From NCBI RefSeq assembly GCF_013128195.2, contig NZ_CP053452.2, positions 5,084,001 to 5,148,000 of the forward strand: a stretch of 64,000 bases of DNA. The letters are read 5' to 3'. The DNA comes from Frigoriglobus tundricola (lineage in GTDB: Bacteria > Planctomycetota > Planctomycetia > Gemmatales > Gemmataceae). Below the pieces are notes generated by a model, which saw nothing but the letters and a program-made list of their open reading frames with translations, was not told the DNA's origin and did no database searches. Of this stretch, positions 1 through 64,000 are shown in pieces. Within the stretch, counting starts at the first letter, position 1. Every line of letters starts with the position of its first letter. A program made the position numbers and the translations under genes.

Positions 1-380
1 GGCGGCGCGGTCAGGGCCACGAGCGCCAAAACCACCCACCCCGGCGGCACGGCGTCACCGACATCGAGTTCCTCGACGAGCACCGCCAAAAGGGCGAACA
101 CGATCCCGCTCGCCAGCGCCGACAGGAACGCGATCATCATCCCGTTCCCGTGCGTCGGTACGGGAACGGCCCCGGCTCTCGTCCGCCGGCGCGGGGGCAC
201 CGGTTCCAGGTCGCCGTCCCAGTCCCAGTCCTCGATCGGATCGACCGGTTCGGTCTTCGCGGGGCCGAGCAGCCGGTTGGTGAGCCGCACCGCCGCGCGG
301 ACGAGCGCGCCGCCGGCGAACAAGGCGCTCAGCAGCACCACGCCGAGGAGGACGAACATGAACACGCCGGCGATTGCCAT
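1..380 (-). CDS. Small membrane protein, 3' end cut by window edge
   Basis: Reading down from the ATG at 380 the frame stays open to base 1, giving at least 126 residues; the C-terminus lies outside the window. A hydrophobic first segment (residues about 4-25, rich in V, L and A) is followed by a polar stretch with an acidic patch (DWDWDGD, about residue 55), then a second hydrophobic segment (about 84-100) and the start of a third. This looks like a small integral membrane protein. I recognise no family. The gene is divergent from the MFS transporter at 483, so the roughly 100 bp between them should hold both promoters. The longer open frame on the + strand across this stretch is high-GC shadow. 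Confidence 0.55.
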   Translation of the reverse strand, partial: MAIAGVFMFVLLGVVLLSALFAGGALVRAAVRLTNRLLGPAKTEPVDPIEDWDWDGDLEPVPPRRRTRAGAVPVPTHGNGMMIAFLSALASGIVFALLAVLVEELDVGDAVPPGWVVLALVALTAP

Positions 381-482
381 GCCCGCCCCCGTACGGAAAA
401 CGTCCGATCTCGCATGGTATCCGAGTCCGCGCGGGTGATACAACACCGCGGGGCGGACGCAACGGTCTTTAGCGGAGCAGCG

Positions 483-1751
483 ATGGTCGGCTCGGTGCCG
501 GGACGGCTCGCGACGATGATGTTTCTTCAGTACTTCGGGCTGAGCGCGGTGATCGTGCCGCTCACCCGCTACCTCCAGACGCCGCCGGGCGCCGGCGGGC
601 TCGGGTTCTCCCCCCTGCACGTCGGGTACATCTACATGACGTTCGCCGTCGGCGCGGTCGTGGCGCCGCTGGTCGTCGGGCTGCTGGCCGACCGCTGGTT
701 CGCGGCCGAAAAGGTGATCGCCGCCACGCACGCGGCGATGGCCGCGCTGATGGGCGCCGCGGGGCGCTGGTGCGACACCTACGACGGCACCGGCGCCGAC
801 CCGGCCGACGCCGTCGGGCCGCTGTTCGCGCTGGTCCTCGGGTACGCGGTCGGGACGCAGATCACGCTCACCCTCACCAACGTCATCAGCTTCCGCAACC
901 TGGCCGCCGGCGCCGGCGCGTTCTGGTACGTGCGCCTCACCGGCACGTTCGGGTGGATCGTCGCGGGCGGCGTCGTCGGGTGGGGCATGAACCCGATCTC
1001 GCCGCAACCGCTGTACGTGGCGGCGGCGACCTCGGCGGTGCTGGCCGCCTTCGCGCTCGCGCTGCCGCACACCCCGCCGAAGGGGTACGGCCGCCCGGTG
1101 GGCGAGGTGATCGGCCTGCCGGCGGTGAACATGCTCCGCGACCGGCCGTTCGTGGTGTTCGCCGGCGTGCTGGTGCTGTGCAACATGATGAACCAGTTCT
1201 ACGCGCTGTTCACGTCGCCGTACCTGCACGACCTGGGCGTGGCACTCGACCTCGGGCCGTACGGGGAGCTGACGCCGGAGGTCGTGATGACGCTGGCGCA
1301 GTGGTGTGAGATCGGGTGCATGGCCGCGTCGCCGTGGCTCCTGCGGCACCTGAGCCTGAAGCGGCTGATGGTCCTGGGGCTGGCCGGGCTGGTGCTGCGG
1401 AACGCGCTGCTGTTCTCCGCGCACGTGCCGGGCATCGTGGCCGTGGGGCTGCCGATGCACGGGTGGGGGTACGCGTTCTACGGCATGCTCGGCGCGTACT
1501 TCGTGGACCGCGAGGCGCCGCAGCACCTGCGCGCCGGTGCCCAGTCGCTCGTCACGTTCTTCGGCAGCGGCCCGGCGGTCCTCGCGGGCAACTTCCTGGC
1601 GAGCCACACGGTCGCAACGCACCGCGCCGGTGGCCTCACCGATTGGCAATCCGTGTGGCTCGTGCCGCTGGCCGGGTACGCCGTCGCGCTGGTGGTGTTC
1701 GTGTTGCTGTTCCGCGAACCGCCGAACGCCGACCGATCGGTTCAGACGTAA
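483..1751 (+). CDS. MFS transporter, nucleoside:H+ symporter type
   Basis: A 422-residue polytopic protein with about 12 hydrophobic segments, the normal size for the major facilitator superfamily. The first half reads like the NupG/XapB nucleoside symporter branch: an N-terminal helix leading to VPLTRYLQ, a loop with the signature spacing G-LADRWF at about residues 60-67, then a second helix. The likely role is proton-driven uptake of nucleosides or a related small molecule across the inner membrane; the substrate cannot be read from the sequence. The frame is open upstream to 150, but the ATG at 483 places the first membrane helix directly after a short start, and the upstream part is Arg/His-rich shadow translation. 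It is followed by a long palindromic repeat. Confidence 0.75.
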   Translation: MVGSVPGRLATMMFLQYFGLSAVIVPLTRYLQTPPGAGGLGFSPLHVGYIYMTFAVGAVVAPLVVGLLADRWFAAEKVIAATHAAMAALMGAAGRWCDTYDGTGADPADAVGPLFALVLGYAVGTQITLTLTNVISFRNLAAGAGAFWYVRLTGTFGWIVAGGVVGWGMNPISPQPLYVAAATSAVLAAFALALPHTPPKGYGRPVGEVIGLPAVNMLRDRPFVVFAGVLVLCNMMNQFYALFTSPYLHDLGVALDLGPYGELTPEVVMTLAQWCEIGCMAASPWLLRHLSLKRLMVLGLAGLVLRNALLFSAHVPGIVAVGLPMHGWGYAFYGMLGAYFVDREAPQHLRAGAQSLVTFFGSGPAVLAGNFLASHTVATHRAGGLTDWQSVWLVPLAGYAVALVVFVLLFREPPNADRSVQT

Positions 1752-1758
1752 GGGGGAG

Positions 1759-1873
1759 TCACCACAGAGACACAGAGGGCACAGAGAGAAGAACAAAACA
1801 GAGGGGGACGGCGTGGGTTTATTCAATTCATTGCCTTCCCGTCTTCTCCGTGCTCTCTGTGCCCCTGTGGTGA
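1759..1873. repeat. Imperfect long palindrome, CACCACAGAG family
   Basis: Left arm 1759-1789 (TCACCACAGAGACACAGAGG then GCACAGAGAGA) pairs with right arm 1854-1873 (TCTCTGTGCCCCTGTGGTGA) across an AT-richer spacer. Related arms recur at 42814-42986 and 52817-52919. Here it lies between two same-strand genes and could end transcription of the transporter gene. Confidence 0.7.
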
Positions 1874-1931
1874 ATCCTGATTTCTTTGATCTGTGTTCAT
1901 CTGCGGTGCTTTACTCTTCGGAGGTCTGAGC

Positions 1932-2699
1932 ATGTTCACTTCATCCGCGGCGCGCCCGCTGGCGCTCGTGACCGGTGCCAGTGCCGGGATCGGTACCGAG
2001 TTGGCGCGGCAGCTCGCGGTCGATCACGATCTGATCCTGACCGCCCGGCGCGGCGATACGCTTCGCACACTTGCCGAAGAATTGAAGGCCCGCGGCGCGG
2101 CGTGCCACGTGTTCCCCGCGGACCTCGCCGACCCGGCCGCACCGCGCTGGCTGTTCGATCAGATCGCTGCAGCCGGGTTGGTGGTCGATGTGTTGGTAAA
2201 CAACGCCGGGTTCGGCGACGTCGGCCCGTTCGCGAAGGCCGATCTCGGCAAGGTGCTCCAGATGATCCAGGTGAACGTGGTGGCGCTGACGGAACTGACC
2301 GGCCTCTTCCTGCCGGGGCTGCTCGCGCGGAACCGCGGGCGCGTCCTGAACGTCGGCTCCATCGCCGGCTTCCAGCCCGGTCCGTATATGGCCACGTACT
2401 ACGCGACGAAAGCGTACGTGAACTCGTTCTCGGAGGCGCTCTACAGCGAGCTGCGCGGCACCGGCGTGACGGTAACGGTCCTGTGCCCCGGTCCCGTGGC
2501 GACGGAATTCGCAGCGGTTTCGGGGATGCAGGTGACGCGGGCGTTCAGCGCCGGCCAGGCGATGGCGCCGGGGCCGGTGGCGGCGGCCGGGCTCGGGGCG
2601 ATGCGGGCCGGCCGCCGCCTCGTGATGCCCGGCTGGCGGAACCGGCTCATGGTGTTCCTCGAGCGATTCACCCCCGCGGCGTCGTCATCCGGGCGGTGA
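1932..2699 (+). CDS. Short-chain dehydrogenase/reductase (SDR)
   Basis: A 255-residue Rossmann-fold oxidoreductase of classical SDR length. Visible motifs are the nucleotide-binding TGASAGIG near residues 16-23, the NNAG motif in VNNAGFG near residue 90, the catalytic Ser in NVGSIAG, and the YxxxK pair in YYATK. These define an NAD(P)(H)-dependent dehydrogenase or reductase; the substrate is not evident. The ATG at 1932 is chosen over in-frame starts upstream because GGAGG lies about 6 bases before it and the protein then begins just ahead of the dinucleotide-binding strand. A strong GC hairpin follows the stop. There is no obvious pathway partner next to it. Confidence 0.85.
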   Translation: MFTSSAARPLALVTGASAGIGTELARQLAVDHDLILTARRGDTLRTLAEELKARGAACHVFPADLADPAAPRWLFDQIAAAGLVVDVLVNNAGFGDVGPFAKADLGKVLQMIQVNVVALTELTGLFLPGLLARNRGRVLNVGSIAGFQPGPYMATYYATKAYVNSFSEALYSELRGTGVTVTVLCPGPVATEFAAVSGMQVTRAFSAGQAMAPGPVAAAGLGAMRAGRRLVMPGWRNRLMVFLERFTPAASSSGR

Positions 2700-2731
2700 A
2701 GTGGATGATGGGCCGCCGGCTGTGAGTCGGG

Positions 2732-2762
2732 CGAACCCCGCCCGCCACGCGGGCGGGGTTCG
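2732..2762 (+). terminator. GC-rich hairpin after SDR gene
   Basis: A perfect 13 bp stem (CGAACCCCGCCCG at 2732-2744 with CGGGCGGGGTTCG at 2750-2762) and a 5-base loop, 33 bases past the stop. There is no clear U-tract, so efficiency is uncertain. Confidence 0.6.
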
Positions 2763-2914
2763 TCTGGGCGTCTACCTACTCACCGATTCGCTTGACCCGT
2801 TCCGCGGGCCGGCTTAACATACCTCTAATCCCGCCAGACCGCGCTTTACCAGACCCCGGGGCGTCCCCCCGACTCGCCAACCGATAGCACAGGCACCCCC
2901 CGGAGAACCTCCCC

Positions 2915-5563
2915 ATGCGCCGGCTCGTGTTCGGCCTCGTGCTTTTGGTCGTGTGCGGCCCCGCTGTGGCCCAACCGCCCCCGCCCGGCCTCCCGTCGGC
3001 GCGCGTGCAACATGTCTTCCCGCTGGGCGTGAAAGCCGGCACCAGCGTCGAGGTGATTGTCACCGGTAACGACCTGGAGGAGCCGGAAAAGCTGTTTTTC
3101 TCGCACCCCGGTATCAGGGGGGAGTACGTCAGCCCGCCCAAAGACCCGACGCCGGACCCGAAAGACCCCAAGAAGACCGTTCCGCCGCCGAAGACCAACC
3201 CGGCCGGGCCGCACAAATTCAAGGTGACGGCCGCCGGCGACGTACCGCCCGGCCTCTACGACCTCCGGTTCGTCGGCAAGTGGGGCGCGAGCAACCCGCG
3301 CACGTTCGCGGTGAGTGATCAGATCGAAGTGGCCGAAAAGGAACCCAACAACGACGTGCCGGAGGCCCAGAAGGTCGAACTCGGTACGACGGTGAGTGGC
3401 GTCATCTCGGCCCCCACGGACGTCGATTACACGTCGTTCACCGGCAAGAAGGGCCAGCGCATCATCGTGTCCTGCCTCGCGTCGTCGATCGACAGTAAGG
3501 CGGCGCCCATGATCGAGGTGTTCGATCTCAGCGGCCGGAAGCTCGCGGCGAACCGCAACTACCACGAAAACGACGCGCTCCTGGACGTGATCCTGCCCGC
3601 CGACGGCGACTACTACGTCCGCCTGTTCCAGTTCACGTACACCGTCGGCGGTCCGGACTACTTCTACCGCCTCAGCATCGGCACCGCGCCGTGGATCGAC
3701 GCCGTGTTCCCGCCGGTAGTCGAACCGGGCAAGCCGACCGCGGTCACGGTTTACGGCCGCAACCTGCCGGGCGGGCAACCGGCCGACGGCGTGACCGCCG
3801 ACGGGCGCCCGCTGGAGAAACTCATTGTCACGGTCACGCCGCCCGCCGACGCCGTCGGCAAACTCACGAGCCTCACCCACGTCAACCCGACGACCGCCCT
3901 TCAGGACGGCTTCACGTACGCGTTGAAGGGGCCGGGCGGCGTGTCCAACCCGGTGGTGATCTACCTCGCCGGCGACAAGCTCACGGTGCTGACCGCGCCC
4001 GCGAACACGCCGGACGCGGCCGCGGTGCTGGACGGCCCGGGAGAAGTGGCCGGGTTCCTCGCCCGGCGCGGCGACCGCGCCTGGGTCGCGTTCCGGGCGA
4101 AGAAGGGCGAAAAGGTCGCGCTCAACCTCGCGGCCGAGCGCATCGGCTCGAACGGCGACTTCTTCTTTTCCGTCCGCGACGGCAAGGACCCGAAGCGGGA
4201 CCTGAGCGGCGAGCAGGACGACGACAACGACACCCTGCACCCGTTCGGCTTCTACACGCGCACGAGCGATCCCGGCCCGTACACGTTCACGGCGCCGGAG
4301 GACGGCAAGTATTACGTCATGGTCGGCTGCCGCGAGTCGAGCTACCTGAGCGGCCCGAAGGCCGCGTTCCGCTTGCGGCTCGGCTCGCTGGTGCCGGACT
4401 TCTGCGCGGTCGTCATGCCGTACAGCCGCTTCTACCAAACCGGTTCGGCGGCGTGGCAGGGCGGCACGCAGGCGTACCATGTGTTTGCCCACCGCGCCGA
4501 CGGCTACACCGGTACGCTCGAAGTGGCAGCCGAAGGGTTGCCCGCGGGCGTCACCGCGAAACCACTGATGATCGGCCCGGCGGCGCGGTGGGGCGTGCTC
4601 GTCCTGAACGTCGCTCCGGGCACGGCGCCCGTCACGAGCGCGATCACGGTCAAAGTCACCGGTACGGACCCGGTGGGCAAGACGCTGGTCCGGTCGGCGC
4701 GGCCGGCCTCGGTCACATGGGGCACGCAGCAACCGGACCAGAACATTCCCGTCGTCTCCAAACTCGACCAGTCGCTCGTCCTCGCGGTGCGCGGCGAAAA
4801 GGCCCCGTTCCACATTACGGCTGATGTGCCCAATGCGACCGTCAAGTCGGGGATGGGTAAGGAGGAGAAAGTTAACGGCCCGATCATCGTGATGAAGCAG
4901 GGCGACAAGGCGAGCGTCCCGGTGAGGGTCGAGTGGGCCACGGACGAGAAGCCGAACGTGACGCTCACGGTCGAATCGATGCTCCAGCAGCAGCAGAACG
5001 CGCCGGTCACGGTGGGCATCGCCGGTCAGCCGACCAAGGACAAACCGGACGTGGTGGTGAACCTGGACGCGCGGACGAATGCCGCACCCGGCACCTACAC
5101 CGTCACGCTGCGGGGCCTGTCCCAGGTGCCGTTCCAGAAGGACCCGATGGCGAAGGGGAAGGGGCCGAACCTGCCGGCGGAGGGGTTCAGCACGCCGATC
5201 ACGGTGCAGGTCATCCCGACGGCGGTGGTGAAGATCGCAGCCCCGACGCTGCCCGGCAACACGCTGAAAATCGGCACGGACGGCGAACTGGTGGTGAAGG
5301 TGGACCGGCAGCACGACTACGCGGGCGAGATCAAACTGAAGTTCGCGCCGCCGACGGGTGTGACCGGCGTCACCGCCGACGAGGTGACCATTCCCGCCGG
5401 TCAGGGCGAAGCGAAACTGGTGCTGAAAGCCGCGTCCGGCACCAAGCCCGGAGCGGTTTCCAATGCGACCATCACCGCCACCGCTGTTTACGCGGGGAAG
5501 TACACGATCACGCACGAGGCGAAGGTGAGTTTCACCGTCGCCGAGGAGCCGAAGAAGAAGTGA
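2915..5563 (+). CDS. Exported PPC-domain protein
   Basis: An 882-residue protein with a clear signal peptide (MRRLVFGLVLLVVCGPAVAQ). It continues with an Ig-like N-terminal region, then a bacterial pre-peptidase C-terminal (PPC) domain starting at the typical EKEPNNDVPEAQ (about residues 142-153) and ending near YFYRLSIG. A further Ig-like/PPC-like segment lies around residues 370-490, and the C-terminal half is a series of beta-rich modules. In planctomycetes such proteins are periplasmic or surface proteins commonly encoded near secreted cytochromes and DUF1549/DUF1501 proteins; their biochemical role is not known. It lies upstream of the cytochrome-WD40 gene at 5939 in the same orientation, but 375 bp of palindromic repeats separate them. 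It ends in a lysine-rich tail. Confidence 0.8.
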   Translation: MRRLVFGLVLLVVCGPAVAQPPPPGLPSARVQHVFPLGVKAGTSVEVIVTGNDLEEPEKLFFSHPGIRGEYVSPPKDPTPDPKDPKKTVPPPKTNPAGPHKFKVTAAGDVPPGLYDLRFVGKWGASNPRTFAVSDQIEVAEKEPNNDVPEAQKVELGTTVSGVISAPTDVDYTSFTGKKGQRIIVSCLASSIDSKAAPMIEVFDLSGRKLAANRNYHENDALLDVILPADGDYYVRLFQFTYTVGGPDYFYRLSIGTAPWIDAVFPPVVEPGKPTAVTVYGRNLPGGQPADGVTADGRPLEKLIVTVTPPADAVGKLTSLTHVNPTTALQDGFTYALKGPGGVSNPVVIYLAGDKLTVLTAPANTPDAAAVLDGPGEVAGFLARRGDRAWVAFRAKKGEKVALNLAAERIGSNGDFFFSVRDGKDPKRDLSGEQDDDNDTLHPFGFYTRTSDPGPYTFTAPEDGKYYVMVGCRESSYLSGPKAAFRLRLGSLVPDFCAVVMPYSRFYQTGSAAWQGGTQAYHVFAHRADGYTGTLEVAAEGLPAGVTAKPLMIGPAARWGVLVLNVAPGTAPVTSAITVKVTGTDPVGKTLVRSARPASVTWGTQQPDQNIPVVSKLDQSLVLAVRGEKAPFHITADVPNATVKSGMGKEEKVNGPIIVMKQGDKASVPVRVEWATDEKPNVTLTVESMLQQQQNAPVTVGIAGQPTKDKPDVVVNLDARTNAAPGTYTVTLRGLSQVPFQKDPMAKGKGPNLPAEGFSTPITVQVIPTAVVKIAAPTLPGNTLKIGTDGELVVKVDRQHDYAGEIKLKFAPPTGVTGVTADEVTIPAGQGEAKLVLKAASGTKPGAVSNATITATAVYAGKYTITHEAKVSFTVAEEPKKK

Positions 5564-5584
5564 GGGGAAGCACCTGACCCCCCG

Positions 5585-5890
5585 GCGCCCTTCCCTGAAG
5601 GGAAGGGTGAACGCGCGCGTCGCCTCCCGGCGAATCGAAAGGGCCAACGACCGGGTGAAACGTTAGCAGAACAGATCGCATCTGCATGGAATCAGGAGTC
5701 TTCGCACGCGTTCACCCCCTTCCCTCTTAGGGAAGGGGGCCGGGGGGTTAGGTTCATCAGAACCCACCCCCAGCCCCTCCCTGAAGGGAGGGGAGCAAGA
5801 CCTCCGGAACGCCTGTGTTTTGAGAGAGTCGGAGGAGGCGTCGCGCCGTCACCCCCTCCCTGAAGGGAGGGGGCCGGGGGGTGGGTTCTT
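5585..5890. repeat. Cluster of four CCCTCCCT/AGGGAGGG palindromes
   Basis: This fills the gap between two genes. Copies: 5585-5609 (CCCTTCCCTGAAGGGAAGGG), 5714-5752 (CCCTTCCCTcttAGGGAAGGGGG followed by CCGGGGGGTTAGG), 5761-5794 (CCCTCCCTGAAGGGAGGGG) and 5849-5890 (CCCCTCCCTGAAGGGAGGGG followed by CCGGGGGGTGGG). Each is a near-perfect hairpin with a 0-4 base loop and a shared flank. Similar units occur at 23001-23039, more weakly at 33545-33581, and inside the gene at 48207. This is consistent with a dispersed REP-like family. Confidence 0.8.
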
Positions 5891-5938
5891 CGTAACGCGC
5901 TTTCACTCGAAACTGCACACCGACCCGACGAGGTTCAT

Positions 5939-7432
5939 ATGCGCTACCTGCTGCTGGCCGCGTTCTTCACCTGTGCCCCCGCGCACGCCCAGGAGAAGAA
6001 GGACGAGCCGAAGAAAGACCCCTACCCGCCGATCCCGACCGTGGACCTGAAGCTCAAAGAGCCGGTCGAGTACAACAAGGACATTCTGCCGATTTTTGAG
6101 GGTAAGTGCTTCGTCTGTCACTCGGGAAGTGTGACCGAGGGCAAGTACGACATGGGCACGCACGCCAGCGTGCTCAAGGGCGGCGGGAAGCGCGGCGCGA
6201 AGGTGGTCGTGCCCGGCAAGGCGGACGAGAGCTTCTTGTTCCTCTCGTGCAGCCGGCAGACGAAGCCGATGATGCCGCCGAAGAGCGAGGAGCCGCTGAC
6301 GTCGAAGGAGGTGACGCTCATCAAGTTGTGGATCAACGAGGGCGCGAAGGCGCCCACCAGCGTCAAGGTCCGGGAGAAGGTGATCGTGAGCCTGCCGCCG
6401 GCGCTGGTCAAGCCGGTGCGAGCGGTCGCCGTGGCGCCGGACGGCAAGACCGTCGCGGCCAGCCGGGGCAACCAGGTGAACCTGTTCGAACTGAAGGTCA
6501 CGCCGGCCGACAAGAAGGGCGGCCCGGAGAAGAAGGAGTGGGAGTACGCGAAGTCGCTGTACGACCCCGAACTGAAGACGCCGGACGGCAAGACCGCGAA
6601 GGCCGCGCACGTCTCGCTCGTCGAATCGATGGCGTTCAGCCCGGACGGCAAGACGCTCGTGACCGGTAGTTTCACCGAACTGATCGTGTGGGACGTGGCG
6701 AAAGCCGCGCCGACCCGGCGCATCGGCGGGTTCGTGGACCGCGTGTGCTGCATCGCGTTCTCGGCGGACGGTAAGTTCTTCGCGACCGGCGGCGGCGCCC
6801 CGACCGAAGACGGCGAGATCAAGGTGTTCGAAACCGAGTCCGGCAAGTTGTTCACGGAAATCAAGGCCGGGCACTCGGACACGGTGTTCGGGGCGGCGTT
6901 CAGCCCGGACGGGAAGCTGCTGGCGACCTGCGGCGCGGACAAGTTCGTTAAGGTGTTCGAACTGCCGACCGAGGCCGGCAAGCCGGCGAAGCTCGTGAAG
7001 TCGTTCGAGGGGCACACGAACCACGTGATGGGCGTCGGCTGGACGCCGGACGGCAAGAAGCTCGTGTCCTGCGGGGCCGACAATTTCGTGAAGGTGTGGG
7101 ACTACGAGAAGGGCGAAAAGGTCCGCGACATCCAGGGGCACCAGAAGCAGGTGACGTCGCTGTTCTTCGTGGGCAAGACGGCCCAGTTCGTGACCGGCAG
7201 CGGGGACGCGACCGTTCGGATGTGGAACGCGGACAACGGCGGCAACGTCCGGAACTTCCCCGGTGCGGCCGACTTCGTGTACGCGGTGAGCGCGAGTTCG
7301 GACGGCACCGTGGTGGCGAGCGGCTGCGAGGACGGCGTGGTGCGGGTGTACAATGGCGCCAACGGCACGCTCATGAAGGCCGCCCTCCCGCCCGACGCCG
7401 AACCGAAGAAGGACCAGCCGAAGAAGAAGTGA
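5939..7432 (+). CDS. Exported cytochrome c domain plus WD40 repeats
   Basis: A 497-residue protein. An 18-residue signal peptide (ending APAHAQ) is followed by a planctomycete-type cytochrome c module with one haem-binding CFVCH at residues 57-61. A likely distal Met sits in the MMPP segment near residue 110. From about residue 135 to the end are WD40 repeats, recognised from recurring 'FSPDGK...(V)WD/VFE' units about 40 residues apart (AFSPDGKTLVTG, AFSADGKFFATG, AFSPDGKLLATC, WTPDGKKLVS). It is expected to be periplasmic, where haem attachment occurs. The propeller suggests protein-protein contact or a scaffold role for electron transfer; the partner is unknown. It ends with a lysine-rich tail like the PPC protein upstream. 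Confidence 0.8.
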   Translation: MRYLLLAAFFTCAPAHAQEKKDEPKKDPYPPIPTVDLKLKEPVEYNKDILPIFEGKCFVCHSGSVTEGKYDMGTHASVLKGGGKRGAKVVVPGKADESFLFLSCSRQTKPMMPPKSEEPLTSKEVTLIKLWINEGAKAPTSVKVREKVIVSLPPALVKPVRAVAVAPDGKTVAASRGNQVNLFELKVTPADKKGGPEKKEWEYAKSLYDPELKTPDGKTAKAAHVSLVESMAFSPDGKTLVTGSFTELIVWDVAKAAPTRRIGGFVDRVCCIAFSADGKFFATGGGAPTEDGEIKVFETESGKLFTEIKAGHSDTVFGAAFSPDGKLLATCGADKFVKVFELPTEAGKPAKLVKSFEGHTNHVMGVGWTPDGKKLVSCGADNFVKVWDYEKGEKVRDIQGHQKQVTSLFFVGKTAQFVTGSGDATVRMWNADNGGNVRNFPGAADFVYAVSASSDGTVVASGCEDGVVRVYNGANGTLMKAALPPDAEPKKDQPKKK

Positions 7433-7462
7433 TCGCACCGCCCATCTGATCGGAACGGGCTA

Positions 7463-7655
7463 AGAAGCGGTGGCGGAGAGAGCGGATGTGTGAGGTCTTT
7501 TATCGTAGTCATCACGCTCCGCGTGATGTCCGCTGCGATCGGAGGTGTGTCGGTACCCTCAAAACCGAGTGAGGTCGGGGACATCACGCGGAGCGTGATG
7601 ACTACGATAAAAGACCCGCTCGGCTTCTGACGCTCTCGTTACGCCACCGCTTCTA
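7463..7655. repeat. Long nested inverted repeat with perfect 37 bp core arms
   Basis: Core arms 7495-7531 and 7579-7615 are perfect reverse complements over 37 bases (GTCTTTTATCGTAGTCATCA...). Outside them, 7464-7484 and 7633-7654 also pair (AGAAGCGGTGGCG with CGCCACCGCTTCT). The loop is 47 bases. It carries no reading frame and lies after the cytochrome-WD40 gene. It could be a strong terminator or a small non-autonomous element. Confidence 0.85.
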
Positions 7656-7714
7656 GGCAGGTGGCCACAGTTTTTTGTTAGAGATTGGGTGCCGGGCCGA
7701 ACGTTCGGTTCGGC

Positions 7715-7799
7715 AAAGTCGGCCACGCGCTCCGCGAGTAGCACCCTCCCATTTGGAGTCCGTGGCGGGTGTCACTCGCCGAGCGCGTGACCGACTTTC
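7715..7799. repeat. Imperfect palindrome upstream of sigma-WD40 gene
   Basis: Arms AAAGTCGGCCACGCGCTCCG (from about 7715) and the matching GAGCGCGTGACCGACTTT (ending 7799) pair with a few mismatches across a spacer near 7745-7767. The rest of 7433-7995, including the stretch just before the ATG at 7996, holds no gene that I can support; the promoter of the next gene should lie at 7800-7995. Confidence 0.6.
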
Positions 7800-7995
7800 T
7801 AGAGGTCCACACAAAATGACTCCGGCTCGACGCGCTCGGCATTACGACCCAAAGGAAACGGCATAACGGTTCGCCCGGCACATCTCCTCGGTATGGATGC
7901 GATCCTGGCGTCGCGGCAACGATACGAGCGGAATCCGCGCGCCGATTTGCTCCGGGTGCCCTCTTACCGGATAACGGGTAACGGGGGACTTCCAC

Positions 7996-10900
7996 ATGCG
8001 ACTGACCGCGGCACTTCAACTCGTCCGGACCGCCACGCTCGCGCCCGTGTGCGATACCAGCGATGCCGAACTCCTGCGCCGCTTCTGCCGGGACAGGGAC
8101 GAGACCGCGTTCCGCGAGATCCTGCGCCGGTACGAGGCACTCGTCCGCGGCGCGAGCCGGCGGCTGACGCGTGACCACGACGCCGTCGACGATGCCGTCC
8201 AGGCGACGTTCCTGGCGCTCGCCCGGAAGGCGCACGAGATCCGGCACGCCGAAGCCCTCCCGTCGTGGCTGTACCGCGTGGCGCGTTCCGTGACGGCCCG
8301 GACGCCCGGGATCGTAACGGTCGTCGCTGAACCGGTCGCCCCGGCCCCGTCGCCTCTGGATCAGCTCTCGGCCCGCGAGGCGCTGGCCATCTTCGACGAG
8401 GAACTCGACCGCCTGCCCCCGGCTCACCGCTCGGCCGTCCTGCTGTGTACCGTCGAAGGGAGCACGGTTGAGGACGCCGCCCGGCGGCTGGGGACGACCC
8501 CCGGCGCGGTCCGGGGGTGGCTGCAGCGCGGTCGGGACCGGCTGCGCCAACGCCTGAGCGCGCGGGGCGTGGAACTGGCCGTGGCCCTGTCCCTGCTCGT
8601 CGTCGGTTCCGCGACCCGGGCCGCAGGACCGGCGCGCGAGGCCATCGTCCAAAGCGTGATGGCGGCTCACCGCCCCGTGACCGCCCTCACCCGACTCGCG
8701 TCCGCCTCGTACGCCGTCTGGGTGTCGCTCGGTGCGCTGACCGCCGGGACCGTCTCGGCGCTCGTGCTGCTGTCACCGGGGGCCGGCAACCCGCAACCCG
8801 TTCCGCCGCCGAAGGTCGAGGCGAAGGCCGACGAACTGGTCACGCGCGACAACCTTCCCGAGGGGGCTGTCGCCCGGATCGGCTCGCCGCGCCTGCGGCA
8901 CGCGGGGGACGTCACCGCGATGGCCTTCAGCAACGACGGCCGGTGGCTGGCGACGGCTTCCCCGGCCAGCGGGGACAAGTCGGTTCGCGTCTGGGATCTG
9001 GCCGATGGGAAGCAACGGCACCGCATCCCGATCGCCGTGAACCCGCACGAGAGCAGCGCCCGGCACCGGGCGGTCGCCGTGGCGTTCGCCGCAGATGGCA
9101 AGCGCCTGCTGATTCTGGACGCGCACGGGTTCCGGTCGTTCGACGCGGCCGCCGGCCAACGGGAACTGGAGAAGGTTCTGTTCACGGAGCTGGACCCCAA
9201 CCAATTCTTTCCCGCCGAGGGGATCATCGGTACGGGCTTTTCCCCGGACACGAAGATGTTTGCCGTCGTCCGTCGGAACGGGGAGATGCTGCTCGGCGAC
9301 ACGGCCACGGGCGCGGTGAAACGGACGATCGCGAAGTCGATGAACGTGCCCGAGAACACCTATTACACGCACGCTGACGTCCTGTTTACCCCGAGCGGGT
9401 CCGAGGCGTGCGTGCCGATCCCGGCCGATTCGGTCCCGATCTTCGATACCGCGACCGGTGAATCAAAACGTTCGCTGCCGAAGGAACTCGTTCCCCAGTA
9501 CGGCGCAACCAACAACGCCGCCTTCACGGCCGACGGGCGCCAGTTCCTTTCTGCTGTGACCACCGCACAAAAGGGACGGGCCGCCACCCACGCGATCTCG
9601 GTCGGCGATGTGGCGACCGGGAAGGTGACCCGCGCGATCCCGGCGCCGACCCCGCCCCGCGCCCTGGCCCTCAGCCCGAACGGCAAGCTTCTGGCGGTGG
9701 CCGGGGATTCAAACACGGGGGGGAGCGCGATCCGGGTGCTCGATTTGGAGAGCGGCAAAGAGTTGCAGTCGGTGCCGCTCGGCCTCACGCCCGCCCTGCT
9801 GACGTTCTCCCCCGACTCCCGGTTCCTCGCAGGCACCTGCCACTATGAGGGGCGGGTGACGGTGTGGGACATTGGGAAGAACGCCCTGCACCCGCAGTCG
9901 GCCGATGAGAGCACGTGGGCGGCCCGCTTCGACCGTCTCGGTAACGTGGAACTGAACCGGTTCGTTTTCGATCGGAAGGTCACGGTCGATTGGCGGAACG
10001 GAAAGGTCCTCGAGGACAGGAAGCTCGAACCCAGGGGGCGGTGGTTCGAGGCCCGGTCCGCGGACGGGAAAGTGCGGGCCGAACTCGACGTATCGAATGA
10101 CAAGCCCCGGCTACCGCTGGCGATCCTGGTCAAGGACGCCGCGACGGGGCGGGCGGTCGCCCGACTGGATGGCCTGCCCGACTACCCGAGGGGTATGGTG
10201 TTCGCAGACCAGAACCGCCTGCTCGTGACGGTGACGCAGGACGACGTGCTCTCGGTCTGGGACGTCGCGGCCGGGAAGTTGCTCTGGTCGGAGAAGTACC
10301 CCGCCCGGTCCTTCGGCTACATGGGGATGGGGCAGCCGGAGTTCGACGCCGCCAATCGCCGGATGGCAATTGGCTCGAAAACCGAGGCGGGAACCGTCAT
10401 CGACATCTGGGAGTTCCGCACACCGACCCGGGTGGCCCGGTGGGAGGTGCCGCATGTGCTGCTGACGGACGGTATCGCGTTCTCGCCGGACGGGGAGGTT
10501 GTCGCGGGCGGTTCCGAGACCGTGACGTGCTGGCGGGTGCCGGACGGTCACGTCATACACACCCTGAGCGGGCATGTGGCGAAGGAATCACCCAACGACA
10601 GACTCGCCATCCGCTGCGCGTTCTCAGCCGACGGTCGTAAGCTGCTCACGGTCGACGGGTCGGGGACGATCCGGGTATGGGAGTTCGCCACCGGGCAACT
10701 GATCCGCACGTTCACCGGACACCACGGCCAGACCAACGCCGCGTTCTCGCCGGACGCCCGCGCCATCGTGGGGGCGAGCAGCGACGCCCCGGTCCTCGTT
10801 TGGGACGTGTACGGTCTGGCTGCCCCTCCGCCCTTTGACGCCGATCGGGTCTGGACGGACCTGGCGGACCCCTCAGCGGCGACGGGCTTCCGCGCCGTGC

Positions 10901-11322
10901 GCGAACTCTGCGCCGCGCCCCGCGAGGCGATCACCTTTCTGAAGGGGAAGCTGAAGCCGGAGACCATCGACCCGAAGACGATCGACGGGTGGGTCAAGGA
11001 CCTCTCGGCGGAAGAATTCGCGGTCCGAGAGCGAGCGACGGCCGAGCTGGCGAAGCAGGGCGAAACGATCGCGCCGCTGTTGCGGAACGCGCTCGGGACG
11101 ACCACGGACGCGGAGGGCCGCCACCGCCTCACGGCGCTCCTGCGAAAAACGGAGCGGCTGTCGCCCGCCGATCTGCGGGTCCGGCGGGCCCTTGACGCGC
11201 TCGAGCACCTCGGCACGCCCGAGGCGCACGAGCACCTCAACGCTCTCGCCCGCGGTACGGCGGGGTGCTTGCGGACCGTGCAGGCGGCGGAGGCTCTGTC
11301 CCGAATCTCCGGACAGAAATGA
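7996..11322 (+). CDS. ECF sigma factor fused to WD40 propeller and HEAT-like tail
   Basis: A 1108-residue fusion. Residues about 25-95 match ECF sigma region 2 (ELLRRFCRDRDETAFREIL, then DAVQATFLALARKA), and about 120-185 match region 4 with its helix-turn-helix (DRLPPAHRSAVLLC, ARRLGTTPGAVRGWLQRGRDRLR). A single membrane helix follows (about 238-258). The rest is a long array of WD40 units (AFSNDGRWLATA, AFSPDGEVVAGG, AFSADGRKLLTV, AFSPDARAIVGA) and a C-terminal HEAT-like module (about 960-1108). The topology implies a membrane-tethered transcription factor with the sigma part in the cytoplasm and the propeller outside. Sigma-WD40 fusions are a planctomycete feature. No separate anti-sigma gene is adjacent, so the extension itself may control the sigma domain (inference). 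Confidence 0.8.
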   Translation: MRLTAALQLVRTATLAPVCDTSDAELLRRFCRDRDETAFREILRRYEALVRGASRRLTRDHDAVDDAVQATFLALARKAHEIRHAEALPSWLYRVARSVTARTPGIVTVVAEPVAPAPSPLDQLSAREALAIFDEELDRLPPAHRSAVLLCTVEGSTVEDAARRLGTTPGAVRGWLQRGRDRLRQRLSARGVELAVALSLLVVGSATRAAGPAREAIVQSVMAAHRPVTALTRLASASYAVWVSLGALTAGTVSALVLLSPGAGNPQPVPPPKVEAKADELVTRDNLPEGAVARIGSPRLRHAGDVTAMAFSNDGRWLATASPASGDKSVRVWDLADGKQRHRIPIAVNPHESSARHRAVAVAFAADGKRLLILDAHGFRSFDAAAGQRELEKVLFTELDPNQFFPAEGIIGTGFSPDTKMFAVVRRNGEMLLGDTATGAVKRTIAKSMNVPENTYYTHADVLFTPSGSEACVPIPADSVPIFDTATGESKRSLPKELVPQYGATNNAAFTADGRQFLSAVTTAQKGRAATHAISVGDVATGKVTRAIPAPTPPRALALSPNGKLLAVAGDSNTGGSAIRVLDLESGKELQSVPLGLTPALLTFSPDSRFLAGTCHYEGRVTVWDIGKNALHPQSADESTWAARFDRLGNVELNRFVFDRKVTVDWRNGKVLEDRKLEPRGRWFEARSADGKVRAELDVSNDKPRLPLAILVKDAATGRAVARLDGLPDYPRGMVFADQNRLLVTVTQDDVLSVWDVAAGKLLWSEKYPARSFGYMGMGQPEFDAANRRMAIGSKTEAGTVIDIWEFRTPTRVARWEVPHVLLTDGIAFSPDGEVVAGGSETVTCWRVPDGHVIHTLSGHVAKESPNDRLAIRCAFSADGRKLLTVDGSGTIRVWEFATGQLIRTFTGHHGQTNAAFSPDARAIVGASSDAPVLVWDVYGLAAPPPFDADRVWTDLADPSAATGFRAVRELCAAPREAITFLKGKLKPETIDPKTIDGWVKDLSAEEFAVRERATAELAKQGETIAPLLRNALGTTTDAEGRHRLTALLRKTERLSPADLRVRRALDALEHLGTPEAHEHLNALARGTAGCLRTVQAAEALSRISGQK

Positions 11323-11450
11323 CCAATCGCGAGACCCTCATCCTCTGGCTTGGCCTTGACCGCCCCTGGCCGCCCTCGCTATTCGCGCCGCCGCACCACA
11401 CGACCCCGCGCCCATGATGGACCGGATACCGCTCACCCGCGGAGGCCGCC

Positions 11451-12299
11451 GTGTTCGTGTGGAAACGCCTGCTCCTTCTCCTTCCCCTTCTCGTGTGCGG
11501 CTGCGCACAGGGCTTCGACCGCGGTGCTCTCCAGGAGCGGTTGAACGACGGCACTCTTCAATCGCCGGACTCGGCCATCGCTGAGGCCCGCGGTCTGAGG
11601 CCGCAGCTCCGGTTCCCGTGCCGGATCGCCGTGTACTTCAAGCCGCCCCAGGACCACAACTGGCACTGGACGACGGAAGACAAGGCCGCGCTGGACGGGT
11701 GCGCCGCCGCTCTCAAGAAGGACGGGATCGCCGCCGACGTGTTCCCACTGCCCGAACTGGTCATCAACAAGAGTGACTCGAAACTCGACCTGAAGGACCT
11801 CCGGCTCGCCGCGGCCAAGTGCGGGGCCGACGCCCTGTTCGTGGTCTACGGGGCCGCGCAGACGGACAGCTACAAGAACTTCGCGATGGTGTTCGATCTC
11901 ACCGTGGTGGGCGGGTTCATCGTCCCGGCCAGCCACCGCGACTCGCTGTTCCTGATCGAGGGCGTCCTGTTCGATGTGGACAACGGGTACATTTACACCG
12001 GCGTGCAGGCCGAAAGTGAGGGGAAGATCATCCGGCCGACGTTCCTGATCGATGACAAGGACGCGGTCGCCAAGGCGAAGACGAAGGCGGTGACCCAGTT
12101 CGGCGAGGAACTGCTGAAACGCATGCGCGTGCTCGCGACGATGCCGCAGGTTCAGTACCCGGTCGGTCGCAAGTCGGACGTGCCCCCGATCAAGCCGGCG
12201 TCGAACCTGATCCCCGTGCTGAGTGGACCGGCGCCCCGCGCTCCGATCAATGCGGGCGGCGTGATGACCGGCATCACGGCCCCGGAGCCGGTCCCGTAA
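11451..12299 (+). CDS. Putative lipoprotein of unknown function
   Basis: 282 residues from a GTG start with GGAGG 6 bases upstream. The N-terminus is a lipoprotein signal: two basic residues, a leucine-rich core and the lipobox LVCGC, so Cys18 should be lipidated and the mature protein membrane-anchored in the periplasm. The body is mixed alpha/beta with no motif I recognise. A segment around residues 65-135 alternates hydrophobic strands with helices (ADVFPLPELV, CGADALFVVYG), and the C-terminal part is proline-rich. It lies just downstream of the sigma-WD40 gene and on the same strand, but about 130 bases separate them. Confidence 0.6.
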   Translation: MFVWKRLLLLLPLLVCGCAQGFDRGALQERLNDGTLQSPDSAIAEARGLRPQLRFPCRIAVYFKPPQDHNWHWTTEDKAALDGCAAALKKDGIAADVFPLPELVINKSDSKLDLKDLRLAAAKCGADALFVVYGAAQTDSYKNFAMVFDLTVVGGFIVPASHRDSLFLIEGVLFDVDNGYIYTGVQAESEGKIIRPTFLIDDKDAVAKAKTKAVTQFGEELLKRMRVLATMPQVQYPVGRKSDVPPIKPASNLIPVLSGPAPRAPINAGGVMTGITAPEPVP

Positions 12300-12424
12300 G
12301 ACCGGGTTGTGAACGGACCGTAGGCACCGACAATTCGAGTGCCGGCGCGACCGCGTGGGGCCGTCGGCACTCGCTCATCCGGCCCGCGCGGGCGAGACCG
12401 GCAGAAGAATAAAACGCCACAGAT

Positions 12425-12478
12425 AAACGCGGAGGGCGCAGATCAAAATACATTGTTCTATCTGCGTCCTCCGCGTTT
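12425..12478. terminator. Bidirectional hairpin between convergent genes
   Basis: Arms AAACGCGGAGGGCGCAGAT (12425-12443) and ATCTGCGTCCTCCGCGTTT (12460-12478) form a 19 bp stem with one mismatch. It lies between the stop of the lipoprotein gene (12299) and the stop of the opposing sigma-WD40 gene (12510), the right place to end transcription from both sides. Confidence 0.65.
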
Positions 12479-12509
12479 CGCGCACCGACCCGCGCCGAGA
12501 TCGGGTCGG

Positions 12510-15371
12510 TCACTTCGGTTCGGCGGGCGGACGCTTCGCCGTTTTCGGATCCCATACCAGGACGGTCGCGTCCAGCGCGCCGGAGTACAAGCGCCCGTCG
12601 GGACCGAACGCCAGGGCGGTGACCCGGTCGCGCGGGCCGGGGAACTCACTTCGCAACTGCCACGTCGCCGCGTCCCAGAACTGGAGCGTGCCGTCCCCGA
12701 CCGCGACCGCGAGCGTCTTGCCGTCCGGCGCGAACGCCGCTGCGGTGGCCCCGATCGGCAACTGAGCGACGGCCTTGCCCGTGGCGACGTTCCACACGAA
12801 CACCTGGTCGGTCGGTAACCTCAGTTGCTTCTGGGTGAAGGCCGACAGCGGTTCGCTGCCGGTGACGAGGTGCGTGCCGTCGGGCGAGAACGCCACCGCC
12901 TCGACGTAACTCCAGTGGCCCGGCAGGTCGTGCAGTTCCTTTCCCGTCGCGCAGTCCCAGAGCTTGACAGCGTGGCGCCCAAAGATGCCGCCCAGCGCCT
13001 CCCGCTGGTACGTCACCGCCAGCACTTTCGCGTCCGGCGACAGGCGCGCGCGCCAGACCTGGTACTGCCCTCGCTCGCTGACGCGGAACGACCGTTCCAT
13101 CTTGCCCGTCCCCACGTCCCAGAACCGCACCGCTCCGTCCCGGTAATCGACCGTCACCAGCGTCTTGCCGGCGGCGGTGAAAAACAGGTCGTTGGCGCCG
13201 CCCTCGAACCCGCCGAACCGTTCGACGAACGTGTTCGTCGTCAGATCGAACATCCGCAGCCGGCTGCCCGTGTGAACGGCGTTCGGCTGGTCCGGGTCTT
13301 TGAACTGCACGGTCTCGTCGCCCACGGGCCACACCAGGTACCGCCCGTCCGGGCTGAGCGTCAGGCCACGCTGCCAGGTGACATCCACGCGGCGCAGGTG
13401 TGCGCCGGTCCGGGCGTCCCAGACGTGCGCGTCGCCGTCCTGCCCGCGGGTGACGACCCGCTTGCCGTCGGCCGGCACCTCGATCTGGGCGACCGGACTG
13501 TCTCCTCCCTCCGGTGTGAGCGCCTGTCCGGTGGCGGCGTCCCAGCAATAGATGGCGCCCGCGACGGCCCCAACGAGCGCCTCTCCGTCGGGCGTGAACC
13601 TTAGTCCGGTCGCCTTGCGGTCGATCTTCAGGACTTCCTTGCCGGTGGCGGCGTCGAACAGCCGGGTGGACGCGCCGCCCGAAGCGGCGAGCGTTTTGCC
13701 GTCCGGCCCGAAGGCGAGGGACCGAACGCTCGTCGCGTCGGGGAAAGGGATCGTGAGCCGCTCCTTGCCGGTGGCGGCATCGAACAGTTTCACCGCGGGA
13801 GCCCTCCTGCCGTCGCCACTGACGGCGACGGTCGCGCCGTCGGGCGAATAGGCGACGCACCGGATGCCGCCGTTGCCGAACGGGAGGCGGTGCCGCTCTT
13901 TGCCCGTCTCCGTCTCCCACAACCGGGCGAAGTACGTGCCCTTTTCGCTGTCGTATCCGCCCCCGACGAGTTGCTTGCCGTCCGGGGAAAAGGCCGCCGC
14001 GAAGACGACATGCGCGTGCGGGAGCGTGCGGACCACCTCGCCCCTCGTGAGGTCGATCAGGTGCAACCCCTTTCCGTCGGCCGCCGTGACCGCCACGCGC
14101 TTGCCGTCGGGCGCGAAGACGATCAGGTCGGTGTTGGTACTCGGGTTCGCGCCCGGGTATTCGATGTGGCCCGTCTCCTTACCGGTCGCCGCATCGTACA
14201 GGTAAACGGCGTGGTTCCGCTTGGTCGCGAGTGTTTTGCCGTCGGGCGAGACGGCCACGCCGTAGACCAACGCACCCGGTTCGGATTCGATTGCGAAACG
14301 AATGCGGCCGGTGGCGAGGTCGTACGCGCGGATCATACCGTTGATACGGGTGCCGCTGTTGGCCACCGCGAACTTCCCGTCGGCGGACACCGCGAGGCTC
14401 TCGATCGTCGTCGGGTGCCGGTACCGGGCGGTGCCGAAGCGCCGCGTCGCCCCGTCGGGGAGCGGATCGTTGATCGCGGGGGGCGCCTTCGTCGGAGCCG
14501 CGGCGAGGGGTGCGGATGTGAGGAGCGCGACGGGTTCCACGGGCTGGCCCCGTCCGAAGGCGAACGTGCCGACCACCACGGCGGTCAGGAGGCAGCCCGC
14601 GATGGCGACGGCGGGGAGGAGCGGGCGGTGCGTCGCCGCAGTGGCGAGCGCGGCCACGACGGGCGGCACGGATTGTGACCACGGCGCCGCGCCCAACTCG
14701 GTGGCGTGCGCGAGCAGATCGGCCGGAACGACGACGGCCGCCAGCGGCGCGAGCAGCACCGCCGAAGGTGCCAGTCCGCGGGCCGTCAGTCGGGCGGCGA
14801 GCTTCCGCCGGCCGCGCTCGAGCCGGCCCCGTAACGTCCCTTCTGACCACCCGAGCCGTCGGACCGCTTCCTCGCGCGACAGCCCCTGGACGCAGCACAA
14901 CAGGACCGGGAGGCGCAGCCGGTCGGGGAGACGGGCGAGTTCGTCGTCGATGACCTGGAGGAGTTCGCGGCCGGTGATCTCGGCGAGCGGATCGGCCCCG
15001 CCGCGGGGCCGGGGCGGTGCGGCCCCTTCGAGTGCCGCGCGGCGGGCGGCATGGGCGCGGGCCTTTCGGGCCTGCCGGAGGGCGACCGTGTAGAGCCAGT
15101 TCGCCAGGACGGCGCGGCCCCCGAGTTTCGTTGCGGACCGGGCCAGCGCGAGAAAGGTGGCCTGGAACACGTCCTCGGCCCGGTGACGGTCAGCCACCTG
15201 CCGGCGGGCGACCCCGAGCACGAGCGGCCCGTAGCGCCAGACGAGGGCCGCGAACGCCGCCTGGTCGTGATCCCGGGCGTAATGGTCGAGCAGTTCGGGG
15301 TCACCCAGGGCGCCCCCGCTCGGAGCCCGGAGGTGCCGGATCGCGTTCGTCAGGTCCGCCGCGGAGTTCAT
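12510..15371 (-). CDS. ECF sigma factor fused to WD40 propeller
   Basis: 953 residues from the ATG at 15371, with GAGAGGG about 10 bases upstream; the open frame continues further but becomes Arg/Gly-rich shadow. Sigma region 2 lies at about residues 25-95 (ELLDHYARDHDQAAFAALVWRYG, EDVFQATFLALARSA) and region 4 at about 125-190 (ARLPDRLRLPVLLCCVQG, VRRLGWSEGTLRGRLERGRRKL). A membrane helix follows at about 250-272, then about a dozen WD40 units to the C-terminus (VSADGKFAVAN, FSPDGKQLVGG, FSPDGTHLVTG). Unlike its two relatives here it has no HEAT-like tail. It is divergently transcribed from the 15575 fusion, with 203 bp between the starts. The role is inferred as a membrane-linked sensory transcription factor. 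Confidence 0.8.
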   Translation of the reverse strand: MNSAADLTNAIRHLRAPSGGALGDPELLDHYARDHDQAAFAALVWRYGPLVLGVARRQVADRHRAEDVFQATFLALARSATKLGGRAVLANWLYTVALRQARKARAHAARRAALEGAAPPRPRGGADPLAEITGRELLQVIDDELARLPDRLRLPVLLCCVQGLSREEAVRRLGWSEGTLRGRLERGRRKLAARLTARGLAPSAVLLAPLAAVVVPADLLAHATELGAAPWSQSVPPVVAALATAATHRPLLPAVAIAGCLLTAVVVGTFAFGRGQPVEPVALLTSAPLAAAPTKAPPAINDPLPDGATRRFGTARYRHPTTIESLAVSADGKFAVANSGTRINGMIRAYDLATGRIRFAIESEPGALVYGVAVSPDGKTLATKRNHAVYLYDAATGKETGHIEYPGANPSTNTDLIVFAPDGKRVAVTAADGKGLHLIDLTRGEVVRTLPHAHVVFAAAFSPDGKQLVGGGYDSEKGTYFARLWETETGKERHRLPFGNGGIRCVAYSPDGATVAVSGDGRRAPAVKLFDAATGKERLTIPFPDATSVRSLAFGPDGKTLAASGGASTRLFDAATGKEVLKIDRKATGLRFTPDGEALVGAVAGAIYCWDAATGQALTPEGGDSPVAQIEVPADGKRVVTRGQDGDAHVWDARTGAHLRRVDVTWQRGLTLSPDGRYLVWPVGDETVQFKDPDQPNAVHTGSRLRMFDLTTNTFVERFGGFEGGANDLFFTAAGKTLVTVDYRDGAVRFWDVGTGKMERSFRVSERGQYQVWRARLSPDAKVLAVTYQREALGGIFGRHAVKLWDCATGKELHDLPGHWSYVEAVAFSPDGTHLVTGSEPLSAFTQKQLRLPTDQVFVWNVATGKAVAQLPIGATAAAFAPDGKTLAVAVGDGTLQFWDAATWQLRSEFPGPRDRVTALAFGPDGRLYSGALDATVLVWDPKTAKRPPAEPK

Positions 15372-15574
15372 GGTCGATCCCTCTCGGAGGTTCCAATCTA
15401 CCCGAGTACTTCCCGCCCGCCGCCCGACGACACGCAAAATATCGGAGAGCCGCCGGAAATAGTAATGACGCCCCGAGTTAGACGGGTGGCCCTCGCACCT
15501 CTCCAAAAGTCGCGCACCAAACACGTGCCCCGGTGCAGTACGGTAGCGGACGGGGGGAACGGGCCGGAGGGCAG
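15372..15574. promoter_or_regulatory. Shared divergent promoter region of two sigma-WD40 genes
   Basis: 203 bp between the ATG at 15371 (-) and the ATG at 15575 (+). Both promoters must lie here, or just inside the genes. I could not fix -35/-10 elements by eye. The proximity means that either sigma factor could regulate both genes. Confidence 0.45.
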
Positions 15575-18500
15575 ATGGGCGAAAAACACGCACGCGGAGT
15601 CGTTCGACGGCTCGCCGGACACACCGTCCCCGACGAGGTTCTGCTCGCGCGCTACCGCGACCGACGGGACGACTCCGCGTTCGCGGAACTGGTGCGCCGC
15701 CACGGCCGGCTGGTCCGGACCGCGGCGTCACGGGTCTTGCACGACCCGGCCGACATCGACGACGCGACCCAGGCCACCTTTCTCGTCCTCGTGCGCCGGG
15801 CCGCGACGCTCGAGGCCCGGTCCGGGCTCGGCCCCTGGCTGTACGGCGTCGCCCACCGGGTCGCGGTCCGGCTCCGGGCCCGCACCGGCCGGGAGCGGGC
15901 ACTCGGCGACGCGGACCCGGCCGATCGGTCCCGACCGGCGGACCCGACGTGGCGCGAGGCGTGCGGCGCCCTCCACGCCGAACTGGACCGGCTCCCCGAC
16001 CGGTACCGGGTGCCGCTGTTGCTCTGCTACCTCGAGGGCCAGACCCGCGACGAAGCCGCAACTGCCCTCGGATTGAGTGCGGGGACCGTGAAGGGACGGG
16101 TCCGGCGCGGACTCGAAACGCTCCGCCGGCGGCTGGAGCGGCGCGGGGTGACGCTCTCGGCCGGGCTCATGACGGCGGTTGCGACCTCCCATCCGGGCGC
16201 TACGGCGGGCGACGCGGCCGCGCTCGTGTTCGGGACACCTTCGCCCCGTACGTGCCAACTCGTTGAGGAACTCATCGTGGGCCAATCTCTGTGGAAATGG
16301 GCCGTCGGGGTTGCAGTCGTTCTGGTCCTCGGTGCCGGCTCAATCGTCGCGGCCGTACTCACCGCGGGCGATCCGCCCACTCCGACCGCAGTGACTTGGG
16401 CCGCGGCCCCGCCGACGGACGCACCGGCGCCGGTGAAAGCCGATGCGGCCGGCGACCCGCTCCCGCTCGGAGCCCTCGCCCGGATGGGCTCCTCGCGGTT
16501 CCACCACGGCTCGCACATCTACCGGTTGACGATTTCGCCTGACGGAAAGTGGATCATCTCCTCCAACGTGTGGACCGGTTATCGTGTATGGGACCTGGAA
16601 ACCGGGAGGGAACAGGTCCCGGTCGGAATGCCCGCCAATGCCCGGTTCACGGGATTGCATGGGGACGGCCGCCCGGCGGTCCAGTGGGAGGCCATTGTGG
16701 CGCCCGCCGGGAAGCGGATCGCTGCCGTCGTCCCGGACCGAGAGCGCCCGATCACCCGAGTTCTCGACGCGGTCACCGGCGAGGAGGTCGTAACCGTTCC
16801 CGCGTCACTCGACCAGTTCCTCCACCGCCCCGGCATATCAGTGGACCGCGAGCCGGAAGTCTCCCCGGACGGGAAGTGGATGCTGTGGGCACGCACCACG
16901 TTCGATGACAACCGCGCCAAGAAAACCGTCTACATTGCGGAACTGGCCGCGAAGAGTCCGACGCCGGCCGTGTTTGGCGAGGTCGGGGAACGCACCCTGT
17001 TCGGGTTCGCGTTCTCAGGCGATGGGCAGTCCGTCGTGATGCACTTCAATGACGCCTTTGAACTGTGGGACCTCAAAACCCGCGCCGTCAAATTGAAGGT
17101 GCCGAATGGGGCCGTCAAATTCAAGGAGCCGATCGCCCTGAATAAAACCGATGCCGGGCACGCGGTCGTCTCCCCGGACGGGAAGACACTGGCCGTCGCG
17201 CAACCGGAAGCGCGAACGTTCCAGCTTTGGGACGTCGCTTCCAAAAAGGAACTCCCGCCTGTTGCGGACCCGTTCACCACCGGGGAAGTACACGTCCTGA
17301 CGTTCTCCCCGGACGGCCGGCAGGTCGTCGGCTCGATCCCGGGCGGACCGCTGCGCGTCTGGGACGTGGCCACGGGAGCGAAAGTTCGCGACTACCGCAC
17401 GGACAATAACGGCCCACCTTCGTGCGCATTCACCCCGGACGGAAAGCGGCTCGCGTTCGGCCAGTTGGACCACGTGGTCGTCTTCGATACGGCGACGGGG
17501 AAGCCGGTCCACGATTTCGGTGGGCACAGCGGAACGGTGTGGAACCTGGCCTTTACCCCGGACGGGCGGCTGGTATCCGGATCCCGGGAAGGACTCGTCT
17601 GGGACCCGCGCACCGGGCGCGAACTCGGTGGGCTCCCCGGGCACCTTCAGGGCCTCGCGGTTTCCCGCGACGGGCGGCAGATCGCTACGAGCGGCACCGA
17701 CAAAAAGGTCCGACTGCGGGACGCGGTCACGCTCGAGGAGGTCCGGGTAATCGACACCAAGGGAACGGCCGCCTACAACGTCGCGTTTTCCGCGGACGGG
17801 AAGGAGCTGGCCGTTCGCGGGGACAAACCGGGAATCCAGGTGTACGACACGGCTACCGGCCGGCCGTTGCGAGTGGTCGCAAGCGGGGAACTCGTGCAGT
17901 GGTTCTGGCTCACCCCGGACGGGCGGCGGTTGGTGTTTGGCCCATTGAGCGATGAGACCAAGGTTCACGTCAGGGAATGGGCCACCGACAAGCCGGTACT
18001 CACCTTCGACATCAGAAAACAAATTACCCACGGCCAGCTGCTTTCGGCCGACGGCCGGTTCCTCGCGACCAAAGGCTGGAACGGTACCGTCTGCGTTTGC
18101 GACCTGGGAACTGGTAAACAGATCTGCACGTTCGACACCAACCCGCCGAGAAAGCGAAAAGGTGCAGGGGTCATCGTTGGCGCGGTGGCGTTCTCGCCTG
18201 ACGGTCGTACGCTGGCAACGGGGAGCGCGGGCGGGCCGATCCGCGTTTGGGAACTGGCCACCGGGGGCGAGCGGTTCCAACTGGACGGCCACCGTGGGGA
18301 CGTGCGGGCGCTCGCGTTCTCCCCGGACGGCACGCTCCTGGCGTCCGGCAGCGAAGACCGGTCGGCGATCGTCTGGGACGCGACCGGGATGGCCCTCTCG
18401 ACCGACCCCAAGCACCGCCCGAAGGACGCGGCCGAGGCCTGGGTGCGGCTCGGCGACCGCGACACGGCGGTTGGGTTCGCCGCGATGAAATATCTGGCCG

Positions 18501-18910
18501 CCCGGCCGGCGGAAGCCGTTCCGCTGGTCGGGAAACACCTGCGCCCGGTGCCAGTTGCGGACCCGAAGAAGGTCGTCGGCCTGATCGAGAAACTCGGGAG
18601 CCCGGACTTCGCGGAGCGCGAGGCCGCGGAGAAGGAACTGGATGCGGTGGGCGAGGGGGCGGCCGAACAACTCCGAACGGCCGCCGCAGCGGCGGAATCG
18701 CCCGAGGTCCGGCAACGACTCGCGGGGCTTCTGCCGCCGGTCGAAGGGCTGGCCCTGACGGGCGACCGGCTCCGACGGGCTCGGGCGGTCGAGCTGGTCG
18801 AGCGGGCCGGAACGGCGGAAGCACGCGCGCTCCTCACCGAATGGGCGGCCGGGGCGGGGGGCGCGCGCGCTCACCGAGGCGGCCCGGTCCGCACTGTCGC
18901 GGCGCGGTGA
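15575..18910 (+). CDS. ECF sigma factor fused to WD40 propeller and HEAT-like tail
   Basis: 1111 residues from the ATG at 15575, with GGAGG 4 bases before it; an in-frame ATG at 15533 lacks such a site. Region 2 is at about residues 15-95 (EVLLARYRDRRDDSAFAELVRRHG, DDATQATFLVLVRRA) and region 4 at about 125-180 (DRLPDRYRVPLLLCYLEG, ATALGLSAGTVKGRVRRGLETLRRRLE). A membrane helix follows at about residues 240-262, then WD40 units (FSPDGRQVVGS, FTPDGKRLAFG, FSADGKELAVR, FSPDGRTLATG, FSPDGTLLASG). From about residue 950 comes a HEAT-like module (VGLIEKLGSPDFAEREAAEK) closely resembling those at the ends of the 7996 and 43069 genes. The last ~25 codons are Gly/Arg-rich. Confidence 0.8.
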   Translation: MGEKHARGVVRRLAGHTVPDEVLLARYRDRRDDSAFAELVRRHGRLVRTAASRVLHDPADIDDATQATFLVLVRRAATLEARSGLGPWLYGVAHRVAVRLRARTGRERALGDADPADRSRPADPTWREACGALHAELDRLPDRYRVPLLLCYLEGQTRDEAATALGLSAGTVKGRVRRGLETLRRRLERRGVTLSAGLMTAVATSHPGATAGDAAALVFGTPSPRTCQLVEELIVGQSLWKWAVGVAVVLVLGAGSIVAAVLTAGDPPTPTAVTWAAAPPTDAPAPVKADAAGDPLPLGALARMGSSRFHHGSHIYRLTISPDGKWIISSNVWTGYRVWDLETGREQVPVGMPANARFTGLHGDGRPAVQWEAIVAPAGKRIAAVVPDRERPITRVLDAVTGEEVVTVPASLDQFLHRPGISVDREPEVSPDGKWMLWARTTFDDNRAKKTVYIAELAAKSPTPAVFGEVGERTLFGFAFSGDGQSVVMHFNDAFELWDLKTRAVKLKVPNGAVKFKEPIALNKTDAGHAVVSPDGKTLAVAQPEARTFQLWDVASKKELPPVADPFTTGEVHVLTFSPDGRQVVGSIPGGPLRVWDVATGAKVRDYRTDNNGPPSCAFTPDGKRLAFGQLDHVVVFDTATGKPVHDFGGHSGTVWNLAFTPDGRLVSGSREGLVWDPRTGRELGGLPGHLQGLAVSRDGRQIATSGTDKKVRLRDAVTLEEVRVIDTKGTAAYNVAFSADGKELAVRGDKPGIQVYDTATGRPLRVVASGELVQWFWLTPDGRRLVFGPLSDETKVHVREWATDKPVLTFDIRKQITHGQLLSADGRFLATKGWNGTVCVCDLGTGKQICTFDTNPPRKRKGAGVIVGAVAFSPDGRTLATGSAGGPIRVWELATGGERFQLDGHRGDVRALAFSPDGTLLASGSEDRSAIVWDATGMALSTDPKHRPKDAAEAWVRLGDRDTAVGFAAMKYLAARPAEAVPLVGKHLRPVPVADPKKVVGLIEKLGSPDFAEREAAEKELDAVGEGAAEQLRTAAAAAESPEVRQRLAGLLPPVEGLALTGDRLRRARAVELVERAGTAEARALLTEWAAGAGGARAHRGGPVRTVAAR

Positions 18911-18944
18911 CGCCAGGAACCCAGCCCCGCGGTGATTGAGGTGG

Positions 18945-18995
18945 TGGCCCGGAGCGTGGTCCGCTCGCGGAGCGAGTGGACCACACTCCGGGCCA
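18945..18995. terminator. 24 bp hairpin between convergent genes
   Basis: Arms 18945-18968 (TGGCCCGGAGCGTGGTCCGC...) and 18972-18995 pair with two mismatches and a 3-base loop. It lies 35 bases after the sigma-WD40 stop. Confidence 0.65.
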
Positions 18996-19044
18996 TTACT
19001 GTGATCGGGAGGTGTTCGTATCGCCCGAAGGGTGCGGTCTCATA

Positions 19045-19110
19045 GTGCCTCAAGTCGTCAAGTCGAACTCCCAACCCGTCCGGGGACTTCGACTTGACGA
19101 CTTGAGACAC
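19045..19110. terminator. 23 bp hairpin before the HEAT-protein stop
   Basis: Arms 19045-19067 (GTGCCTCAAGTCGTCAAGTC...) and 19088-19110 pair with one mismatch. It lies just downstream of the stop of the minus-strand gene ending at 19133, so it probably serves that gene, while the 18945 hairpin serves the plus-strand gene. Confidence 0.65.
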
Positions 19111-19132
19111 TCTGACCTGAGCCCCCCGCAAC

Positions 19133-20740
19133 CTATGGCCGCTTTGCCGGGGCGGCCTCCTGCGCCGCCTTCTTGTCTTTCTCCTTGTCCTTGTCTTTCT
19201 CCTTGTCCTTCTCCTTCGCTTTCTCGACGATGTCGATCGCGGTCTCGAGCAGCTTCACGATCTCTTTCAGTGCGTACTCTTCGCCGGTGAGTTGGACGTC
19301 GTTCTTCTTCTTCGCGAGTTCCAGCGCCTTGGCGGTGTGGGCCTTTTTCTTCTCTTCCAACAGCTCTTTCAGGTCCGGGAGGGCCGGCTTCGCCTTCGCG
19401 CCCATCGCCGCGACCGCCGAGATCGCCGCCACCAGCGTTTCGTCCGTGGCGCCCTTCGCCGCCATGACGCGGACCACGTCGGTCAACTTCTTGGACGCCC
19501 CCTCACCGATGAGCTTGATGGCCCCGAGTGCCTGGAGCTTCACGCCGATATCGGGCGAGGTCAGGTACCGGGCGATTGCGTCCAGGTTCTCGTCGTTGAC
19601 CTCGTTGGGGTCGAACCGCATCAGCACGACCCGCGCCCAGATCTCGACCTGTTTGTCCTTTTCCAACCCCGGGGTCGGCGGCTTGGTCTTCGGGTCGCCG
19701 ACGCGGAGCCGCATCAACTGAATGATGACGGCCGCGCTCTTGACGTCGATCGGCGGGTCCGTCTCGGGGGCCCGGGAATGGAACGTAATGAGTTCCCCGA
19801 ACTTGTTCCACTCGTCCGCCGTAAGAAGCTTTCCAACTTCCTTCTCAAAGTCCGCCCGTTGCAACTCTTTATTGGATAAGGGGCCGAGCTTCACCAGCAC
19901 GGTGTCGGGAACCTGCGCTTGTTTCAGGTCCTTCAGCGCTTTCGCCGTGAGGTCGAACTGCGGCGGTTTTTTCACCTCGGCCCACGGCGGCCCGAGCAGG
20001 TAGAGCGATTGCGTCGCTTCCATGCGCACCGCCGCGCTTTCGTCCTTCGACAGCCGATCGGCCAGTGCCCGGAGCGCCTTCATGTTCGGCCCGGTCGTCT
20101 CACTGGAGCCGACGCGGCCCAGCGCGATGGCGATGTTCTGCCGCGTCGTGTAAGACGGGTCGTTGAGCGCCGTGCCGGTGAGCGCGGTGATCGCGCCCTC
20201 GCCCTTGGCCCCGAACATCGTGACCGTCTGGATCGCGCGCAGCCGCCCGAGGCCGCCGGGCACGCTGGTGTCGATGACCTGGGCCAGGATCCGCAGGGCC
20301 TCCCGGTTGTCGGCCTCGTGTTCGAACTGGAGGTTCCCGACCGCGGCGAAGATGGCGACCTTCACGCCGGGGTCCTTCTCCGCGGCCATCCGCTTCACGA
20401 GCAGCTTGCTCACCTCTCCCTTCTGGGCGGGCGGACCGAATTTGGGGATCAAGGTGGCGGCGAGCTCGCGGGTGACCGGGTCCGGGTCTTCCAGGTTCTT
20501 CATGACGGCGTGGATGTCCTTGCCGTTGATTTCGGTCGGCCAAACGAACTCCGGCTCCTTCTTTTCGGGCTCCTTCTTTTCGGGCTCCTTCTTTTCGGGC
20601 TCCTTTTTGTCCGGCTCCTTCTTGTCCGGGTGATTGTCCGCGGTGGGGCTGGCGTTGACGACAGCCCCGACCAAGAGCGCGAGCAGAACGGCCGCCGCGC
20701 CACGCCGCGCGGGGCGGACCCAGGTCATACGGGGGGTCAT
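19133..20740 (-). CDS. Exported HEAT-repeat protein with KKEPE repeats
   Basis: 535 residues from the ATG at 20740, preceded by GAGG. A basic N-terminus and hydrophobic core (about residues 11-30) form a signal peptide or anchor. Residues about 37-65 are a tandem pentapeptide run (KKEPD/KKEPE, six units). The body is alpha-helical HEAT-type repeats: PVTRELAATLIPKFG, AVRMEATQSLYLLG and GVKLQALGAIKLIG each mark repeat helices. The C-terminal ~25 residues are almost only K, D and E. HEAT solenoids bind proteins; the partner is unknown. The charged runs look like flexible linkers or polyelectrolyte segments. It is divergent from the protease gene at 21028. Confidence 0.7.
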   Translation of the reverse strand: MTPRMTWVRPARRGAAAVLLALLVGAVVNASPTADNHPDKKEPDKKEPEKKEPEKKEPEKKEPEFVWPTEINGKDIHAVMKNLEDPDPVTRELAATLIPKFGPPAQKGEVSKLLVKRMAAEKDPGVKVAIFAAVGNLQFEHEADNREALRILAQVIDTSVPGGLGRLRAIQTVTMFGAKGEGAITALTGTALNDPSYTTRQNIAIALGRVGSSETTGPNMKALRALADRLSKDESAAVRMEATQSLYLLGPPWAEVKKPPQFDLTAKALKDLKQAQVPDTVLVKLGPLSNKELQRADFEKEVGKLLTADEWNKFGELITFHSRAPETDPPIDVKSAAVIIQLMRLRVGDPKTKPPTPGLEKDKQVEIWARVVLMRFDPNEVNDENLDAIARYLTSPDIGVKLQALGAIKLIGEGASKKLTDVVRVMAAKGATDETLVAAISAVAAMGAKAKPALPDLKELLEEKKKAHTAKALELAKKKNDVQLTGEEYALKEIVKLLETAIDIVEKAKEKDKEKDKDKEKDKKAAQEAAPAKRP

Positions 20741-21027
20741 AAGTACCTCGGTTGCTCTTCCCCGATCGAGTTCCCGTCCAGCATACCCCCACCGTCGGCG
20801 CGGCGGCAACGCGAGATCGGGCGCCGCCGAGATTTCCACGCGCGGGGGACCGCTCCACCCGTACCACGGCCGGCGCGTCATGCTTCGCCCGGCCCGGTCC
20901 GCATCCGTTGACCAGTGGGACGCAGAAAAATGTCGCGAATGGAGTTGCTTTCGACGCGTGCGCCGGTTCACATATTTGTCTACTCCGACCAAACCCGTAC
21001 CCGCCGAGATGATGTTTCGGCAAATCA

Positions 21028-22962
21028 ATGAGAGTTGACATGTTAAAACGTTGTGCGCGCGTGTCGCGCCCGGCGGTTCTCGGTCGCCTGCTCGGTCTGG
21101 TGACCCTCGCGCTCGTAACGTGGGGGACGGCGGCCGCCGCGGCGGACACCAAGATCGATCCCGCGGCCCTGAAGAAGGTGAAGGCGGCGACGGTCCACAT
21201 TCGGGTGACGTTCGCCGACGGCGATGTCTCCGAGGGAAGCGGGTTCGCCACGCGCCTGCGCGGGCTCGTCGTCACCAACGCGCACGTGGTCGGGATGCTC
21301 GACAACGATTCCCCCCGGCCCACGAAGATCGAAGTCACCTTCAACAGCGGGGAAGCGAACAGCAAGACCATCCAGTCGAAGATCGGCTACGTCGACGGCG
21401 AGGCCGACCTGGCCCTGTTGATGGTCCCGAGCAAGGACTTCAAGGAGTACCCCGACCTGCTCCCGGTCGGGTACTCGGCGCAGCTCACCGAGACGCAGGA
21501 CGTGTTCGTCGTCGGGTTCCCGCTGGGCAAACAGGCCGGGCCCAACGTGAGCGTCACGGCCACGAGCGTCACGAGCCTGCGGAAAGAGGGCGGCGCCATC
21601 AAGCGCGTCCAGGTGGGCGGCGGGATGCACCCCGGCAACTCCGGCGGCCCCCTCGTCGATAAGGACGGGAAGGTCGTCGGCGTCGCGGTCTCGGGCTTCG
21701 CCGGCACCCAGGTCCACCTGGCGATCCCCACGGAACAGATGAACGGGATTTTCAACGGGCGGATCAAGAACCCGGTGTTCGACGTCCCGTATCGCGACGG
21801 GGACAAGATCAAGGTGCCGGTCCGGTTCGAGAAGGCCGACCCGCTGAACCTCATGAAGACCATCGCCGTCGAGACCTGGGTCGGGAAGCCCGGCCCGAAC
21901 CGCCCCGAGGGCAACAAGGCGCCCCCGCCCCTGCCGGACGACTCCCCGATCACCACGACCGAACTGAAACCCGACGCCAAGGGGGTGTACGCCGGCGAGC
22001 TGGAACTCGACGGGACGAAGGACCCGAAGATGGCCTACTGGCTGCGGTACAAGGTCGGCCGCGGCGGGGACCAGACCATCTGGTACCCGGGCTCGGTTCT
22101 CGCCTCGCGGCTCGGCACGCCGGTCGACCGGAAGCCGGTCGCCATCAAGTACGAGCCGCCCCTCAACAAGACGGATTCCGTGCTGCTGACCAGCGACGCC
22201 AGCTTCCGCATCCGGGAAGCGGACGGCGACGACCACACCCTGTCGATGGTCCTCAAGGGGACCCTCAAGGAAACGGTCACCGACCAGACCAAGGACGGCA
22301 AGTGGCGGAAGCGCGTGACCTACGAGGGCCTCAACACGACGGCCACCGTCGACCAGAAGCCGATCACGGGCGCCGAGCGGCTCACGAAGGCGCTCGCGGA
22401 CATCACCCTGCTCGCGTCCGAGATCGACGTCGCAAAGGACGGTACCGTCGCCCGCAACCTGGCGGACTTCAGCAAGGTGCCCCAGGCGTCCCGCGGCCCG
22501 CTGGCGCTGGCGAGCGACCAGGTGCAGCAGTCGCTCGATTCCCTCGCGCTGCCGCTGCCGCCGAAGGAGGTCGCGCCCCAGGCGACGTGGCAGGGGAAGC
22601 AGTTCTACGAACTGGGCGCGCTGGGCTACACCGTCCCGGCGACCGCCGAGGTCACGTACACGTACGAAGGGTTTTACGTGGGGCGCACCGGTCGGCCGAT
22701 CGCGGTGGTCACCTTCAAGGGGCCGCTCCAGCGCGTGGCCCCGCCGAAGCCGAAGAAGGGCGCGCGGCCCGGGAAGGAGCCGACCCTGAACGGTCGGGTC
22801 GAAGGCAAAATCGAACTCTTCGCCGACACCGGGGTGTTCCTCTCCGCGAACGAACGGGTCCGGGCCGAGCTGGACCTGGACTTCGACGGCAAGCCGGCCA
22901 AAGCGATCGGCGTGCTGAACGTGCAGGCGACCCGGCTGGGGCCGCCGCCGCCGAAGAAGTAG
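21028..22962 (+). CDS. Exported trypsin-like serine protease (S1C/HtrA-type)
   Basis: 644 residues. A signal sequence (hydrophobic about 18-38, ending AAAAAD) is followed by a chymotrypsin-fold protease with all three catalytic residues visible: His86 in TNAHV, Asp127 in GEADLALL and Ser205 in GNSGGP. After about residue 240 no PDZ domain is seen; instead there is a 400-residue beta-rich extension not typical of HtrA. It probably acts in the periplasm or at the surface on misfolded or specific proteins. An alternative start at 21040 (Met5) gives a slightly shorter signal. It is divergent from the HEAT-repeat gene; no further operon partner is seen before the convergent gene at 23149. Confidence 0.78.
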   Translation: MRVDMLKRCARVSRPAVLGRLLGLVTLALVTWGTAAAAADTKIDPAALKKVKAATVHIRVTFADGDVSEGSGFATRLRGLVVTNAHVVGMLDNDSPRPTKIEVTFNSGEANSKTIQSKIGYVDGEADLALLMVPSKDFKEYPDLLPVGYSAQLTETQDVFVVGFPLGKQAGPNVSVTATSVTSLRKEGGAIKRVQVGGGMHPGNSGGPLVDKDGKVVGVAVSGFAGTQVHLAIPTEQMNGIFNGRIKNPVFDVPYRDGDKIKVPVRFEKADPLNLMKTIAVETWVGKPGPNRPEGNKAPPPLPDDSPITTTELKPDAKGVYAGELELDGTKDPKMAYWLRYKVGRGGDQTIWYPGSVLASRLGTPVDRKPVAIKYEPPLNKTDSVLLTSDASFRIREADGDDHTLSMVLKGTLKETVTDQTKDGKWRKRVTYEGLNTTATVDQKPITGAERLTKALADITLLASEIDVAKDGTVARNLADFSKVPQASRGPLALASDQVQQSLDSLALPLPPKEVAPQATWQGKQFYELGALGYTVPATAEVTYTYEGFYVGRTGRPIAVVTFKGPLQRVAPPKPKKGARPGKEPTLNGRVEGKIELFADTGVFLSANERVRAELDLDFDGKPAKAIGVLNVQATRLGPPPPKK

Positions 22963-23000
22963 ACCGGGGGCCGGACCGGCCTAAGCGCCCGCAGACAGAA

Positions 23001-23039
23001 CCTAACCCCCGACCCCCTTCCCTAAGAGGGAAGGGGGAG
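23001..23039. repeat. CCCTTCCCT/AGGGAAGGG palindrome
   Basis: CCCCCTTCCCTaagAGGGAAGGGGG with the flank CCTAACCCCCGA, the reverse orientation of the 5714-5752 unit. It lies between convergent genes and may act as a bidirectional terminator. Confidence 0.75.
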
Positions 23040-23148
23040 AAACCCGGCGTTCGGAAGCGCCTCTCCCCGCCCCGGCCCGCGAGAAGTTCCGCTGACAGGG
23101 CCGGGGAGCATACCGGGAGGGATTGGGGAGGGGTTCTGTCCGATAGTC

Positions 23149-24362
23149 CTAATTCTTTTTCTTCGCTCGGGCTCTGATGAGCTTCAGGGCCTCGACGGCC
23201 TTGGTGCTCCAAAACGACTTGCCGGACACGACCTTCTGGAGCGCCGGGACGCTATCGACCGTGCCGATCTCCTTGAGGACGTCGATCGCCGCGCCCTGCT
23301 CCGTGACGTCCGTCGACGCCAGCGCCGGGATCACGGGCCGCTCGGCCGCCGGGCCGATGTCGATGAGCGCCTTGGCCGACTCGCCGGTACACTGGGGGTC
23401 GCCCAGCCGCCGCACCAGCGCCGGAACGGCCCGGTCGTCCCGGAACCGTCGGACCGCAAGCGCCGCGGTCCGGCGGGTCGCCCCGTCCTCGTGGTCGAGT
23501 GCCCGGATCAGTGTCGGGACGTCGTCCCTGGTGCCCCAGACGCCGAGCGATTTGACCGCTTCCACCCGGACGGACTGCTGCGGATCGGTCGTCACGTCGG
23601 CGAGCCGTTTGACGACCTCCGCCCGCCGGTCCGCCTTCGGCGTCAGGCGCCCGAGGTCGGCCGCGGCGCCCGCGCGTGAGAAGTCGTCCGGCTTGTCGAG
23701 GCCGGCCAGCGCGTCGGTGATCGCCTTGTCCGCGGCGACGGACGGGTCCGGGCGCGCGGGGGCGTGGGCGCGGGCCGGGCGGGAGGCGGGTTCGGGCCGG
23801 CCCCGGGCTGTTGCTCCCCGCCGGCGTTCGGTCCGGGGTCGGCCGGTTTCTGCTGGAGCGTTTTGAGGACGACCGCCGCCAGAACGCCTTCGCAGATGAG
23901 CGCGATCCCCAGCCACAATACGAGCGTCCACGCGGCGAGGAGCCGCGGGTACCGGAACGACGCGCCGATGGCGTGGAACATGACCCAGACGCCGAACGCC
24001 TCCGCGCTGGCCCCGTCGTCCGGTTCCTGGTACATGGCGCGCACGCACACGAGGCCGAGGATCCAGTAGCCGAAGCCGAACCAGATCGCCAACTGGGTGC
24101 CCGCGGACGAGAAAGGGGCCGCGCCGGCGATGGCGAACCCGGCCGGCGCCAGGAACAGCAACGGGATCAGCCCGCGGACGCGTTTTTGCCCCGGCGCCTT
24201 CTTCCGGCGTTTTTTGGGCCGCGGCTCGTCCTCCTCGTCGTTCTCGTCGTTTTTGGGTCCGCCCTCGACGATCCGCGTGTGGCACGCGGGGCACCGGACC
24301 GTTTTGCTCTCGTCCGGAACCTTCACCACCTCGTCGCACTCCGGACAACTGACCTTCCGCAT
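23149..24362 (-). pseudogene. Zinc-ribbon/membrane/HEAT protein split by a frameshift
   Basis: The ATG at 24362 opens with a zinc ribbon (CPECDEVVKVPDESKTVRCPAC, Cys pairs at residues 6/9 and 26/29). A charged linker, three to four membrane helices (about residues 55-165) and a proline-rich linker follow. This frame then degenerates and stops at 23643. From about 23750 the next frame encodes clean HEAT repeats (ITDALAGLDKPDDFSRAGAAADLG, ALAVRRFRDDRAVPALVRRLGD) to the stop at 23149. The two frames meet in a Pro/Ala linker at a run of five G at 23758-23762 (five C in the sense direction), where one extra base would give a single protein of about 403 residues. It may be a sequencing error, a true mutation, or -1 slippage. 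Function is unknown; the build suggests a membrane-bound scaffold. Confidence 0.65.
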
Positions 24363-24826
24363 GGCACTCGTGCTCCGACTCGCCGCAAGGGGAGAGGACA
24401 ATCGGCCGGTTGAGAATACGTGCGATTGTTACGCGAAGCAAGTGGGCAGAAGGGCCGTTTCCGCTGTGCGGGGGATCGGGATACGGCGGTCTGTGTGTTA
24501 GCAACCCCGCGCGGCCCGTGGCCTTACCCGACCGGCCCGCGGCTCCCCACCCGGACGGGTGGCACACGAACGCGCTCAACGTGCTGTAACGCGCCGGGCG
24601 CACCGAACGAACACATCGCTTGTCAGAATAAACTTCGCGTTGCACGGCCCGCGCCGATGGGATAAGAATTGCGGCCCGCGAACGTGCGACCTGGCGGCCG
24701 GTGCGGCGCGCCCGGCGGACGACCGCCGGTGCGCGACCTGCTGCCGGTCGAAAACGCGGCGCGATCGACCGGCCGTAACACACGTTCGGGGCTCGTCCCG
24801 TGCCCGAACGGCCTGGAACTCAACCG
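24363..24826. other. Divergent intergenic region, 464 bp
   Basis: This separates the minus-strand zinc-ribbon gene from the plus-strand PEP-CTERM gene. I find no supportable reading frame and no strong palindrome. Base composition is locally more even around 24600-24670 than in the genes. Promoters for both neighbours should lie here. Confidence 0.4.
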
Positions 24827-25516
24827 ATGATTCACCGCTCAGGACTGCTGCTGATTGGCCTCGTGACACTTGCGACCCCCGCGCCGGCCGCGGCGGGTCT
24901 GATCGCGTACGCCGACGCCGGGGCGTTCCAGGCGGCGGCGGCCGGCGGGGGCAACATCGACTTCGCCGGTATGGTGCAGTCCCACCAGTACGTTTCGTAC
25001 CCCGCGTCGGGCGGCCTGTCGGTCGGCGGGGTGACCTTCAGCATCGCGAACCCGGTCGCCGGGGACGCGGTGAACGTCACGTCACGCAACTACTACCCCG
25101 GCGCGACCTACGCTCGGGACTTTCTGGTCAACGCCTATGTGCCCTCGGCGAACACGCTGACCATGACGATCACCCTGCCGACGCCGGTGACCGCCGTCGG
25201 CCTCGACCTGGGCACGTTCAAAGGCGGGGCGCTCGGGTTCGCGTTCTCGAACGGCGCCACGTTCACGCAGTCGGGCACGGCGACGTTCGGGCAGACAGCG
25301 TTCCTCGGGTTCACGTCGTCGCCGCCGTTCACCTCACTGACGATCACCGAATCGCTGAGCGGCGGCGAGGCGCTGGTCATCGACGACCTTCAGTACGGAA
25401 TAGCGGCCCCCGAACCCGCGTCGGTCGCCCTGCTCGCCTCCGGCCTGCTCGCGGTCGGCTGTCGGCGCCTGCTCGGCCGGCGGACCACCGGGGATGCGGC
25501 GCCTCGTGCGGCGTGA
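24827..25516 (+). CDS. PEP-CTERM exported protein
   Basis: 229 residues from the ATG at 24827; a GTG at 24800 would add nine residues but makes a poorer signal peptide. The N-terminus is a signal sequence (basic, then LLLIGLVTLATPAPAAA). The middle is a beta-rich domain with Gly/Thr/Ser-heavy composition. The C-terminus has the tripartite PEP-CTERM sorting signal: PEPASV, a hydrophobic helix, then a short Arg cluster (CRRLLGRR). Such proteins are cleaved by an exosortase and delivered to the cell surface or extracellular matrix. The exosortase is not in this window. Confidence 0.75.
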   Translation: MIHRSGLLLIGLVTLATPAPAAAGLIAYADAGAFQAAAAGGGNIDFAGMVQSHQYVSYPASGGLSVGGVTFSIANPVAGDAVNVTSRNYYPGATYARDFLVNAYVPSANTLTMTITLPTPVTAVGLDLGTFKGGALGFAFSNGATFTQSGTATFGQTAFLGFTSSPPFTSLTITESLSGGEALVIDDLQYGIAAPEPASVALLASGLLAVGCRRLLGRRTTGDAAPRAA

Positions 25517-25713
25517 GCCTCAGATCTCACGGGTCAATAATTACCACGCCGGCGTAAGCCGGCCGTGCGGAGCGAGCGGACACCACCCGCGGCCATTTGC
25601 GTCTCCTCGTCATTTTTGACCGAGTTCACCCCGCCCCGAGTTTGTGCCGCGTTGTTCGTTTGCTCCGAACCGATTTCGGGTATCATGAACGCCCCCATTC
25701 CGGAGGCCGAATC

Positions 25714-26790
25714 ATGCTGCGCCCCGCGTCGATCCGTGCCCTGTTTTGCGTTCCGCTCGTTGCCTCGTGCGCCGTTGTGCTCGCCCAGGAGCCGAAGAAG
25801 CCGCTCGTGTCCGGCGATCCGGCCCGCGTCGAGCGGATCCGTAAGGCCGCGATGCCGAAAATCGACAAGCCGGTCCTCTTCGACACGCCCGAAGCCGACG
25901 CGATCCTGGCCGCGCTCGAGGTGTTCCCCCCCGACAACCCGTGGAACCTCGTGGTGACCGACTGGCCGCTGCACCCCAGGTCGAAGGACATCGTGGCGTC
26001 GATCGGGACCGACAAGCCGCTGCGGTACAACACCGACATGAACTTCGTGCTGGTGCCGCCGAACCAGAAACGGGTCGCCGTGAAGCTGGGGTACGCGGAG
26101 GAGTCCGACAAGGGGCCGTACCCGGTGCCGGACGGCATGATCGTCGAGGGCTGGCCGGCGGGCTACAAGCGCGACCCGAACTCGAAAACCACGACGTTCG
26201 ACCAGATGCAGCGCACCACGCCGGACGACAACAGCGACCGGCACGCGATCGTGGTGGACCCGACCAACCGGGTGCTCTACGAGTTCTACCAGCTCCGAAG
26301 GACGAACACGGGCTGGTCGTGTTCGAACGAGGCGACGTTCGATCTCAAGAGCAACAAGCTCCGCCCGGACGGCTGGACCAGTTCCGACGCGGCCGGGCTG
26401 CCGATCTTCCCGTCGATCGTCCGGTACGACGAGCTGAAGCGCGGCGCGATCGAGCACGCGATGCGGGTGACGGTCGTGAAGTCGCGCAAGGCGCACGTGT
26501 ACCCGGCGACGCACCACGCGAGCCAGCGGACCGACGAGAACCTGCCGCGGATGGGCGAGCGGCTCCGGTTGCGGACGGATTTCGACACGTCGAAGTTCTC
26601 GCCCGAGGTGAAGACGATTCTGGAGGGCTTGAAGAAGTACGGCATGTTCGTCGCGGACAACGGTCTCGACTGGGCGATTTCGTGCGCCCCGGACGAGCGC
26701 ATCCCGGTGCTGCACGACGAGCTGCGCAAGGTGAAGGGGTCGGACTTCGAGGTGGTCGTCGCGCCGGCGGGGTACAAGCCGCCGAAGTGA
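25714..26790 (+). CDS. Exported protein of unknown function, conserved secreted family
   Basis: 358 residues from the ATG at 25714, with GGAGG 8 bases upstream. The signal peptide ends at VVLAQ. The mature part contains blocks typical of a secreted family seen in actinobacteria and planctomycetes: FPPDNPWN (about 72), SDKGPYPVPDGMIVEG, DRHAIVVD with a Tyr-rich follow-up (RVLYEFYQL), WTSSDAAGLPI, and a C-terminal KKYGMFVADNG. The regular His, Asp and Trp positions suggest a carbohydrate-active or hydrolytic fold, but no catalytic motif is certain and no function is assigned. It stands alone between opposing genes. Confidence 0.65.
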   Translation: MLRPASIRALFCVPLVASCAVVLAQEPKKPLVSGDPARVERIRKAAMPKIDKPVLFDTPEADAILAALEVFPPDNPWNLVVTDWPLHPRSKDIVASIGTDKPLRYNTDMNFVLVPPNQKRVAVKLGYAEESDKGPYPVPDGMIVEGWPAGYKRDPNSKTTTFDQMQRTTPDDNSDRHAIVVDPTNRVLYEFYQLRRTNTGWSCSNEATFDLKSNKLRPDGWTSSDAAGLPIFPSIVRYDELKRGAIEHAMRVTVVKSRKAHVYPATHHASQRTDENLPRMGERLRLRTDFDTSKFSPEVKTILEGLKKYGMFVADNGLDWAISCAPDERIPVLHDELRKVKGSDFEVVVAPAGYKPPK

Positions 26791-26844
26791 GCGGTGAATT
26801 GGGGGCGCTGGGCCGAGGCAAGTGGGCACGGTCGCGGCGCCACA

Positions 26845-27906
26845 TCAGAACGGGACGCCGTTCGGCGGCCCGAGGTTGCCGTGAAACAGCGTGGCGCGGC
26901 GGGCGAGTTCCCGGACGACGGCGGGAACGCGTCGGGCATCTACGCCCGCGGCCGCCTGGGCCGACACCGTCACCCGCTCGCCGGAGAATCGCAGGGGCGG
27001 CCGTTCCGCGAGGAGGGGGCCGGGCCGGTAGGGCTCGTTCCGTAGCGGTGCGACTCGTACCACGAGGTCGTTCGCCTCGAAGTACTCAATGCCCTCGAGT
27101 GTGGCACGGCACGGGAAGGCGTCACGCAACCGCTGTCGCCACTCCTCGCCGCGGTCCGTCGAGAGCCAGTATCCGCCCCAACCGCCCTCCACGTCGGCAA
27201 CGCTGTGATCGATTGCGAACCCGCTCACGGTGTTCGGCACAACGCCCGCGAGCGGGCGACTCGCATCGCCCTCCTGGGTCACAGCGAGGTTGAACCCCCG
27301 GACGGGCGGGTCCGTGAGCGCGAGGTCGTCGTAGCGCACGGCCGCATATGACAGGGGGACGAACGGGTCGGCGCCCAGCCACAGCGGGACGGCCGGTTCG
27401 CCGGGCACCCGGCCCAGTTCGCCGTTCGACAGGCGGCACACGCGGGGGCGTGTCGGCGCGTCGCAACTGAACGCGAGCCATTCCCGCACCGACGGCGGGA
27501 GCTGGCGGCCCAGCCGGGTTTCGGCTTCAGTCATTTCGGCGTGTTCGCCGCTGACGTCGGGCATGGGTATGCGGTGCCAGCGCTCGGTGAACTCGCGGAC
27601 CAGTCGCCAGCGCTCGCGCCAGCCGGTGGGGATGCCGTGACCGAAAACGGGCGCGCACTCGGTCCCGTACCGCATCCGCTCGCACCACTCCGGGCCGGCG
27701 TCTGCGCGAAGCGCGTTGCGGCGCGGTTTCCGTTCCCAGAAGCGGTCGGCGAACACCGGCAGGTGCCGCATCTCGTCTTCGACGCGAATGAGTTCGCCGC
27801 GGGGATCGGCGCGTTCGTCGAGCCAGTCGGCGTAGACGAGCCGCAGGGTGCGGTCGGTGGGCTGGGCGGCGATGGCGGTCAGGAAATCTTCGTGCGTTTG
27901 CAGCAT
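26845..27906 (-). CDS. TIGR02996-domain protein with SMI1/KNR4-like region
   Basis: 353 residues. The first ~50 residues are the TIGR02996 domain, a signature of Gemmata-type planctomycetes (HEDFLTAIAAQP, then LRLVYADWLDERADPRGELIR). Around residues 125-165 the sequence EAETRLGRQLPPSVREWLAFSC has the spacing of the SMI1/KNR4 superfamily (acidic helix, G-LP, hydrophobic helix), a fold often found in immunity or scaffolding proteins. It starts 18 bases after the interrupted cytochrome c gene on the same strand and was probably its operon partner. A shorter paralog lies at 39170. TIGR02996 domains occur with many partners, and their role is unknown. Confidence 0.7.
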   Translation of the reverse strand: MLQTHEDFLTAIAAQPTDRTLRLVYADWLDERADPRGELIRVEDEMRHLPVFADRFWERKPRRNALRADAGPEWCERMRYGTECAPVFGHGIPTGWRERWRLVREFTERWHRIPMPDVSGEHAEMTEAETRLGRQLPPSVREWLAFSCDAPTRPRVCRLSNGELGRVPGEPAVPLWLGADPFVPLSYAAVRYDDLALTDPPVRGFNLAVTQEGDASRPLAGVVPNTVSGFAIDHSVADVEGGWGGYWLSTDRGEEWRQRLRDAFPCRATLEGIEYFEANDLVVRVAPLRNEPYRPGPLLAERPPLRFSGERVTVSAQAAAGVDARRVPAVVRELARRATLFHGNLGPPNGVPF

Positions 27907-27924
27907 GGCGGGCTCGGGGCGCCG

Positions 27925-29062
27925 TTATTTCTTCCAGTAGTCCGGAAGGTCGGGTAGCGTCTCGCGCAGGATCTCGAGTACCGCCGTGCGATCGGCCGCG
28001 GTCAGGTGGGCGTACGCCGCGGACGTGTCCTTGCCCGTCAGGACGTCGTGGATGCGCTTCAGCGTGTGGTTCTTCACTTCGGCCGGGAGCGCCGCGAAGC
28101 CGTTCGAATAGACGAGGTAACTGCACGGGTACTTGAATAGCCGGGTGTTCAGGTCGAACGCGCGCAGCGACCGGCCCCGCTTGTCGAACGGGCCGCGGGC
28201 CGCGAACTCCTTCGCGAACGCCGACGTGCCGGACACCGGGCCGTCCAGCTTCGCTTCGCCGCTGAACAGCAGGCACTGCGCCAACTGGTCGCCCGCGGAC
28301 TCGATCCGCCGCTTCGTGCTGTCCCACCGCTTGTCGGCCGGTTCCTTGAGATCCTTATTCAGTGCGGCCTCGAAGTGAAGGGCCTGCTTCGTGCCGATCA
28401 GCGCCTGGGCTATGCGGTTGTGCGCCTGCGTCTGGTGTTCGAAGACGAGTAGCGCGACGATGTCGCTGTGCGGCGTGAGGTAGTTCGCGACCGTGAACCG
28501 CGCCTTCAGTTCGGTCACGTTCTGGCCGGCGGCGTTGCCCTCGGCGGCCGGGTCGCGCTTGTTCTCGACCAGCCAGTTGCCCATGTGCGTCTGCTTGCCG
28601 TGCGTGCCCGTCACGTACCACCCGCCCCACCGTTCGGAGAGCGGGCTGGTGTGGTCCGTGCGGAACGTGCCGGCGTTGAGAATGGGCATCCCGTGGCGGT
28701 CGGTGAACACGGAGCGGACGAGGTGGCCCGGCGCGCCGCCGGTCGCGCCGGAGGCGTGACAACTGAGGCAGGTGTCCTTGTGGCGGTCGAACTGCGGCCG
28801 GTCGTCGGGCGATTGATCGAGCGTATAGAACGCGGTGCCGAGTTGGGTATCGACCGCGGAGAACTCCAGCACGTCGCCGCGGAGGCAGAACCCGACGTAC
28901 ACGTCGTCGTTGAAGTAGAGCGCCCGCGGCGTTTTCGGCGTGATCCGCTCGCGCTGGAAGCTGGTCTTCGAGAAGACGAGCACCTGCGACGACGGCGGCA
29001 CGTTCAGCTCTTTTAGCACCGACGGCAGGTAGCCGTGATCGTCGGTGAACTTGAACTTTACC
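27925..29062 (-). pseudogene. Cytochrome c gene, 3' part, cut by composite transposon
   Basis: This is the larger, C-terminal part of a cytochrome c-type protein whose first 54 codons lie at 36290-36128. The piece holds the single haem motif CLSCH (in DTCLSCHASG), a PRALYFNDDVYVGFC block and a DQSPDDRPQFDRH block. The frame extends past 29062 into the transposon, but that sequence is foreign. Removing the element and one copy of the 8 bp duplication joins QRRINDRQVK in frame to FKFTDDHGYL and gives a 430-residue exported protein, which is why I read this as one interrupted gene. As it stands this part has no native start or signal peptide, so no haem protein should be made. The 27906 gene downstream may have lost its promoter. 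Confidence 0.88.
29055..29062. repeat. Target-site duplication, left copy
   Basis: ACTTTACC immediately left of the transposon end. The identical octamer is at 36128-36135. Eight bases is the known duplication size for IS66-family insertion. Confidence 0.9.
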
Positions 29063-29091
29063 GTACACGACCGGCGAACGGCGTCATTGAC
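29063..29091. repeat. Terminal inverted repeat, left
   Basis: Starts GTACACGACCGGCG and ends CGTCATTGAC. It also pairs with the internal right ends, which read GTACACACCCGGC (ending 31495) and GTACATACCCGGC (ending 33334) on the opposite strand. Confidence 0.85.
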
Positions 29092-29138
29092 AGGTAAGGT
29101 AAGTTCGATGGCATCCGTTTTCCCTGGAGGATGCCGCT

Positions 29139-29486
29139 GTGCCTGCTGTCCCTGCTGCCTCTCGCCGTGACCCGGCCGCCACCCGTCGCCGGTGGGCCGA
29201 ACGACTCGAACGGTTCCGCCGGTCGGGGCAGACGATCGCTCAGTTCTGTGCCGCCGAGGGCGTCTCACCGCCGTCCTTTTATGTGTGGCGGCGAACCCTC
29301 GCGGACCACGCCCCATCACCCGTACCGGTCACTCCGACGCTCGTCCCCATCCGCCTGACCCCGTCGCCCGCCGGACCGCCGATCGAGGTGGTGTTCCCGT
29401 CGGGAACCGTCCTGCGGTTCCCGGTCGATGCCCGACCGGAGGTCATCGCCGCCCTCGTGCATGCGGTGGAGGGGCGCCCGTGCTGA
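29139..29486 (+). CDS. tnpA: IS66 accessory protein TnpA (helix-turn-helix)
   Basis: 115 residues from a GTG start about 13 bases after GGAGG. Typical IS66 TnpA/orfA: RRRWAERLERFRRSGQTIAQFCAAEGVS, then FYVWRR, which is a helix-turn-helix of the IS3/IS911-like type that binds the element ends, and a variable proline-rich part. It overlaps the start of tnpB by 7 bases (stop 29484-29486, tnpB GTG 29480), suggesting coupled translation as in other IS66 operons. A divergent relative is at 36048-35775. Confidence 0.85.
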   Translation: MPAVPAASRRDPAATRRRWAERLERFRRSGQTIAQFCAAEGVSPPSFYVWRRTLADHAPSPVPVTPTLVPIRLTPSPAGPPIEVVFPSGTVLRFPVDARPEVIAALVHAVEGRPC

Positions 29487-29857
29487 GCATTCCACCCACC
29501 ACCCAGCTCTGGTACGGCGGGGCCGTCGATCTGCGCCTCGGGTTCGACGGCCTGTACCGCCACGTCCAATCCACGCTTCAGGCCGATCCCTTGAGCGGGC
29601 ATCTGTTCATTTTCACCAATCGCTCGGCCAACCGGCTCAAGGCCCTGTACTGGACCCGCCACGGGCTCTGCTTGTGGTGCCAGCGACTCGAGCGCGGGCG
29701 GTACCACTTCCCCACCCCGACCGACCGCAAACTCGAACTCACCGCCACCGAGTTCGCCATGATCCTCGACGGCATCGACTACTCGTCGGCCAAACGTTTC
29801 ACCCGTTATTGTCGCCCGAAAGCGTCCGAATCCGACTTGCGCACCCGCACGTCCTGA
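29480..29857 (+). CDS. tnpB: IS66 accessory protein TnpB
   Basis: 125 residues from a GTG that overlaps the tnpA stop. It contains the TnpB/orf2 hallmarks: LWYGGAVDLRLGFDGL near the start, then SGHLFIFTNRSANRLKALYW, then LERGRYHFP. IS66 elements of the three-gene type need this protein for transposition, although its chemistry is not known. The gene is intact here; a truncated second copy is at 31524-31686. Confidence 0.85.
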   Translation: MLSIPPTTQLWYGGAVDLRLGFDGLYRHVQSTLQADPLSGHLFIFTNRSANRLKALYWTRHGLCLWCQRLERGRYHFPTPTDRKLELTATEFAMILDGIDYSSAKRFTRYCRPKASESDLRTRTS

Positions 29858-29870
29858 CCCATCTTTCGGC

Positions 29871-31427
29871 ATGGACTCCGACGCCCCGCTGCCGACCGAC
29901 GTGCTGACCCTCCAAGGGATGGTGCGTGCCCTCCAGGCCGAAAACGCCGACCTCCGCACGCAGCTCCAACGCCAGGCCGAGCAGTTCCAACGGACCATCG
30001 ACGACCTGCGTGCCGAGGTCGCGGCCTTGAAGGCGAAGTTGGACCGGGCCACGACGCACCGGTTCGGCCGGCGGTCCGAACGCACACCGAAGCCACCGAA
30101 GGTCCCCGGCGACGGACCCGCGAAGCGGCGCCACGACCACGGCCGTTCGCCACTCCCGGCGCACCTCGAACGCCGCGACACGGTCCTCGATCTGACCCCC
30201 GACGAGCGCCGCTGCTCGGGCTGTGGTGGCGACCGCGTGTGCATCGGCCAGACCCAGACCGAGCAACTCGATTGCGACCCGACCCCGTACTTCGTGCGGC
30301 GCACGATCCGCAAGACGTACGCGTGCCAACAGTGCCCCCCGACGGTCCGGGCCGAGGACCGGATCCGGACCGCCACGCCGAGTACCGTCGGACCGATCGA
30401 CAAGGGACTGTGTGGTCCGGGCTTGTTGGCCGAGGTTCTCGTCGGGAAGTTCCTCGACCACCTGCCGCTGCACCGCCAAGTCGCCCGGATCGGGCGCGCG
30501 GGGGTGACGGTGTCCGAGAGTACCTTGGGCGATTGGGTGAAACAGTCCGCGGTGTTACTGACGTCGCTGTACCAGTTGATGCTCGAGCGGGTGCGCACGT
30601 GTCCGGTCCTCTGGTCCGATGACACCCGCTCGCGGTTCGCCCAGCCCGGTGAGCGAACGATGCCGCACGGCCACTTCTGGGTGGGGATCGGAGATCCGAC
30701 GGCCCCGTACACGGCGTTCCACTTCACGACCGGTTACGACGCCGCGAGCGGACCGGACCAGTTCTTAGGCGGCTTCCGGGGCCACGTGCATGCCGATTGC
30801 CTCGCACAGTACAACGGCCTGTTCGCCGCCGGAGCCAAGCACGTCGCCTGTTGGTCCCACGCGCGCCGCAAGTTCCTCGGCGCCGGGGACCCCGGGGCCA
30901 AGGCGGTCGAACGCATCAACCGGTTGTACCACATCGAGCACACGCTTCCGGCGCCGGACTCACCGGAGCACATCGTCGCCCGTCGCGCGACGCGGCAAGC
31001 AAGGGCGCTCCCGATCCTGAACGACCTGAAGGCGTGGCTCGACGCGGCACTCGGGACGGCGTTGCCCAAGTCGGCCCTGGGGGCCGCGATCCGGTACGTG
31101 GCGAATCACTGGGCCGCGTTCGTCCGGTACACCGAGGACGGGCGACTCTCGATCGATAATAACCTGAGCGAGCGAACGCTCCGGCTGATCGCCGTGGGTC
31201 GGAGCAATTGGAAGTTCGTGGGCAGTGCGAAGGCCGGTGCGCACGCCGCGGTTCACTTCTCGGTGGTGGGCACGTGTCGGCACTTGGGTCTCGATGCGAC
31301 GGCATACCTGCGTGAGGTTCTTCCGGCCCTTCATGCGTTGGGCGAGAAGCCGACGGCGGACCAACTCGCACCTCTTCTGCCCGACGTGTGGGCGAAGCGT
31401 CAACAATCCCGACTCCTCGTCGCGTAA
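29871..31427 (+). CDS. tnpC: IS66 transposase TnpC (DDE), copy 1
   Basis: 518 residues, full length for the family. In order: an N-terminal coiled coil (about 18-65), the RFGRRSER segment typical of the N-terminal IS66 domain, a zinc finger (CSGCGG near residue 108, second Cys pair in ACQQC near 150), the DDE catalytic region starting LWSDDTRSRF (about 247), a second acidic block in GHVHADCLAQYNG, and a C-terminal LDNNLSE-like helix (IDNNLSERTLRLIAVGRSNWKFVG) carrying the final Glu. The YL-EVLPAL tail is typical of the IS66 C-terminal domain. It appears functional and could mobilise the whole composite. It closely resembles copy 2 at 31711. Confidence 0.9.
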   Translation: MDSDAPLPTDVLTLQGMVRALQAENADLRTQLQRQAEQFQRTIDDLRAEVAALKAKLDRATTHRFGRRSERTPKPPKVPGDGPAKRRHDHGRSPLPAHLERRDTVLDLTPDERRCSGCGGDRVCIGQTQTEQLDCDPTPYFVRRTIRKTYACQQCPPTVRAEDRIRTATPSTVGPIDKGLCGPGLLAEVLVGKFLDHLPLHRQVARIGRAGVTVSESTLGDWVKQSAVLLTSLYQLMLERVRTCPVLWSDDTRSRFAQPGERTMPHGHFWVGIGDPTAPYTAFHFTTGYDAASGPDQFLGGFRGHVHADCLAQYNGLFAAGAKHVACWSHARRKFLGAGDPGAKAVERINRLYHIEHTLPAPDSPEHIVARRATRQARALPILNDLKAWLDAALGTALPKSALGAAIRYVANHWAAFVRYTEDGRLSIDNNLSERTLRLIAVGRSNWKFVGSAKAGAHAAVHFSVVGTCRHLGLDATAYLREVLPALHALGEKPTADQLAPLLPDVWAKRQQSRLLVA

Positions 31428-31523
31428 GCCCATCCCACACCGAACCCCGCCGATCCCGGCTGTCGCTCACCGACCGTCTTTGGCCGGGTGTGTACTGTGA
31501 AGGAGGCATCATGGCCCGAAGAT

Positions 31524-31686
31524 CCAGCGACTCGAGCGCGGGCGTTACCACTTCCCCACCCCGACCGACCGCAAACTCGAACTCACCGCCACCGAGTTCG
31601 CCATGATCCTCGACGGCATCGACGTGTCCCACGTCCGGCGGTTCAAGCGATTCACGCCCGCCCCGGTACAAGCTCGCGCTACTTGA
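31524..31686 (+). pseudogene. Truncated tnpB of second IS66 copy
   Basis: About 54 codons corresponding to the C-terminal part of TnpB (QRLERGRYHFPTPTDRKLEL onward, stop at 31684). The 5' half and the preceding tnpA are gone. The sequence up to 31495 belongs to the right end of copy 1, so the two copies are joined by a deletion at about 31496-31523. Confidence 0.8.
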
Positions 31687-31710
31687 CCACGACCGCGGTG
31701 TTTAAAGGGC

Positions 31711-33267
31711 ATGGGCGCCGACTCACCGCTGCCGAACGACGTGCCGACCCTCCAGGACCTGGTGCGTGGGCTCCGGGCCGAGAGCGCCGAACTCCGCACG
31801 CAGCTCCGGGACCAGGCCCAGCAGTTCCAACGCACCATCGACGAGTTGCGGGCCGAGGTCGCGGCATTAAAGGCGAAGTTGGATCGGGCGACGACGCACC
31901 GCTTCGGGCGCCGGTCCGAACGCACACCGAAGCCACCGAAGAGCCCCGGCGACCCGACCGTGAAGCGGCGGCACGACCACGGGCGTGCGTCCCTCCCGGC
32001 CCACCTGCCGCGCCGTGACACGGTCCTCGATCTGACGCCCGAGGAGCGCCGCTGTCCGGGTTGCGGCGGGGACCGCGTGTGCATCGGTCAGACCCAGACC
32101 GAGCAACTCGATTGCGACCCGACCCCGTACTTCGTGCGGCGCACGATCCGCAAAACCTACGCCTGCCCGCAGTGCCCCACAACCGTCCCGGTCGAGGAGC
32201 GAATCCGAACCGCCACGCCGAGCACCGTCGGGCCGATCAACAAGGGGCTGTGCGGTCCCGGCGTGCTGGCCGAGGTCATCGTCGGGAAGTACTTGGATCA
32301 CCTGCCGCTGCACCGTCAGGTCGCCCGGATCGCACGCGCGGGTGTGACGGTCGCCGAGAGTACCTTGGGCGATTGGATGAAACAGTCGGCGGTCCTGCTG
32401 ACGCCGCTGTACCAGTTGATGCTCGAGCGGGTGCGTGCGTGCCCGGTGATCTGGTCCGACGACACCCGCTCGCGGTTCGCCAAGCCCGGTGAACGAACGA
32501 TGCCGCAGGGCCACTTCTGGGTGACGATCGGGGATCCAACCGTTCCGTACACGCTCTTCCACTTCACGACCGGTTACGATGCCGCGACCGGACCGGATCG
32601 GTTCCTCGGGGGCTTCCGGGGCCACGTGCATGCCGATTGCCTCGCACAGTACAACGGCCTGTTTGCCAACGGGGCCAAGCACGTCGCGTGTTGGGCTCAC
32701 GCCCGCCGTAAGTTCCTCGCCGCCGGGGACGTCGCGACCGAGGCGGTCGAGTTCATCCACCGGTTGTATCACCTCGAGCACCAACTCGCGCCGCCCGACA
32801 CCCCGGAACGCATCGCCGCCCGTCACGCCACGCGGCAATCGCAGGCGGTCCCGGTGTTGAATGACCTGAAGGCGTGGCTCGACGCGGCGCTCGTGGCCGC
32901 GCTGCCGAAATCGGCGGTTGCCATCGCGATCCGGTACGTGGCGAACCACTGGGCCGCGTTCGTCCGGTACACCGAGGACGGGCGTCTGTCGCTGGACAAT
33001 AACCTCAGTGAGAGAACGCTCCGGCTCATCGCCGTGGGTCGGAGCAATTGGAAGTTCGTGGGCAGTGCGAAGGCGGGTGAGCGGTCCGCGGTCCACTACT
33101 CGGTGGTGGGCACGTGTCGGCACCTGGGCCTGGACGCGGCGGCCTACCTGCGCCAGGTTCTTCCGGCCCTTCATGCGTTGGGCGAGAAGCCGACCGCGGA
33201 CCAACTCGAACCTCTTCTGCCCGATGTGTGGGCGAAACGCCAACAATCACGTCCCCTCGCCGCGTAG
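31711..33267 (+). CDS. tnpC: IS66 transposase TnpC (DDE), copy 2
   Basis: 518 residues, the same length and domain order as copy 1: coiled coil, RFGRRSER block, zinc finger (CPGCGG, ACPQC), catalytic IWSDDTRSRF, GHVHADCLAQYNG and LDNNLSERTLRLI. Differences from copy 1 are scattered substitutions, so this is a separate lineage of the same element rather than a recent duplicate. The frame is intact although its tnpA and most of tnpB are missing, so it may act only with helper proteins from copy 1. Its right end is at 33334 (GTACATACCCGGC on the opposite strand). Confidence 0.88.
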   Translation: MGADSPLPNDVPTLQDLVRGLRAESAELRTQLRDQAQQFQRTIDELRAEVAALKAKLDRATTHRFGRRSERTPKPPKSPGDPTVKRRHDHGRASLPAHLPRRDTVLDLTPEERRCPGCGGDRVCIGQTQTEQLDCDPTPYFVRRTIRKTYACPQCPTTVPVEERIRTATPSTVGPINKGLCGPGVLAEVIVGKYLDHLPLHRQVARIARAGVTVAESTLGDWMKQSAVLLTPLYQLMLERVRACPVIWSDDTRSRFAKPGERTMPQGHFWVTIGDPTVPYTLFHFTTGYDAATGPDRFLGGFRGHVHADCLAQYNGLFANGAKHVACWAHARRKFLAAGDVATEAVEFIHRLYHLEHQLAPPDTPERIAARHATRQSQAVPVLNDLKAWLDAALVAALPKSAVAIAIRYVANHWAAFVRYTEDGRLSLDNNLSERTLRLIAVGRSNWKFVGSAKAGERSAVHYSVVGTCRHLGLDAAAYLRQVLPALHALGEKPTADQLEPLLPDVWAKRQQSRPLAA

Positions 33268-33345
33268 TCCGATCCAGTATCAACCCTGCCGATCCCAGCC
33301 GTGACTCACCGACTGGCGTTGGCCGGGTATGTACGGTGTAACCAG

Positions 33346-33440
33346 TGGTTACACCTTCGGCGGCTTCTGCGACCTGCTTCGCCTTCTCGTAGGTTCTGCC
33401 AGAGACGACCAATGAAGGGCCGGCGCGCACCCACGAATCT
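33346..33440 (-). pseudogene. Fragment of a possible DNA-binding protein
   Basis: Reading leftwards, about 30 codons read RAGPSLVVSGRTYEKAKQVAEAAEG and then run into sequence next to the IS66 right end. VSGRTYEKAK...VEAAE resembles the helix-turn-helix segment of ParB/phage-type regulators (GVS-RTYEKAKAVVEAAE). No start or continuation is visible. It may be a gene cut when the second IS66 copy inserted; the assignment is weak. Confidence 0.35.
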
Positions 33441-33638
33441 ATTTCGTGGGAGCTTCACAGATTCTGAGCCGGCCGTCGGGCTCCCCGGGTACAATCTCCC
33501 CTAGTCGTCATCCCGGCCCGTGGTGCTGCTCCGGGTGGTCGGATCACCCCCAACCCCTCCCCGCAAGAATGAGAGGGGAGAAAACCGACACGGCCGCCGG
33601 GTTCGGGTATCCGCAACCGAGCTTTCAGGAGATCCAGT

Positions 33639-34841
33639 ATGAGCGAGTGCGAGAAGCGATGGCCGCGTGTCTCGAACACCGGCAAAGTTGGCGGCGGGCT
33701 GCTTCTTGGGGTCGCGGTCGCGCTGGCCGTCATCGGCGCGGAGACACGCGGGCAAGACGTCAAGAAGCCGCCCGCCGGTTCGGTCGATGCGGGCAAGAAG
33801 ACGGGCGCCAAGGCCGGCCCACTGTATGGCAATCAGGGCGGGGAGAAGGTTTTGCCCGCCGATACTCGGGAGCCGAACACCGTGATGCGGGCCCGGCGTG
33901 AGGACTCGTTCTTCCTGATCCGTAACCCGCGGTTCGGCAAGGAGGCCGGCAAGGAGGCCAACGGGCCCAAGACGCTCCTCCTCGACTACGAGGTGGTGGC
34001 CCGCGGGAAGATCGGCGGCGGCACGCTCGTCCTCCGCGACGAGGACGGCATCTGGGGCGAGGCGAAGCTGACCACCCTCGCGAACCAGGGCAGCGGCACC
34101 ATCCGCCTCGTGGGCGTGCAGCAGATAAAAGGGATGTTCCCGCCGGTTCCGGGAGGGGGAGGCCTCCCGCGCCGGCCCCAGAAGAACGTCGATCTCCCCG
34201 AGAACTTTGAACTGTACCTGGTACACGGCGACGACCGCTACGACCCGCCGCTCCAGTTCATGGTGTCCAACGCGGCGGTGATGGGCAAGATGACGACGAC
34301 CAGTCGCCCGCGCGACTGGCGGGCCGACGAGATCGAGCGGTACAACCGGGGGCCGCTCGCCTACAAGAGCCCGAACGAGCACCCCGACGTCGGCGTGGAC
34401 GTCCCGCGCCTCCCCGCTCCCGGTGGCCTCCAGAAGTTCCGATACGTCGATCCGAACGGTCGGCTTCTGGGCCTGGACTACGCCGTGGGCAGCTGGGAGA
34501 ATCGGAAAGTCGTCTCGGCGTTGGCCCCGGTGTACAGCGACGACCAGCCCCAGCAGCACACGGCCCGGTCGATCGCCCGCGAGGGGTACGCCGTCTCCGG
34601 CGCGGAGATGAATCTGGACAAGTACGTGTGCGGCATCCGCCTCCTGTTCCAGCGGGTCAAAGAGGACGGCACGTTCGATGCGACCGACGCCTACGAAGGC
34701 GAGTGGATCGGGGTGCCCCCGGGAAAGGGTGACCCCACTAAGCTCGTCAACGACGGCCGCCGGGTGGTGGGTATCCACGTTCAGAGGGTGGCGATCGTCG
34801 ACCGGTTCGCCCTGGTGGTGACCGGAAAAGCGAAGGAGTAA
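33639..34841 (+). CDS. Exported or anchored protein of unknown function (transposon cargo)
   Basis: 400 residues from an ATG with AGGAG about 9 bases upstream. A basic start is followed by one hydrophobic stretch (GGGLLLGVAVALAVIGA, about residues 18-34), a signal peptide or anchor. The mature part begins with a Lys/Gly/Pro linker; recurring blocks include LLLDYEVVARGKIGGGTLVL and KYVCGIRLLFQR. Composition and codon use look like the host lineage rather than a distant donor. I recognise no enzyme motif; a beta-rich ligand-binding or surface role is possible. It is the only intact non-transposase gene in the 7 kb element. Confidence 0.7.
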   Translation: MSECEKRWPRVSNTGKVGGGLLLGVAVALAVIGAETRGQDVKKPPAGSVDAGKKTGAKAGPLYGNQGGEKVLPADTREPNTVMRARREDSFFLIRNPRFGKEAGKEANGPKTLLLDYEVVARGKIGGGTLVLRDEDGIWGEAKLTTLANQGSGTIRLVGVQQIKGMFPPVPGGGGLPRRPQKNVDLPENFELYLVHGDDRYDPPLQFMVSNAAVMGKMTTTSRPRDWRADEIERYNRGPLAYKSPNEHPDVGVDVPRLPAPGGLQKFRYVDPNGRLLGLDYAVGSWENRKVVSALAPVYSDDQPQQHTARSIAREGYAVSGAEMNLDKYVCGIRLLFQRVKEDGTFDATDAYEGEWIGVPPGKGDPTKLVNDGRRVVGIHVQRVAIVDRFALVVTGKAKE

Positions 34842-34949
34842 CGGAGGGGCCTGGACGGCGATACGCAGTTGCCGTTCAAGGCCCCCCGGCGATAACAGCC
34901 TTCCCTCTCCCAACCTCAACTCGCCACCCCCCGGATTCCAGGTGCGAGC

Positions 34950-35271
34950 TGCCCTGCCACCACAAGCTCGAAGAGCTGCTCGACGCCTACCTCGAATCAG
35001 CCCGGCTCGGGGATCAGAAGAAAGGGCCGCTCTTCCGCACCGCCGCCGGCAAGACCGGCAAGCTCACCCCAAGCGGCTCAGCCGCCGCGACGCGTACGAG
35101 ATGGTTGGTTCGCCGGCGAGCCATTGCGGCCAACATCGAGACTGCCATCGGCTGCCACACGTTTCGAGCCACCGGCATCACCAACTCCCTCGTGAACGGC
35201 GGCGCGCTGGAGAAGGCCCAGCAGCTCGCCAACCACGAGTCGGCCCGCACCACGGAGCTCGACGATCGACT
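34950..35271 (+). pseudogene. Decayed tyrosine recombinase (integrase) 3' part
   Basis: Two frames together spell the C-terminal half of a phage-type integrase. The first gives CHHKLEELLDAYLESA, GPLFRTAAGKTGKL and (after one shift) KRLSRRDAYEMV. The second gives VRRRAIAANIETAIGCHTFRATGITNSL and LEKAQQLANHESARTTELDDR. The HxxR box (HTFR) and the later His (NHES) are kept, but the catalytic Tyr expected in TTxLYDR is Asp. At least two frameshifts plus this substitution make it inactive. There is no start or N-terminal half. It shows that an integrase-type element was part of the cargo before or during assembly of the composite. Confidence 0.7.
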
Positions 35272-35320
35272 AATGCCCCCGGAACTTCCGCCCACAGAGA
35301 CGTTCTGGACCGACGGGACG

Positions 35321-35774
35321 GGTCCACACCTCGCTCAAGGCGACTACCTGCCGAAGTGTCCCGTTCACGCGCCCGCTCCGCTGCCCGCCGCCTTGCATCC
35401 AACGCAAGGAAGCCAAGGCGTTCCTAAAAGTAGCGGAAGATCGCATGAGTATCAAACCGCCAAATGGAGGTTTGAAACTCGTTAAGGCGTCAAAGGGTGG
35501 ACGCACCGCAGAAAGGTACCGCCCCGGCGGATCACGTGATTGGCGGGTTCCTCCTGCTCGCCGGCCTGAAACGGGATTCATCGGAAGGTGTAATTTCTGC
35601 GACACGCCGTGAACCCGAGTCACTGGCACATGGCCTTCTCTCGAATGCTTCAGAGCGACACCCACGTTGACGCTCACGCGAGCGCTTCCCAAGAAAACAA
35701 ATTTCCCGACGCGCCGGGCCGGTTCCGATGAATAACTCGGTGACCAGACCGGACGTGTAATCGCGGAGACACTC
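35321..35774. other. Unassigned cargo sequence
   Basis: 454 bp between the dead integrase and the truncated tnpA. Composition is less GC-biased in places (about 35440-35520). I find no convincing gene on either strand; the open minus-strand frames here have no recognisable motif. Confidence 0.35.
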
Positions 35775-36048
35775 GAATGGTGAACCGGACGACGGTTCCG
35801 GACGGCAGAGCCAGTTCGATCGGTGTCGCGGGCGTCGGAAGTGGTGCGACGCGCATGGGCACGACGACCGGCGGCGGAGCGGGTTGGGCGAGGCGTCGCC
35901 GCCACAAGTAGAAGTTGGACAGGGAAACGCCTTCAGTGGTGCAGAACGCGGCGACAGTCTGATTGCTGGCCGCAAAGCGTTCGAGGCATTCAACCCATTT
36001 CCGGTTGGCGCTCGCGCCAGAACGGGAGCGAACGGACGAGTCGGGCAT
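35775..36048 (-). pseudogene. Truncated tnpA of inverted IS66 end
   Basis: About 91 codons from the ATG at 36048: NRKWVECLERFAASNQTVAAFCTTEGVSLSNFYLWRRR and ALPSGTVVRFT match TnpA of copy 1 throughout its helix-turn-helix and the PSGTVLRF segment, then homology ends abruptly. tnpB and tnpC are absent. Only the outer end at 36099-36127 is likely to be functional, serving as the right boundary of the composite. Confidence 0.8.
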
Positions 36049-36098
36049 GGTGGCATCCTCCGAGAACAGGAACGGATGCCATCCACCATAAATCACCC

Positions 36099-36127
36099 GT
36101 CAATGACGTGATCCGCCGGGTGCGTAC
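36099..36127. repeat. Terminal inverted repeat, right
   Basis: The reverse complement reads GTACGCACCCGGCGGATCAC then GTCATTGAC, matching the left end at 22 of 29 positions. Confidence 0.85.
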
Positions 36128-36135
36128 ACTTTACC
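36128..36135. repeat. Target-site duplication, right copy
   Basis: ACTTTACC, identical to 29055-29062. Confidence 0.9.
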
Positions 36136-36290
36136 TGCCGGTCGTTAATTCGCCTCTGGAGCGCCGTGATCGCGTTCTCCGCCGTCGCGGTCTTGTAGTT
36201 GATCGGCTCGCGTTCGAGGCCGTCGATCTGCGCCGCTGCCGGAGTTGCGACGACATACGCGGCCAGCAGAGAGAAGGTGAGTCGGAGCAT
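36128..36290 (-). pseudogene. Cytochrome c gene, 5' part, cut by composite transposon
   Basis: The ATG at 36290 begins a signal peptide (LRLTFSLLAAYVVATPAAAQ) followed by IDGLEREPINYKTA and ITALQRRINDRQVK, 54 codons up to the target duplication. The frame runs on a few codons into the transposon and stops at 36093, so the present product would be a 65-residue exported peptide. It is not a separate small gene: joined to the piece at 29062-27925 it restores one open frame (see finding). The native promoter, between 36291 and 36396, is on this fragment. Confidence 0.85.
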
Positions 36291-36396
36291 GAGCCGACCT
36301 CGGGAGCGCGGAGGCGGGATGAGGGCGATTCGGCGGGTAAAGGAAGTATAGCTGACGAAAGTGGATAAACAAGTCTTGTTTAGCGACCCGCTGCGA

Positions 36397-36867
36397 TTAG
36401 AAGGGGATTGGATCTTCCTCGCTGGTTACGCGCCTGCGATTCCAACGCTCGATGAAATTGCGCCACCGCACGGGTAGCGAGTCGAGGCAGAAAGTAGAAG
36501 ACACTTTCAGCCACATCATCCCAGACCATTGCCGCCCGTCAGGGTCTTCAAATATGGCCAGAATACCATCGCTTTCGTGTACTGCTAAGCCGCCAAATCG
36601 CGCGACACGAGGTAGGAACTGCTCGGCCTCACCGCCTAAACTCGCGTCACTGTCGTGCGAGTACAGGTAATAGTCGCCGCCGTCACCCGCGCCGATGCGC
36701 ATGACCTCGTGAAAAGCAAATTCAGTTACCGATGAAAACGCCGGATCGTCGCCGCCGAGCGAGTGATATACAGGCGGATCTAAATTGCTTATATTATGAA
36801 TTTTAATTTCGTAATTAGGCCAGGGTAACCGTTCACAGGAGACTGGCCCTGCGTTTTTCGTACTTGT
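36397..36867 (-). CDS. Hypothetical protein, 5' end uncertain
   Basis: The frame is open from just after a stop at 36870-36868 down to 36397 (about 156 codons), but no ATG, GTG or TTG is seen before the ATG at 36702, which gives 101 residues. Residues upstream of that ATG (PPVYHSLGGDDPAFSSVTEFAFHEV) look like real protein and lead smoothly into MRIGAGDGGDYYLYSHD, so the gene is either 5'-truncated or starts unusually. The C-terminal half has AVHESDGILAIFEDPDG. Codon use is less GC-biased than in neighbours, suggesting transfer. No family is recognised with confidence. Confidence 0.45.
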   Translation of the reverse strand, partial: TSTKNAGPVSCERLPWPNYEIKIHNISNLDPPVYHSLGGDDPAFSSVTEFAFHEVMRIGAGDGGDYYLYSHDSDASLGGEAEQFLPRVARFGGLAVHESDGILAIFEDPDGRQWSGMMWLKVSSTFCLDSLPVRWRNFIERWNRRRVTSEEDPIPF

Positions 36868-36927
36868 TTAGCGCGTCGATCTCTGCCGCGCCTCGATCAC
36901 CAAGCCGTTAACCCGCTAAGTCGCCGA

Positions 36928-37644
36928 TCACTGTTTGTTGAGCACGGCATCCAACACCCAGCATCCTCGGACGTGAAGGCCGGGGATGCGGCAGTGGGCC
37001 AGAATGTCCGTGTTCTCGCAGCCCGCGTCCTGTAGCGCGTCGGCGAGGATCGGCATCGCGCCGAAGTCGCGTGACTCGTACATCTGTCGCGCGAGGGCAA
37101 CGGCGGTGTCAGTCCGCCACGACGGAGAGAAGGCGACCGGGCGGAAGGGGTTCCCGAAGATGTCGCGGATGAGTCCCGTCTGCGCTGCCAACTCTTTGCC
37201 TCTGGCTGCTCGCTCGGACTTCTTGTTGAGCCGCTTGTAAACTGTTGCCTGGGCTGCACACTGCGAACTGTCTTCAGCCGCTCGATAGTCGTCCTCGTCA
37301 CTCTCGCGTGGGAGAAATGCTCGATCATCATCCGCCGCCGACATCGAAGCGCAGTTGCTCATCTCGCGCGCTGAATCGCGCTCTCCATCCACCCGCGTAA
37401 TCTGCCAGTCGAGTTCGATGGTCGCGGTACGCGCAGCCTCCCGCTCTTGGTCCGTTGCGAGGTCGTCCGCGTAGCGCTCAGCGACTTCGACCGCAGTGCG
37501 ACTCCGCGCATCAGTGAGAAGCGGCCACACGCGACGGCAGCAAGAACAAGCAAACAGTCGGAGCTTCCGCGCTCTCGCCCCATCACCGAGGAACCTTAAC
37601 ATCTGGCGTGGTTCAACGCACGTCTCCCATTCCGCTTCGGTCAT
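36928..37644 (-). CDS. Gemmata-type conserved hypothetical protein (MTEAEW family)
   Basis: 238 residues. It starts MTEAEWETCVEPRQMLRFLGD and has KLRLFACSCCRRVWPLLTDARSR (a Cys-rich segment), then a variable charged middle. It ends with the strongly conserved block RDIFGNPFRPV (about 170) and HVRGCWVLDAVLNK. I know this architecture from Gemmata relatives, where it occurs in many copies with variable middles; the function is unknown. GAGG lies about 10 bases before the ATG. It sits beside the IS66-type transposase and a TIGR02996 remnant, in line with an accessory region. Confidence 0.65.
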   Translation of the reverse strand: MTEAEWETCVEPRQMLRFLGDGARARKLRLFACSCCRRVWPLLTDARSRTAVEVAERYADDLATDQEREAARTATIELDWQITRVDGERDSAREMSNCASMSAADDDRAFLPRESDEDDYRAAEDSSQCAAQATVYKRLNKKSERAARGKELAAQTGLIRDIFGNPFRPVAFSPSWRTDTAVALARQMYESRDFGAMPILADALQDAGCENTDILAHCRIPGLHVRGCWVLDAVLNKQ

Positions 37645-37747
37645 CGGTCACCCCTCGGGCATTCCCTTCCACAGTAACCCCGGCGTTCATCGGATTCTTT
37701 CTCCGGTGGTCTCACCCCGACCGACCTCCTTTTCCGGCAGTCGTTCA

Positions 37748-39124
37748 TCACCCTAACAGCAGCGGGCGCGGCAGGAGCCGGTTACCGAACCAGCGCAACG
37801 TCCGGCTGACGTGATCCACGACCGAGAGCGTCTGGCGGCGGCACGTCTCGAACACGGACATCAACACGCCCTGCGCTCGCGCGCCCGTGACGGTCCGGTT
37901 GCCGCCCCACACCTTCCGATTTACCACCGCCGGGCGGATCGCCTGCTCGGCCTTCCAGTTCGTCGGCTCGATCCGCGGGTCGAACACGAACGCGAACCAC
38001 TGCTCGAAGTGGTTCCACAGGTGCCTCGCCAGGGTCGCGTACTCCGGCACCGCCCGCGGTCGCGTCACCAACTCCAGCAGGCGGTCGTCGAACTGCCCCC
38101 GGTGCGCGTCGAGTTGGTCGTCGGTCCACGTCCCCGGCACATACCCGTTCCGCCAGTGGATCGCCTCGGTGAGCAGCGCAATCACCTGCCGTGGGAACCG
38201 CACGGCCCCGCGGGTGGCGCGCTCCAGCAACTCCCGCGCGCGGCGGAGCACGTGGGCCAGGCACTGCTGGTGGATCGCCGCCTCGAACCGGTCGTACGAG
38301 GCGAACCCGTCGTGGCTCAGGATGCCGGACCAGTCCGCCCCGATCACCCGCTCCAGGACGGCGGCACTGCGTTGGGAGTCGATACCGTAGGCGGTGGCCC
38401 GGTCACCGACCCACGCATGGAGCCAGGCGGGATGCCCTCCGATCCGCCACCCCGTCTCGTCGGCCGCGATCTGCTCGGACGACCGCACCTCGTCGAGGAT
38501 CAGTTGGTAGTCGGGTTCCAGTCGCGACGCTGTGCGGAGGTCGATCTGGGCGCTGGCCCCGCGGGTCAGGGTGATGCCGAACAGGGTCCGGAACACCGAC
38601 GCGACCTTGCCGTGCGACAGGCCCATCTGGGTGTGCAGGACCGCGGCCGCGGCCTGGGCGTCAGGGCCGATCTGGCTGGCAGCCGCGCCAAGGGCGTCGG
38701 ACGTCTGGAGCGGATGCCGGCCCTGGGTCCGCTTCCCGCACGACTCGCAGTGACCGATGTGGACGCGGAACTTGCGGAGCAGCGGGGTGCGTGGGATCTC
38801 GGTCTGGAACTGCTCCGCCGTGCCGGTCTCGACCAGCCGGCCCCGGCAGTGCGGACAGGAGTCGGGGAGGTGCGCCTCGTGGCACTCCGCAACCTGATCG
38901 TGAGGCGGGGGCGGGCGGCGCCCGTGCTTGCCGTGGGCGTCGCCCGACTTGCGACCGGGTGTCTTCGGGTCGGGCTTGGGCGGACCCTTGCGGAACGGGG
39001 CGGCCTGTCGCTTGCCGGCGCGCACTGCCTCGTCGAGCCGCCGGGTCAACTCGGCGACCTGGGCTTCGAGTTCGGCGACACGCTGGAGGAGATCCCGACA
39101 GCCAGGACACGCGGGTTCGGCCAT
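37748..39124 (-). CDS. Single-ORF IS66-type transposase (ISBst12-like)
   Basis: 458 residues. N-terminal CPGC zinc motif and coiled coil (LLQRVAELEAQVAELTRRLDEAV), a Lys/Pro-rich linker (FRKGPPKPDPKTPGRKSG), a zinc finger (CPHCRG, CESCGKR), and the catalytic region with ADETGWRIGG (first Asp), LSHDGFASYDRF (second Asp) and a C-terminal EPTNWKAEQAIRPAVVNRK (final Glu). Unlike the elements at 29063-33334 there is no tnpA/tnpB, as in the ISBst12 group. I could not define its inverted repeats by eye. The right side abuts the shortened TIGR02996 gene, which it probably cut. Confidence 0.82.
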   Translation of the reverse strand: MAEPACPGCRDLLQRVAELEAQVAELTRRLDEAVRAGKRQAAPFRKGPPKPDPKTPGRKSGDAHGKHGRRPPPPHDQVAECHEAHLPDSCPHCRGRLVETGTAEQFQTEIPRTPLLRKFRVHIGHCESCGKRTQGRHPLQTSDALGAAASQIGPDAQAAAAVLHTQMGLSHGKVASVFRTLFGITLTRGASAQIDLRTASRLEPDYQLILDEVRSSEQIAADETGWRIGGHPAWLHAWVGDRATAYGIDSQRSAAVLERVIGADWSGILSHDGFASYDRFEAAIHQQCLAHVLRRARELLERATRGAVRFPRQVIALLTEAIHWRNGYVPGTWTDDQLDAHRGQFDDRLLELVTRPRAVPEYATLARHLWNHFEQWFAFVFDPRIEPTNWKAEQAIRPAVVNRKVWGGNRTVTGARAQGVLMSVFETCRRQTLSVVDHVSRTLRWFGNRLLPRPLLLG

Positions 39125-39169
39125 GACGACATCGTAGTGACCGGGGCGTCGAGCAGTCCGAACGACGCG

Positions 39170-39664
39170 CTAATCAAGTACCCCGAAAGAGTAGCTATCA
39201 GTTGTGTCAACCGGCACGTCATGTCGGAACGCGATCCACTCGCGCACTGACGGCGGTACCCTCCTTCCCAATCGCACTTCCGCTTCGATGATTTCGGCCC
39301 ATCGGCCGCCGACGTCGGGCATGGGGATGCGGTGCCAGCGCTCGGTGAACTCGCGGATCAGCCGCCAGCGCTCGCGCCAGCCGTCGGGGATGCCGTGGCG
39401 GAACACCGGCTCGCACTCGGTCCCGTACCGCATCTGCCCGCACCACTCCGCGCCAGCATGCGTGCGGAGTTCGTTGCGTCGAAGTTTCAGCTCCCAGAAG
39501 CGGTCGGCGAAGACGGGCAGTTGCCGCATCTGTTCTTCGACGCGAATGAGTTCGCCACGAGGATCGGCGCGTTCGTCGAGCCAGTCGGCGTAAACGAGGC
39601 GCAGGGTGCGGTCGGCGGGCTGGGCGGCGATGGCGTTCAGGAAGTCGTCGTGTGTGTGGAGCAT
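39170..39664 (-). pseudogene. TIGR02996-domain paralog, C-terminally truncated
   Basis: 164 residues from the ATG at 39664. It matches the first ~165 residues of the 26845-27906 protein almost position for position (HDDFLNAIAAQPADRTLRL, YADWLDERADPRGELIRVEE, GWRERWRLIREFTERWHR, SVREWIAFRHD) and then ends about 190 residues early, 46 bases from the transposase start at 39124. Loss of the rest of the SMI1-like half is best explained by the insertion. It may still give a short protein carrying the TIGR02996 domain. Confidence 0.7.
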
Positions 39665-39805
39665 GGTCGGGATTTCCCTGAGATCGCGGGCGTCCCGCCC
39701 GCCCCAGCGATGCACGTCGGGAACCTCTGGAAATTGTCGTTGCGATACTGAGCGAGCAACCAGCGGGCGGGACGCCCGCGGTCCCAGGGGCCGGCACGGT
39801 GCGTT

Positions 39806-40753
39806 CTACGCCGGCTGCTTTTCCGGGTGCAGATACACGAAGCTCTTCCCCAACCGCCCGCCGTAGTTGCCCGCGGAGATCGTCAGCAAATCCGGCACGT
39901 CCTTGGATGCGGCAATCGCCGCTTGTGTGGCCTTTACGATGGTCGGCAGGTCCGCGCCGTTGATGATGATTTCCTGCACGCTCGTCACGCCCTGCGGCAA
40001 GCGCGACGCGACGCCCTCCTTCCCGCGGAGCGTCGGGCAGTACTCCGCATAGGTACTCGCGATCGAGAACTTGTATTTGCTCCCGGCCTTGCTGCCGCTC
40101 GACGCCACGCCGCCGGGGAAGGGCAGGATCACGCCGGGTACTTCGCTCGCGGCGGCCGCGGCTCGGGTCGCGGCATCGAGGGCCGCGTCGGCGGTCGCGC
40201 CGAAGAACCACAGGTTGCCGCCCATCAGACCGTCGGCGAAGCCGCAGCGGCGCTCGCACACGAACTCGCCGCTCAGGATCGGCACCACCCAGCACCGCCG
40301 CCCGAACCGGTCCGCCTTGAACTGGTGCCCGTCACCGAAGTACGCCAGCTTGCGGCCGAGCGGGAACCACTTTCCGCCCGGCTTCGGCGGCTGGGTGCTG
40401 GCGAACCAGCTCCCGCTCGCGTCCAACACATTGAACGCCGTCGCCGTCGGGCACGTTAGCACGTTCTGTGCGACACGCACCAGAACCGAGCGTTCGAGCC
40501 GCGATTCACGGTCCTTGTGGAACCGCGGAACGTGGAACTGCACGATCGCGCCGGGGCGGCCGTCCGGCGTTTCACTCTCGGGTACGTAACGGTCGAGGCC
40601 GGCTTCGCAGTCGCAGAGAATCGTACTGCTCGCGTTGCCCGTACTCGCGTTCACGGCGCGATCGAGCCAGTACGGGTCGCGGGCCGTGATCAGGACGCTG
40701 GCGTAAATGCTGCGAAACGCTTCTGCGTAGGTGTCATCGATCGTAGCCGCCAT
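39806..40753 (-). CDS. ftr: Formylmethanofuran--tetrahydromethanopterin formyltransferase
   Basis: 315 residues, close to archaeal and methylotroph Ftr (FhcD). Conserved blocks in order: IDDTYAEAF at the start, VPESETPDGRPGAIVQF (about 57), an LAYFGDGHQ block, VPILSGEFVCERRCGFADGLMGGNLWFFG, ILPFPGGVASSGSKAGSKYKFSIASTYAEYCP, QEIIINGADL and a C-terminal ISAGNYGGRLGK. The enzyme moves a formyl group between methanofuran and tetrahydromethanopterin in C1 oxidation or reduction and is cytoplasmic. Planctomycetes are among the few bacteria with this pathway. No other pathway gene is in the window, so the gene is an isolated member here. Confidence 0.9.
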   Translation of the reverse strand: MAATIDDTYAEAFRSIYASVLITARDPYWLDRAVNASTGNASSTILCDCEAGLDRYVPESETPDGRPGAIVQFHVPRFHKDRESRLERSVLVRVAQNVLTCPTATAFNVLDASGSWFASTQPPKPGGKWFPLGRKLAYFGDGHQFKADRFGRRCWVVPILSGEFVCERRCGFADGLMGGNLWFFGATADAALDAATRAAAAASEVPGVILPFPGGVASSGSKAGSKYKFSIASTYAEYCPTLRGKEGVASRLPQGVTSVQEIIINGADLPTIVKATQAAIAASKDVPDLLTISAGNYGGRLGKSFVYLHPEKQPA

Positions 40754-41033
40754 AAGCGCCCCTCAAAAGGACTGTGAAGAAGCTGTTGAATTGTCGGCAA
40801 TCGGATGTGAATCGGTCAAGAAGGACAGGAGAGGACATACCAGTGCCCGATTCAAAAGCTCGTTGCATCGTCTCGTGCCCGCTAGTTAGGCATTCGACAC
40901 AGATGAAATTGGAGAAGGAAAATTTCTTTTCGCGGTCCGGAAGCGTGAAAACACAGGGGTTGCGGCAATTCCGGGCAGTGATTTGGAAGATTGGCACGGC
41001 ACTCGCTTTCTTCTTATTCGGCGAGAGCCTAAA
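40754..41033. other. Intergenic region, no supported gene
   Basis: The gap between ftr and the HMA-MauE gene. It contains AT-richer stretches and short open frames on both strands (for example 40734-40997 on the minus strand) without any recognisable motif. The ftr promoter should be near 40760-40900. Confidence 0.4.
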
Positions 41034-41084
41034 ACTACACGGTTGGCTGGCGGAGGGAGAGGCCGTCAGTCAACCGTGTAGTTG
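41034..41084 (-). terminator. Hairpin after HMA-MauE gene
   Basis: Arms AACTACACGGTTGGCTG (41034-41050) and CAGTCAACCGTGTAGTT (41068-41084) pair with one mismatch, with TTT on one side and AAA on the other. It lies directly past the stop at 41090, fitting a bidirectional terminator. Confidence 0.7.
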
Positions 41085-41089
41085 TTTAG

Positions 41090-41809
41090 TTACAGCATCC
41101 CGACGAGCATCGCCGCCGCCATCACGATCATCAGCCCGTCTTCAATCAGCGTCACCCGCGACATCGGCAAGTTGAACACGGTCCCCAGGCAGGCGCACCG
41201 GATCTTTCGCTTCGCGACGAGCGCCTTCACCACACCCACCGCACTCACACCCATCACCAGAAGCGTGACGGAGTTCGTTACGAGCGGAGCGGCGTGCGTC
41301 AGGTACGCGACGCCCAAACCGAGTTCGATGAACGGGTACAGATACCCGTACAGCGGCCACTTCGCGGCCACGACGTCGTAGGAACCGTAGGCGTCCGCGA
41401 ACGCCCGGACGTCGAGGAGCTTGAAGAACGAAAACACCAGGAAGAACCCGGCCATGAAGTGGCCCATCGCGCGCATCGCGTCGAACCGGCCGCCCGCGAT
41501 CTCCACTGCGGCCACGGTGCCCATCAGGTAAAGGAGAACGAGAAATAGCGGGAAGTAAGACGTGGGCTTTTCCGCTGCCGGTACGGGCACGGCCTCGCGG
41601 ACCTCGCCGAGCACGTGGTAGCCCGCCGGGCGGATCAGCGTGCCCACACGTTCCGCGGTGATCCCGTCGCCTTCCACGGTCAACACGGCCTGCGGGCCGT
41701 CGGTGTCGGCCGACCAGCGCGCCACATCGGGTGCGGCATCGAGCAGGGGGCGGACACGGGCCACGCACGCCCCGCAGTGCAAATCGGTCGTATATCGGTG
41801 AACCATCAT
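41090..41809 (-). CDS. Heavy-metal-associated domain fused to MauE/DoxX-like membrane domain
   Basis: 239 residues from tandem ATGs with GGAGG 6 bases before the first. Residues about 1-70 form an HMA fold with the metal-binding pair in LHCGACVARV (Cys at 12 and 15). Then follow four membrane helices (about 88-108, 113-135, 155-175, 180-200) with KLLDVRAFADAYGSYDVVAAKWPLYGYLYPFIELGLG, the MauE-type block, and a C-terminal Cys pair in KIRCACLGTVFN. MauE-type proteins assist disulfide handling or maturation of exported enzymes. The HMA part suggests copper or another soft metal as ligand. The substrate and partner protein are not evident. Confidence 0.72.
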   Translation of the reverse strand: MMVHRYTTDLHCGACVARVRPLLDAAPDVARWSADTDGPQAVLTVEGDGITAERVGTLIRPAGYHVLGEVREAVPVPAAEKPTSYFPLFLVLLYLMGTVAAVEIAGGRFDAMRAMGHFMAGFFLVFSFFKLLDVRAFADAYGSYDVVAAKWPLYGYLYPFIELGLGVAYLTHAAPLVTNSVTLLVMGVSAVGVVKALVAKRKIRCACLGTVFNLPMSRVTLIEDGLMIVMAAAMLVGML

Positions 41810-41981
41810 GGGATACCTCCGGACGGCTTTATCCTATTTGAGCGTACCGGGCTGCTGGGGGATTCTTGCGTGGGACATCGATTTGGGTCGTGCGAATGGA
41901 CCGGGTGAATGCGGTGAGGCTTTTCCGTTCTCCCGCTTGCTCGGCGCTGAACACGTGGCGACGAACGGTTAGAATACCGCT

Positions 41982-42803
41982 ATGAAGCTCAGTTCTGCAC
42001 TGGCGACCTTCGCCGCCGACCCCCACGCACAACTCGATCTGGCCCGCGTCGCGCTCCTCATTGCTCACGACGCGTACGGCCAGATGAACCCGCGCACCTA
42101 CCTGCGCATCATCGATCGCCTCGCGGACCAGCTCCGCCCGCGGATGACCGGGTCGCTCGCGGCCCGCACCGCGGAACTGTCCACGTTTCTCTTTGAAGAG
42201 TGCGGCTTCGCCGGTAACACCGAACACTATTACGACCCGCGGAACAGCTACCTGAACAAGGTGATCGACCGGCAGGTCGGGCTGCCGATCGCGCTGTCGG
42301 TGCTGTCGGCCGCGGTGGGCACGCGGGCCGGCCTGAACGTGGTGGGCGTCGGGCTGCCGGGCCACTTCATCGCGAAAGCCGTGGAGGGGACCGAGGCGGT
42401 CCTGTTCGACCCGTTCAACGGCGGGCAGTTCCTCGACCCCGACGCGTGCGAGGCGCTCGTCGGGGGCGTCACCGGGCGGCCGTTCGAGGCCACGCCCGAA
42501 GCGCTCGAAGCCACCGCGCCGGGCCTGATCGTCGCGCGGATGTTGCAGAACCTGAAGACCGCGTACCTCGCCGACCGGTCGTACAGTCGCGCGGCGCGGG
42601 TGACGTACCGGCTGGCGCAACTGGTCCCGAACGACCCGTCCCAGCGCCGCGACCTCGGCGTGCTGCTGGTGCAGGCCGAGCGCCCCGGCCTCGCCATCGA
42701 CCACCTCCGGCACTACCTGAACGCGGAACCGAACGCCGAGGACGCCCGCGACGTGCAGAAGTTCCTGTCCAAAGCACTCACCGAAGTGTCGCGCTGGAAT
42801 TAG
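41982..42803 (+). CDS. SirB1-like transglutaminase/TPR-family protein
   Basis: 273 residues, the usual SirB1/UPF0162 length. The transglutaminase-like core shows YDPRNSYLNKVIDRQVGLPIALSVL (about 87-111) and, after it, GVGLPGHFIAKA with the conserved His, and LFDPFNGG. The last ~80 residues are helical TPR-like (ADRSYSRAARVTYRLAQLVPNDP, AIDHLRHYLNAEP). The Cys of true transglutaminases is absent from this block, as in SirB1, so catalysis is doubtful. The family is widely conserved, with roles in protein-protein contact suggested. A long palindrome follows. Confidence 0.78.
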   Translation: MKLSSALATFAADPHAQLDLARVALLIAHDAYGQMNPRTYLRIIDRLADQLRPRMTGSLAARTAELSTFLFEECGFAGNTEHYYDPRNSYLNKVIDRQVGLPIALSVLSAAVGTRAGLNVVGVGLPGHFIAKAVEGTEAVLFDPFNGGQFLDPDACEALVGGVTGRPFEATPEALEATAPGLIVARMLQNLKTAYLADRSYSRAARVTYRLAQLVPNDPSQRRDLGVLLVQAERPGLAIDHLRHYLNAEPNAEDARDVQKFLSKALTEVSRWN

Positions 42804-42813
42804 CAGCGGAGTG

Positions 42814-42986
42814 CGCAGAGAAGAAGATTTCGCCACAAAGGCACAAAGGTTACACAAAGACACACAAAGAAAGGCAGATGGCTGAGACGTGAGGCGCATT
42901 CGTCTCTTTTGATTCTTCTCGGCTCTCTTCTTTGTGTGCCTTTGTGTGACCTTTGTGCCTTTGTGGTGAAATCTTCCTTCTCTGCG
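42814..42986. repeat. Long palindrome, CACAAAGGCACA family
   Basis: Arms 42814-42872 and 42930-42986 pair with some mismatches, including GCGCAGAGAAG...GATTTC...CCACAAAGGCACAAAGG and its complement. The spacer is about 57 bases. The same family occurs at 1759 and 52817. Confidence 0.75.
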
Positions 42987-43068
42987 GTGAATCGCTTTCT
43001 CAATTCGCGCGACGCGCCGGCCCCTCTCCGCGCACTATCACGGCGACCGGTAACCCGAGGGCTGACCC

Positions 43069-45107
43069 ATGTCGCGTTCCGTCGCCGCGCTCGCCCGCAT
43101 CGCCGCGCCCCGCAGCGCTCCCGCGTCCGATGCGCTCCTGCTCCGCGCTTTCATCACGGCACAAACAGAAGACGCCTTCGCCGAACTGGTCCGCCGACAC
43201 GGGCCGATGGTGCTAGCGGTGTGTCGCCGGGTGCTGTCCGACGACCACGACGCGGAGGACGCGTTCCAGGCGGCGTTCCTGGTGCTCGCCCGGAAAGCCG
43301 GCACGCTCCAGGGGGAGAACGTCGCCGGATGGCTGTACGGCGTGGCCGTGCGGACGGCGCGCGGGGTGCGGGTCATGCGCGACCGGCGGCGCAAGCACGA
43401 GCGAGCGAGCCGCGGGCGCCAGTCCACTGAGCCCGCGATGACCGCGGACTTCGACACCGCTCGCATCATCGATGAGGAACTGGCGAAGCTGCCCGAGCAC
43501 CTGCGGGACGCGGTCGTGCTGTGCGAACTCCGTGGGCTGCCCCGGCAGCGGGCCGCGGCGGAACTCGGCGTGCCCGAAGGTACGCTCTCCAGCCGCTTGG
43601 CCGCGGCGAAGCGGAAACTGGCCGCGCGGCTCGCCGCGCGCGGACTGGCGGGGGCGCGGCGCTGACCGCAGGCTTCGGCCCGGCGACCGTCTCCGCGGCG
43701 CTGCTCGAATCGACCGCGGTCGCCGTGCGCGGGGCCGCCGGGAGCGTGGCGACGGGCGCGGCTGCGGCGGTGGTGAAGGGGATGCTGTTCGATCAACTCC
43801 GGGTCGCCCTTCTCACGACTTCGCTGTGCCTGACGGTAGTCTGCTGCGGGCTGGCGATGACCGGGGCGCCCGACACGCCGCCGGAGAAGGCCGCCGCGCC
43901 CGCCGCCGATGATCCGGTTGCGGCTTTGGTGAAACTACTCGGTAGCGCCGACTTCGCCGAGCGCGAGGCGGCCGCGAAGGATCTGAGGGAGCTGGGCATA
44001 AGGGCCGAGTCGGCGCTGAGAACCGGGCTGAGGTCCGAAGACCCGGAAGTTCGCGCTCGCGCGACACAGCTTCTGGCGGTCATACGGAAGGACGCGCTTG
44101 GCACGCTCGTGAAGACCTTCGATCCGGCCGGCGAGGGTGAACCGGATCACCCCATCTGGAAGCGCTTCAAGTCGATCGCCGGCTCGGACGCCCCAGCCCG
44201 CCGCCTGTTCGCGGAGATCATTCGCGATCCCCGGCGCCTCCAAGTACTCGATCGCGCCGAAGCCGATCCCGATAAGACGGGCGACCTGTACGAACAGTAC
44301 GTCAGGCAAATGAGGGAACGCGTCCATAGCGGGATGAACCGCGTCAACACCTTTTATCTCGACCACAAGCGCGGCGCCCGGTTGTGGTACGGTATCGGCC
44401 CGGACCCGGACGACCCGACGCCCAAACCCGCCGATGCCGCGGTCGGGTTCTACCTCGGAACGTTTCCCGCCACGGCGAAGGCACTCCTCCACGCGCAATG
44501 GGAACAGTGTTCCCCGCACCTAAACGGCGAAGAAACGTTTCTGTTTTACAACGCGTTTTCCCAGGGTTTGGACCTCCACCTTCCGCATCGCAGCACCCCC
44601 GCAGACGCCACCACCGCGCCGGCGTTCCGCCGGCTGTTCGTCGCGTGGTTGGCCGGGCGCCGGAACCCCGGCTCGATTGCGATGGGGTTGGCCCACGCGC
44701 GGGAAATCGCGGAGGTGCTACCGACCGCGCGGGCGGTTGCCGCCGACTTCAAGAACCCCGTAAAGCTGCGGATCGAGGCCGTTCCGATCCTGGGGCTGTA
44801 CGGTGAGGCGAAAGACGAGCGGCTCATTGCCGCGCTTCTGGAGGCCGAAACCCTAATCGGTCAAAACAACTACGGCCCCGCGCAGAAGGAGGCGAAGATG
44901 CAGGCGCGAGACCTGGCGCTCGCCACGCTCCTCGTGATGCGAGGCCAAGACCCGGCGGCCTTCGGTTTCCCCGGACTCGAATTTCACAGAGTCGGGCCGC
45001 TCGAAACGACCCTTCGCAGTGCGACCTATTTGGGCTTTTACGACGACGACTCGCGGCGAGCCACGCACAAGAAAGCCCGTGCGTGGCTCGCCGAACAGAA
45101 GAAGTAG
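43069..45107 (+). pseudogene. ECF sigma factor fused to membrane helix and HEAT-like domain, split by a frameshift
   Basis: Frame 1 (43069-43665) is a complete ECF sigma domain: ALLLRAFITAQTEDAFAELVRRHGP, EDAFQAAFLVLARKA (region 2), then LPEHLRDAVVLCELRG and AAELGVPEGTLSSRLAAAKRKL (region 4). Frame 2, which runs to 45107, carries what should follow: a membrane helix (LLTTSLCLTVVCCGLAM), a HEAT-like module (AALVKLLGSADFAEREAAAKDL) and a long alpha-rich domain ending KARAWLAEQKK. The frames meet at a run of five G, 43650-43654; one added G gives a single protein of about 680 residues. As read, only the 198-residue sigma part would be made, possibly a free, unrestrained sigma factor. Sequencing error is a real alternative. 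The region lacks WD40 repeats, unlike the two fusions at 7996 and 15575. Confidence 0.7.
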
Positions 45108-45201
45108 TGGGTGAGGGCGCGACTCGCGCCCTCACCCACGGCGAGCATGCTGGTGTCGGGAGCCGGTGGCCGGCGTCACGCGCGGAGCGAGTCGCCCTCC
45201 G

Positions 45202-46077
45202 TCAGTCGATGATCTTGGTGAGCGGGTACTCGACGATGCCGCTGGCCCCGGCGGCCTTGAGCTGCGGGATGATGTGCCGCACCGTGTCCTCATCGATGAC
45301 GGTGTTCACGGCGACCCACGCCTCGTCGGCCAGGGACGCGATGGTCGGGTTCTTGAGCGCGGGGAGCTGGGCGAGCACGCGGGTCAGGTCCGCCTTCCGC
45401 ACGTTCATCATCAGCCCCACTTTGCCCTCGGCGGCCATCGCGCCCTTCAGCATCAGCACCAGATCGTCCATCTTCTGGCGCTTCCGCGGGTCGGCGGCCG
45501 CGGCCGGGTGGGCGACGAACCGGGTCGTACTCGTCAGCAGGTCGCAGACGATCCGCAAGTTGTTGGCCCGGAGCGAGCTGCCGGTCTCGGTCACCTCCAC
45601 GATGGCGTCGGCGAGCCGGGGCGGCTTCACCTCGGTCGCGCCCCAACTGAACTCGACGTTCGCCGTGACCCCGTGGCCCGCCAGCCACTTCCGGGTGATG
45701 TTCACCACCTCCGTCGCGATGCGCTTCCCCTGGAGGTCCTTCGGCCCCTGGATCGGCGAGTCGTTCGGCACGGCCAGCACCCACCGCACCGGCCGGCGGC
45801 TCACCTTGCTGAAGACCAGCTCGGCCAGTTCGACCACGTGCGCGTCGCTCTCCACGATCCAGTCGTGGCCGGTCAGCCCGCAGTCGAGCGAGCCGTCGGC
45901 GACGTACCGGCCCATCTCCTGCGCGCGGATCAGGGTGCAGTGCAGCTCCGGGTCGTCGATGGTCGGGTAATAGCTGCGGGTGGGGAAGGTGATCTTGTAC
46001 CCGGCCTTGCGGAAGAGGTCGGCGGTCGCCTCCTGGAGCGACCCGGCCGGGAGGCCGAGCTTCAACACGTTGTCCAT
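45202..46077 (-). CDS. hisG: ATP phosphoribosyltransferase, long form
   Basis: 291 residues from the ATG at 46077, the size of HisG with its C-terminal regulatory domain. Motifs: [22 protein letters not shown] at the start, [52 protein letters not shown], and [28 protein letters not shown] in the PRPP-binding half. The ACT-like tail has [30 protein letters not shown]. It catalyses the first step of histidine synthesis and in the long form is feedback-inhibited by histidine. The open frame extends upstream to 46266, but that part is palindromic intergenic DNA. No other his gene is adjacent. Confidence 0.9.
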
Positions 46078-46147
46078 CGCGGTTCGAGCCCAGTACGGAA
46101 GGCGGAACGCAGAGTGCGTTCGGCGCACAGAGTTCAGAGTACAGAAC

Positions 46148-46257
46148 GCCGCCTGTGGAATGCCGAACGCGGGCCGCCGCGTGCAGAATCGAGCGGAACC
46201 GTTGCGGGTTCTTCTCTTCTGCACGCGGCGGCCCGCGTTCGGCATTCCACAGGCGGC
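46148..46257. repeat. Perfect 40 bp inverted repeat, likely terminator
   Basis: Arms 46148-46187 and 46218-46257 are perfect reverse complements over 40 bases (start GCCGCCTGTGGAATGCCGAA), with a 30-base spacer. It lies between the 3' end of the BBP7 gene (stop at 46268) and the start of hisG on the same strand, so it would end BBP7 transcription before hisG. Confidence 0.85.
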
Positions 46258-46267
46258 GGTCCGCACT

Positions 46268-47887
46268 TTAGTACCGGTACGTCAGGCCGATGTTCACACC
46301 GCCCAGCCAGTAGTGCTCCTGGTTGAACTTGATGTCCGGGGCGCGGGCGGCACCGGACGCTCCGTAGTTCGAGCTGAACGGCAGGGCGGCACTGCTCGAC
46401 GCCGTGGTGATGACGCCGCCCGGCCGGATCACGTCGGGGAAGTACATAAAGTTGCCGCCGATGTAGCAGGTCAGCCCGCGGGTCACCGCGATACCGAGGT
46501 TCAGGCCGACCTCCGGGATGTACGTGAACCGGTCGTAGCTGTACGTCCCGATGTTGCTCGCGTTGGCGAGCACCCCGCCGTACGCCCCGCCGTTCAGCCC
46601 GCTGAACGCGATCGGGTTCGTTGAGACCGCGGCCGCCGCGGGGTTGGGCTGACTCGTGATCGAGGTGCCGCCGAACACCTGCACCCGCTCGTGCATGTCG
46701 CCGATCGCGATCTTGGCGAACCCGCTGGCGGTGAAGATCCCGTACCGGGCGTCGGCCTTCAGCCCCGTGACGAACCCGTTGAACTGGTTGGTGGTGTTAA
46801 AACTGTCCACGACCTGGATGATCGCCGGGCCGCCGACCGTGACCCCACCGACGTTCGCGGTGCTGGAGCCGAGAGTGGTTCCCGTTTGGGTAATGATCCC
46901 GAACGGGCCGGTGGTGAACGTCGGGATCTGGTTCCCGGAGCTCAGCTCGGTGGCGCTCGAGACGGACAGCCCTTCCTTGACCTGGATGAACCGGTAGCCG
47001 GCGATCAGGTCGATCGAGAAGAGGGTCTTTTTGCCCGGCTCGGCGCGAAAGATGTTCCACACGCCCTCGGGTTCCACGCCCCAGGTTTGGGAGGTGGTGG
47101 CCACCTTAACCATCCCCGCGCCCATGGACGGGCCGGACAGCACGACGGAACTCTGCTGCCCGTTCGTGTCGACGAACGGACGCGCCAGGACCGGGATGCC
47201 GGCGTTGTTGTCGAGGCTCCCGAACTGCTGAACGTTCGCCCGGGTCTCGAGGATGAACCCGGTCATTTGGAACCCGAACCGGCGGTCGTCGTCGCCGAAG
47301 AAGCCGGCGGTGAACCGCATCCCGCTGATGCCGTTGTACCCCAGGGTGTGATTCCCCGAGAGCACCAGGGTGCTCGCGGCGCCCGGGAGGCCGCCGTCGC
47401 TCTGGGCGCTGGTCGTCACGAGCGGGGCGTTGACGTGCTGCCCGCGGTTGAACCACAGCAGGTAGTCGCCCTCGAACCACCACCGCGGGGCGGACCCGAA
47501 GCCCCCGGAACTCAGATCGGGCGCCGGCGGGTTCGGCTGGTACGACTGTTGGGCGTACGGCCCGGGCATCGGGTACATCGGCCCCGGGGGCGGTCCGAAC
47601 CCGCCCACCGGACCCAGCCCGAGCGGGTCGCTCGGCGGCCCAAAGTTCCCCGGCGGCAGGATCGCCGGCGGCGGGGCGTACCCCTGGTTCCCGGGGATGG
47701 CGCTCCCCGAAAACCCACCGAAAGCCGGCACGCGGTCCGGCGGCGGCGGTGCGCTCCCCGGCGCGGCAAGCCCCGGCAAGGCGGACGGTGCGCCCGGTGT
47801 CACGACCGGGTCAACTTGTGGTTGCCCCCAAGCCGCACCGGCCCCGGCCGTCAGGGCCGCGATCGATCCCAGTAATCCCTTTCGCAT
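46268..47887 (-). CDS. BBP7-family outer-membrane beta-barrel protein
   Basis: 539 residues from the ATG at 47887, with AGGAG about 8 bases upstream. A signal peptide ([17 protein letters not shown]) is followed by a proline/glycine-rich linker of about 120 residues. The planctomycete BBP7 core comes next, starting with [12 protein letters not shown] (about 140) and containing [24 protein letters not shown]. Amphipathic strands run to the C-terminus, which ends in an aromatic (GLTYRY), as barrel proteins do. It should be an outer-membrane pore or adhesin; the ligand is unknown. It is the first gene of this strand block, divergent from the FAD enzyme gene. Confidence 0.78.
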
Positions 47888-48206
47888 GGCACGCTCCTGC
47901 TCTGCCAGCCGTGGCGGGACGAAGCGGCCGCCGGCCGAGCATTCCCCTATTACGGCATGCCGGATCGCTGCGGGCGGGCATCCCCCGATACCCCCACCCC
48001 CAACCCGGACAACGCATGTCGTCCTGCTAGACGGAACAATCGGCACGGCCGGTCGCGAAGCTTGAGGCGGAATGCGATTTGTAGCGGCTGTGTCGGGTGC
48101 GCCGGCCGCCGGGCGCCGGTAAACGGGGCAACTTGAGCGGCCCCGGGCGGTCCGCCCCACGGTGCCGAGATACCCCCGCCGCCCCGGTCCCCGTATACCC
48201 GATCAC
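47888..48206. other. Divergent intergenic region, 319 bp
   Basis: This separates the BBP7 gene (-) and the FAD/Fe-S enzyme gene (+). No gene is seen. A GTG at 48162 is in frame with the downstream gene. I see no clear operator palindrome. Confidence 0.4.
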
Positions 48207-51200
48207 ATGGACTTCGCGACCGAACGCCGGGACTCACTGGTCCGTTACCTGCGGCGGCACGTGGCCGGCGAGGTGCGGTTCGACGACACGTCCCGCGCCC
48301 TGTACTCCACCGACGCCAGCCACTACCAGATCCGGCCGCTCGGCGTGGTGGTGCCGAGGACGGCGGACGACCTCGCGGTCGCGGTCCAGGTCGCGGCCGA
48401 CCTGAACGTGCCGATCACCGCCCGCGGGGCCGGGACGAGCCTGTCCGGGCAGAGCATCGGCCCCGGCGTCGTCATCGACTGCTCGAAGTACATGAACGCG
48501 GTCGGCGAGGTGGACGTGACCGGCCGCCGCGTGCGCGTCCAGCCCGGCGTCGTCCTGGACCAGTTGAACCGCGCGCTGGCGCCCCACGGGCTGATGTTCG
48601 GCCCGGACGTGGCGACCGCGAACCGGGCCACGCTCGGCGGGATGATCGGCAACAACTCCGCGGGCGCCCGCTCCGTCGTGTACGGGCAAACGGTCGATCA
48701 CGTGCGCGCGCTCGCCGTCGTGCTCTCGGACGGCACGCGCGCCGAGTTCGCCCCGCTCTCCGCGCCCGAGTACGAGCGCAAGCTCGAACTCCGGACCCGC
48801 GAGGGCGACGCGTACCGCGCCGCCGCCGCGGTGGTGCGGGACCACGCCGCCGAGATCGTGGCGCGCACGCCGCAGATCGTGCGCAAGGTGAGCGGCTACA
48901 ACCTGGCGGGACTCATTGAACCCCGGCGCGCGGGGGGCGTGAGCCCCCCGAGTGAACGAGCCCCGTCCGGGCGAATATCACCTCCGAGCGGGACCGCGCC
49001 TCGGGGCGCTCACGCCCCGCGCCCGCCAGGGTCGCTGGTGCCCCTACTCGTCGGCTCCGAGGGCACGCTCGCGGTCGTGGCCGAGGCCGAACTCGCGCTC
49101 GTGCCGCGGCCGAAGCACCGCGGGCTGCTCGTCCCGCAGTTCGCGTCGCTCGGGGCGGCGCTCGACGCGCTCCGGGCGTGCCTCGAACTCGGCCCGTCGG
49201 CCGTCGAACTGATGGACCGGATGCTCATCGACCTCGCCCGCACCCAGCGGTCGCTGAAGGACACGATGGCCGCGGTCCGCGGGCGGCCCGAAGCGCTGCT
49301 CATGGTCGAGTTCAGTTCCGACGACGCGGCCGACGTGTCGTACCGCGTGCACGAGTTGCAGCGGCGGCTCGCCGGCGCCGCGGGGCTCACGGCCAGCGTC
49401 CCCGCGCTCGACGCGGCCACCCGCGACCCCCTGTGGGCGCTGCGGAGTTCCGCCGTACCGCTCCTCTACGGGATGCCCGGCGACGCGAAGCCGGTGACCT
49501 TCTGCGAGGACTGCGCGGTCGCCCCGGAGCGGCTCCCGGAGTTCGCCGCCCGGTTCCGCGAGATCTTCCGCCGCCACGGCACCGACGGCGCGTTCTACGG
49601 CCACGCGAGCGTCGGCTGCCTGCACATCCGCCCGGTGCTGGACCTCCACGCGACCGCGGGCGTTGTGACGATGCGGAAGATCATGGAAGAGGTGACCGAT
49701 CTCGTGCTCGCGTTCGGCGGCAGCCTGAGCGGCGAACACGGCGACGGCCTGGTGCGGAGCGAGTGGAACCGCAAGATGTTCGGCCCGGTGGTGTACGACG
49801 CGTTCCGCCGGGTGAAGCGCGGGTTCGATCCGGGCAACGTGCTGAACCCCGGCAAGGTCGTGGACGCGCCCGCGATGGAAGAGAACATGCGCGTGCCGCC
49901 GGGCCGGGGGCCGGAGTCCGACCCGCCGACGGTACTGGACTACTCAAAGCAGGGCGGGTTCTTCCGCAGCGTCGAGTTGTGTAACGGCGCGGGGGTGTGC
50001 CGCAAGACGCAGGGCGGCGCCATGTGCCCGAGCTACCGGGCCACCCGGGACGAGCGGGACACCACCCGCGGCCGCGCCAACGCGCTCAGACTGGCACTGG
50101 CGCCCCCGCCGGCCGATTCTTCCTCCCCCCTCCCTTCGGGGCGGGCGGCCGGGCGGGGGGCTTCGCGCCATTCGCCGATCGGTCAGCGCTGGATCATGGA
50201 CGTGATGGACCTGTGCCTCTCGTGCAAGGCGTGCAAGAGCGAGTGCCCGAGCAACGTTGACGTCGCAAAACTGAAGGCCGAGTTCCTCCACGCGTACTAC
50301 CTGCGCCGCGCCCGCCCGCTCGGGCACCTGCTCCTCAAGCACATCCACCGGTTGAGTCCGCTGGCGGCGCGGTTCGCGGGGGCGAACAACTGGCTCGCGC
50401 GCCGGCCCTGGGTCCGCGGGCTGATGGAGAGCGCGGCCGGCATCGACCGCCGCCGCAGCCTCCCGGAGTGGCACCGCGACCACTTCCGACGGTGGTTCCA
50501 AACGCGGGGCGCGGGGCGCGGGGCGCGGAGCGCAAGTCAAGAGAACGCCGCTTCTTCAGCTTCTCCGCGCTCCGTTGTCCTGCTCGACGACTGTTTCACG
50601 ACGTTCCAAGAACCGCAGATCGGACGGGCGGCGGTGGCGCTGCTGGAGCGCGCCGGCTTCTCCGTGGAACTCGCCGGCATCTGCTGCGGGCGGGCGATGC
50701 TCTCGAAGGGGTTCCTCACCGCCGCGCGCACGCTCGCCCGCGACGGCGTCGCGAAGCTCGGCCGCTACGCCGAGGCCGGCGTACCGATTCTGGGGCTGGA
50801 GCCGAGTTGCATCATGGCACTGGCCGACGAGTGGCCGGAACTGGTGCCCGGCGCCGCCGCGGGGCGCGTCGCCGCCGCGGCGGAACTGGCCGAGGGGTGG
50901 CTGGCCCGGCAGGTGCGCGACAAGGGCCTGTCGCTTGAGATCCCGCCCCGGGCGGGCGAGGCGCTGCTGCACCCGCACTGCCACCAGAAGGCGCTCGTCG
51001 GTTCCAGCGGAACGACGGACGCGCTGAAGCTGGTCCGCGGTCTGAACGTGACCGTCCTCGATGCCGGGTGCTGCGGGATGGCGGGCGCGTTCGGGTACGA
51101 GAAGCAGCACTGCGACGTGAGCGTGAGGATCGCGGGCCTGGAGCTGATCCCCGCGGTGACGGCGAACCCGGCCGCGACCCTGATCGCGACCGGGACCTCG

Positions 51201-51281
51201 TGCCGCCACCAGATCCGCGACCTCACCGGCCGCGTCGCGCTGCACCCGCTCGAGGTGCTGGCGGGACCCGAACCGCGCTGA
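48207..51281 (+). CDS. FAD-linked 2-hydroxyacid dehydrogenase with Fe-S domain (YdiJ/GlcD-GlcF-like fusion)
   Basis: 1024 residues from the ATG at 48207. N-terminal FAD domain (about 1-230 and 270-560): LGVVVPRTADDLAVAVQVA, ARGAGTSLSGQSIGPGVVID, TLGGMIGNNSAGARSVVYG, LVGSEGTLAVV, and GEHGDGLVRSEWNRKMFGP of the substrate-binding half. Ferredoxin-like part: CNGAGVCRK...CPSY and CLSCKACKSECPSNVDV for the 4Fe-4S clusters. Two CCG domains follow (CCGRAMLSKG; CCGMAGAFGYEKQHCDVS). It probably oxidises D-lactate, D-2-hydroxyglutarate or a similar 2-hydroxyacid and passes electrons to the quinone pool. Three in-frame segments near residues 240-275, 630-660 and 765-790 look like palindromic repeat sequence and are absent from the usual domain spacing. 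They sit between domains or in loops and may be tolerated. Confidence 0.82.
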   Translation: MDFATERRDSLVRYLRRHVAGEVRFDDTSRALYSTDASHYQIRPLGVVVPRTADDLAVAVQVAADLNVPITARGAGTSLSGQSIGPGVVIDCSKYMNAVGEVDVTGRRVRVQPGVVLDQLNRALAPHGLMFGPDVATANRATLGGMIGNNSAGARSVVYGQTVDHVRALAVVLSDGTRAEFAPLSAPEYERKLELRTREGDAYRAAAAVVRDHAAEIVARTPQIVRKVSGYNLAGLIEPRRAGGVSPPSERAPSGRISPPSGTAPRGAHAPRPPGSLVPLLVGSEGTLAVVAEAELALVPRPKHRGLLVPQFASLGAALDALRACLELGPSAVELMDRMLIDLARTQRSLKDTMAAVRGRPEALLMVEFSSDDAADVSYRVHELQRRLAGAAGLTASVPALDAATRDPLWALRSSAVPLLYGMPGDAKPVTFCEDCAVAPERLPEFAARFREIFRRHGTDGAFYGHASVGCLHIRPVLDLHATAGVVTMRKIMEEVTDLVLAFGGSLSGEHGDGLVRSEWNRKMFGPVVYDAFRRVKRGFDPGNVLNPGKVVDAPAMEENMRVPPGRGPESDPPTVLDYSKQGGFFRSVELCNGAGVCRKTQGGAMCPSYRATRDERDTTRGRANALRLALAPPPADSSSPLPSGRAAGRGASRHSPIGQRWIMDVMDLCLSCKACKSECPSNVDVAKLKAEFLHAYYLRRARPLGHLLLKHIHRLSPLAARFAGANNWLARRPWVRGLMESAAGIDRRRSLPEWHRDHFRRWFQTRGAGRGARSASQENAASSASPRSVVLLDDCFTTFQEPQIGRAAVALLERAGFSVELAGICCGRAMLSKGFLTAARTLARDGVAKLGRYAEAGVPILGLEPSCIMALADEWPELVPGAAAGRVAAAAELAEGWLARQVRDKGLSLEIPPRAGEALLHPHCHQKALVGSSGTTDALKLVRGLNVTVLDAGCCGMAGAFGYEKQHCDVSVRIAGLELIPAVTANPAATLIATGTSCRHQIRDLTGRVALHPLEVLAGPEPR

Positions 51282-51284
51282 GCG

Positions 51285-51773
51285 TCACGCGCCGGCTTCG
51301 TCGGCGTGGACCCCGGCGTGGTAGGTCGTGTACACGTAGACCGGGATCGGCAGGTCGCCGAGGTGCTGCTGGATCAGCGGCTTCACCTTCTCCCAGGTCA
51401 TCCCGCCCACTCCCGTCGCGAGCTTCGGCAGCGCGACGCTCTTGATCTCGCCCTTCTCCAACTCGTGCCGGAGCCGGCGGAGGCAGTGGTTCACGGTGGC
51501 GTCGGTCGCGGGTCCGGCGTGCCCGGCGTGCCCGTGTTCGCTCTGCGTGAGCAGGTTGAAGACGCGCACGCCGCCGACCCCGGCCCACTCCCAGATCTCG
51601 CCCGGTTTCGGGTGGCACTGGTGGGCGTAGTGGCGAAAGTCCTTCGCCATCGCGGGCCACTTCTCGCGCAGCGCGAGCGCGAGACCGCGGTCGAAGTGGT
51701 CGCCGGGTGCGACGCCGTGGGCGATCGCCTGGGCCTTCGTGAGCGTGATGTCGCCGGCAACTTCGTGGATCAT
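51285..51773 (-). CDS. Macro-domain protein
   Basis: 162 residues. Macro-domain hallmarks: a start VAGDITLTKAQAIAHGV, GDHFDRGLALALREKWP, then the phosphate-binding loop in LPKLATGVGGMTWEKVKP (about 112-130). Macro domains bind or hydrolyse ADP-ribose and related ligands; the NAAN active-site motif of the classic type is replaced here by AHGV, as in some single-domain bacterial proteins. The cellular target is unknown. It lies downstream of the hydroxyproline epimerase gene on the same strand, about 100 bp away, so a shared transcript is possible. Confidence 0.72.
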   Translation of the reverse strand: MIHEVAGDITLTKAQAIAHGVAPGDHFDRGLALALREKWPAMAKDFRHYAHQCHPKPGEIWEWAGVGGVRVFNLLTQSEHGHAGHAGPATDATVNHCLRRLRHELEKGEIKSVALPKLATGVGGMTWEKVKPLIQQHLGDLPIPVYVYTTYHAGVHADEAGA

Positions 51774-51870
51774 AGGGCGGCTCCGAGAAAGGACGCCCGG
51801 TGCGAAATCTCACCGGGCGTAGGCTTTGAGGGCCGGTAGCCGGAGCGGGGTTCGGAAATTGTGGACTTTT

Positions 51871-52800
51871 TTATCCTCTGATCCCGTCGCGGAGCGGGTC
51901 GGTCGGGTCCACGAGGAGCGTCGCTTCGGCCGTGATGTACGCCGTGCCGGTGATGCTCGGGACCACGACGCCCGGTTCGCCGGTCGGTTCGACGGTGCCC
52001 TCGAACACGCTGCCGGTCACGCTCTCCTGCCGCCACACTTCGCCGGGCGCGAGCTTGCCATCGGCGAACAGGCACGCGAGCTTCGCGCTGGTCCCGGTGC
52101 CGCAGGGCGAGCGGTCGTACGCCTTACCGGGACACAGCACGAAGTTCCGCGAGTGGTTCGCCGCGTCGGCCGGCGGGCCGAACAGCTCGACGTGATCGAC
52201 CGGCTCGGGGAACGCCGCGTTCACCGCCTGGCGGATGCGCCACGCCACGTCGGTGAGGCGGTCCACGTTCCCCACGCGGATCTCCTCGGGGTGCTCCTTC
52301 ACGAGGAAGAACCAGTTGCCGCCCCAGGCGATGTCGCCGGTCACGGGGCCGAGGCCCGGCACGTTCACCGTCACGTGCGCGTGCCGGCGGTAGCTCGGGA
52401 CGTTGCGGACGGTGACGCGGTGCCCGTCGTGGAGCGCGACCGAGACCGGGCCGACGGTCGTCTCGAGGCGGTGCTCGCCCGGCCGGATGCGGCCCAGGTG
52501 CGCGAGCGTGACGGCCAGGCCGATGGTGCCGTGCCCGCACATGCCGAGGACGCCGACGTTGTTGAAGAAGATGACGCCGGCGGCGCTCGCCGGGTCGTGC
52601 GGCTCGCACAGGAGCGCGCCGACCAGCACGTCCGAGCCGCGGGGCTCGTTCACCACGCACGACCGGAACGTGTCGAACCGCTGCCGGAGCGCCTCCGCCC
52701 GCTCGGCCATCGGCCCGGTGCCGAGGAACGGGCCGCCCGTGACGACCACCCGCGTCGGTTCCCCGCCGGTGTGCGAATCGATGACGTGAATCTGCTGCAT
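51871..52800 (-). CDS. 4-hydroxyproline epimerase / proline racemase family
   Basis: 309 residues from the ATG at 52800. Both catalytic cysteines are present: Cys88 in MCGHGTIG and Cys233 in [11 protein letters not shown], which marks the two-base (racemase/epimerase) branch rather than the dehydratase branch. Also diagnostic are the start [16 protein letters not shown] and WGGNWFF. It likely converts trans-4-hydroxy-L-proline to the cis-D isomer, the first step of its breakdown. The gene upstream on the same strand (52926-53822) is a DapA-family lyase that fits the later step, supporting this choice over proline racemase. Confidence 0.82.
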
Positions 52801-52816
52801 GGAAACACTCCGGCAT

Positions 52817-52919
52817 TCACCACAAAGGCACAGAGGGCGCGCAAGGGGGCACAAAGAGCAGAGCCATTCGGGCTTGTCTTCTTTGGGTCCCCGTGTGCGA
52901 TCTCTGTGCCTTTGTGGTA
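52817..52919. repeat. Palindrome, CACCACAAAGGCACAGAG family
   Basis: Arms CACCACAAAGGCACAGAG (52817-52834) and CTCTGTGCCTTTGTGGT (ending 52919) pair. This is the third member of the 1759/42814 family, sitting between the two hydroxyproline genes. Confidence 0.72.
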
Positions 52920-52925
52920 AGGGTT

Positions 52926-53822
52926 CTATTTCTTGGGGCGCGTGGCGATGGCGGAGCGGATGAGCTTGAGAACGTGCTCGCGCTCGGCGCCGACGAGCGG
53001 CAGCCGCGGCGGGCGGCACAGCTCGGTGCCGTACCCGCACTCGGCCGCCGCCAGCTTGATGTACTGCACCAGTTTGGGGTGCGTGTCGAGGTGCAGGAGC
53101 GGCGTGTACCAGCGGTACACGTCGAGGGCCTCCTTCCACTTCCCGGCCTGAGCCAGGTCCCACAGCAGCCGGTTCTCGGCGGGGAACGCGTTCACCAGCC
53201 CGCTCACCCAGCCGACCGCGCCGAGGATCATGCACTCCACCACGAGGTCGTCCACGCCCGCGAAGATCACGTAGCGGTCCTTCGTGAGGTTGATGATGTC
53301 CGTGACGCGGCGGGGGTTGTCGCTCGACTCCTTGATGCACGCGAACTTCGGCTCGTCGGCCAGCTCGACGAACATTTCCGGCGTGATGTCGGTCTTGTAC
53401 GCCGGCGGGTTGTTGTAGACCATGATCGGCAGGGCGCTGGCCTTCGCTACGGCGCGGAAGTGCGCGACCGTTTCGCGGTCGTCGCCCTTGTACACCATCG
53501 GCGGCAGCACCATGAGGCCGTCGGCGCCGAGCGCCGCGGCGTCCGCGGCCCACCGGCACGCGCCGGCCGTGGTGTACTCCGCGACGCCCGTCAGCACCGG
53601 CACCCGCTTGCGGACGTGGGCGACGGTGGCCTTCAGCAGCTCCTTCTTCTCGGCCGGTTCAAGGGCGGTGTTCTCGCCCACGCTGCCCATCATCACCAGC
53701 CCGTGGACGCCGGCCGCGAGCAGCGCGTCGGTGTGCGCCAGCGTGCCGGCGACGTTCAACGAATAGTCGTCGTGGAACTGAGTGCACACCGCCGGAAAAA
53801 CGCCGCTCCAGTTCACTCGCAT
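52926..53822 (-). CDS. Dihydrodipicolinate synthase (DapA)-family lyase, possibly pyrroline-4-hydroxy-2-carboxylate deaminase
   Basis: 298 residues from the ATG at 53822 with GGAG 7 bases before it. TIM-barrel class I aldolase features: Schiff-base Lys164 in FACIKESS, catalytic Tyr136 in IMVYNNPP, and an active-site GSVGEN (residues 46-51) replacing the GTTGE of true DapA. That change, and the neighbouring 4-hydroxyproline epimerase, point to deamination of cis-4-hydroxy-D-proline-derived 1-pyrroline-4-hydroxy-2-carboxylate rather than lysine synthesis. Known hydroxyproline clusters also need an oxidase and a semialdehyde dehydrogenase, which are not here. Real lysine-type or N-acetylneuraminate-type activity is not excluded. 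Confidence 0.75.
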
Positions 53823-53959
53823 GGGCACTCCAGATAGCAACTTCGGATCAGGGCCATCGGTCCGCTGTGACGATTATGATACGTTTTGCAACGCGAACGG
53901 GGCGGGGCTTCTGGTTGGGTCAATCACACATCAATCTGCGATCCCCAGTTGGCTGCGCG

Positions 53960-54313
53960 TGCGCAAGCGCGTTGCGGAACGTCGTTCTCATCGGTGACAG
54001 CGGCGGGAACCAGAAGGGGATGAAGGCGGTCGCGGCGGACCTGAGCAAGAAATGGGCGAGCAGCGAGACACGGGTTCACTTCATCCCCGAATACTACGGC
54101 CACGAATCCGCCGACAAGTGGCTCGCGGGCAGGGCATCCAGGACATCGACGAGGGGGGCCCGCAATAGTATCGCGGTGAGCGCGACGCAGGCCCCGGAGG
54201 AGAGGCCCGCCGCGTGGGGGAAGAAGATCATCGGGTTCCGCCCGGAGGCGACTGCGAAAGCGACCCGAAAGGCCGCGGAGCAGTTCCGTCCCGTCGCGGA
54301 GCGGGACGGTTAG
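53960..54313 (+). pseudogene. Creatininase-family remnant
   Basis: Contains RNVVLIGDSGGNQKGMKAVAADLSKKWA and RVHFIPEYYGHESADKWLA, which match the C-terminal half of the creatininase/creatinine amidohydrolase family, but the N-terminal metal-site half is missing. After residue ~100 the frame is wrong: GQGIQDIDEG is in the next frame, then NSIAVSA returns and AWGKKIIGFR is reached with a deletion in between. At least two indels plus loss of the 5' half make it non-functional. It is followed closely by the cysK gene on the opposite strand. Confidence 0.6.
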
Positions 54314-54374
54314 AGGGGACCGCGGTGCCGGAGCTGCGGGCTCACGCCGCCCGCGTGGCGGGACGGGCCGGCGC

Positions 54375-55316
54375 TCACCCGCCCAGCCCTTCGAACAACG
54401 GCGTGGACAGATACCGCTCGCCCAGGCTGCACATGACCGTGACGATCCGCTTCCCGCGGAACTCCGGACGGGCGGCGACCTTCGCGGCGGCGCACATGTT
54501 GGCCCCGCTGCTGATGCCGACCATTAGCCCCTCCTCTTTGGCCAGCCGGCGCGCCCACTCGAACGCCTCGTCGTTCGTCACCGTTATGACCTCGTCGAGC
54601 AGCGACGTGTCCAGGTTCTTCGGGACGAACCCGGCACCGATGCCCTGGATCTTGTGCGGGCCGGGGGCGCCGCCGCCGATGACCGGGGAGTGAACCGGCT
54701 CGACCGCGATCGCCCGGAAGTTCGGGTTGTGCCGGCGGATGAACCGCGTCACGCCGGTGATGGTGCCGCCGGTGCCGACACCGGCGACGATCGCGTCGAT
54801 GGCGTGCCCGCTGTCGTCCCAGATCTCGGGCCCGGTGGTCGCTTCGTGAACGGCCGGGTTGGCCGGGTTCTCGAACTGCTGCGGCATCCACGCGCCCGGC
54901 GTCCGGGCGACCAGTTCGCCCGCCCTCGCGATCGCCCCGCGCATCCCCTCGGCCGCCGGTGTGAGGACCAGATTCGCGCCCAGCGCCCGGAGCAGCGCCC
55001 GGCGCTCCACCGACATCGACTCCGGCATCGTGAGCGTCAGCTTGTACCCCTTGGCCGCGCACACGAACGCCAGCGCGATGCCGGTGTTGCCGCTCGTCGG
55101 CTCGACGATGTGGGTCTCGGCGGTCACCCGGCCGGCGCGCTCGCCCGCCTCGATCATCGCCACCCCGATGCGGTCCTTGACGCTGTTGAGCGGCTGGAAG
55201 AACTCGCACTTCGCGAACACGGTCGCGTGGTCGGCCGGCACCAGCCGGTTGATGCGCACCATCGGCGTGTCGCCGGTGGTCGCGTTCACGCTGTCGAACG
55301 TTTTCCCGCGCGGCAT
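54375..55316 (-). CDS. cysK: Cysteine synthase (O-acetylserine sulfhydrylase)
   Basis: 313 residues, standard length. Fold-type II PLP enzyme: Lys47 in NSVKDR binds [14 protein letters not shown] (73-83) is the substrate loop, [12 protein letters not shown] holds the phosphate, and SSGAN lies near the C-terminus. It makes cysteine from O-acetylserine and sulfide in the cytoplasm. It starts 18 bases after the stop of an Rrf2-type regulator on the same strand, so the two form an operon, and the regulator probably controls it in response to cysteine or Fe-S status. Confidence 0.88.
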
Positions 55317-55334
55317 TGCTGGGCTCCCGTCGGC

Positions 55335-55799
55335 TCAGATCCCGTCCCCGCCGACCAGTTCCAAACGGAACACCTCGCGGTCCGCGACCGGGTCCGTCCG
55401 GGCCACTTGGGCGAGCGTGGCGTTGTCCATGTGCGCGGCGGTCACGTTGCGGATGTCGAGGAGCACGCGGCGGAACCGGCACGTCGCGGCCTGGCTGCAC
55501 GGTTCGTTGTGCGAGATGGACACGCACCCGACCGGCGCGAGGACGCCGTCGAAGTGGCGGACGACCTGGCCGAGTGTGATCCGCTCCGGCGGCCGGGCGA
55601 GCACGTACCCGCCGGCCCGTCCGGGCGAGCTCTCGACCCACCCTTGCGACTTCAGGTCGAGCATGATGTGTTCGAGGAACTTCTTGGGCACGTCGTTCAT
55701 CTTCGCCAACTCGTTCATCGAGATCGGACCTCGCCCCCAGCGGTCCACGAGGGTCATCAGGACGCGAAGGGCGTAATCCGTCTTGCGCGAGAGCCTCAT
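55335..55799 (-). CDS. Rrf2-family transcription regulator
   Basis: 154 residues from the ATG at 55799; the frame is open further, but the upstream part is not protein-like. Winged helix: MRLSRKTDYALRVLMTL, ISMNELAKMNDVPKKFLEHIMLDLKSQGWV (recognition region), SSPGRAGGYVLARPPERITLGQVVRHFDG. Three cysteines (CVSISHNEPCSQAATC, spacing CX8CX5C, near residues 97-112) could hold an iron-sulfur cluster as in IscR (whose spacing is CX5CX5C). It lies directly upstream of cysK (18 bp), like CymR-type cysteine regulators. Confidence 0.8.
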   Translation of the reverse strand: MRLSRKTDYALRVLMTLVDRWGRGPISMNELAKMNDVPKKFLEHIMLDLKSQGWVESSPGRAGGYVLARPPERITLGQVVRHFDGVLAPVGCVSISHNEPCSQAATCRFRRVLLDIRNVTAAHMDNATLAQVARTDPVADREVFRLELVGGDGI

Positions 55800-55979
55800 C
55801 GCGTGTCCGCCTCGGTTGCGGGGAGTCGTGAACCGTACCCGGATGAAGCCGTCCGAATGTCGACTATTCGGGTCGATATTAGGCAACGCATCCGTGCGGC
55901 GTCAAAGGCCGGAAGCCCACTTAGTCAAGTCGGGAGGGTGCTGGCCGGATGGATGGTCGTGAGGTGCCGTTGAAACGAA

Positions 55980-56005
55980 CAACCCCACCGAATTCGGCGG
56001 GGTTG
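55980..56005 (-). terminator. Hairpin after Cys/Met-rich gene
   Basis: CAACCCCACCG (55980-55990) pairs with CGGCGGGGTTG (55995-56005) with one mismatch. It lies about 60 bases past the stop of the minus-strand gene ending at 56064 and before the Rrf2 gene, so it should separate their transcripts. Confidence 0.6.
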
Positions 56006-56063
56006 TGAGAGTTCGCGGTCGCCGGCAGGGGGCGGCACCGCGCGTGGGAGTCGGTGCGTTCGC

Positions 56064-56516
56064 TCAGCACATGCAGCAGCAGACCGGGGTGCCGCCCATC
56101 ATCATGCAGCAGGTGCAGCCGGCCTTCATGCAGCCCATGATGCAGTCGCAGCACGCCTGGATCATGTCGCCGCACATCTTGTCGCCGCTCGTGCAGGTGA
56201 CGCAGCACCCGGTGGCGGTCATCTCGCACTTGCACATGCCCATCGTCATGTTGCAGCAGCACACCATCATGCCGTTCATCGTGCAGCACATGCTGCACAT
56301 CCCCCCGGCCATCATGCCGCACAGGTTCTGCATCATGGTGCACGCCGCCGGGTCGTCGCACGAGCACGTGATCTTCATCCCGCCGGCGCACTTCTCCACC
56401 TTCATCGTGCAGCGCGGCACCATCACCATGTTCGGGGCCATGCCGGTCGGCATCCCCATCCCGCTGGTACCGGTCGAGGCGGCGGAGGCCATCGGGCTCA
56501 TCATCGCGGTCATCAT
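56064..56516 (-). CDS. Cysteine/methionine-rich small protein, probable metal binder
   Basis: 150 residues from the ATG at 56516, with GGGAG about 8 bases upstream (an extra in-frame ATG lies at 56573). After a Met/Ser/Ala-rich N-terminus of about 35 residues the rest is packed with Cys (about 29) and Met (over 30 in total), in patterns such as CSMCCTMNGMMVCCCNMTMG and CCDCIMGCMKAGCTCCMMMG. Aromatics are almost absent. Such composition fits thiolate/thioether binding of Cu(I) or similar soft metals (metallothionein-like or copper-storage-like). There is no signal peptide of classical type. The promoter should lie within 56517-56700. Confidence 0.65.
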   Translation of the reverse strand: MMTAMMSPMASAASTGTSGMGMPTGMAPNMVMVPRCTMKVEKCAGGMKITCSCDDPAACTMMQNLCGMMAGGMCSMCCTMNGMMVCCCNMTMGMCKCEMTATGCCVTCTSGDKMCGDMIQACCDCIMGCMKAGCTCCMMMGGTPVCCCMC

Positions 56517-57598
56517 GGTCGTCTCCCGGAAGAGGACATCGTGCAACAGCACGCGGGTTGATTGGGACTTCAAGGGAGATCATAAACTCGCTCGCACGCG
56601 ATGCAATTGCGACAACTTTGGTCGGTGTTCCCGATTTCTTCCCCCGTTTACGGACGGGCGCTCCGCGCCGTACTCCCAGACCCGACGCCCCACACGCCGC
56701 AAGTGGCGATGAGTCAATGCATTCTGTCACACCCATTCGTGGGTGGCCCGCCGTCAAAGAACGATCGGGGGCGTTGATTCGCGATCTCGGATTTTCCCAG
56801 TTTCAAAAGCGAAGACGCCCTTTGAGTGCCGGCCCTTACTTGGCGAACACGCCGTCGCGAATCACCCACACGACTGGCAGCGGGAGTCGGGTGTTTCTGG
56901 TTCGTGGCGCTCTCCCGTCGCTGACCCGAGGTCGCACGCCACCGTCGAGCGGGAGAATCGCCTCGTGCAATGAGGCGAAATATCACTTGGGTGATGATAC
57001 TTGACGCGCATTGCCCCGTGCCTACTTCGGCTCGGACGCTACCCCGCTCTGCACAAACCCACTCCGTCAGGTCGAAGCGGGAGCCACTTTCACGCACAGG
57101 GCGTCGTCGCAAAGCATTTGTATGTTTGTACTTATCCGAAACGTAACGATGAATTAGCAAGCCGCAAGATGACGCAGTATCGCACTCGTTCTGCGGGGAA
57201 GCCGCGTTCATCATTGCAATACATCATCTGGCATATCATCTTAGTGCGATAGAGATAGACGTTGCCGGCTCCTCCAATGTCGTCGCCACTCGGATTCGCG
57301 TCCGCAGGAGGTGTTGGCGAGGCAAGGGCCAAGGTGATTGCCCCGGCTCGCACAGGACAAGACATCGGGAGCGGCCGTGATCCAGATCATCTGGCAGGAT
57401 CAGCGACTCGACGTGCGTCGGTTGGTGTTCCGGCGCGGTCACGAGTCCGCTTTCGACGCGACCGTGGGCCGGCTGGCGGGCTAGTTCCGCCCGACGCCCG
57501 CACCGACCCCACCGGGTGACTTCTGGATCGGGTGCCACGCCCGCGTAGGGTGGGGCGCCGCCGGCCCCGATCGCATCGGGTGGGCCAGTTCCGTCGAG
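56517..57598. other. Degraded intergenic region, about 1.1 kb
   Basis: I find no supportable gene on either strand. Composition is more even than in the genes (several AT-rich stretches, e.g. 57120-57260). Short tails of plausible protein sequence appear in single frames (e.g. a minus-strand VWVIRDGVFAK ending near 56836) without starts or continuations. Together with the pseudogenes at 53960 and 57599 this looks like decaying sequence. Confidence 0.4.
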
Positions 57599-58550
57599 GT
57601 GCCGCTCGCGCTCGGCGTGCTGCGCTACGCCGTTGCGCGGTACGTCGAGAGCACCGGGCCGAGCCGCAACGTCCCGTACCCGCACGCGTGGAGGTACCGC
57701 GACGACGTCATCGACGCGGTGAACTACGACGTGCCGTACGACCGCTTCGTCCGCGAACAGATCGCCGGGGGCCTGCTCCCGGCCTACCCGACCGCAGAGC
57801 GCGACCGCCTGCTGACCGCGACCGGGTTCCTCGCGCGGGGCGTGAAGGACGTGAACCAGCGGTTCAAGGTCCGCTTCGTCATGGACAACGTGGACGAGCA
57901 GATCGACGCCGGGACGCGCTGGGTGTTCGGCCTCACGGTCAGTTGCGCGGTGTCACGACCACAAGTTTGACCCGGTTCCGACCACCGACAACGCGGCCAG
58001 CGTGCGGAACCTGATGGGCGGCGGCGGACTCGCGTACGACGGACACGCGGGCGCGTTCGCCCGGCAGTGCGTGATGGCCCGCCGACTGAGTGAAGCGGGT
58101 GTTCGGTTCGTGGAGATCTGCCAGCCGGGCTGGGACCACCACTCGAACCTGCACAAGGGTCTCATCGATCGCTGCGGCTCGGTCGACCAACCGGTCGCGG
58201 CACTGCTCGCGGACCTGGAGGGCCGCGGCACGCTGGCCGACACGCTCGTGCTGTTCGGGAGCGAGTTCGGCCGCCTGCCGACCGCCCAGGGGCCGGACGG
58301 GCGCGACCACAACATCACCGGGTACCCGATGTTCCTGACCGGTGCCGGCGTGAAGAAGGGCTTCAGCTACGGCGCGACTGACGAGTACGGCATCAAAGCC
58401 GTGGACGGGCGGATGCACGCCACCGACCTGCACGCGACGCTCCTCGCACGCATGGGCCTGGACCACGAGAAGTTGACGTACAAGTACGCCGGGCGCGACT
58501 TCCGCCTGACCGACGTGAAGGGCGCCGTCGCCAAAGAGATCCTCGCCTGA
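57599..58550 (+). pseudogene. Deletion chimera of DUF1549 and DUF1501 proteins
   Basis: 57599-57950 encodes a middle piece of a planctomycete DUF1549 protein: RYVESTGPSRNVPYPHAWRYRD, NYDVPYDRFVREQIAGGLLP, DVNQRFKVRFVMDNVDEQID, TVSCA. The expected CARCHDHKFDP motif follows, but a 2 bp loss at about 57940-57945 shifts the frame (CHDHKFDPVPTTDN is in the next frame). From about 57990 that next frame continues directly into the C-terminal ~180 residues of a DUF1501 (sulfatase-fold) protein: HAGAFARQCVMARRLSEAGVRFVEIC, FGSEFGRLPTAQGPDGRDHN, YAGRDFRLTDVKG. In intact genomes the two families are adjacent genes, so a deletion of about 3 kb or more must have joined them. The 5' part of DUF1549 is missing too. 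Confidence 0.72.
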
Positions 58551-58760
58551 TCGGAAGGCCCCAATAATTCGAGTCGCGGAGGTCGCACCGGCCGGATCGG
58601 GGCGTCCCGAACCGGCCGGCCTTCTTACGGGTCGCGCCCGAGCCATCGTCGGCGGCCACGTCCTTGTCCGCGCCCCCGGTGGCGGCGTCTCATTTCTCGG
58701 AGGGAGATGATCCGGTCCGGGGGCGAGTGGAGGCTGTCAACCGCATTCCAAACCGCGGGC

Positions 58761-58824
58761 CGGACACCGGCTCCAAATGGGGGCTCCACCGAAGTGGGCC
58801 GGTTCCATTTGGAGCCGGTGTCTG
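58761..58824. terminator. 20 bp hairpin between convergent sequences
   Basis: Arms CGGACACCGGCTCCAAATGG (58761-58780) and CCATTTGGAGCCGGTGTCTG (58805-58824) pair with one mismatch. It lies past the stop of the minus-strand deacylase gene (58887) and after the DUF1501 remnant. The rest of 58551-58886 shows no gene; another GC-rich hairpin lies near 58585-58622. Confidence 0.65.
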
Positions 58825-58886
58825 GCTCTGCCGGCCCGGCGCTCATTCCGCCATCGGCTCTCGTCACACCGACCCGAGCGCCGCGC

Positions 58887-60569
58887 TCACTTGCCCTTGC
58901 GCAGCGCGCGGCCGGGCACCGCGTCGGTGTGCTTGCCCCGGTCCAGTACCACCTGCCCGTTCACGATGACGTATTCGATTCCGTCGTTGTACGCGAACGG
59001 CGCCGTGTACGTCGATTTGTCGATCACCGTCGCCGGGTCGAAGACCAGCACGTCGGCGAACGCGCCGGCGCGCACCGTGCCGCGGTCCCGGAGGCCGACC
59101 TTTGCGGCGTTCAGGGACGTGATCTTGCGAACCGCGTCTTCGAGTTTCAGCACCCCGCGCTCGCGGACGTACACGCCCAGCACGCGCGGGAACGTGCCGA
59201 AGTTGCGCGGGTGCGGGTTGCCGCGCTTCAGCGGCCCCTCGGTGGCATACGCGGACCCGTCCGACCCGATCGAGCACCACGGCTGCTGCATCGCCAGGTT
59301 CATGTCCTTCTCGTCGTGGTGCGCGAACACCGTCGGCACCGAGCCGCCCTCCTCGACGAGCACGTCGAACAGCACGTCGAGCGGGTCGGGCGGCGGCGTC
59401 CGGCCCTTCGACTTCGCGGCGATGACGCGGTCCATCGTCAGCCCCTCGTAGCCGCCCCGGCCGCTCACCAGCATCCGCGACCAGTCGCCGCCGACCGCGG
59501 TGTAATGGTTGTACCAGCCGTCGATCCCCTTCGTGATGTCGCCCTTCAGCCGCGCGCGGTCCTTGGGGTCCTTGAGGCGCGCGAGCATCTTGCCGGTGCC
59601 GCCCTCGTGCGCCCAGGGCGGGATGATGCTCGACAGGTTGTTGTTGCCGCGCGTGTACGGGTACACGTTGGCCTGCACGTCCACGCCGCGGGCGCGGGCC
59701 GCGTCGATGAGGGCGACCACGTCCTTCATCTGGCCCCACAGCTTCTCGTCGGCGATCTTCAGGTGGATGATGTCCACCGGCACGCCGGCCCGCTCCCCGA
59801 CCGCGATCGCCTCTTTGATCGCGGCGAACACGTCCAGCCCCTCGCTCCGGACGTGCGACGCGTACAGGCCGCCGTGCCTCTTCACCACCGTACACAGTTC
59901 GACCAGATCGTCCGTTGTGGCGAGCGCCCCCGGCGGCATCATCATGTACGTCGAAAGGCCGAGCGCGCCCTCCCTCATGGCCTCGTCGATCAGGCCCTTC
60001 ATCTCGTCGAACTGTTTGGCGGTGGGGCGGGCGAACGACTTGCCCATCACGCACTCCCAGACGTTGTCGAGACCGACGTAACTGGCGACGTTCACGCTCG
60101 CGCCGGCCGCGTCGATGGCGTCGAAGTAGCCGCCGAGCGTGGTCCAGGTGTATTCCTTGCCACGTGCGGTCACCTTCCGCGCGCCGAGCTGCCCCTTCCG
60201 CGGCCCGGCGGACGGACCTTCGCCGAGGACCTCGGTCGTCACGCCCTGGCGGATCTTGCTCTGGGCGTGGCCGTCTTCGAGGAGCAGGTCGTCGGAGTGC
60301 GAGTGGATGTCGATCACGCCCGGCGCGACGATCACCCCCTTCGCGTCGATCGTGCGCTTCACCTTTCCGTCCGGAACGCGGCCGATAGCAACGATCCGAT
60401 CGCCCGAGATCGCGACGTCGCCGCGGAACCACGGGTTGCCGGTTCCGTCCACGATTCGGCCGTTGCGGACGACGAGGTCGTATTCCGGGACCGGGTCGGC
60501 GGCTGGAACCGGGAGAACCATTAGCCCGAAGACGAGCGCGCCGGGCGCGAGGAGGGAGAGGAATTTCAC
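58887..60569 (-). CDS. Exported N-acyl-D-amino-acid deacylase (D-aminoacylase) family
   Basis: 560 residues from a GTG at 60569 preceded by GAGG; a signal peptide (LSLLAPGALVFGLMVLPVPAA) follows. Amidohydrolase core: VPEYDLVVRNGRIVDGTGNPWFRGDVAI at the start, metal-binding HSH in GVIDIHSHSDDLLL (about 72-85), SHVRSEG with a further His ligand, IIHLKIAD, VFAHHDEKDMN and a C-terminal RGTVRAGAFADVLVFDP and YVIVNGQVVL. It hydrolyses N-acylated D-amino acids, probably from peptidoglycan or peptide debris, in the periplasm. Substrate range cannot be read. Alone on its strand; the next gene upstream is the PilO-like gene. Confidence 0.82.
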   Translation of the reverse strand: MKFLSLLAPGALVFGLMVLPVPAADPVPEYDLVVRNGRIVDGTGNPWFRGDVAISGDRIVAIGRVPDGKVKRTIDAKGVIVAPGVIDIHSHSDDLLLEDGHAQSKIRQGVTTEVLGEGPSAGPRKGQLGARKVTARGKEYTWTTLGGYFDAIDAAGASVNVASYVGLDNVWECVMGKSFARPTAKQFDEMKGLIDEAMREGALGLSTYMMMPPGALATTDDLVELCTVVKRHGGLYASHVRSEGLDVFAAIKEAIAVGERAGVPVDIIHLKIADEKLWGQMKDVVALIDAARARGVDVQANVYPYTRGNNNLSSIIPPWAHEGGTGKMLARLKDPKDRARLKGDITKGIDGWYNHYTAVGGDWSRMLVSGRGGYEGLTMDRVIAAKSKGRTPPPDPLDVLFDVLVEEGGSVPTVFAHHDEKDMNLAMQQPWCSIGSDGSAYATEGPLKRGNPHPRNFGTFPRVLGVYVRERGVLKLEDAVRKITSLNAAKVGLRDRGTVRAGAFADVLVFDPATVIDKSTYTAPFAYNDGIEYVIVNGQVVLDRGKHTDAVPGRALRKGK

Positions 60570-60798
60570 GGCGGCCTCACGAGAAGCGGGAGAACGGCGG
60601 GATGACGAGATAGGATAGCAAACCGACGGGGGTGATGTTGTCCGTTTCCGGTCCGCGAGGGGATGGCCGAAAAAGAGGGGGATCGCCTTCGTCGGTCGCG
60701 GAGGCCCGACGGCGGATGCGACACGCGGTTCTCGCTGGCGCCGATCCGCAGGGCCGTTGTTGCGGTGCCGGGAGGGCATTTTCCCGACACGGCCAGAT

Positions 60799-62439
60799 TC
60801 AGCGCTCGACGGCGGCCACGTCCATCACCGGGCCGGCGGCTTCGGCGTGCTGGAGCACCTTCTTCGCCTCCTCGTCCTTGAGCAACTTGATGGTCGCCAG
60901 CGACTGCCCGACGCCCCAGCGGTAGTACTTCAGCGCGGGGGGGCCGACGATCATGTTGCCCCCGAGTGCGGCCATCGGGTTCGCGTGCGGCTTGCCCGCG
61001 GGCCGGCCGCCCCTCGTGTCCTTCGGGGGCGCTTGCATGTCGGCCACGATGAGCCCATCGGTGTCCACGGCGATCACCTTGAAGGTGCGGTGCGTCGCAC
61101 AACCCGGAGCGGAGATGACCATGACCCCGGGCGCGAGCCCCTTGGAGTCCGCCGTCGCCTGCCAGCCCCTCCGGGGGATGAAGATCTCCTCCTTCGCCAC
61201 CTTGATGCCGCTCCGGCTCGCGTCGATCTGGTACCGCATCCGGTTCGCGTTGTCGAGGATCCGCGCCCACGCCTTGCCGTCGTCGGACCGCGTGACGCCG
61301 ATGAGTACGACGAACGCCGAGATGTCTTCGCCCGTCGGCGCCTTGGGCTCGGCCACCGAAACCTTGAACGATTTCTTGGACTCTTTGCCGTCGGTCGAGG
61401 TGGCGATGACGGTGATCGTCGATGTGCCCTCGTAAGCGGACGTTTCGGGCAGCTCGATGGCGCGCGTCGCGGGGTCCACCTTGAGGGCGCCCTCGGCGAA
61501 CAGGTCACCAGCGGCGAGGGCAACGACCGTCGCACCGGTCGATCCCTCGCCGCTGACCGACACCTTCACGGGGTCCGGCCGCTCGTTCGGCCGCACCTTC
61601 ACGTCGCTGATCCGCGCCACCTCGAACGGCGCGGGCGGCACGACCGGGAGCGGGCCGTTGAACGGGTCCTTGCGGACGATCAGGCTGTAGTCACGCGGGT
61701 TGGGCGACAGGACCGGAACCGTCACGACCGGCGTGACGCCGAGCCCGAATTCGAGCCCCTTGGCGTCGTGCCCCTTGTAGTTACTCATGCCATTGAAAAT
61801 GGCGGCCCCGCCCGCCGCGGCGAACGCCGTGGGGATCGGCACGAGGGTGCGGCGGTTCTCCGCACCGTCGATGAGAATGGCCTCCGTGGTCAGGGTGACC
61901 GTCAGATCGTTCCGCTTGCCCGCGTTCTTCCCGATCGGGTCCTCCTCCTTCTTGATGTGAAGTGAGGTGATCTGCTGGAGCAACCCGAGCCGGTAGTACC
62001 CCTCAAGAAACTCCTTAATCATCGCCATGTCGGCGTGCTTGAACGTCACGTCGTAAGCGATGCGGGTGTAGACCGGCTTGCCCTTGGAAACCTCGGGGAC
62101 GTTGCGTGAGGCGCCGTCCGCGTTCTTGGGGAGGACCGAGTAGGGCTTGGGCACGCCCGCGGCCTCGGCCAGTTGCCCCAGGGCCATCGGGTACGCCCGC
62201 CGGGCCAGCTCTTCATTGGCCGGGAGGCTGCGGACGCGGGCCGATTGCAGTTGCTTCTCTTTCTTGGTCTGAACCGCGAGCTGGTCGTTGAGTTCGGCGA
62301 TCTCCTTCGTCAGCTTCTCCTCGGCGGCTTGCTGCTGTTGCAGGGGCTGCCAGACGAACATGTAGCCGCCGGCGCCACCAACGGTCAGGGCGATGGCGCC
62401 GAGGAGGACGATGGCCAGTGTTTGCTCGCGGGAAGTCAT
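60799..62439 (-). CDS. PilO/GspM-like inner-membrane pilus or secretion protein
   Basis: 546 residues. One N-terminal membrane helix (about 8-30, IVLLGAIALTVGGAGGYMFVW), then a coiled coil (QQQQAAEEKLTKEIAELNDQLAVQTKKEKQL) and a ferredoxin-like region with VYTRIAYDVTFKHADMAMIKEFLEGYYRLGLLQQITSLHIKKE, the PilO fold signature. The long C-terminal half has beta-sandwich features (KVSVSGEGSTGATVVALAAGDLF; EISAF...). It likely pairs with the PilM-PilN fusion 77 bp upstream in the same operon to form the inner-membrane platform of a type IV pilus or type II secretion system. Confidence 0.65.
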   Translation of the reverse strand: MTSREQTLAIVLLGAIALTVGGAGGYMFVWQPLQQQQAAEEKLTKEIAELNDQLAVQTKKEKQLQSARVRSLPANEELARRAYPMALGQLAEAAGVPKPYSVLPKNADGASRNVPEVSKGKPVYTRIAYDVTFKHADMAMIKEFLEGYYRLGLLQQITSLHIKKEEDPIGKNAGKRNDLTVTLTTEAILIDGAENRRTLVPIPTAFAAAGGAAIFNGMSNYKGHDAKGLEFGLGVTPVVTVPVLSPNPRDYSLIVRKDPFNGPLPVVPPAPFEVARISDVKVRPNERPDPVKVSVSGEGSTGATVVALAAGDLFAEGALKVDPATRAIELPETSAYEGTSTITVIATSTDGKESKKSFKVSVAEPKAPTGEDISAFVVLIGVTRSDDGKAWARILDNANRMRYQIDASRSGIKVAKEEIFIPRRGWQATADSKGLAPGVMVISAPGCATHRTFKVIAVDTDGLIVADMQAPPKDTRGGRPAGKPHANPMAALGGNMIVGPPALKYYRWGVGQSLATIKLLKDEEAKKVLQHAEAAGPVMDVAAVER

Positions 62440-62515
62440 CGGTGCGAAACCTGCTCGCGGTGGATCGGGTCGGGGAACAGTTGGTCTGACATCCGCACGC
62501 TACAGACTTCAACGA

Positions 62516-64000
62516 TCACAGCCCCGGCACGGACGGGGGCGGCCCCTGGTCCAGGGGCTTTTCGACCGCCGCAATGGACCCCCCGGCCGACCCGCCCGTG
62601 CGCCGGACGGGGACGAACGGCGGGGACGGCGCGTACAGACCAGGGGCGCGCTGGTTCACCTTCGTGACAAACGTCCACCCCTGGCTGTGTTTGCTGTTGC
62701 CGGGCGGCGGGGGGGCGGTCGTCAGCGTGGTGCCGACGTAGTACGGGTTCGAACCGACGTTGGCCCGGCCGAACGTGGACGCGAGGGTGTTGGCCGCCCC
62801 CGTGTTAACGGCCGCCAGTTTCAACTCCAACCGCGCCTGCGCGTCCTGCTTGCCGTTCTTGTCGGGCCGGATCGGCTCGGCGTTGAGGCTGGAGACCCGC
62901 ACGGAGTCGTCGGCCGGCATCCGGGCGGCGAGATCGTGGATCTCGTCGAGCCAGACCACCTCGCGTTTCGCCCACGCGTCAAGGGCGTCGGCGCGGGTGA
63001 TGCTCGCCTTGCCCTTCTCGACCTTCTCGGCCAGCTCGGTCTTCTCCTGCTCCAAACGGGCGACGTTGGCCTCGCCGTCGGTGACCTTCACGTACCCGAA
63101 CGCGCCGCCGACGAACAGGAACATGAACGCGATGAGGGCCGCGGCCACGAGCTTCTGTTTGGCCGGGTCCTTCGCGACCACCGGCTGGCGGGGGACGGCG
63201 AAGTTGATCGGCAGGGTGTCGGCGGCCTTGCCGGCGAGCAGCCCGGCCGCCCCGGCGAACCGGCCGCGGTACTCCTCGGACAGCGTCGGCACGGCCCCGG
63301 CGAGCGGGTCGTAGGCGTGGACCGGGACGCCCAGGGCGGACCGCAGCCGCGCGGCCCACGGGCCGCCGACCTCCGCGAGGTACAGGGCCTCGATCGGGTG
63401 GCCGGCGTGCTGGCCCGCGTACACCGCCAGGTTCCGGCGGATCTGGGCGACGAGCATGGTCTCGCTCGCCACCACCGGCGCCGGGACCGCGAGCGTGTAC
63501 GTCACCTCGCCGCGGCCGACGACGGTGAACTCGCCGCCGCCCGGCCCGAGCGTGAGGGCGGCGAACGCGGCGCCCCGGTCCTCCGGCGGCGGGAGGGTTC
63601 CGGCGGCGAACGCCTTGACCAGCCCGGCTGCGACCGCGTAGGGCCGCGGCGTCACGCCCGCGAGCTTCAGCCCGGCCGCCTGGCTCATCGCCTGAATGGC
63701 GTTGAACAGGTCCTTCCGCACCACGACGGCCATCGCCCGCCGCTCGCCGCCCGTTTCACCGAGCGGCGCGTAGTCGAGCACCACGTCTTCGGCCGCCTCG
63801 GACATCTCCTTCATCGCCTGGAACCGGACCACCTGCGGCTCTTCGGTCGGCCCCACCGGCGGGTACTTCAGCTCCTTCAAGATGACGCGGTCGCGGCCGA
63901 CCGAAACGAGCAGCGGCGCCGTCCCGAAACCGGCCGCCCGGAGCCGGTCCCGCAGCCTCGCCGACCGCCTTGGCGGTCTCGGCGGTCAGCGGCGGCGGCG
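62516..64000 (-). CDS. PilM-PilN-like fusion protein, start outside the window
   Basis: Partial at the right edge. The readable part begins as a PilM-type actin-like domain (VVLDYAPLGETGGERRAMAVVVRKDLFNAIQAMSQAAGLKLAGVTPRPYAVAAGL, YLAEVGGPWAARLRSALGVPVHAYDP), followed by a membrane helix (KQKLVAAALIAFMFLFVGGAFGYV), a coiled coil and a PilN-like C-terminal region. Normally these are two proteins (PilM, PilN). The downstream gene is PilO-like, so a PilM-N-O inner-membrane set for pilus assembly or type II secretion is likely. Reading further right, LRDRLRAAGFGTAPLLVSVGRDR is in this frame, but ETAKAVGE just before it is in another, so one base appears to be missing near 63953-63962. Confidence 0.6.

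Follow-up and report, generated by a model that had tools for sequence, protein, structure and literature searches.

A gene for a protein of extreme cysteine and methionine content (the C/M protein) is followed in Frigoriglobus tundricola by genes for an Rrf2-family regulator and a cysteine synthase (CysK), all on the minus strand, and these very probably constitute a co-regulated module of a polythiol protein and its cysteine supply. This C/M module, apparently undescribed, probably stores soft metal or sulfur. All positions given below refer to the window, the whole stretch of 64,000 nucleotides that was analysed. Up to now, no report of the C/M protein was found in the accessible parts of the open-licence literature.

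The C/M gene occupies positions 56064..56516 of the minus strand, with the ATG at 56516 and the stop codon at 56066-56064, and encodes 150 amino acids; an alternative TTG start at 56573 would yield a protein of 169 residues. The product contains 29 Cys and 33 Met (41% Cys+Met) and no Trp, Phe, Tyr or His, in agreement with the count and the near lack of aromatics given by the first-pass annotation. CC pairs are numerous, and all 29 Cys are encoded by TGC. Cys and Met make up on average 1.1% and 1.4% of the residues in the 45 other coding-like ORFs found in the window, and relative to them the binomial chance of at least 62 Cys and Met in 150 residues is ~1e-57; in this ORF set the automatic caller had taken the plus-strand ORF 56005-56712 instead of the overlapping C/M frame. 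That plus-strand ORF was rejected as the true gene, since searches with the minus frame retrieved the relatives, which show the variation of coding sequence in that frame, and these relatives together with the dN/dS ratios identify the minus strand as the coding strand. Among 19 pairs tested, 18 gave a defined dN/dS, with values of 0.04-0.43 in 15 and 0.54-0.78 in three, and by this measure the C/M gene is mostly under purifying selection. The frame is open in relatives, with one internal stop in the matched stretch in two rows of the relatives sample. A chance low-complexity frame was likewise ruled out by the existence of a conserved family and the low ratios in 15 of the 18 defined pairs.

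The Rrf2-family regulator is encoded at 55335..55799 on the minus strand, counted from an ATG (a longer TTG frame starts at 55886), and carries a CX8CX5C motif, and the cysteine synthase lies at 54375..55316 on the same strand. The regulator belongs to the Rrf2 superfamily according to PF02082 (120.7 bits, cut-off 30) and TIGR00738 (106.3 bits, cut-off 73.3), and its best specific NCBIfam match is CymR (NF047409), which at 71.2 bits stays below the cut-off of 195. The synthase is a member of the cysteine synthase A family (TIGR01139, 441.3 bits, cut-off 350.95). When 53 C/M loci were compared (52 distinct, L021 and L104 being one), an Rrf2 gene was found within 3 kb of the C/M gene in 19, as compared to ~0.004 expected per locus from 98 Rrf2 matches in about 150 Mb of 20 genomes; none was seen in the remaining 34, some of which are on short contigs. 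In the window type, the regulator gene follows the C/M gene on the same strand; it is upstream and divergent in L025-L029, L047, L049, L093, L100 and L102, and several unlike Rrf2 subtypes are represented. In the genus, the C/M gene is present in 6 of 19 genomes, and the window-type Rrf2 occurs as six copies in five of the 19, each less than 2 kb from a C/M gene; it was found in none of the 13 genomes without a C/M gene, and one C/M-bearing genome (G002) lacks it. Relatives of the window CysK at 88-100% identity occur in 4/19 genus genomes, always within the C/M module, and are absent from two of the six C/M-bearing genomes, whereas a second CysK at 58-61% identity is present in 18/19. Thus, the window enzyme is an additional, dedicated cysteine synthase whose occurrence is tied to the polythiol gene. 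The order C/M, Rrf2, CysK is also present in L055, a locus of another family of the class, with a CysK 75% identical. In all, a cysteine synthase or cystathionine enzyme lies near the C/M gene in 8/53 loci, namely a cysteine synthase within 3 kb in the window, L037, L038, L039, L054 and L055, cystathionine beta-synthase with cystathionine gamma-synthase in L050, and a beta-synthase-like match in L097. Among the neighbour ORFs within 2.5 kb, of which the nearest 120 of 210 were compared with Pfam, the most frequent families were Rrf2 (13), DDE_5 (11), PALP (6) and Pyr_redox_2 (4), and no metal-handling transporter, chaperone or sensor family was among the 25 of 122 families listed, with rarer ones possible.

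Such a pairing of an Rrf2 regulator with cysteine synthase resembles the CymR-CysK system of Bacillus and Staphylococcus, in which, according to the accessible part of the report, CymR acts in a regulatory complex with CysK, and mutation of cymR raises the sensitivity of Staphylococcus aureus to copper and tellurite (PMC2869319). The complex and the copper sensitivity of the mutant together make cysteine control and copper stress compatible. The present module differs from CymR-CysK in that Rrf2 and CysK adjoin a polythiol gene and the window Rrf2 has the CX8CX5C triad; CymR is not known to have such a Cys triad.

Shared control of the C/M gene and of the Rrf2-CysK pair is predicted from palindromes upstream of both units, which would represent a putative operator of one regulon. 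An operator-like site of the form CGAC-N7-GTCG-NN-ATT is located at 56605..56624 (minus strand), 89-108 bp upstream of the C/M start codon, and a palindromic operator-like site at 55856..55880 (no strand assigned) lies over the -10 of the Rrf2-CysK promoter-like site TTGACG-18-TAATAT at 55905-55876. In L039, the arms of the Rrf2-CysK palindrome are perfect over 11 bp, CTAATATCGAC-N7-GTCGATATTAG. The pattern CGAC-N7-GTCG-NN-ATT matches only two sites in the 64 kb (three matches over both strands) against a shuffle mean of 0.07, a contrast that is not an independent test, as the pattern was written post hoc from these same promoters. Within L036-L039 its occurrences are confined to the two corresponding promoters, and four loci with Rrf2 and/or CysK (L041, L050, L054 and L055) do not contain it; the bare core CGAC-N7-GTCG is at chance level (6 found, 7.8 expected). 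The first-pass annotation had credited the C/M gene with promoter space and a terminator of its own. A block upstream of the gene is conserved between loci by eye, but a sigma-70 scan calls no site there, and a terminator-like 12-bp hairpin at 55979..56006 (minus strand), 58-85 nt past the stop codon, has a folding energy of -22.9 kcal/mol (z -5.2) but a weak T-run and is not among the sites called by the terminator scan. An Rfam element or riboswitch was also considered and rejected, with no match in 20 loci of about 3.4 kb. By eye, another palindrome-like block, roughly ACTAA or AGTAA followed by AACTTAGT, was noticed in L021, L022, L024, L040, L042 and L094 between the C/M gene and the divergent partner gene described below, and is possibly an operator of other regulators. 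A distinct subgroup (L099, L105, L106, L107, L109 and L110) has, again by eye, AAAATCGTTGCA and then a TATAAT-like element upstream of the C/M gene.

The C/M protein consists of a variable N-terminal tail and a conserved core, as seen in the alignment of its members. The tail, rich in Met, Gly, Ser and Pro, covers residues 1-32 (56421..56516, minus strand) and is modelled with low confidence. The core is divided, from the model and an alignment of the halves, into a first repeat of about residues 33-88 (56253..56420), with the order strand-strand-helix-strand-strand, and a second of about residues 91-150 (56067..56246), both on the minus strand. An AlphaFold model from 10 sequences has pLDDT 66 and pTM 0.56, with 90 of 150 residues at 70-90 and the tail below 50, and suggests with medium model confidence that the core is made of two bbabb units. 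The halves of a low-Met member (L019) align at a score of 70, above the maximum of 62 in 500 shuffles; the window protein scores 92, which, owing to its strongly biased composition, is no higher than the maximum of its own shuffles. No convincing relative of known structure emerged, as Foldseek against PDB chains gave nothing significant (best E 1.1, an absence of match that does not prove a new fold), VIA-align reached Z 4.2 at best among 998 chains aligned, with no convincing solved relative, and a PDB sequence search gave nothing significant. The window protein matches nothing in Pfam, NCBIfam or PHROGs, and 10 members retrieved no Pfam family at E up to 10 and only two NCBIfam matches, at E 0.16 and 1.3. 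Thus, by sequence comparison, the C/M proteins appear to be members of no family in the libraries searched.

Which of the two sulfur-containing residues defines the family was examined in 47 cores, obtained from 48 distinct cores taken from the loci after one incomplete core was dropped. These cores contain 15-34 Cys, 3-38 Met and 30-55 Cys+Met, and Cys is found in at least 90% of them at 14 columns. With relatives, dN/dS and these near-invariant columns, the view of a real, conserved Cys-based protein is borne out. Met content falls as the content of Leu, Ile, Val, Phe, Trp and Tyr rises (r -0.88; independent contrasts -0.79, with 0 of 10000 sign flips as low), whereas Cys content does not follow these residues (contrasts -0.02). 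Thus, it is Cys that stays constant, and Met, largely found at hydrophobic positions, behaves as an exchangeable hydrophobic residue, so that the high Met content is not what is conserved. The extremes of composition are L055, with 34 Cys and 5 Met, and the Omnitrophota pair, with 15-16 Cys and 36-37 Met, and the frame of L057 has 18 Cys and 73 Met in 247 residues, with Met mainly in a Met/Gly/Pro tail. The frames L057:8234-8977 and L056:894-1445 are the most divergent Planctomycetota members.

These compositions bear directly on a sulfur-amino-acid reserve, a possible though rather unlikely function, in which Cys and Met would be banked in a folded, non-toxic form, filled by CysK under a CymR-like Rrf2 and degraded, perhaps via the partner, when sulfur is short. 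A protein with 41% Cys+Met suits such a role, as does the use of Met in hydrophobic places, which raises sulfur with the scaffold unchanged, and Met is the commonest substitute in Cys-majority columns (89/322). Its genetic context agrees, with the dedicated CysK, an Rrf2 whose best specific match, below cut-off, is CymR, the cystathionine enzymes of L050 and an O-acetylhomoserine-sulfhydrylase-like gene 4.7 kb from the C/M gene in L028. However, a mere reserve does not need such strong conservation of Cys positions, Met-majority columns change to Leu, Thr and Val (106/64/62) far more than to Cys (30), the trade-off between Cys and Met is weak (contrasts -0.37, p 0.05), and lineages with only 3-8 Met exist. 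A self-contained version, with a hydrophobic core largely rebuilt from Cys and Met as a cysteine/methionine bank and with a dedicated CysK, an Rrf2 switch and a small partner, is considered unlikely; it would be comparable to cyanophycin for nitrogen. Very high Met and Cys contents are, according to the accessible parts of the sources, also a feature of sulfur-rich seed storage proteins of plants such as 2S albumin and delta-zein, and no bacterial counterpart was found in the portion of the literature searched.

Storage of soft metal, the function inferred by the first-pass annotation, is kept by its chemistry and the 14 Cys columns as the most likely single mechanism, but neither a match to a metal-binding family nor a listed metal-handling neighbour accompanies it. 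Specifically, a cytosolic polythiol store that holds soft metal, Cu(I) first, is a tentative reading, put somewhat short of an even chance. The closest precedent is the copper storage proteins Csp1 and Csp3 (DUF326, PF03860), which are likewise Cys-rich folded proteins with Met as a helper ligand, the Csp3 type being cytosolic; in the accessible part of the report, Cu(I) is bound mainly by Cys within the folded core, and Met/His sites at one end bind it more weakly (PMC7558416). A Csp is a four-helix bundle, whereas the C/M model shows, with medium confidence, bbabb twice. Bacterial metallothioneins bind metal in thiolate clusters and fold only with metal; the apo-form of the C/M protein is suggested to be folded by the predicted fold and the conserved turns. 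Profile searches in Pfam and NCBIfam, which had been proposed as a check against copper-storage and metallothionein families, found no match to such families, PF03860 included, in the window protein or 10 members. DUF326 is found in 20 of 95 genomes of the family, 12 of 28 with a C/M gene and 8 of 67 without, and the own genome has no match; the C/M protein as a simple stand-in for Csp was rejected, since both co-occur in family genomes. Like the metallothioneins SmtA and MymT, the C/M protein is small, Cys-rich and probably metal-binding, and it differs from them in being larger, duplicated and Met-rich, with conserved turn and helix residues, and in having Rrf2 and CysK as gene neighbours. 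SmtA has an ArsR-type neighbour.

The thiols may alternatively serve as a redox, sulfide or persulfide buffer, in which they would absorb excess reactive sulfur, cysteine equivalents or oxidants, with Rrf2 sensing redox or reactive sulfur species. The numerous CC pairs and the CX8CX5C motif of Rrf2 are in line with this distinctly unlikely function, as are two neighbourhoods, L050 with its cystathionine beta- and gamma-synthases and L051 with a gene that resembles CoA-disulfide reductase but scores below the equivalog cut-off. These neighbours, however, each occur in single loci, and no recurrent thioredoxin or glutaredoxin is among the 25 of 122 neighbour families listed.

A partner gene accompanies many C/M genes and encodes about 75 amino acids. 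Its product begins with a basic stretch, has 'AFV-CP' in the middle and a helix 'IYRLA-EQA', and mostly ends in Asn. In 41 of the 53 loci, the two from Omnitrophota among them, the partner gene lies upstream of the C/M gene in divergent orientation, at a distance of at most 1.4 kb; the window copy of the C/M gene has no partner. The partner model was derived from 29 of the upstream ORFs, whose own matches are thus built in; it finds the partner in 43 loci, 14 of them outside the model, and 12 of these 14 have it in the same place. Among 95 family genomes, it is present in all 28 with a C/M gene and in none of the 67 without (Fisher p 1e-24, relatedness ignored); 15 of the 28 had fed the model, and the partner was also detected in the 13 that had contributed nothing to it. 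Matches away from any C/M gene are few, for example in G026 at 2.26 Mb and in G459 on C229 and C44. In the phylum sample, with at most 14 candidates scored per genome, the partner was detected in 1/392 genomes (the own genome only) as compared to 5/392 for the C/M gene, and it may be lost or too diverged in distant lineages. It has no convincing match in Pfam or NCBIfam, and its model shows two helices at pLDDT 69. Rrf2 regulators often serve in Fe-S and iron control, and this link would suit a scaffold for Fe-S, Zn or another cofactor, or a structural role, with the partner as the acting component. That explanation, very improbable overall, draws on the exact match in presence and absence of partner and C/M gene in 28/28 and 67/67 family genomes, but about 25-30 Cys exceed the need of one cofactor and the partner was not found in distant lineages of the phylum sample. 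The linked Rrf2, CysK and partner point to cysteine or sulfur supply, with a reserve or a thiol buffer as alternatives to metal storage.

The C/M gene is found in 28 of 95 genomes of the Gemmataceae family sample, in 18 of 59 of the relatives sample, which overlaps with it, and in 1 of 193 of an Omnitrophota-centred sample, this one being the centre genome itself. A contig collection contributed nine loci, seven from contigs named Planctomycetota and two named Omnitrophota. Carriage as phage or plasmid cargo was rejected, as no relative occurs in viral contigs, plasmids or phages. The own genome has three copies, with identities of 100, 88 and 85%. A copy at 9.19 Mb (G000:C1:9191006-9191458, L002) shares 378 bp at 99.5% identity with the window copy (56067-56516), with no synonymous difference over the 118-codon core and with unlike tails and flanks, which suggests a recent event of gene conversion or a partial duplication. 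At 1.2-2.5 kb upstream of the C/M gene, a DDE_5 (IS701-like) transposase-like gene is found in the same orientation and rough place in L036-L040, L042, L043, L093, L096, L098, L100, L102, L104 (=L021), L022 and L024; its sequence is 40-67% identical to that in L040, and the gene seems to have been retained rather than freshly inserted. In L036, L037 and L101, a conserved protein of ~100 amino acids with a signal-like start, MRK...EVAFVKYD or similar, is encoded on the opposite strand 0.5-1 kb upstream. Elsewhere in the window, a 15-bp tandem repeat of about five copies with 92% matches spans 20550-20629.

In the proposed mechanism, Rrf2 would sense a signal, such as Fe-S, redox or cysteine state, upon which the store and its cysteine-making enzyme would be expressed together. 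The C/M protein would be a folded, cytosolic polythiol store, whose thiolates, aided by Met thioethers, may clamp soft metal, Cu(I) first, much as a Csp or metallothionein does and with a separate origin. Metal storage is favoured by the chemistry, the predicted folded core and the Csp precedent, the latter as described in the accessible part of PMC7558416, and a sulfur reserve or thiol buffer is favoured by the cysteine-linked context and the lack of metal-handling families among the neighbours listed.

Physiologically, the linkage of an extra CysK to a polythiol gene suggests a deliberate investment of the cell in these thiols. Should metal be held, the C/M protein would represent a copper-store design with a predicted fold unlike that of Csp, and should sulfur be held, it would store sulfur amino acids in a bacterium, a role for which no example was found in the parts of the literature searched. 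The shared putative operator points to a regulator and promoters worth testing, and further AATNNCGAC-N7-GTCGNNATT sites would favour a sulfur regulon if located at sulfur genes and a metal regulon if located at copper genes. A protein family without a match in the libraries, and with its own regulator, enzyme and partner, offers a testable unit for cysteine, copper or reactive-sulfur handling in some Planctomycetota.
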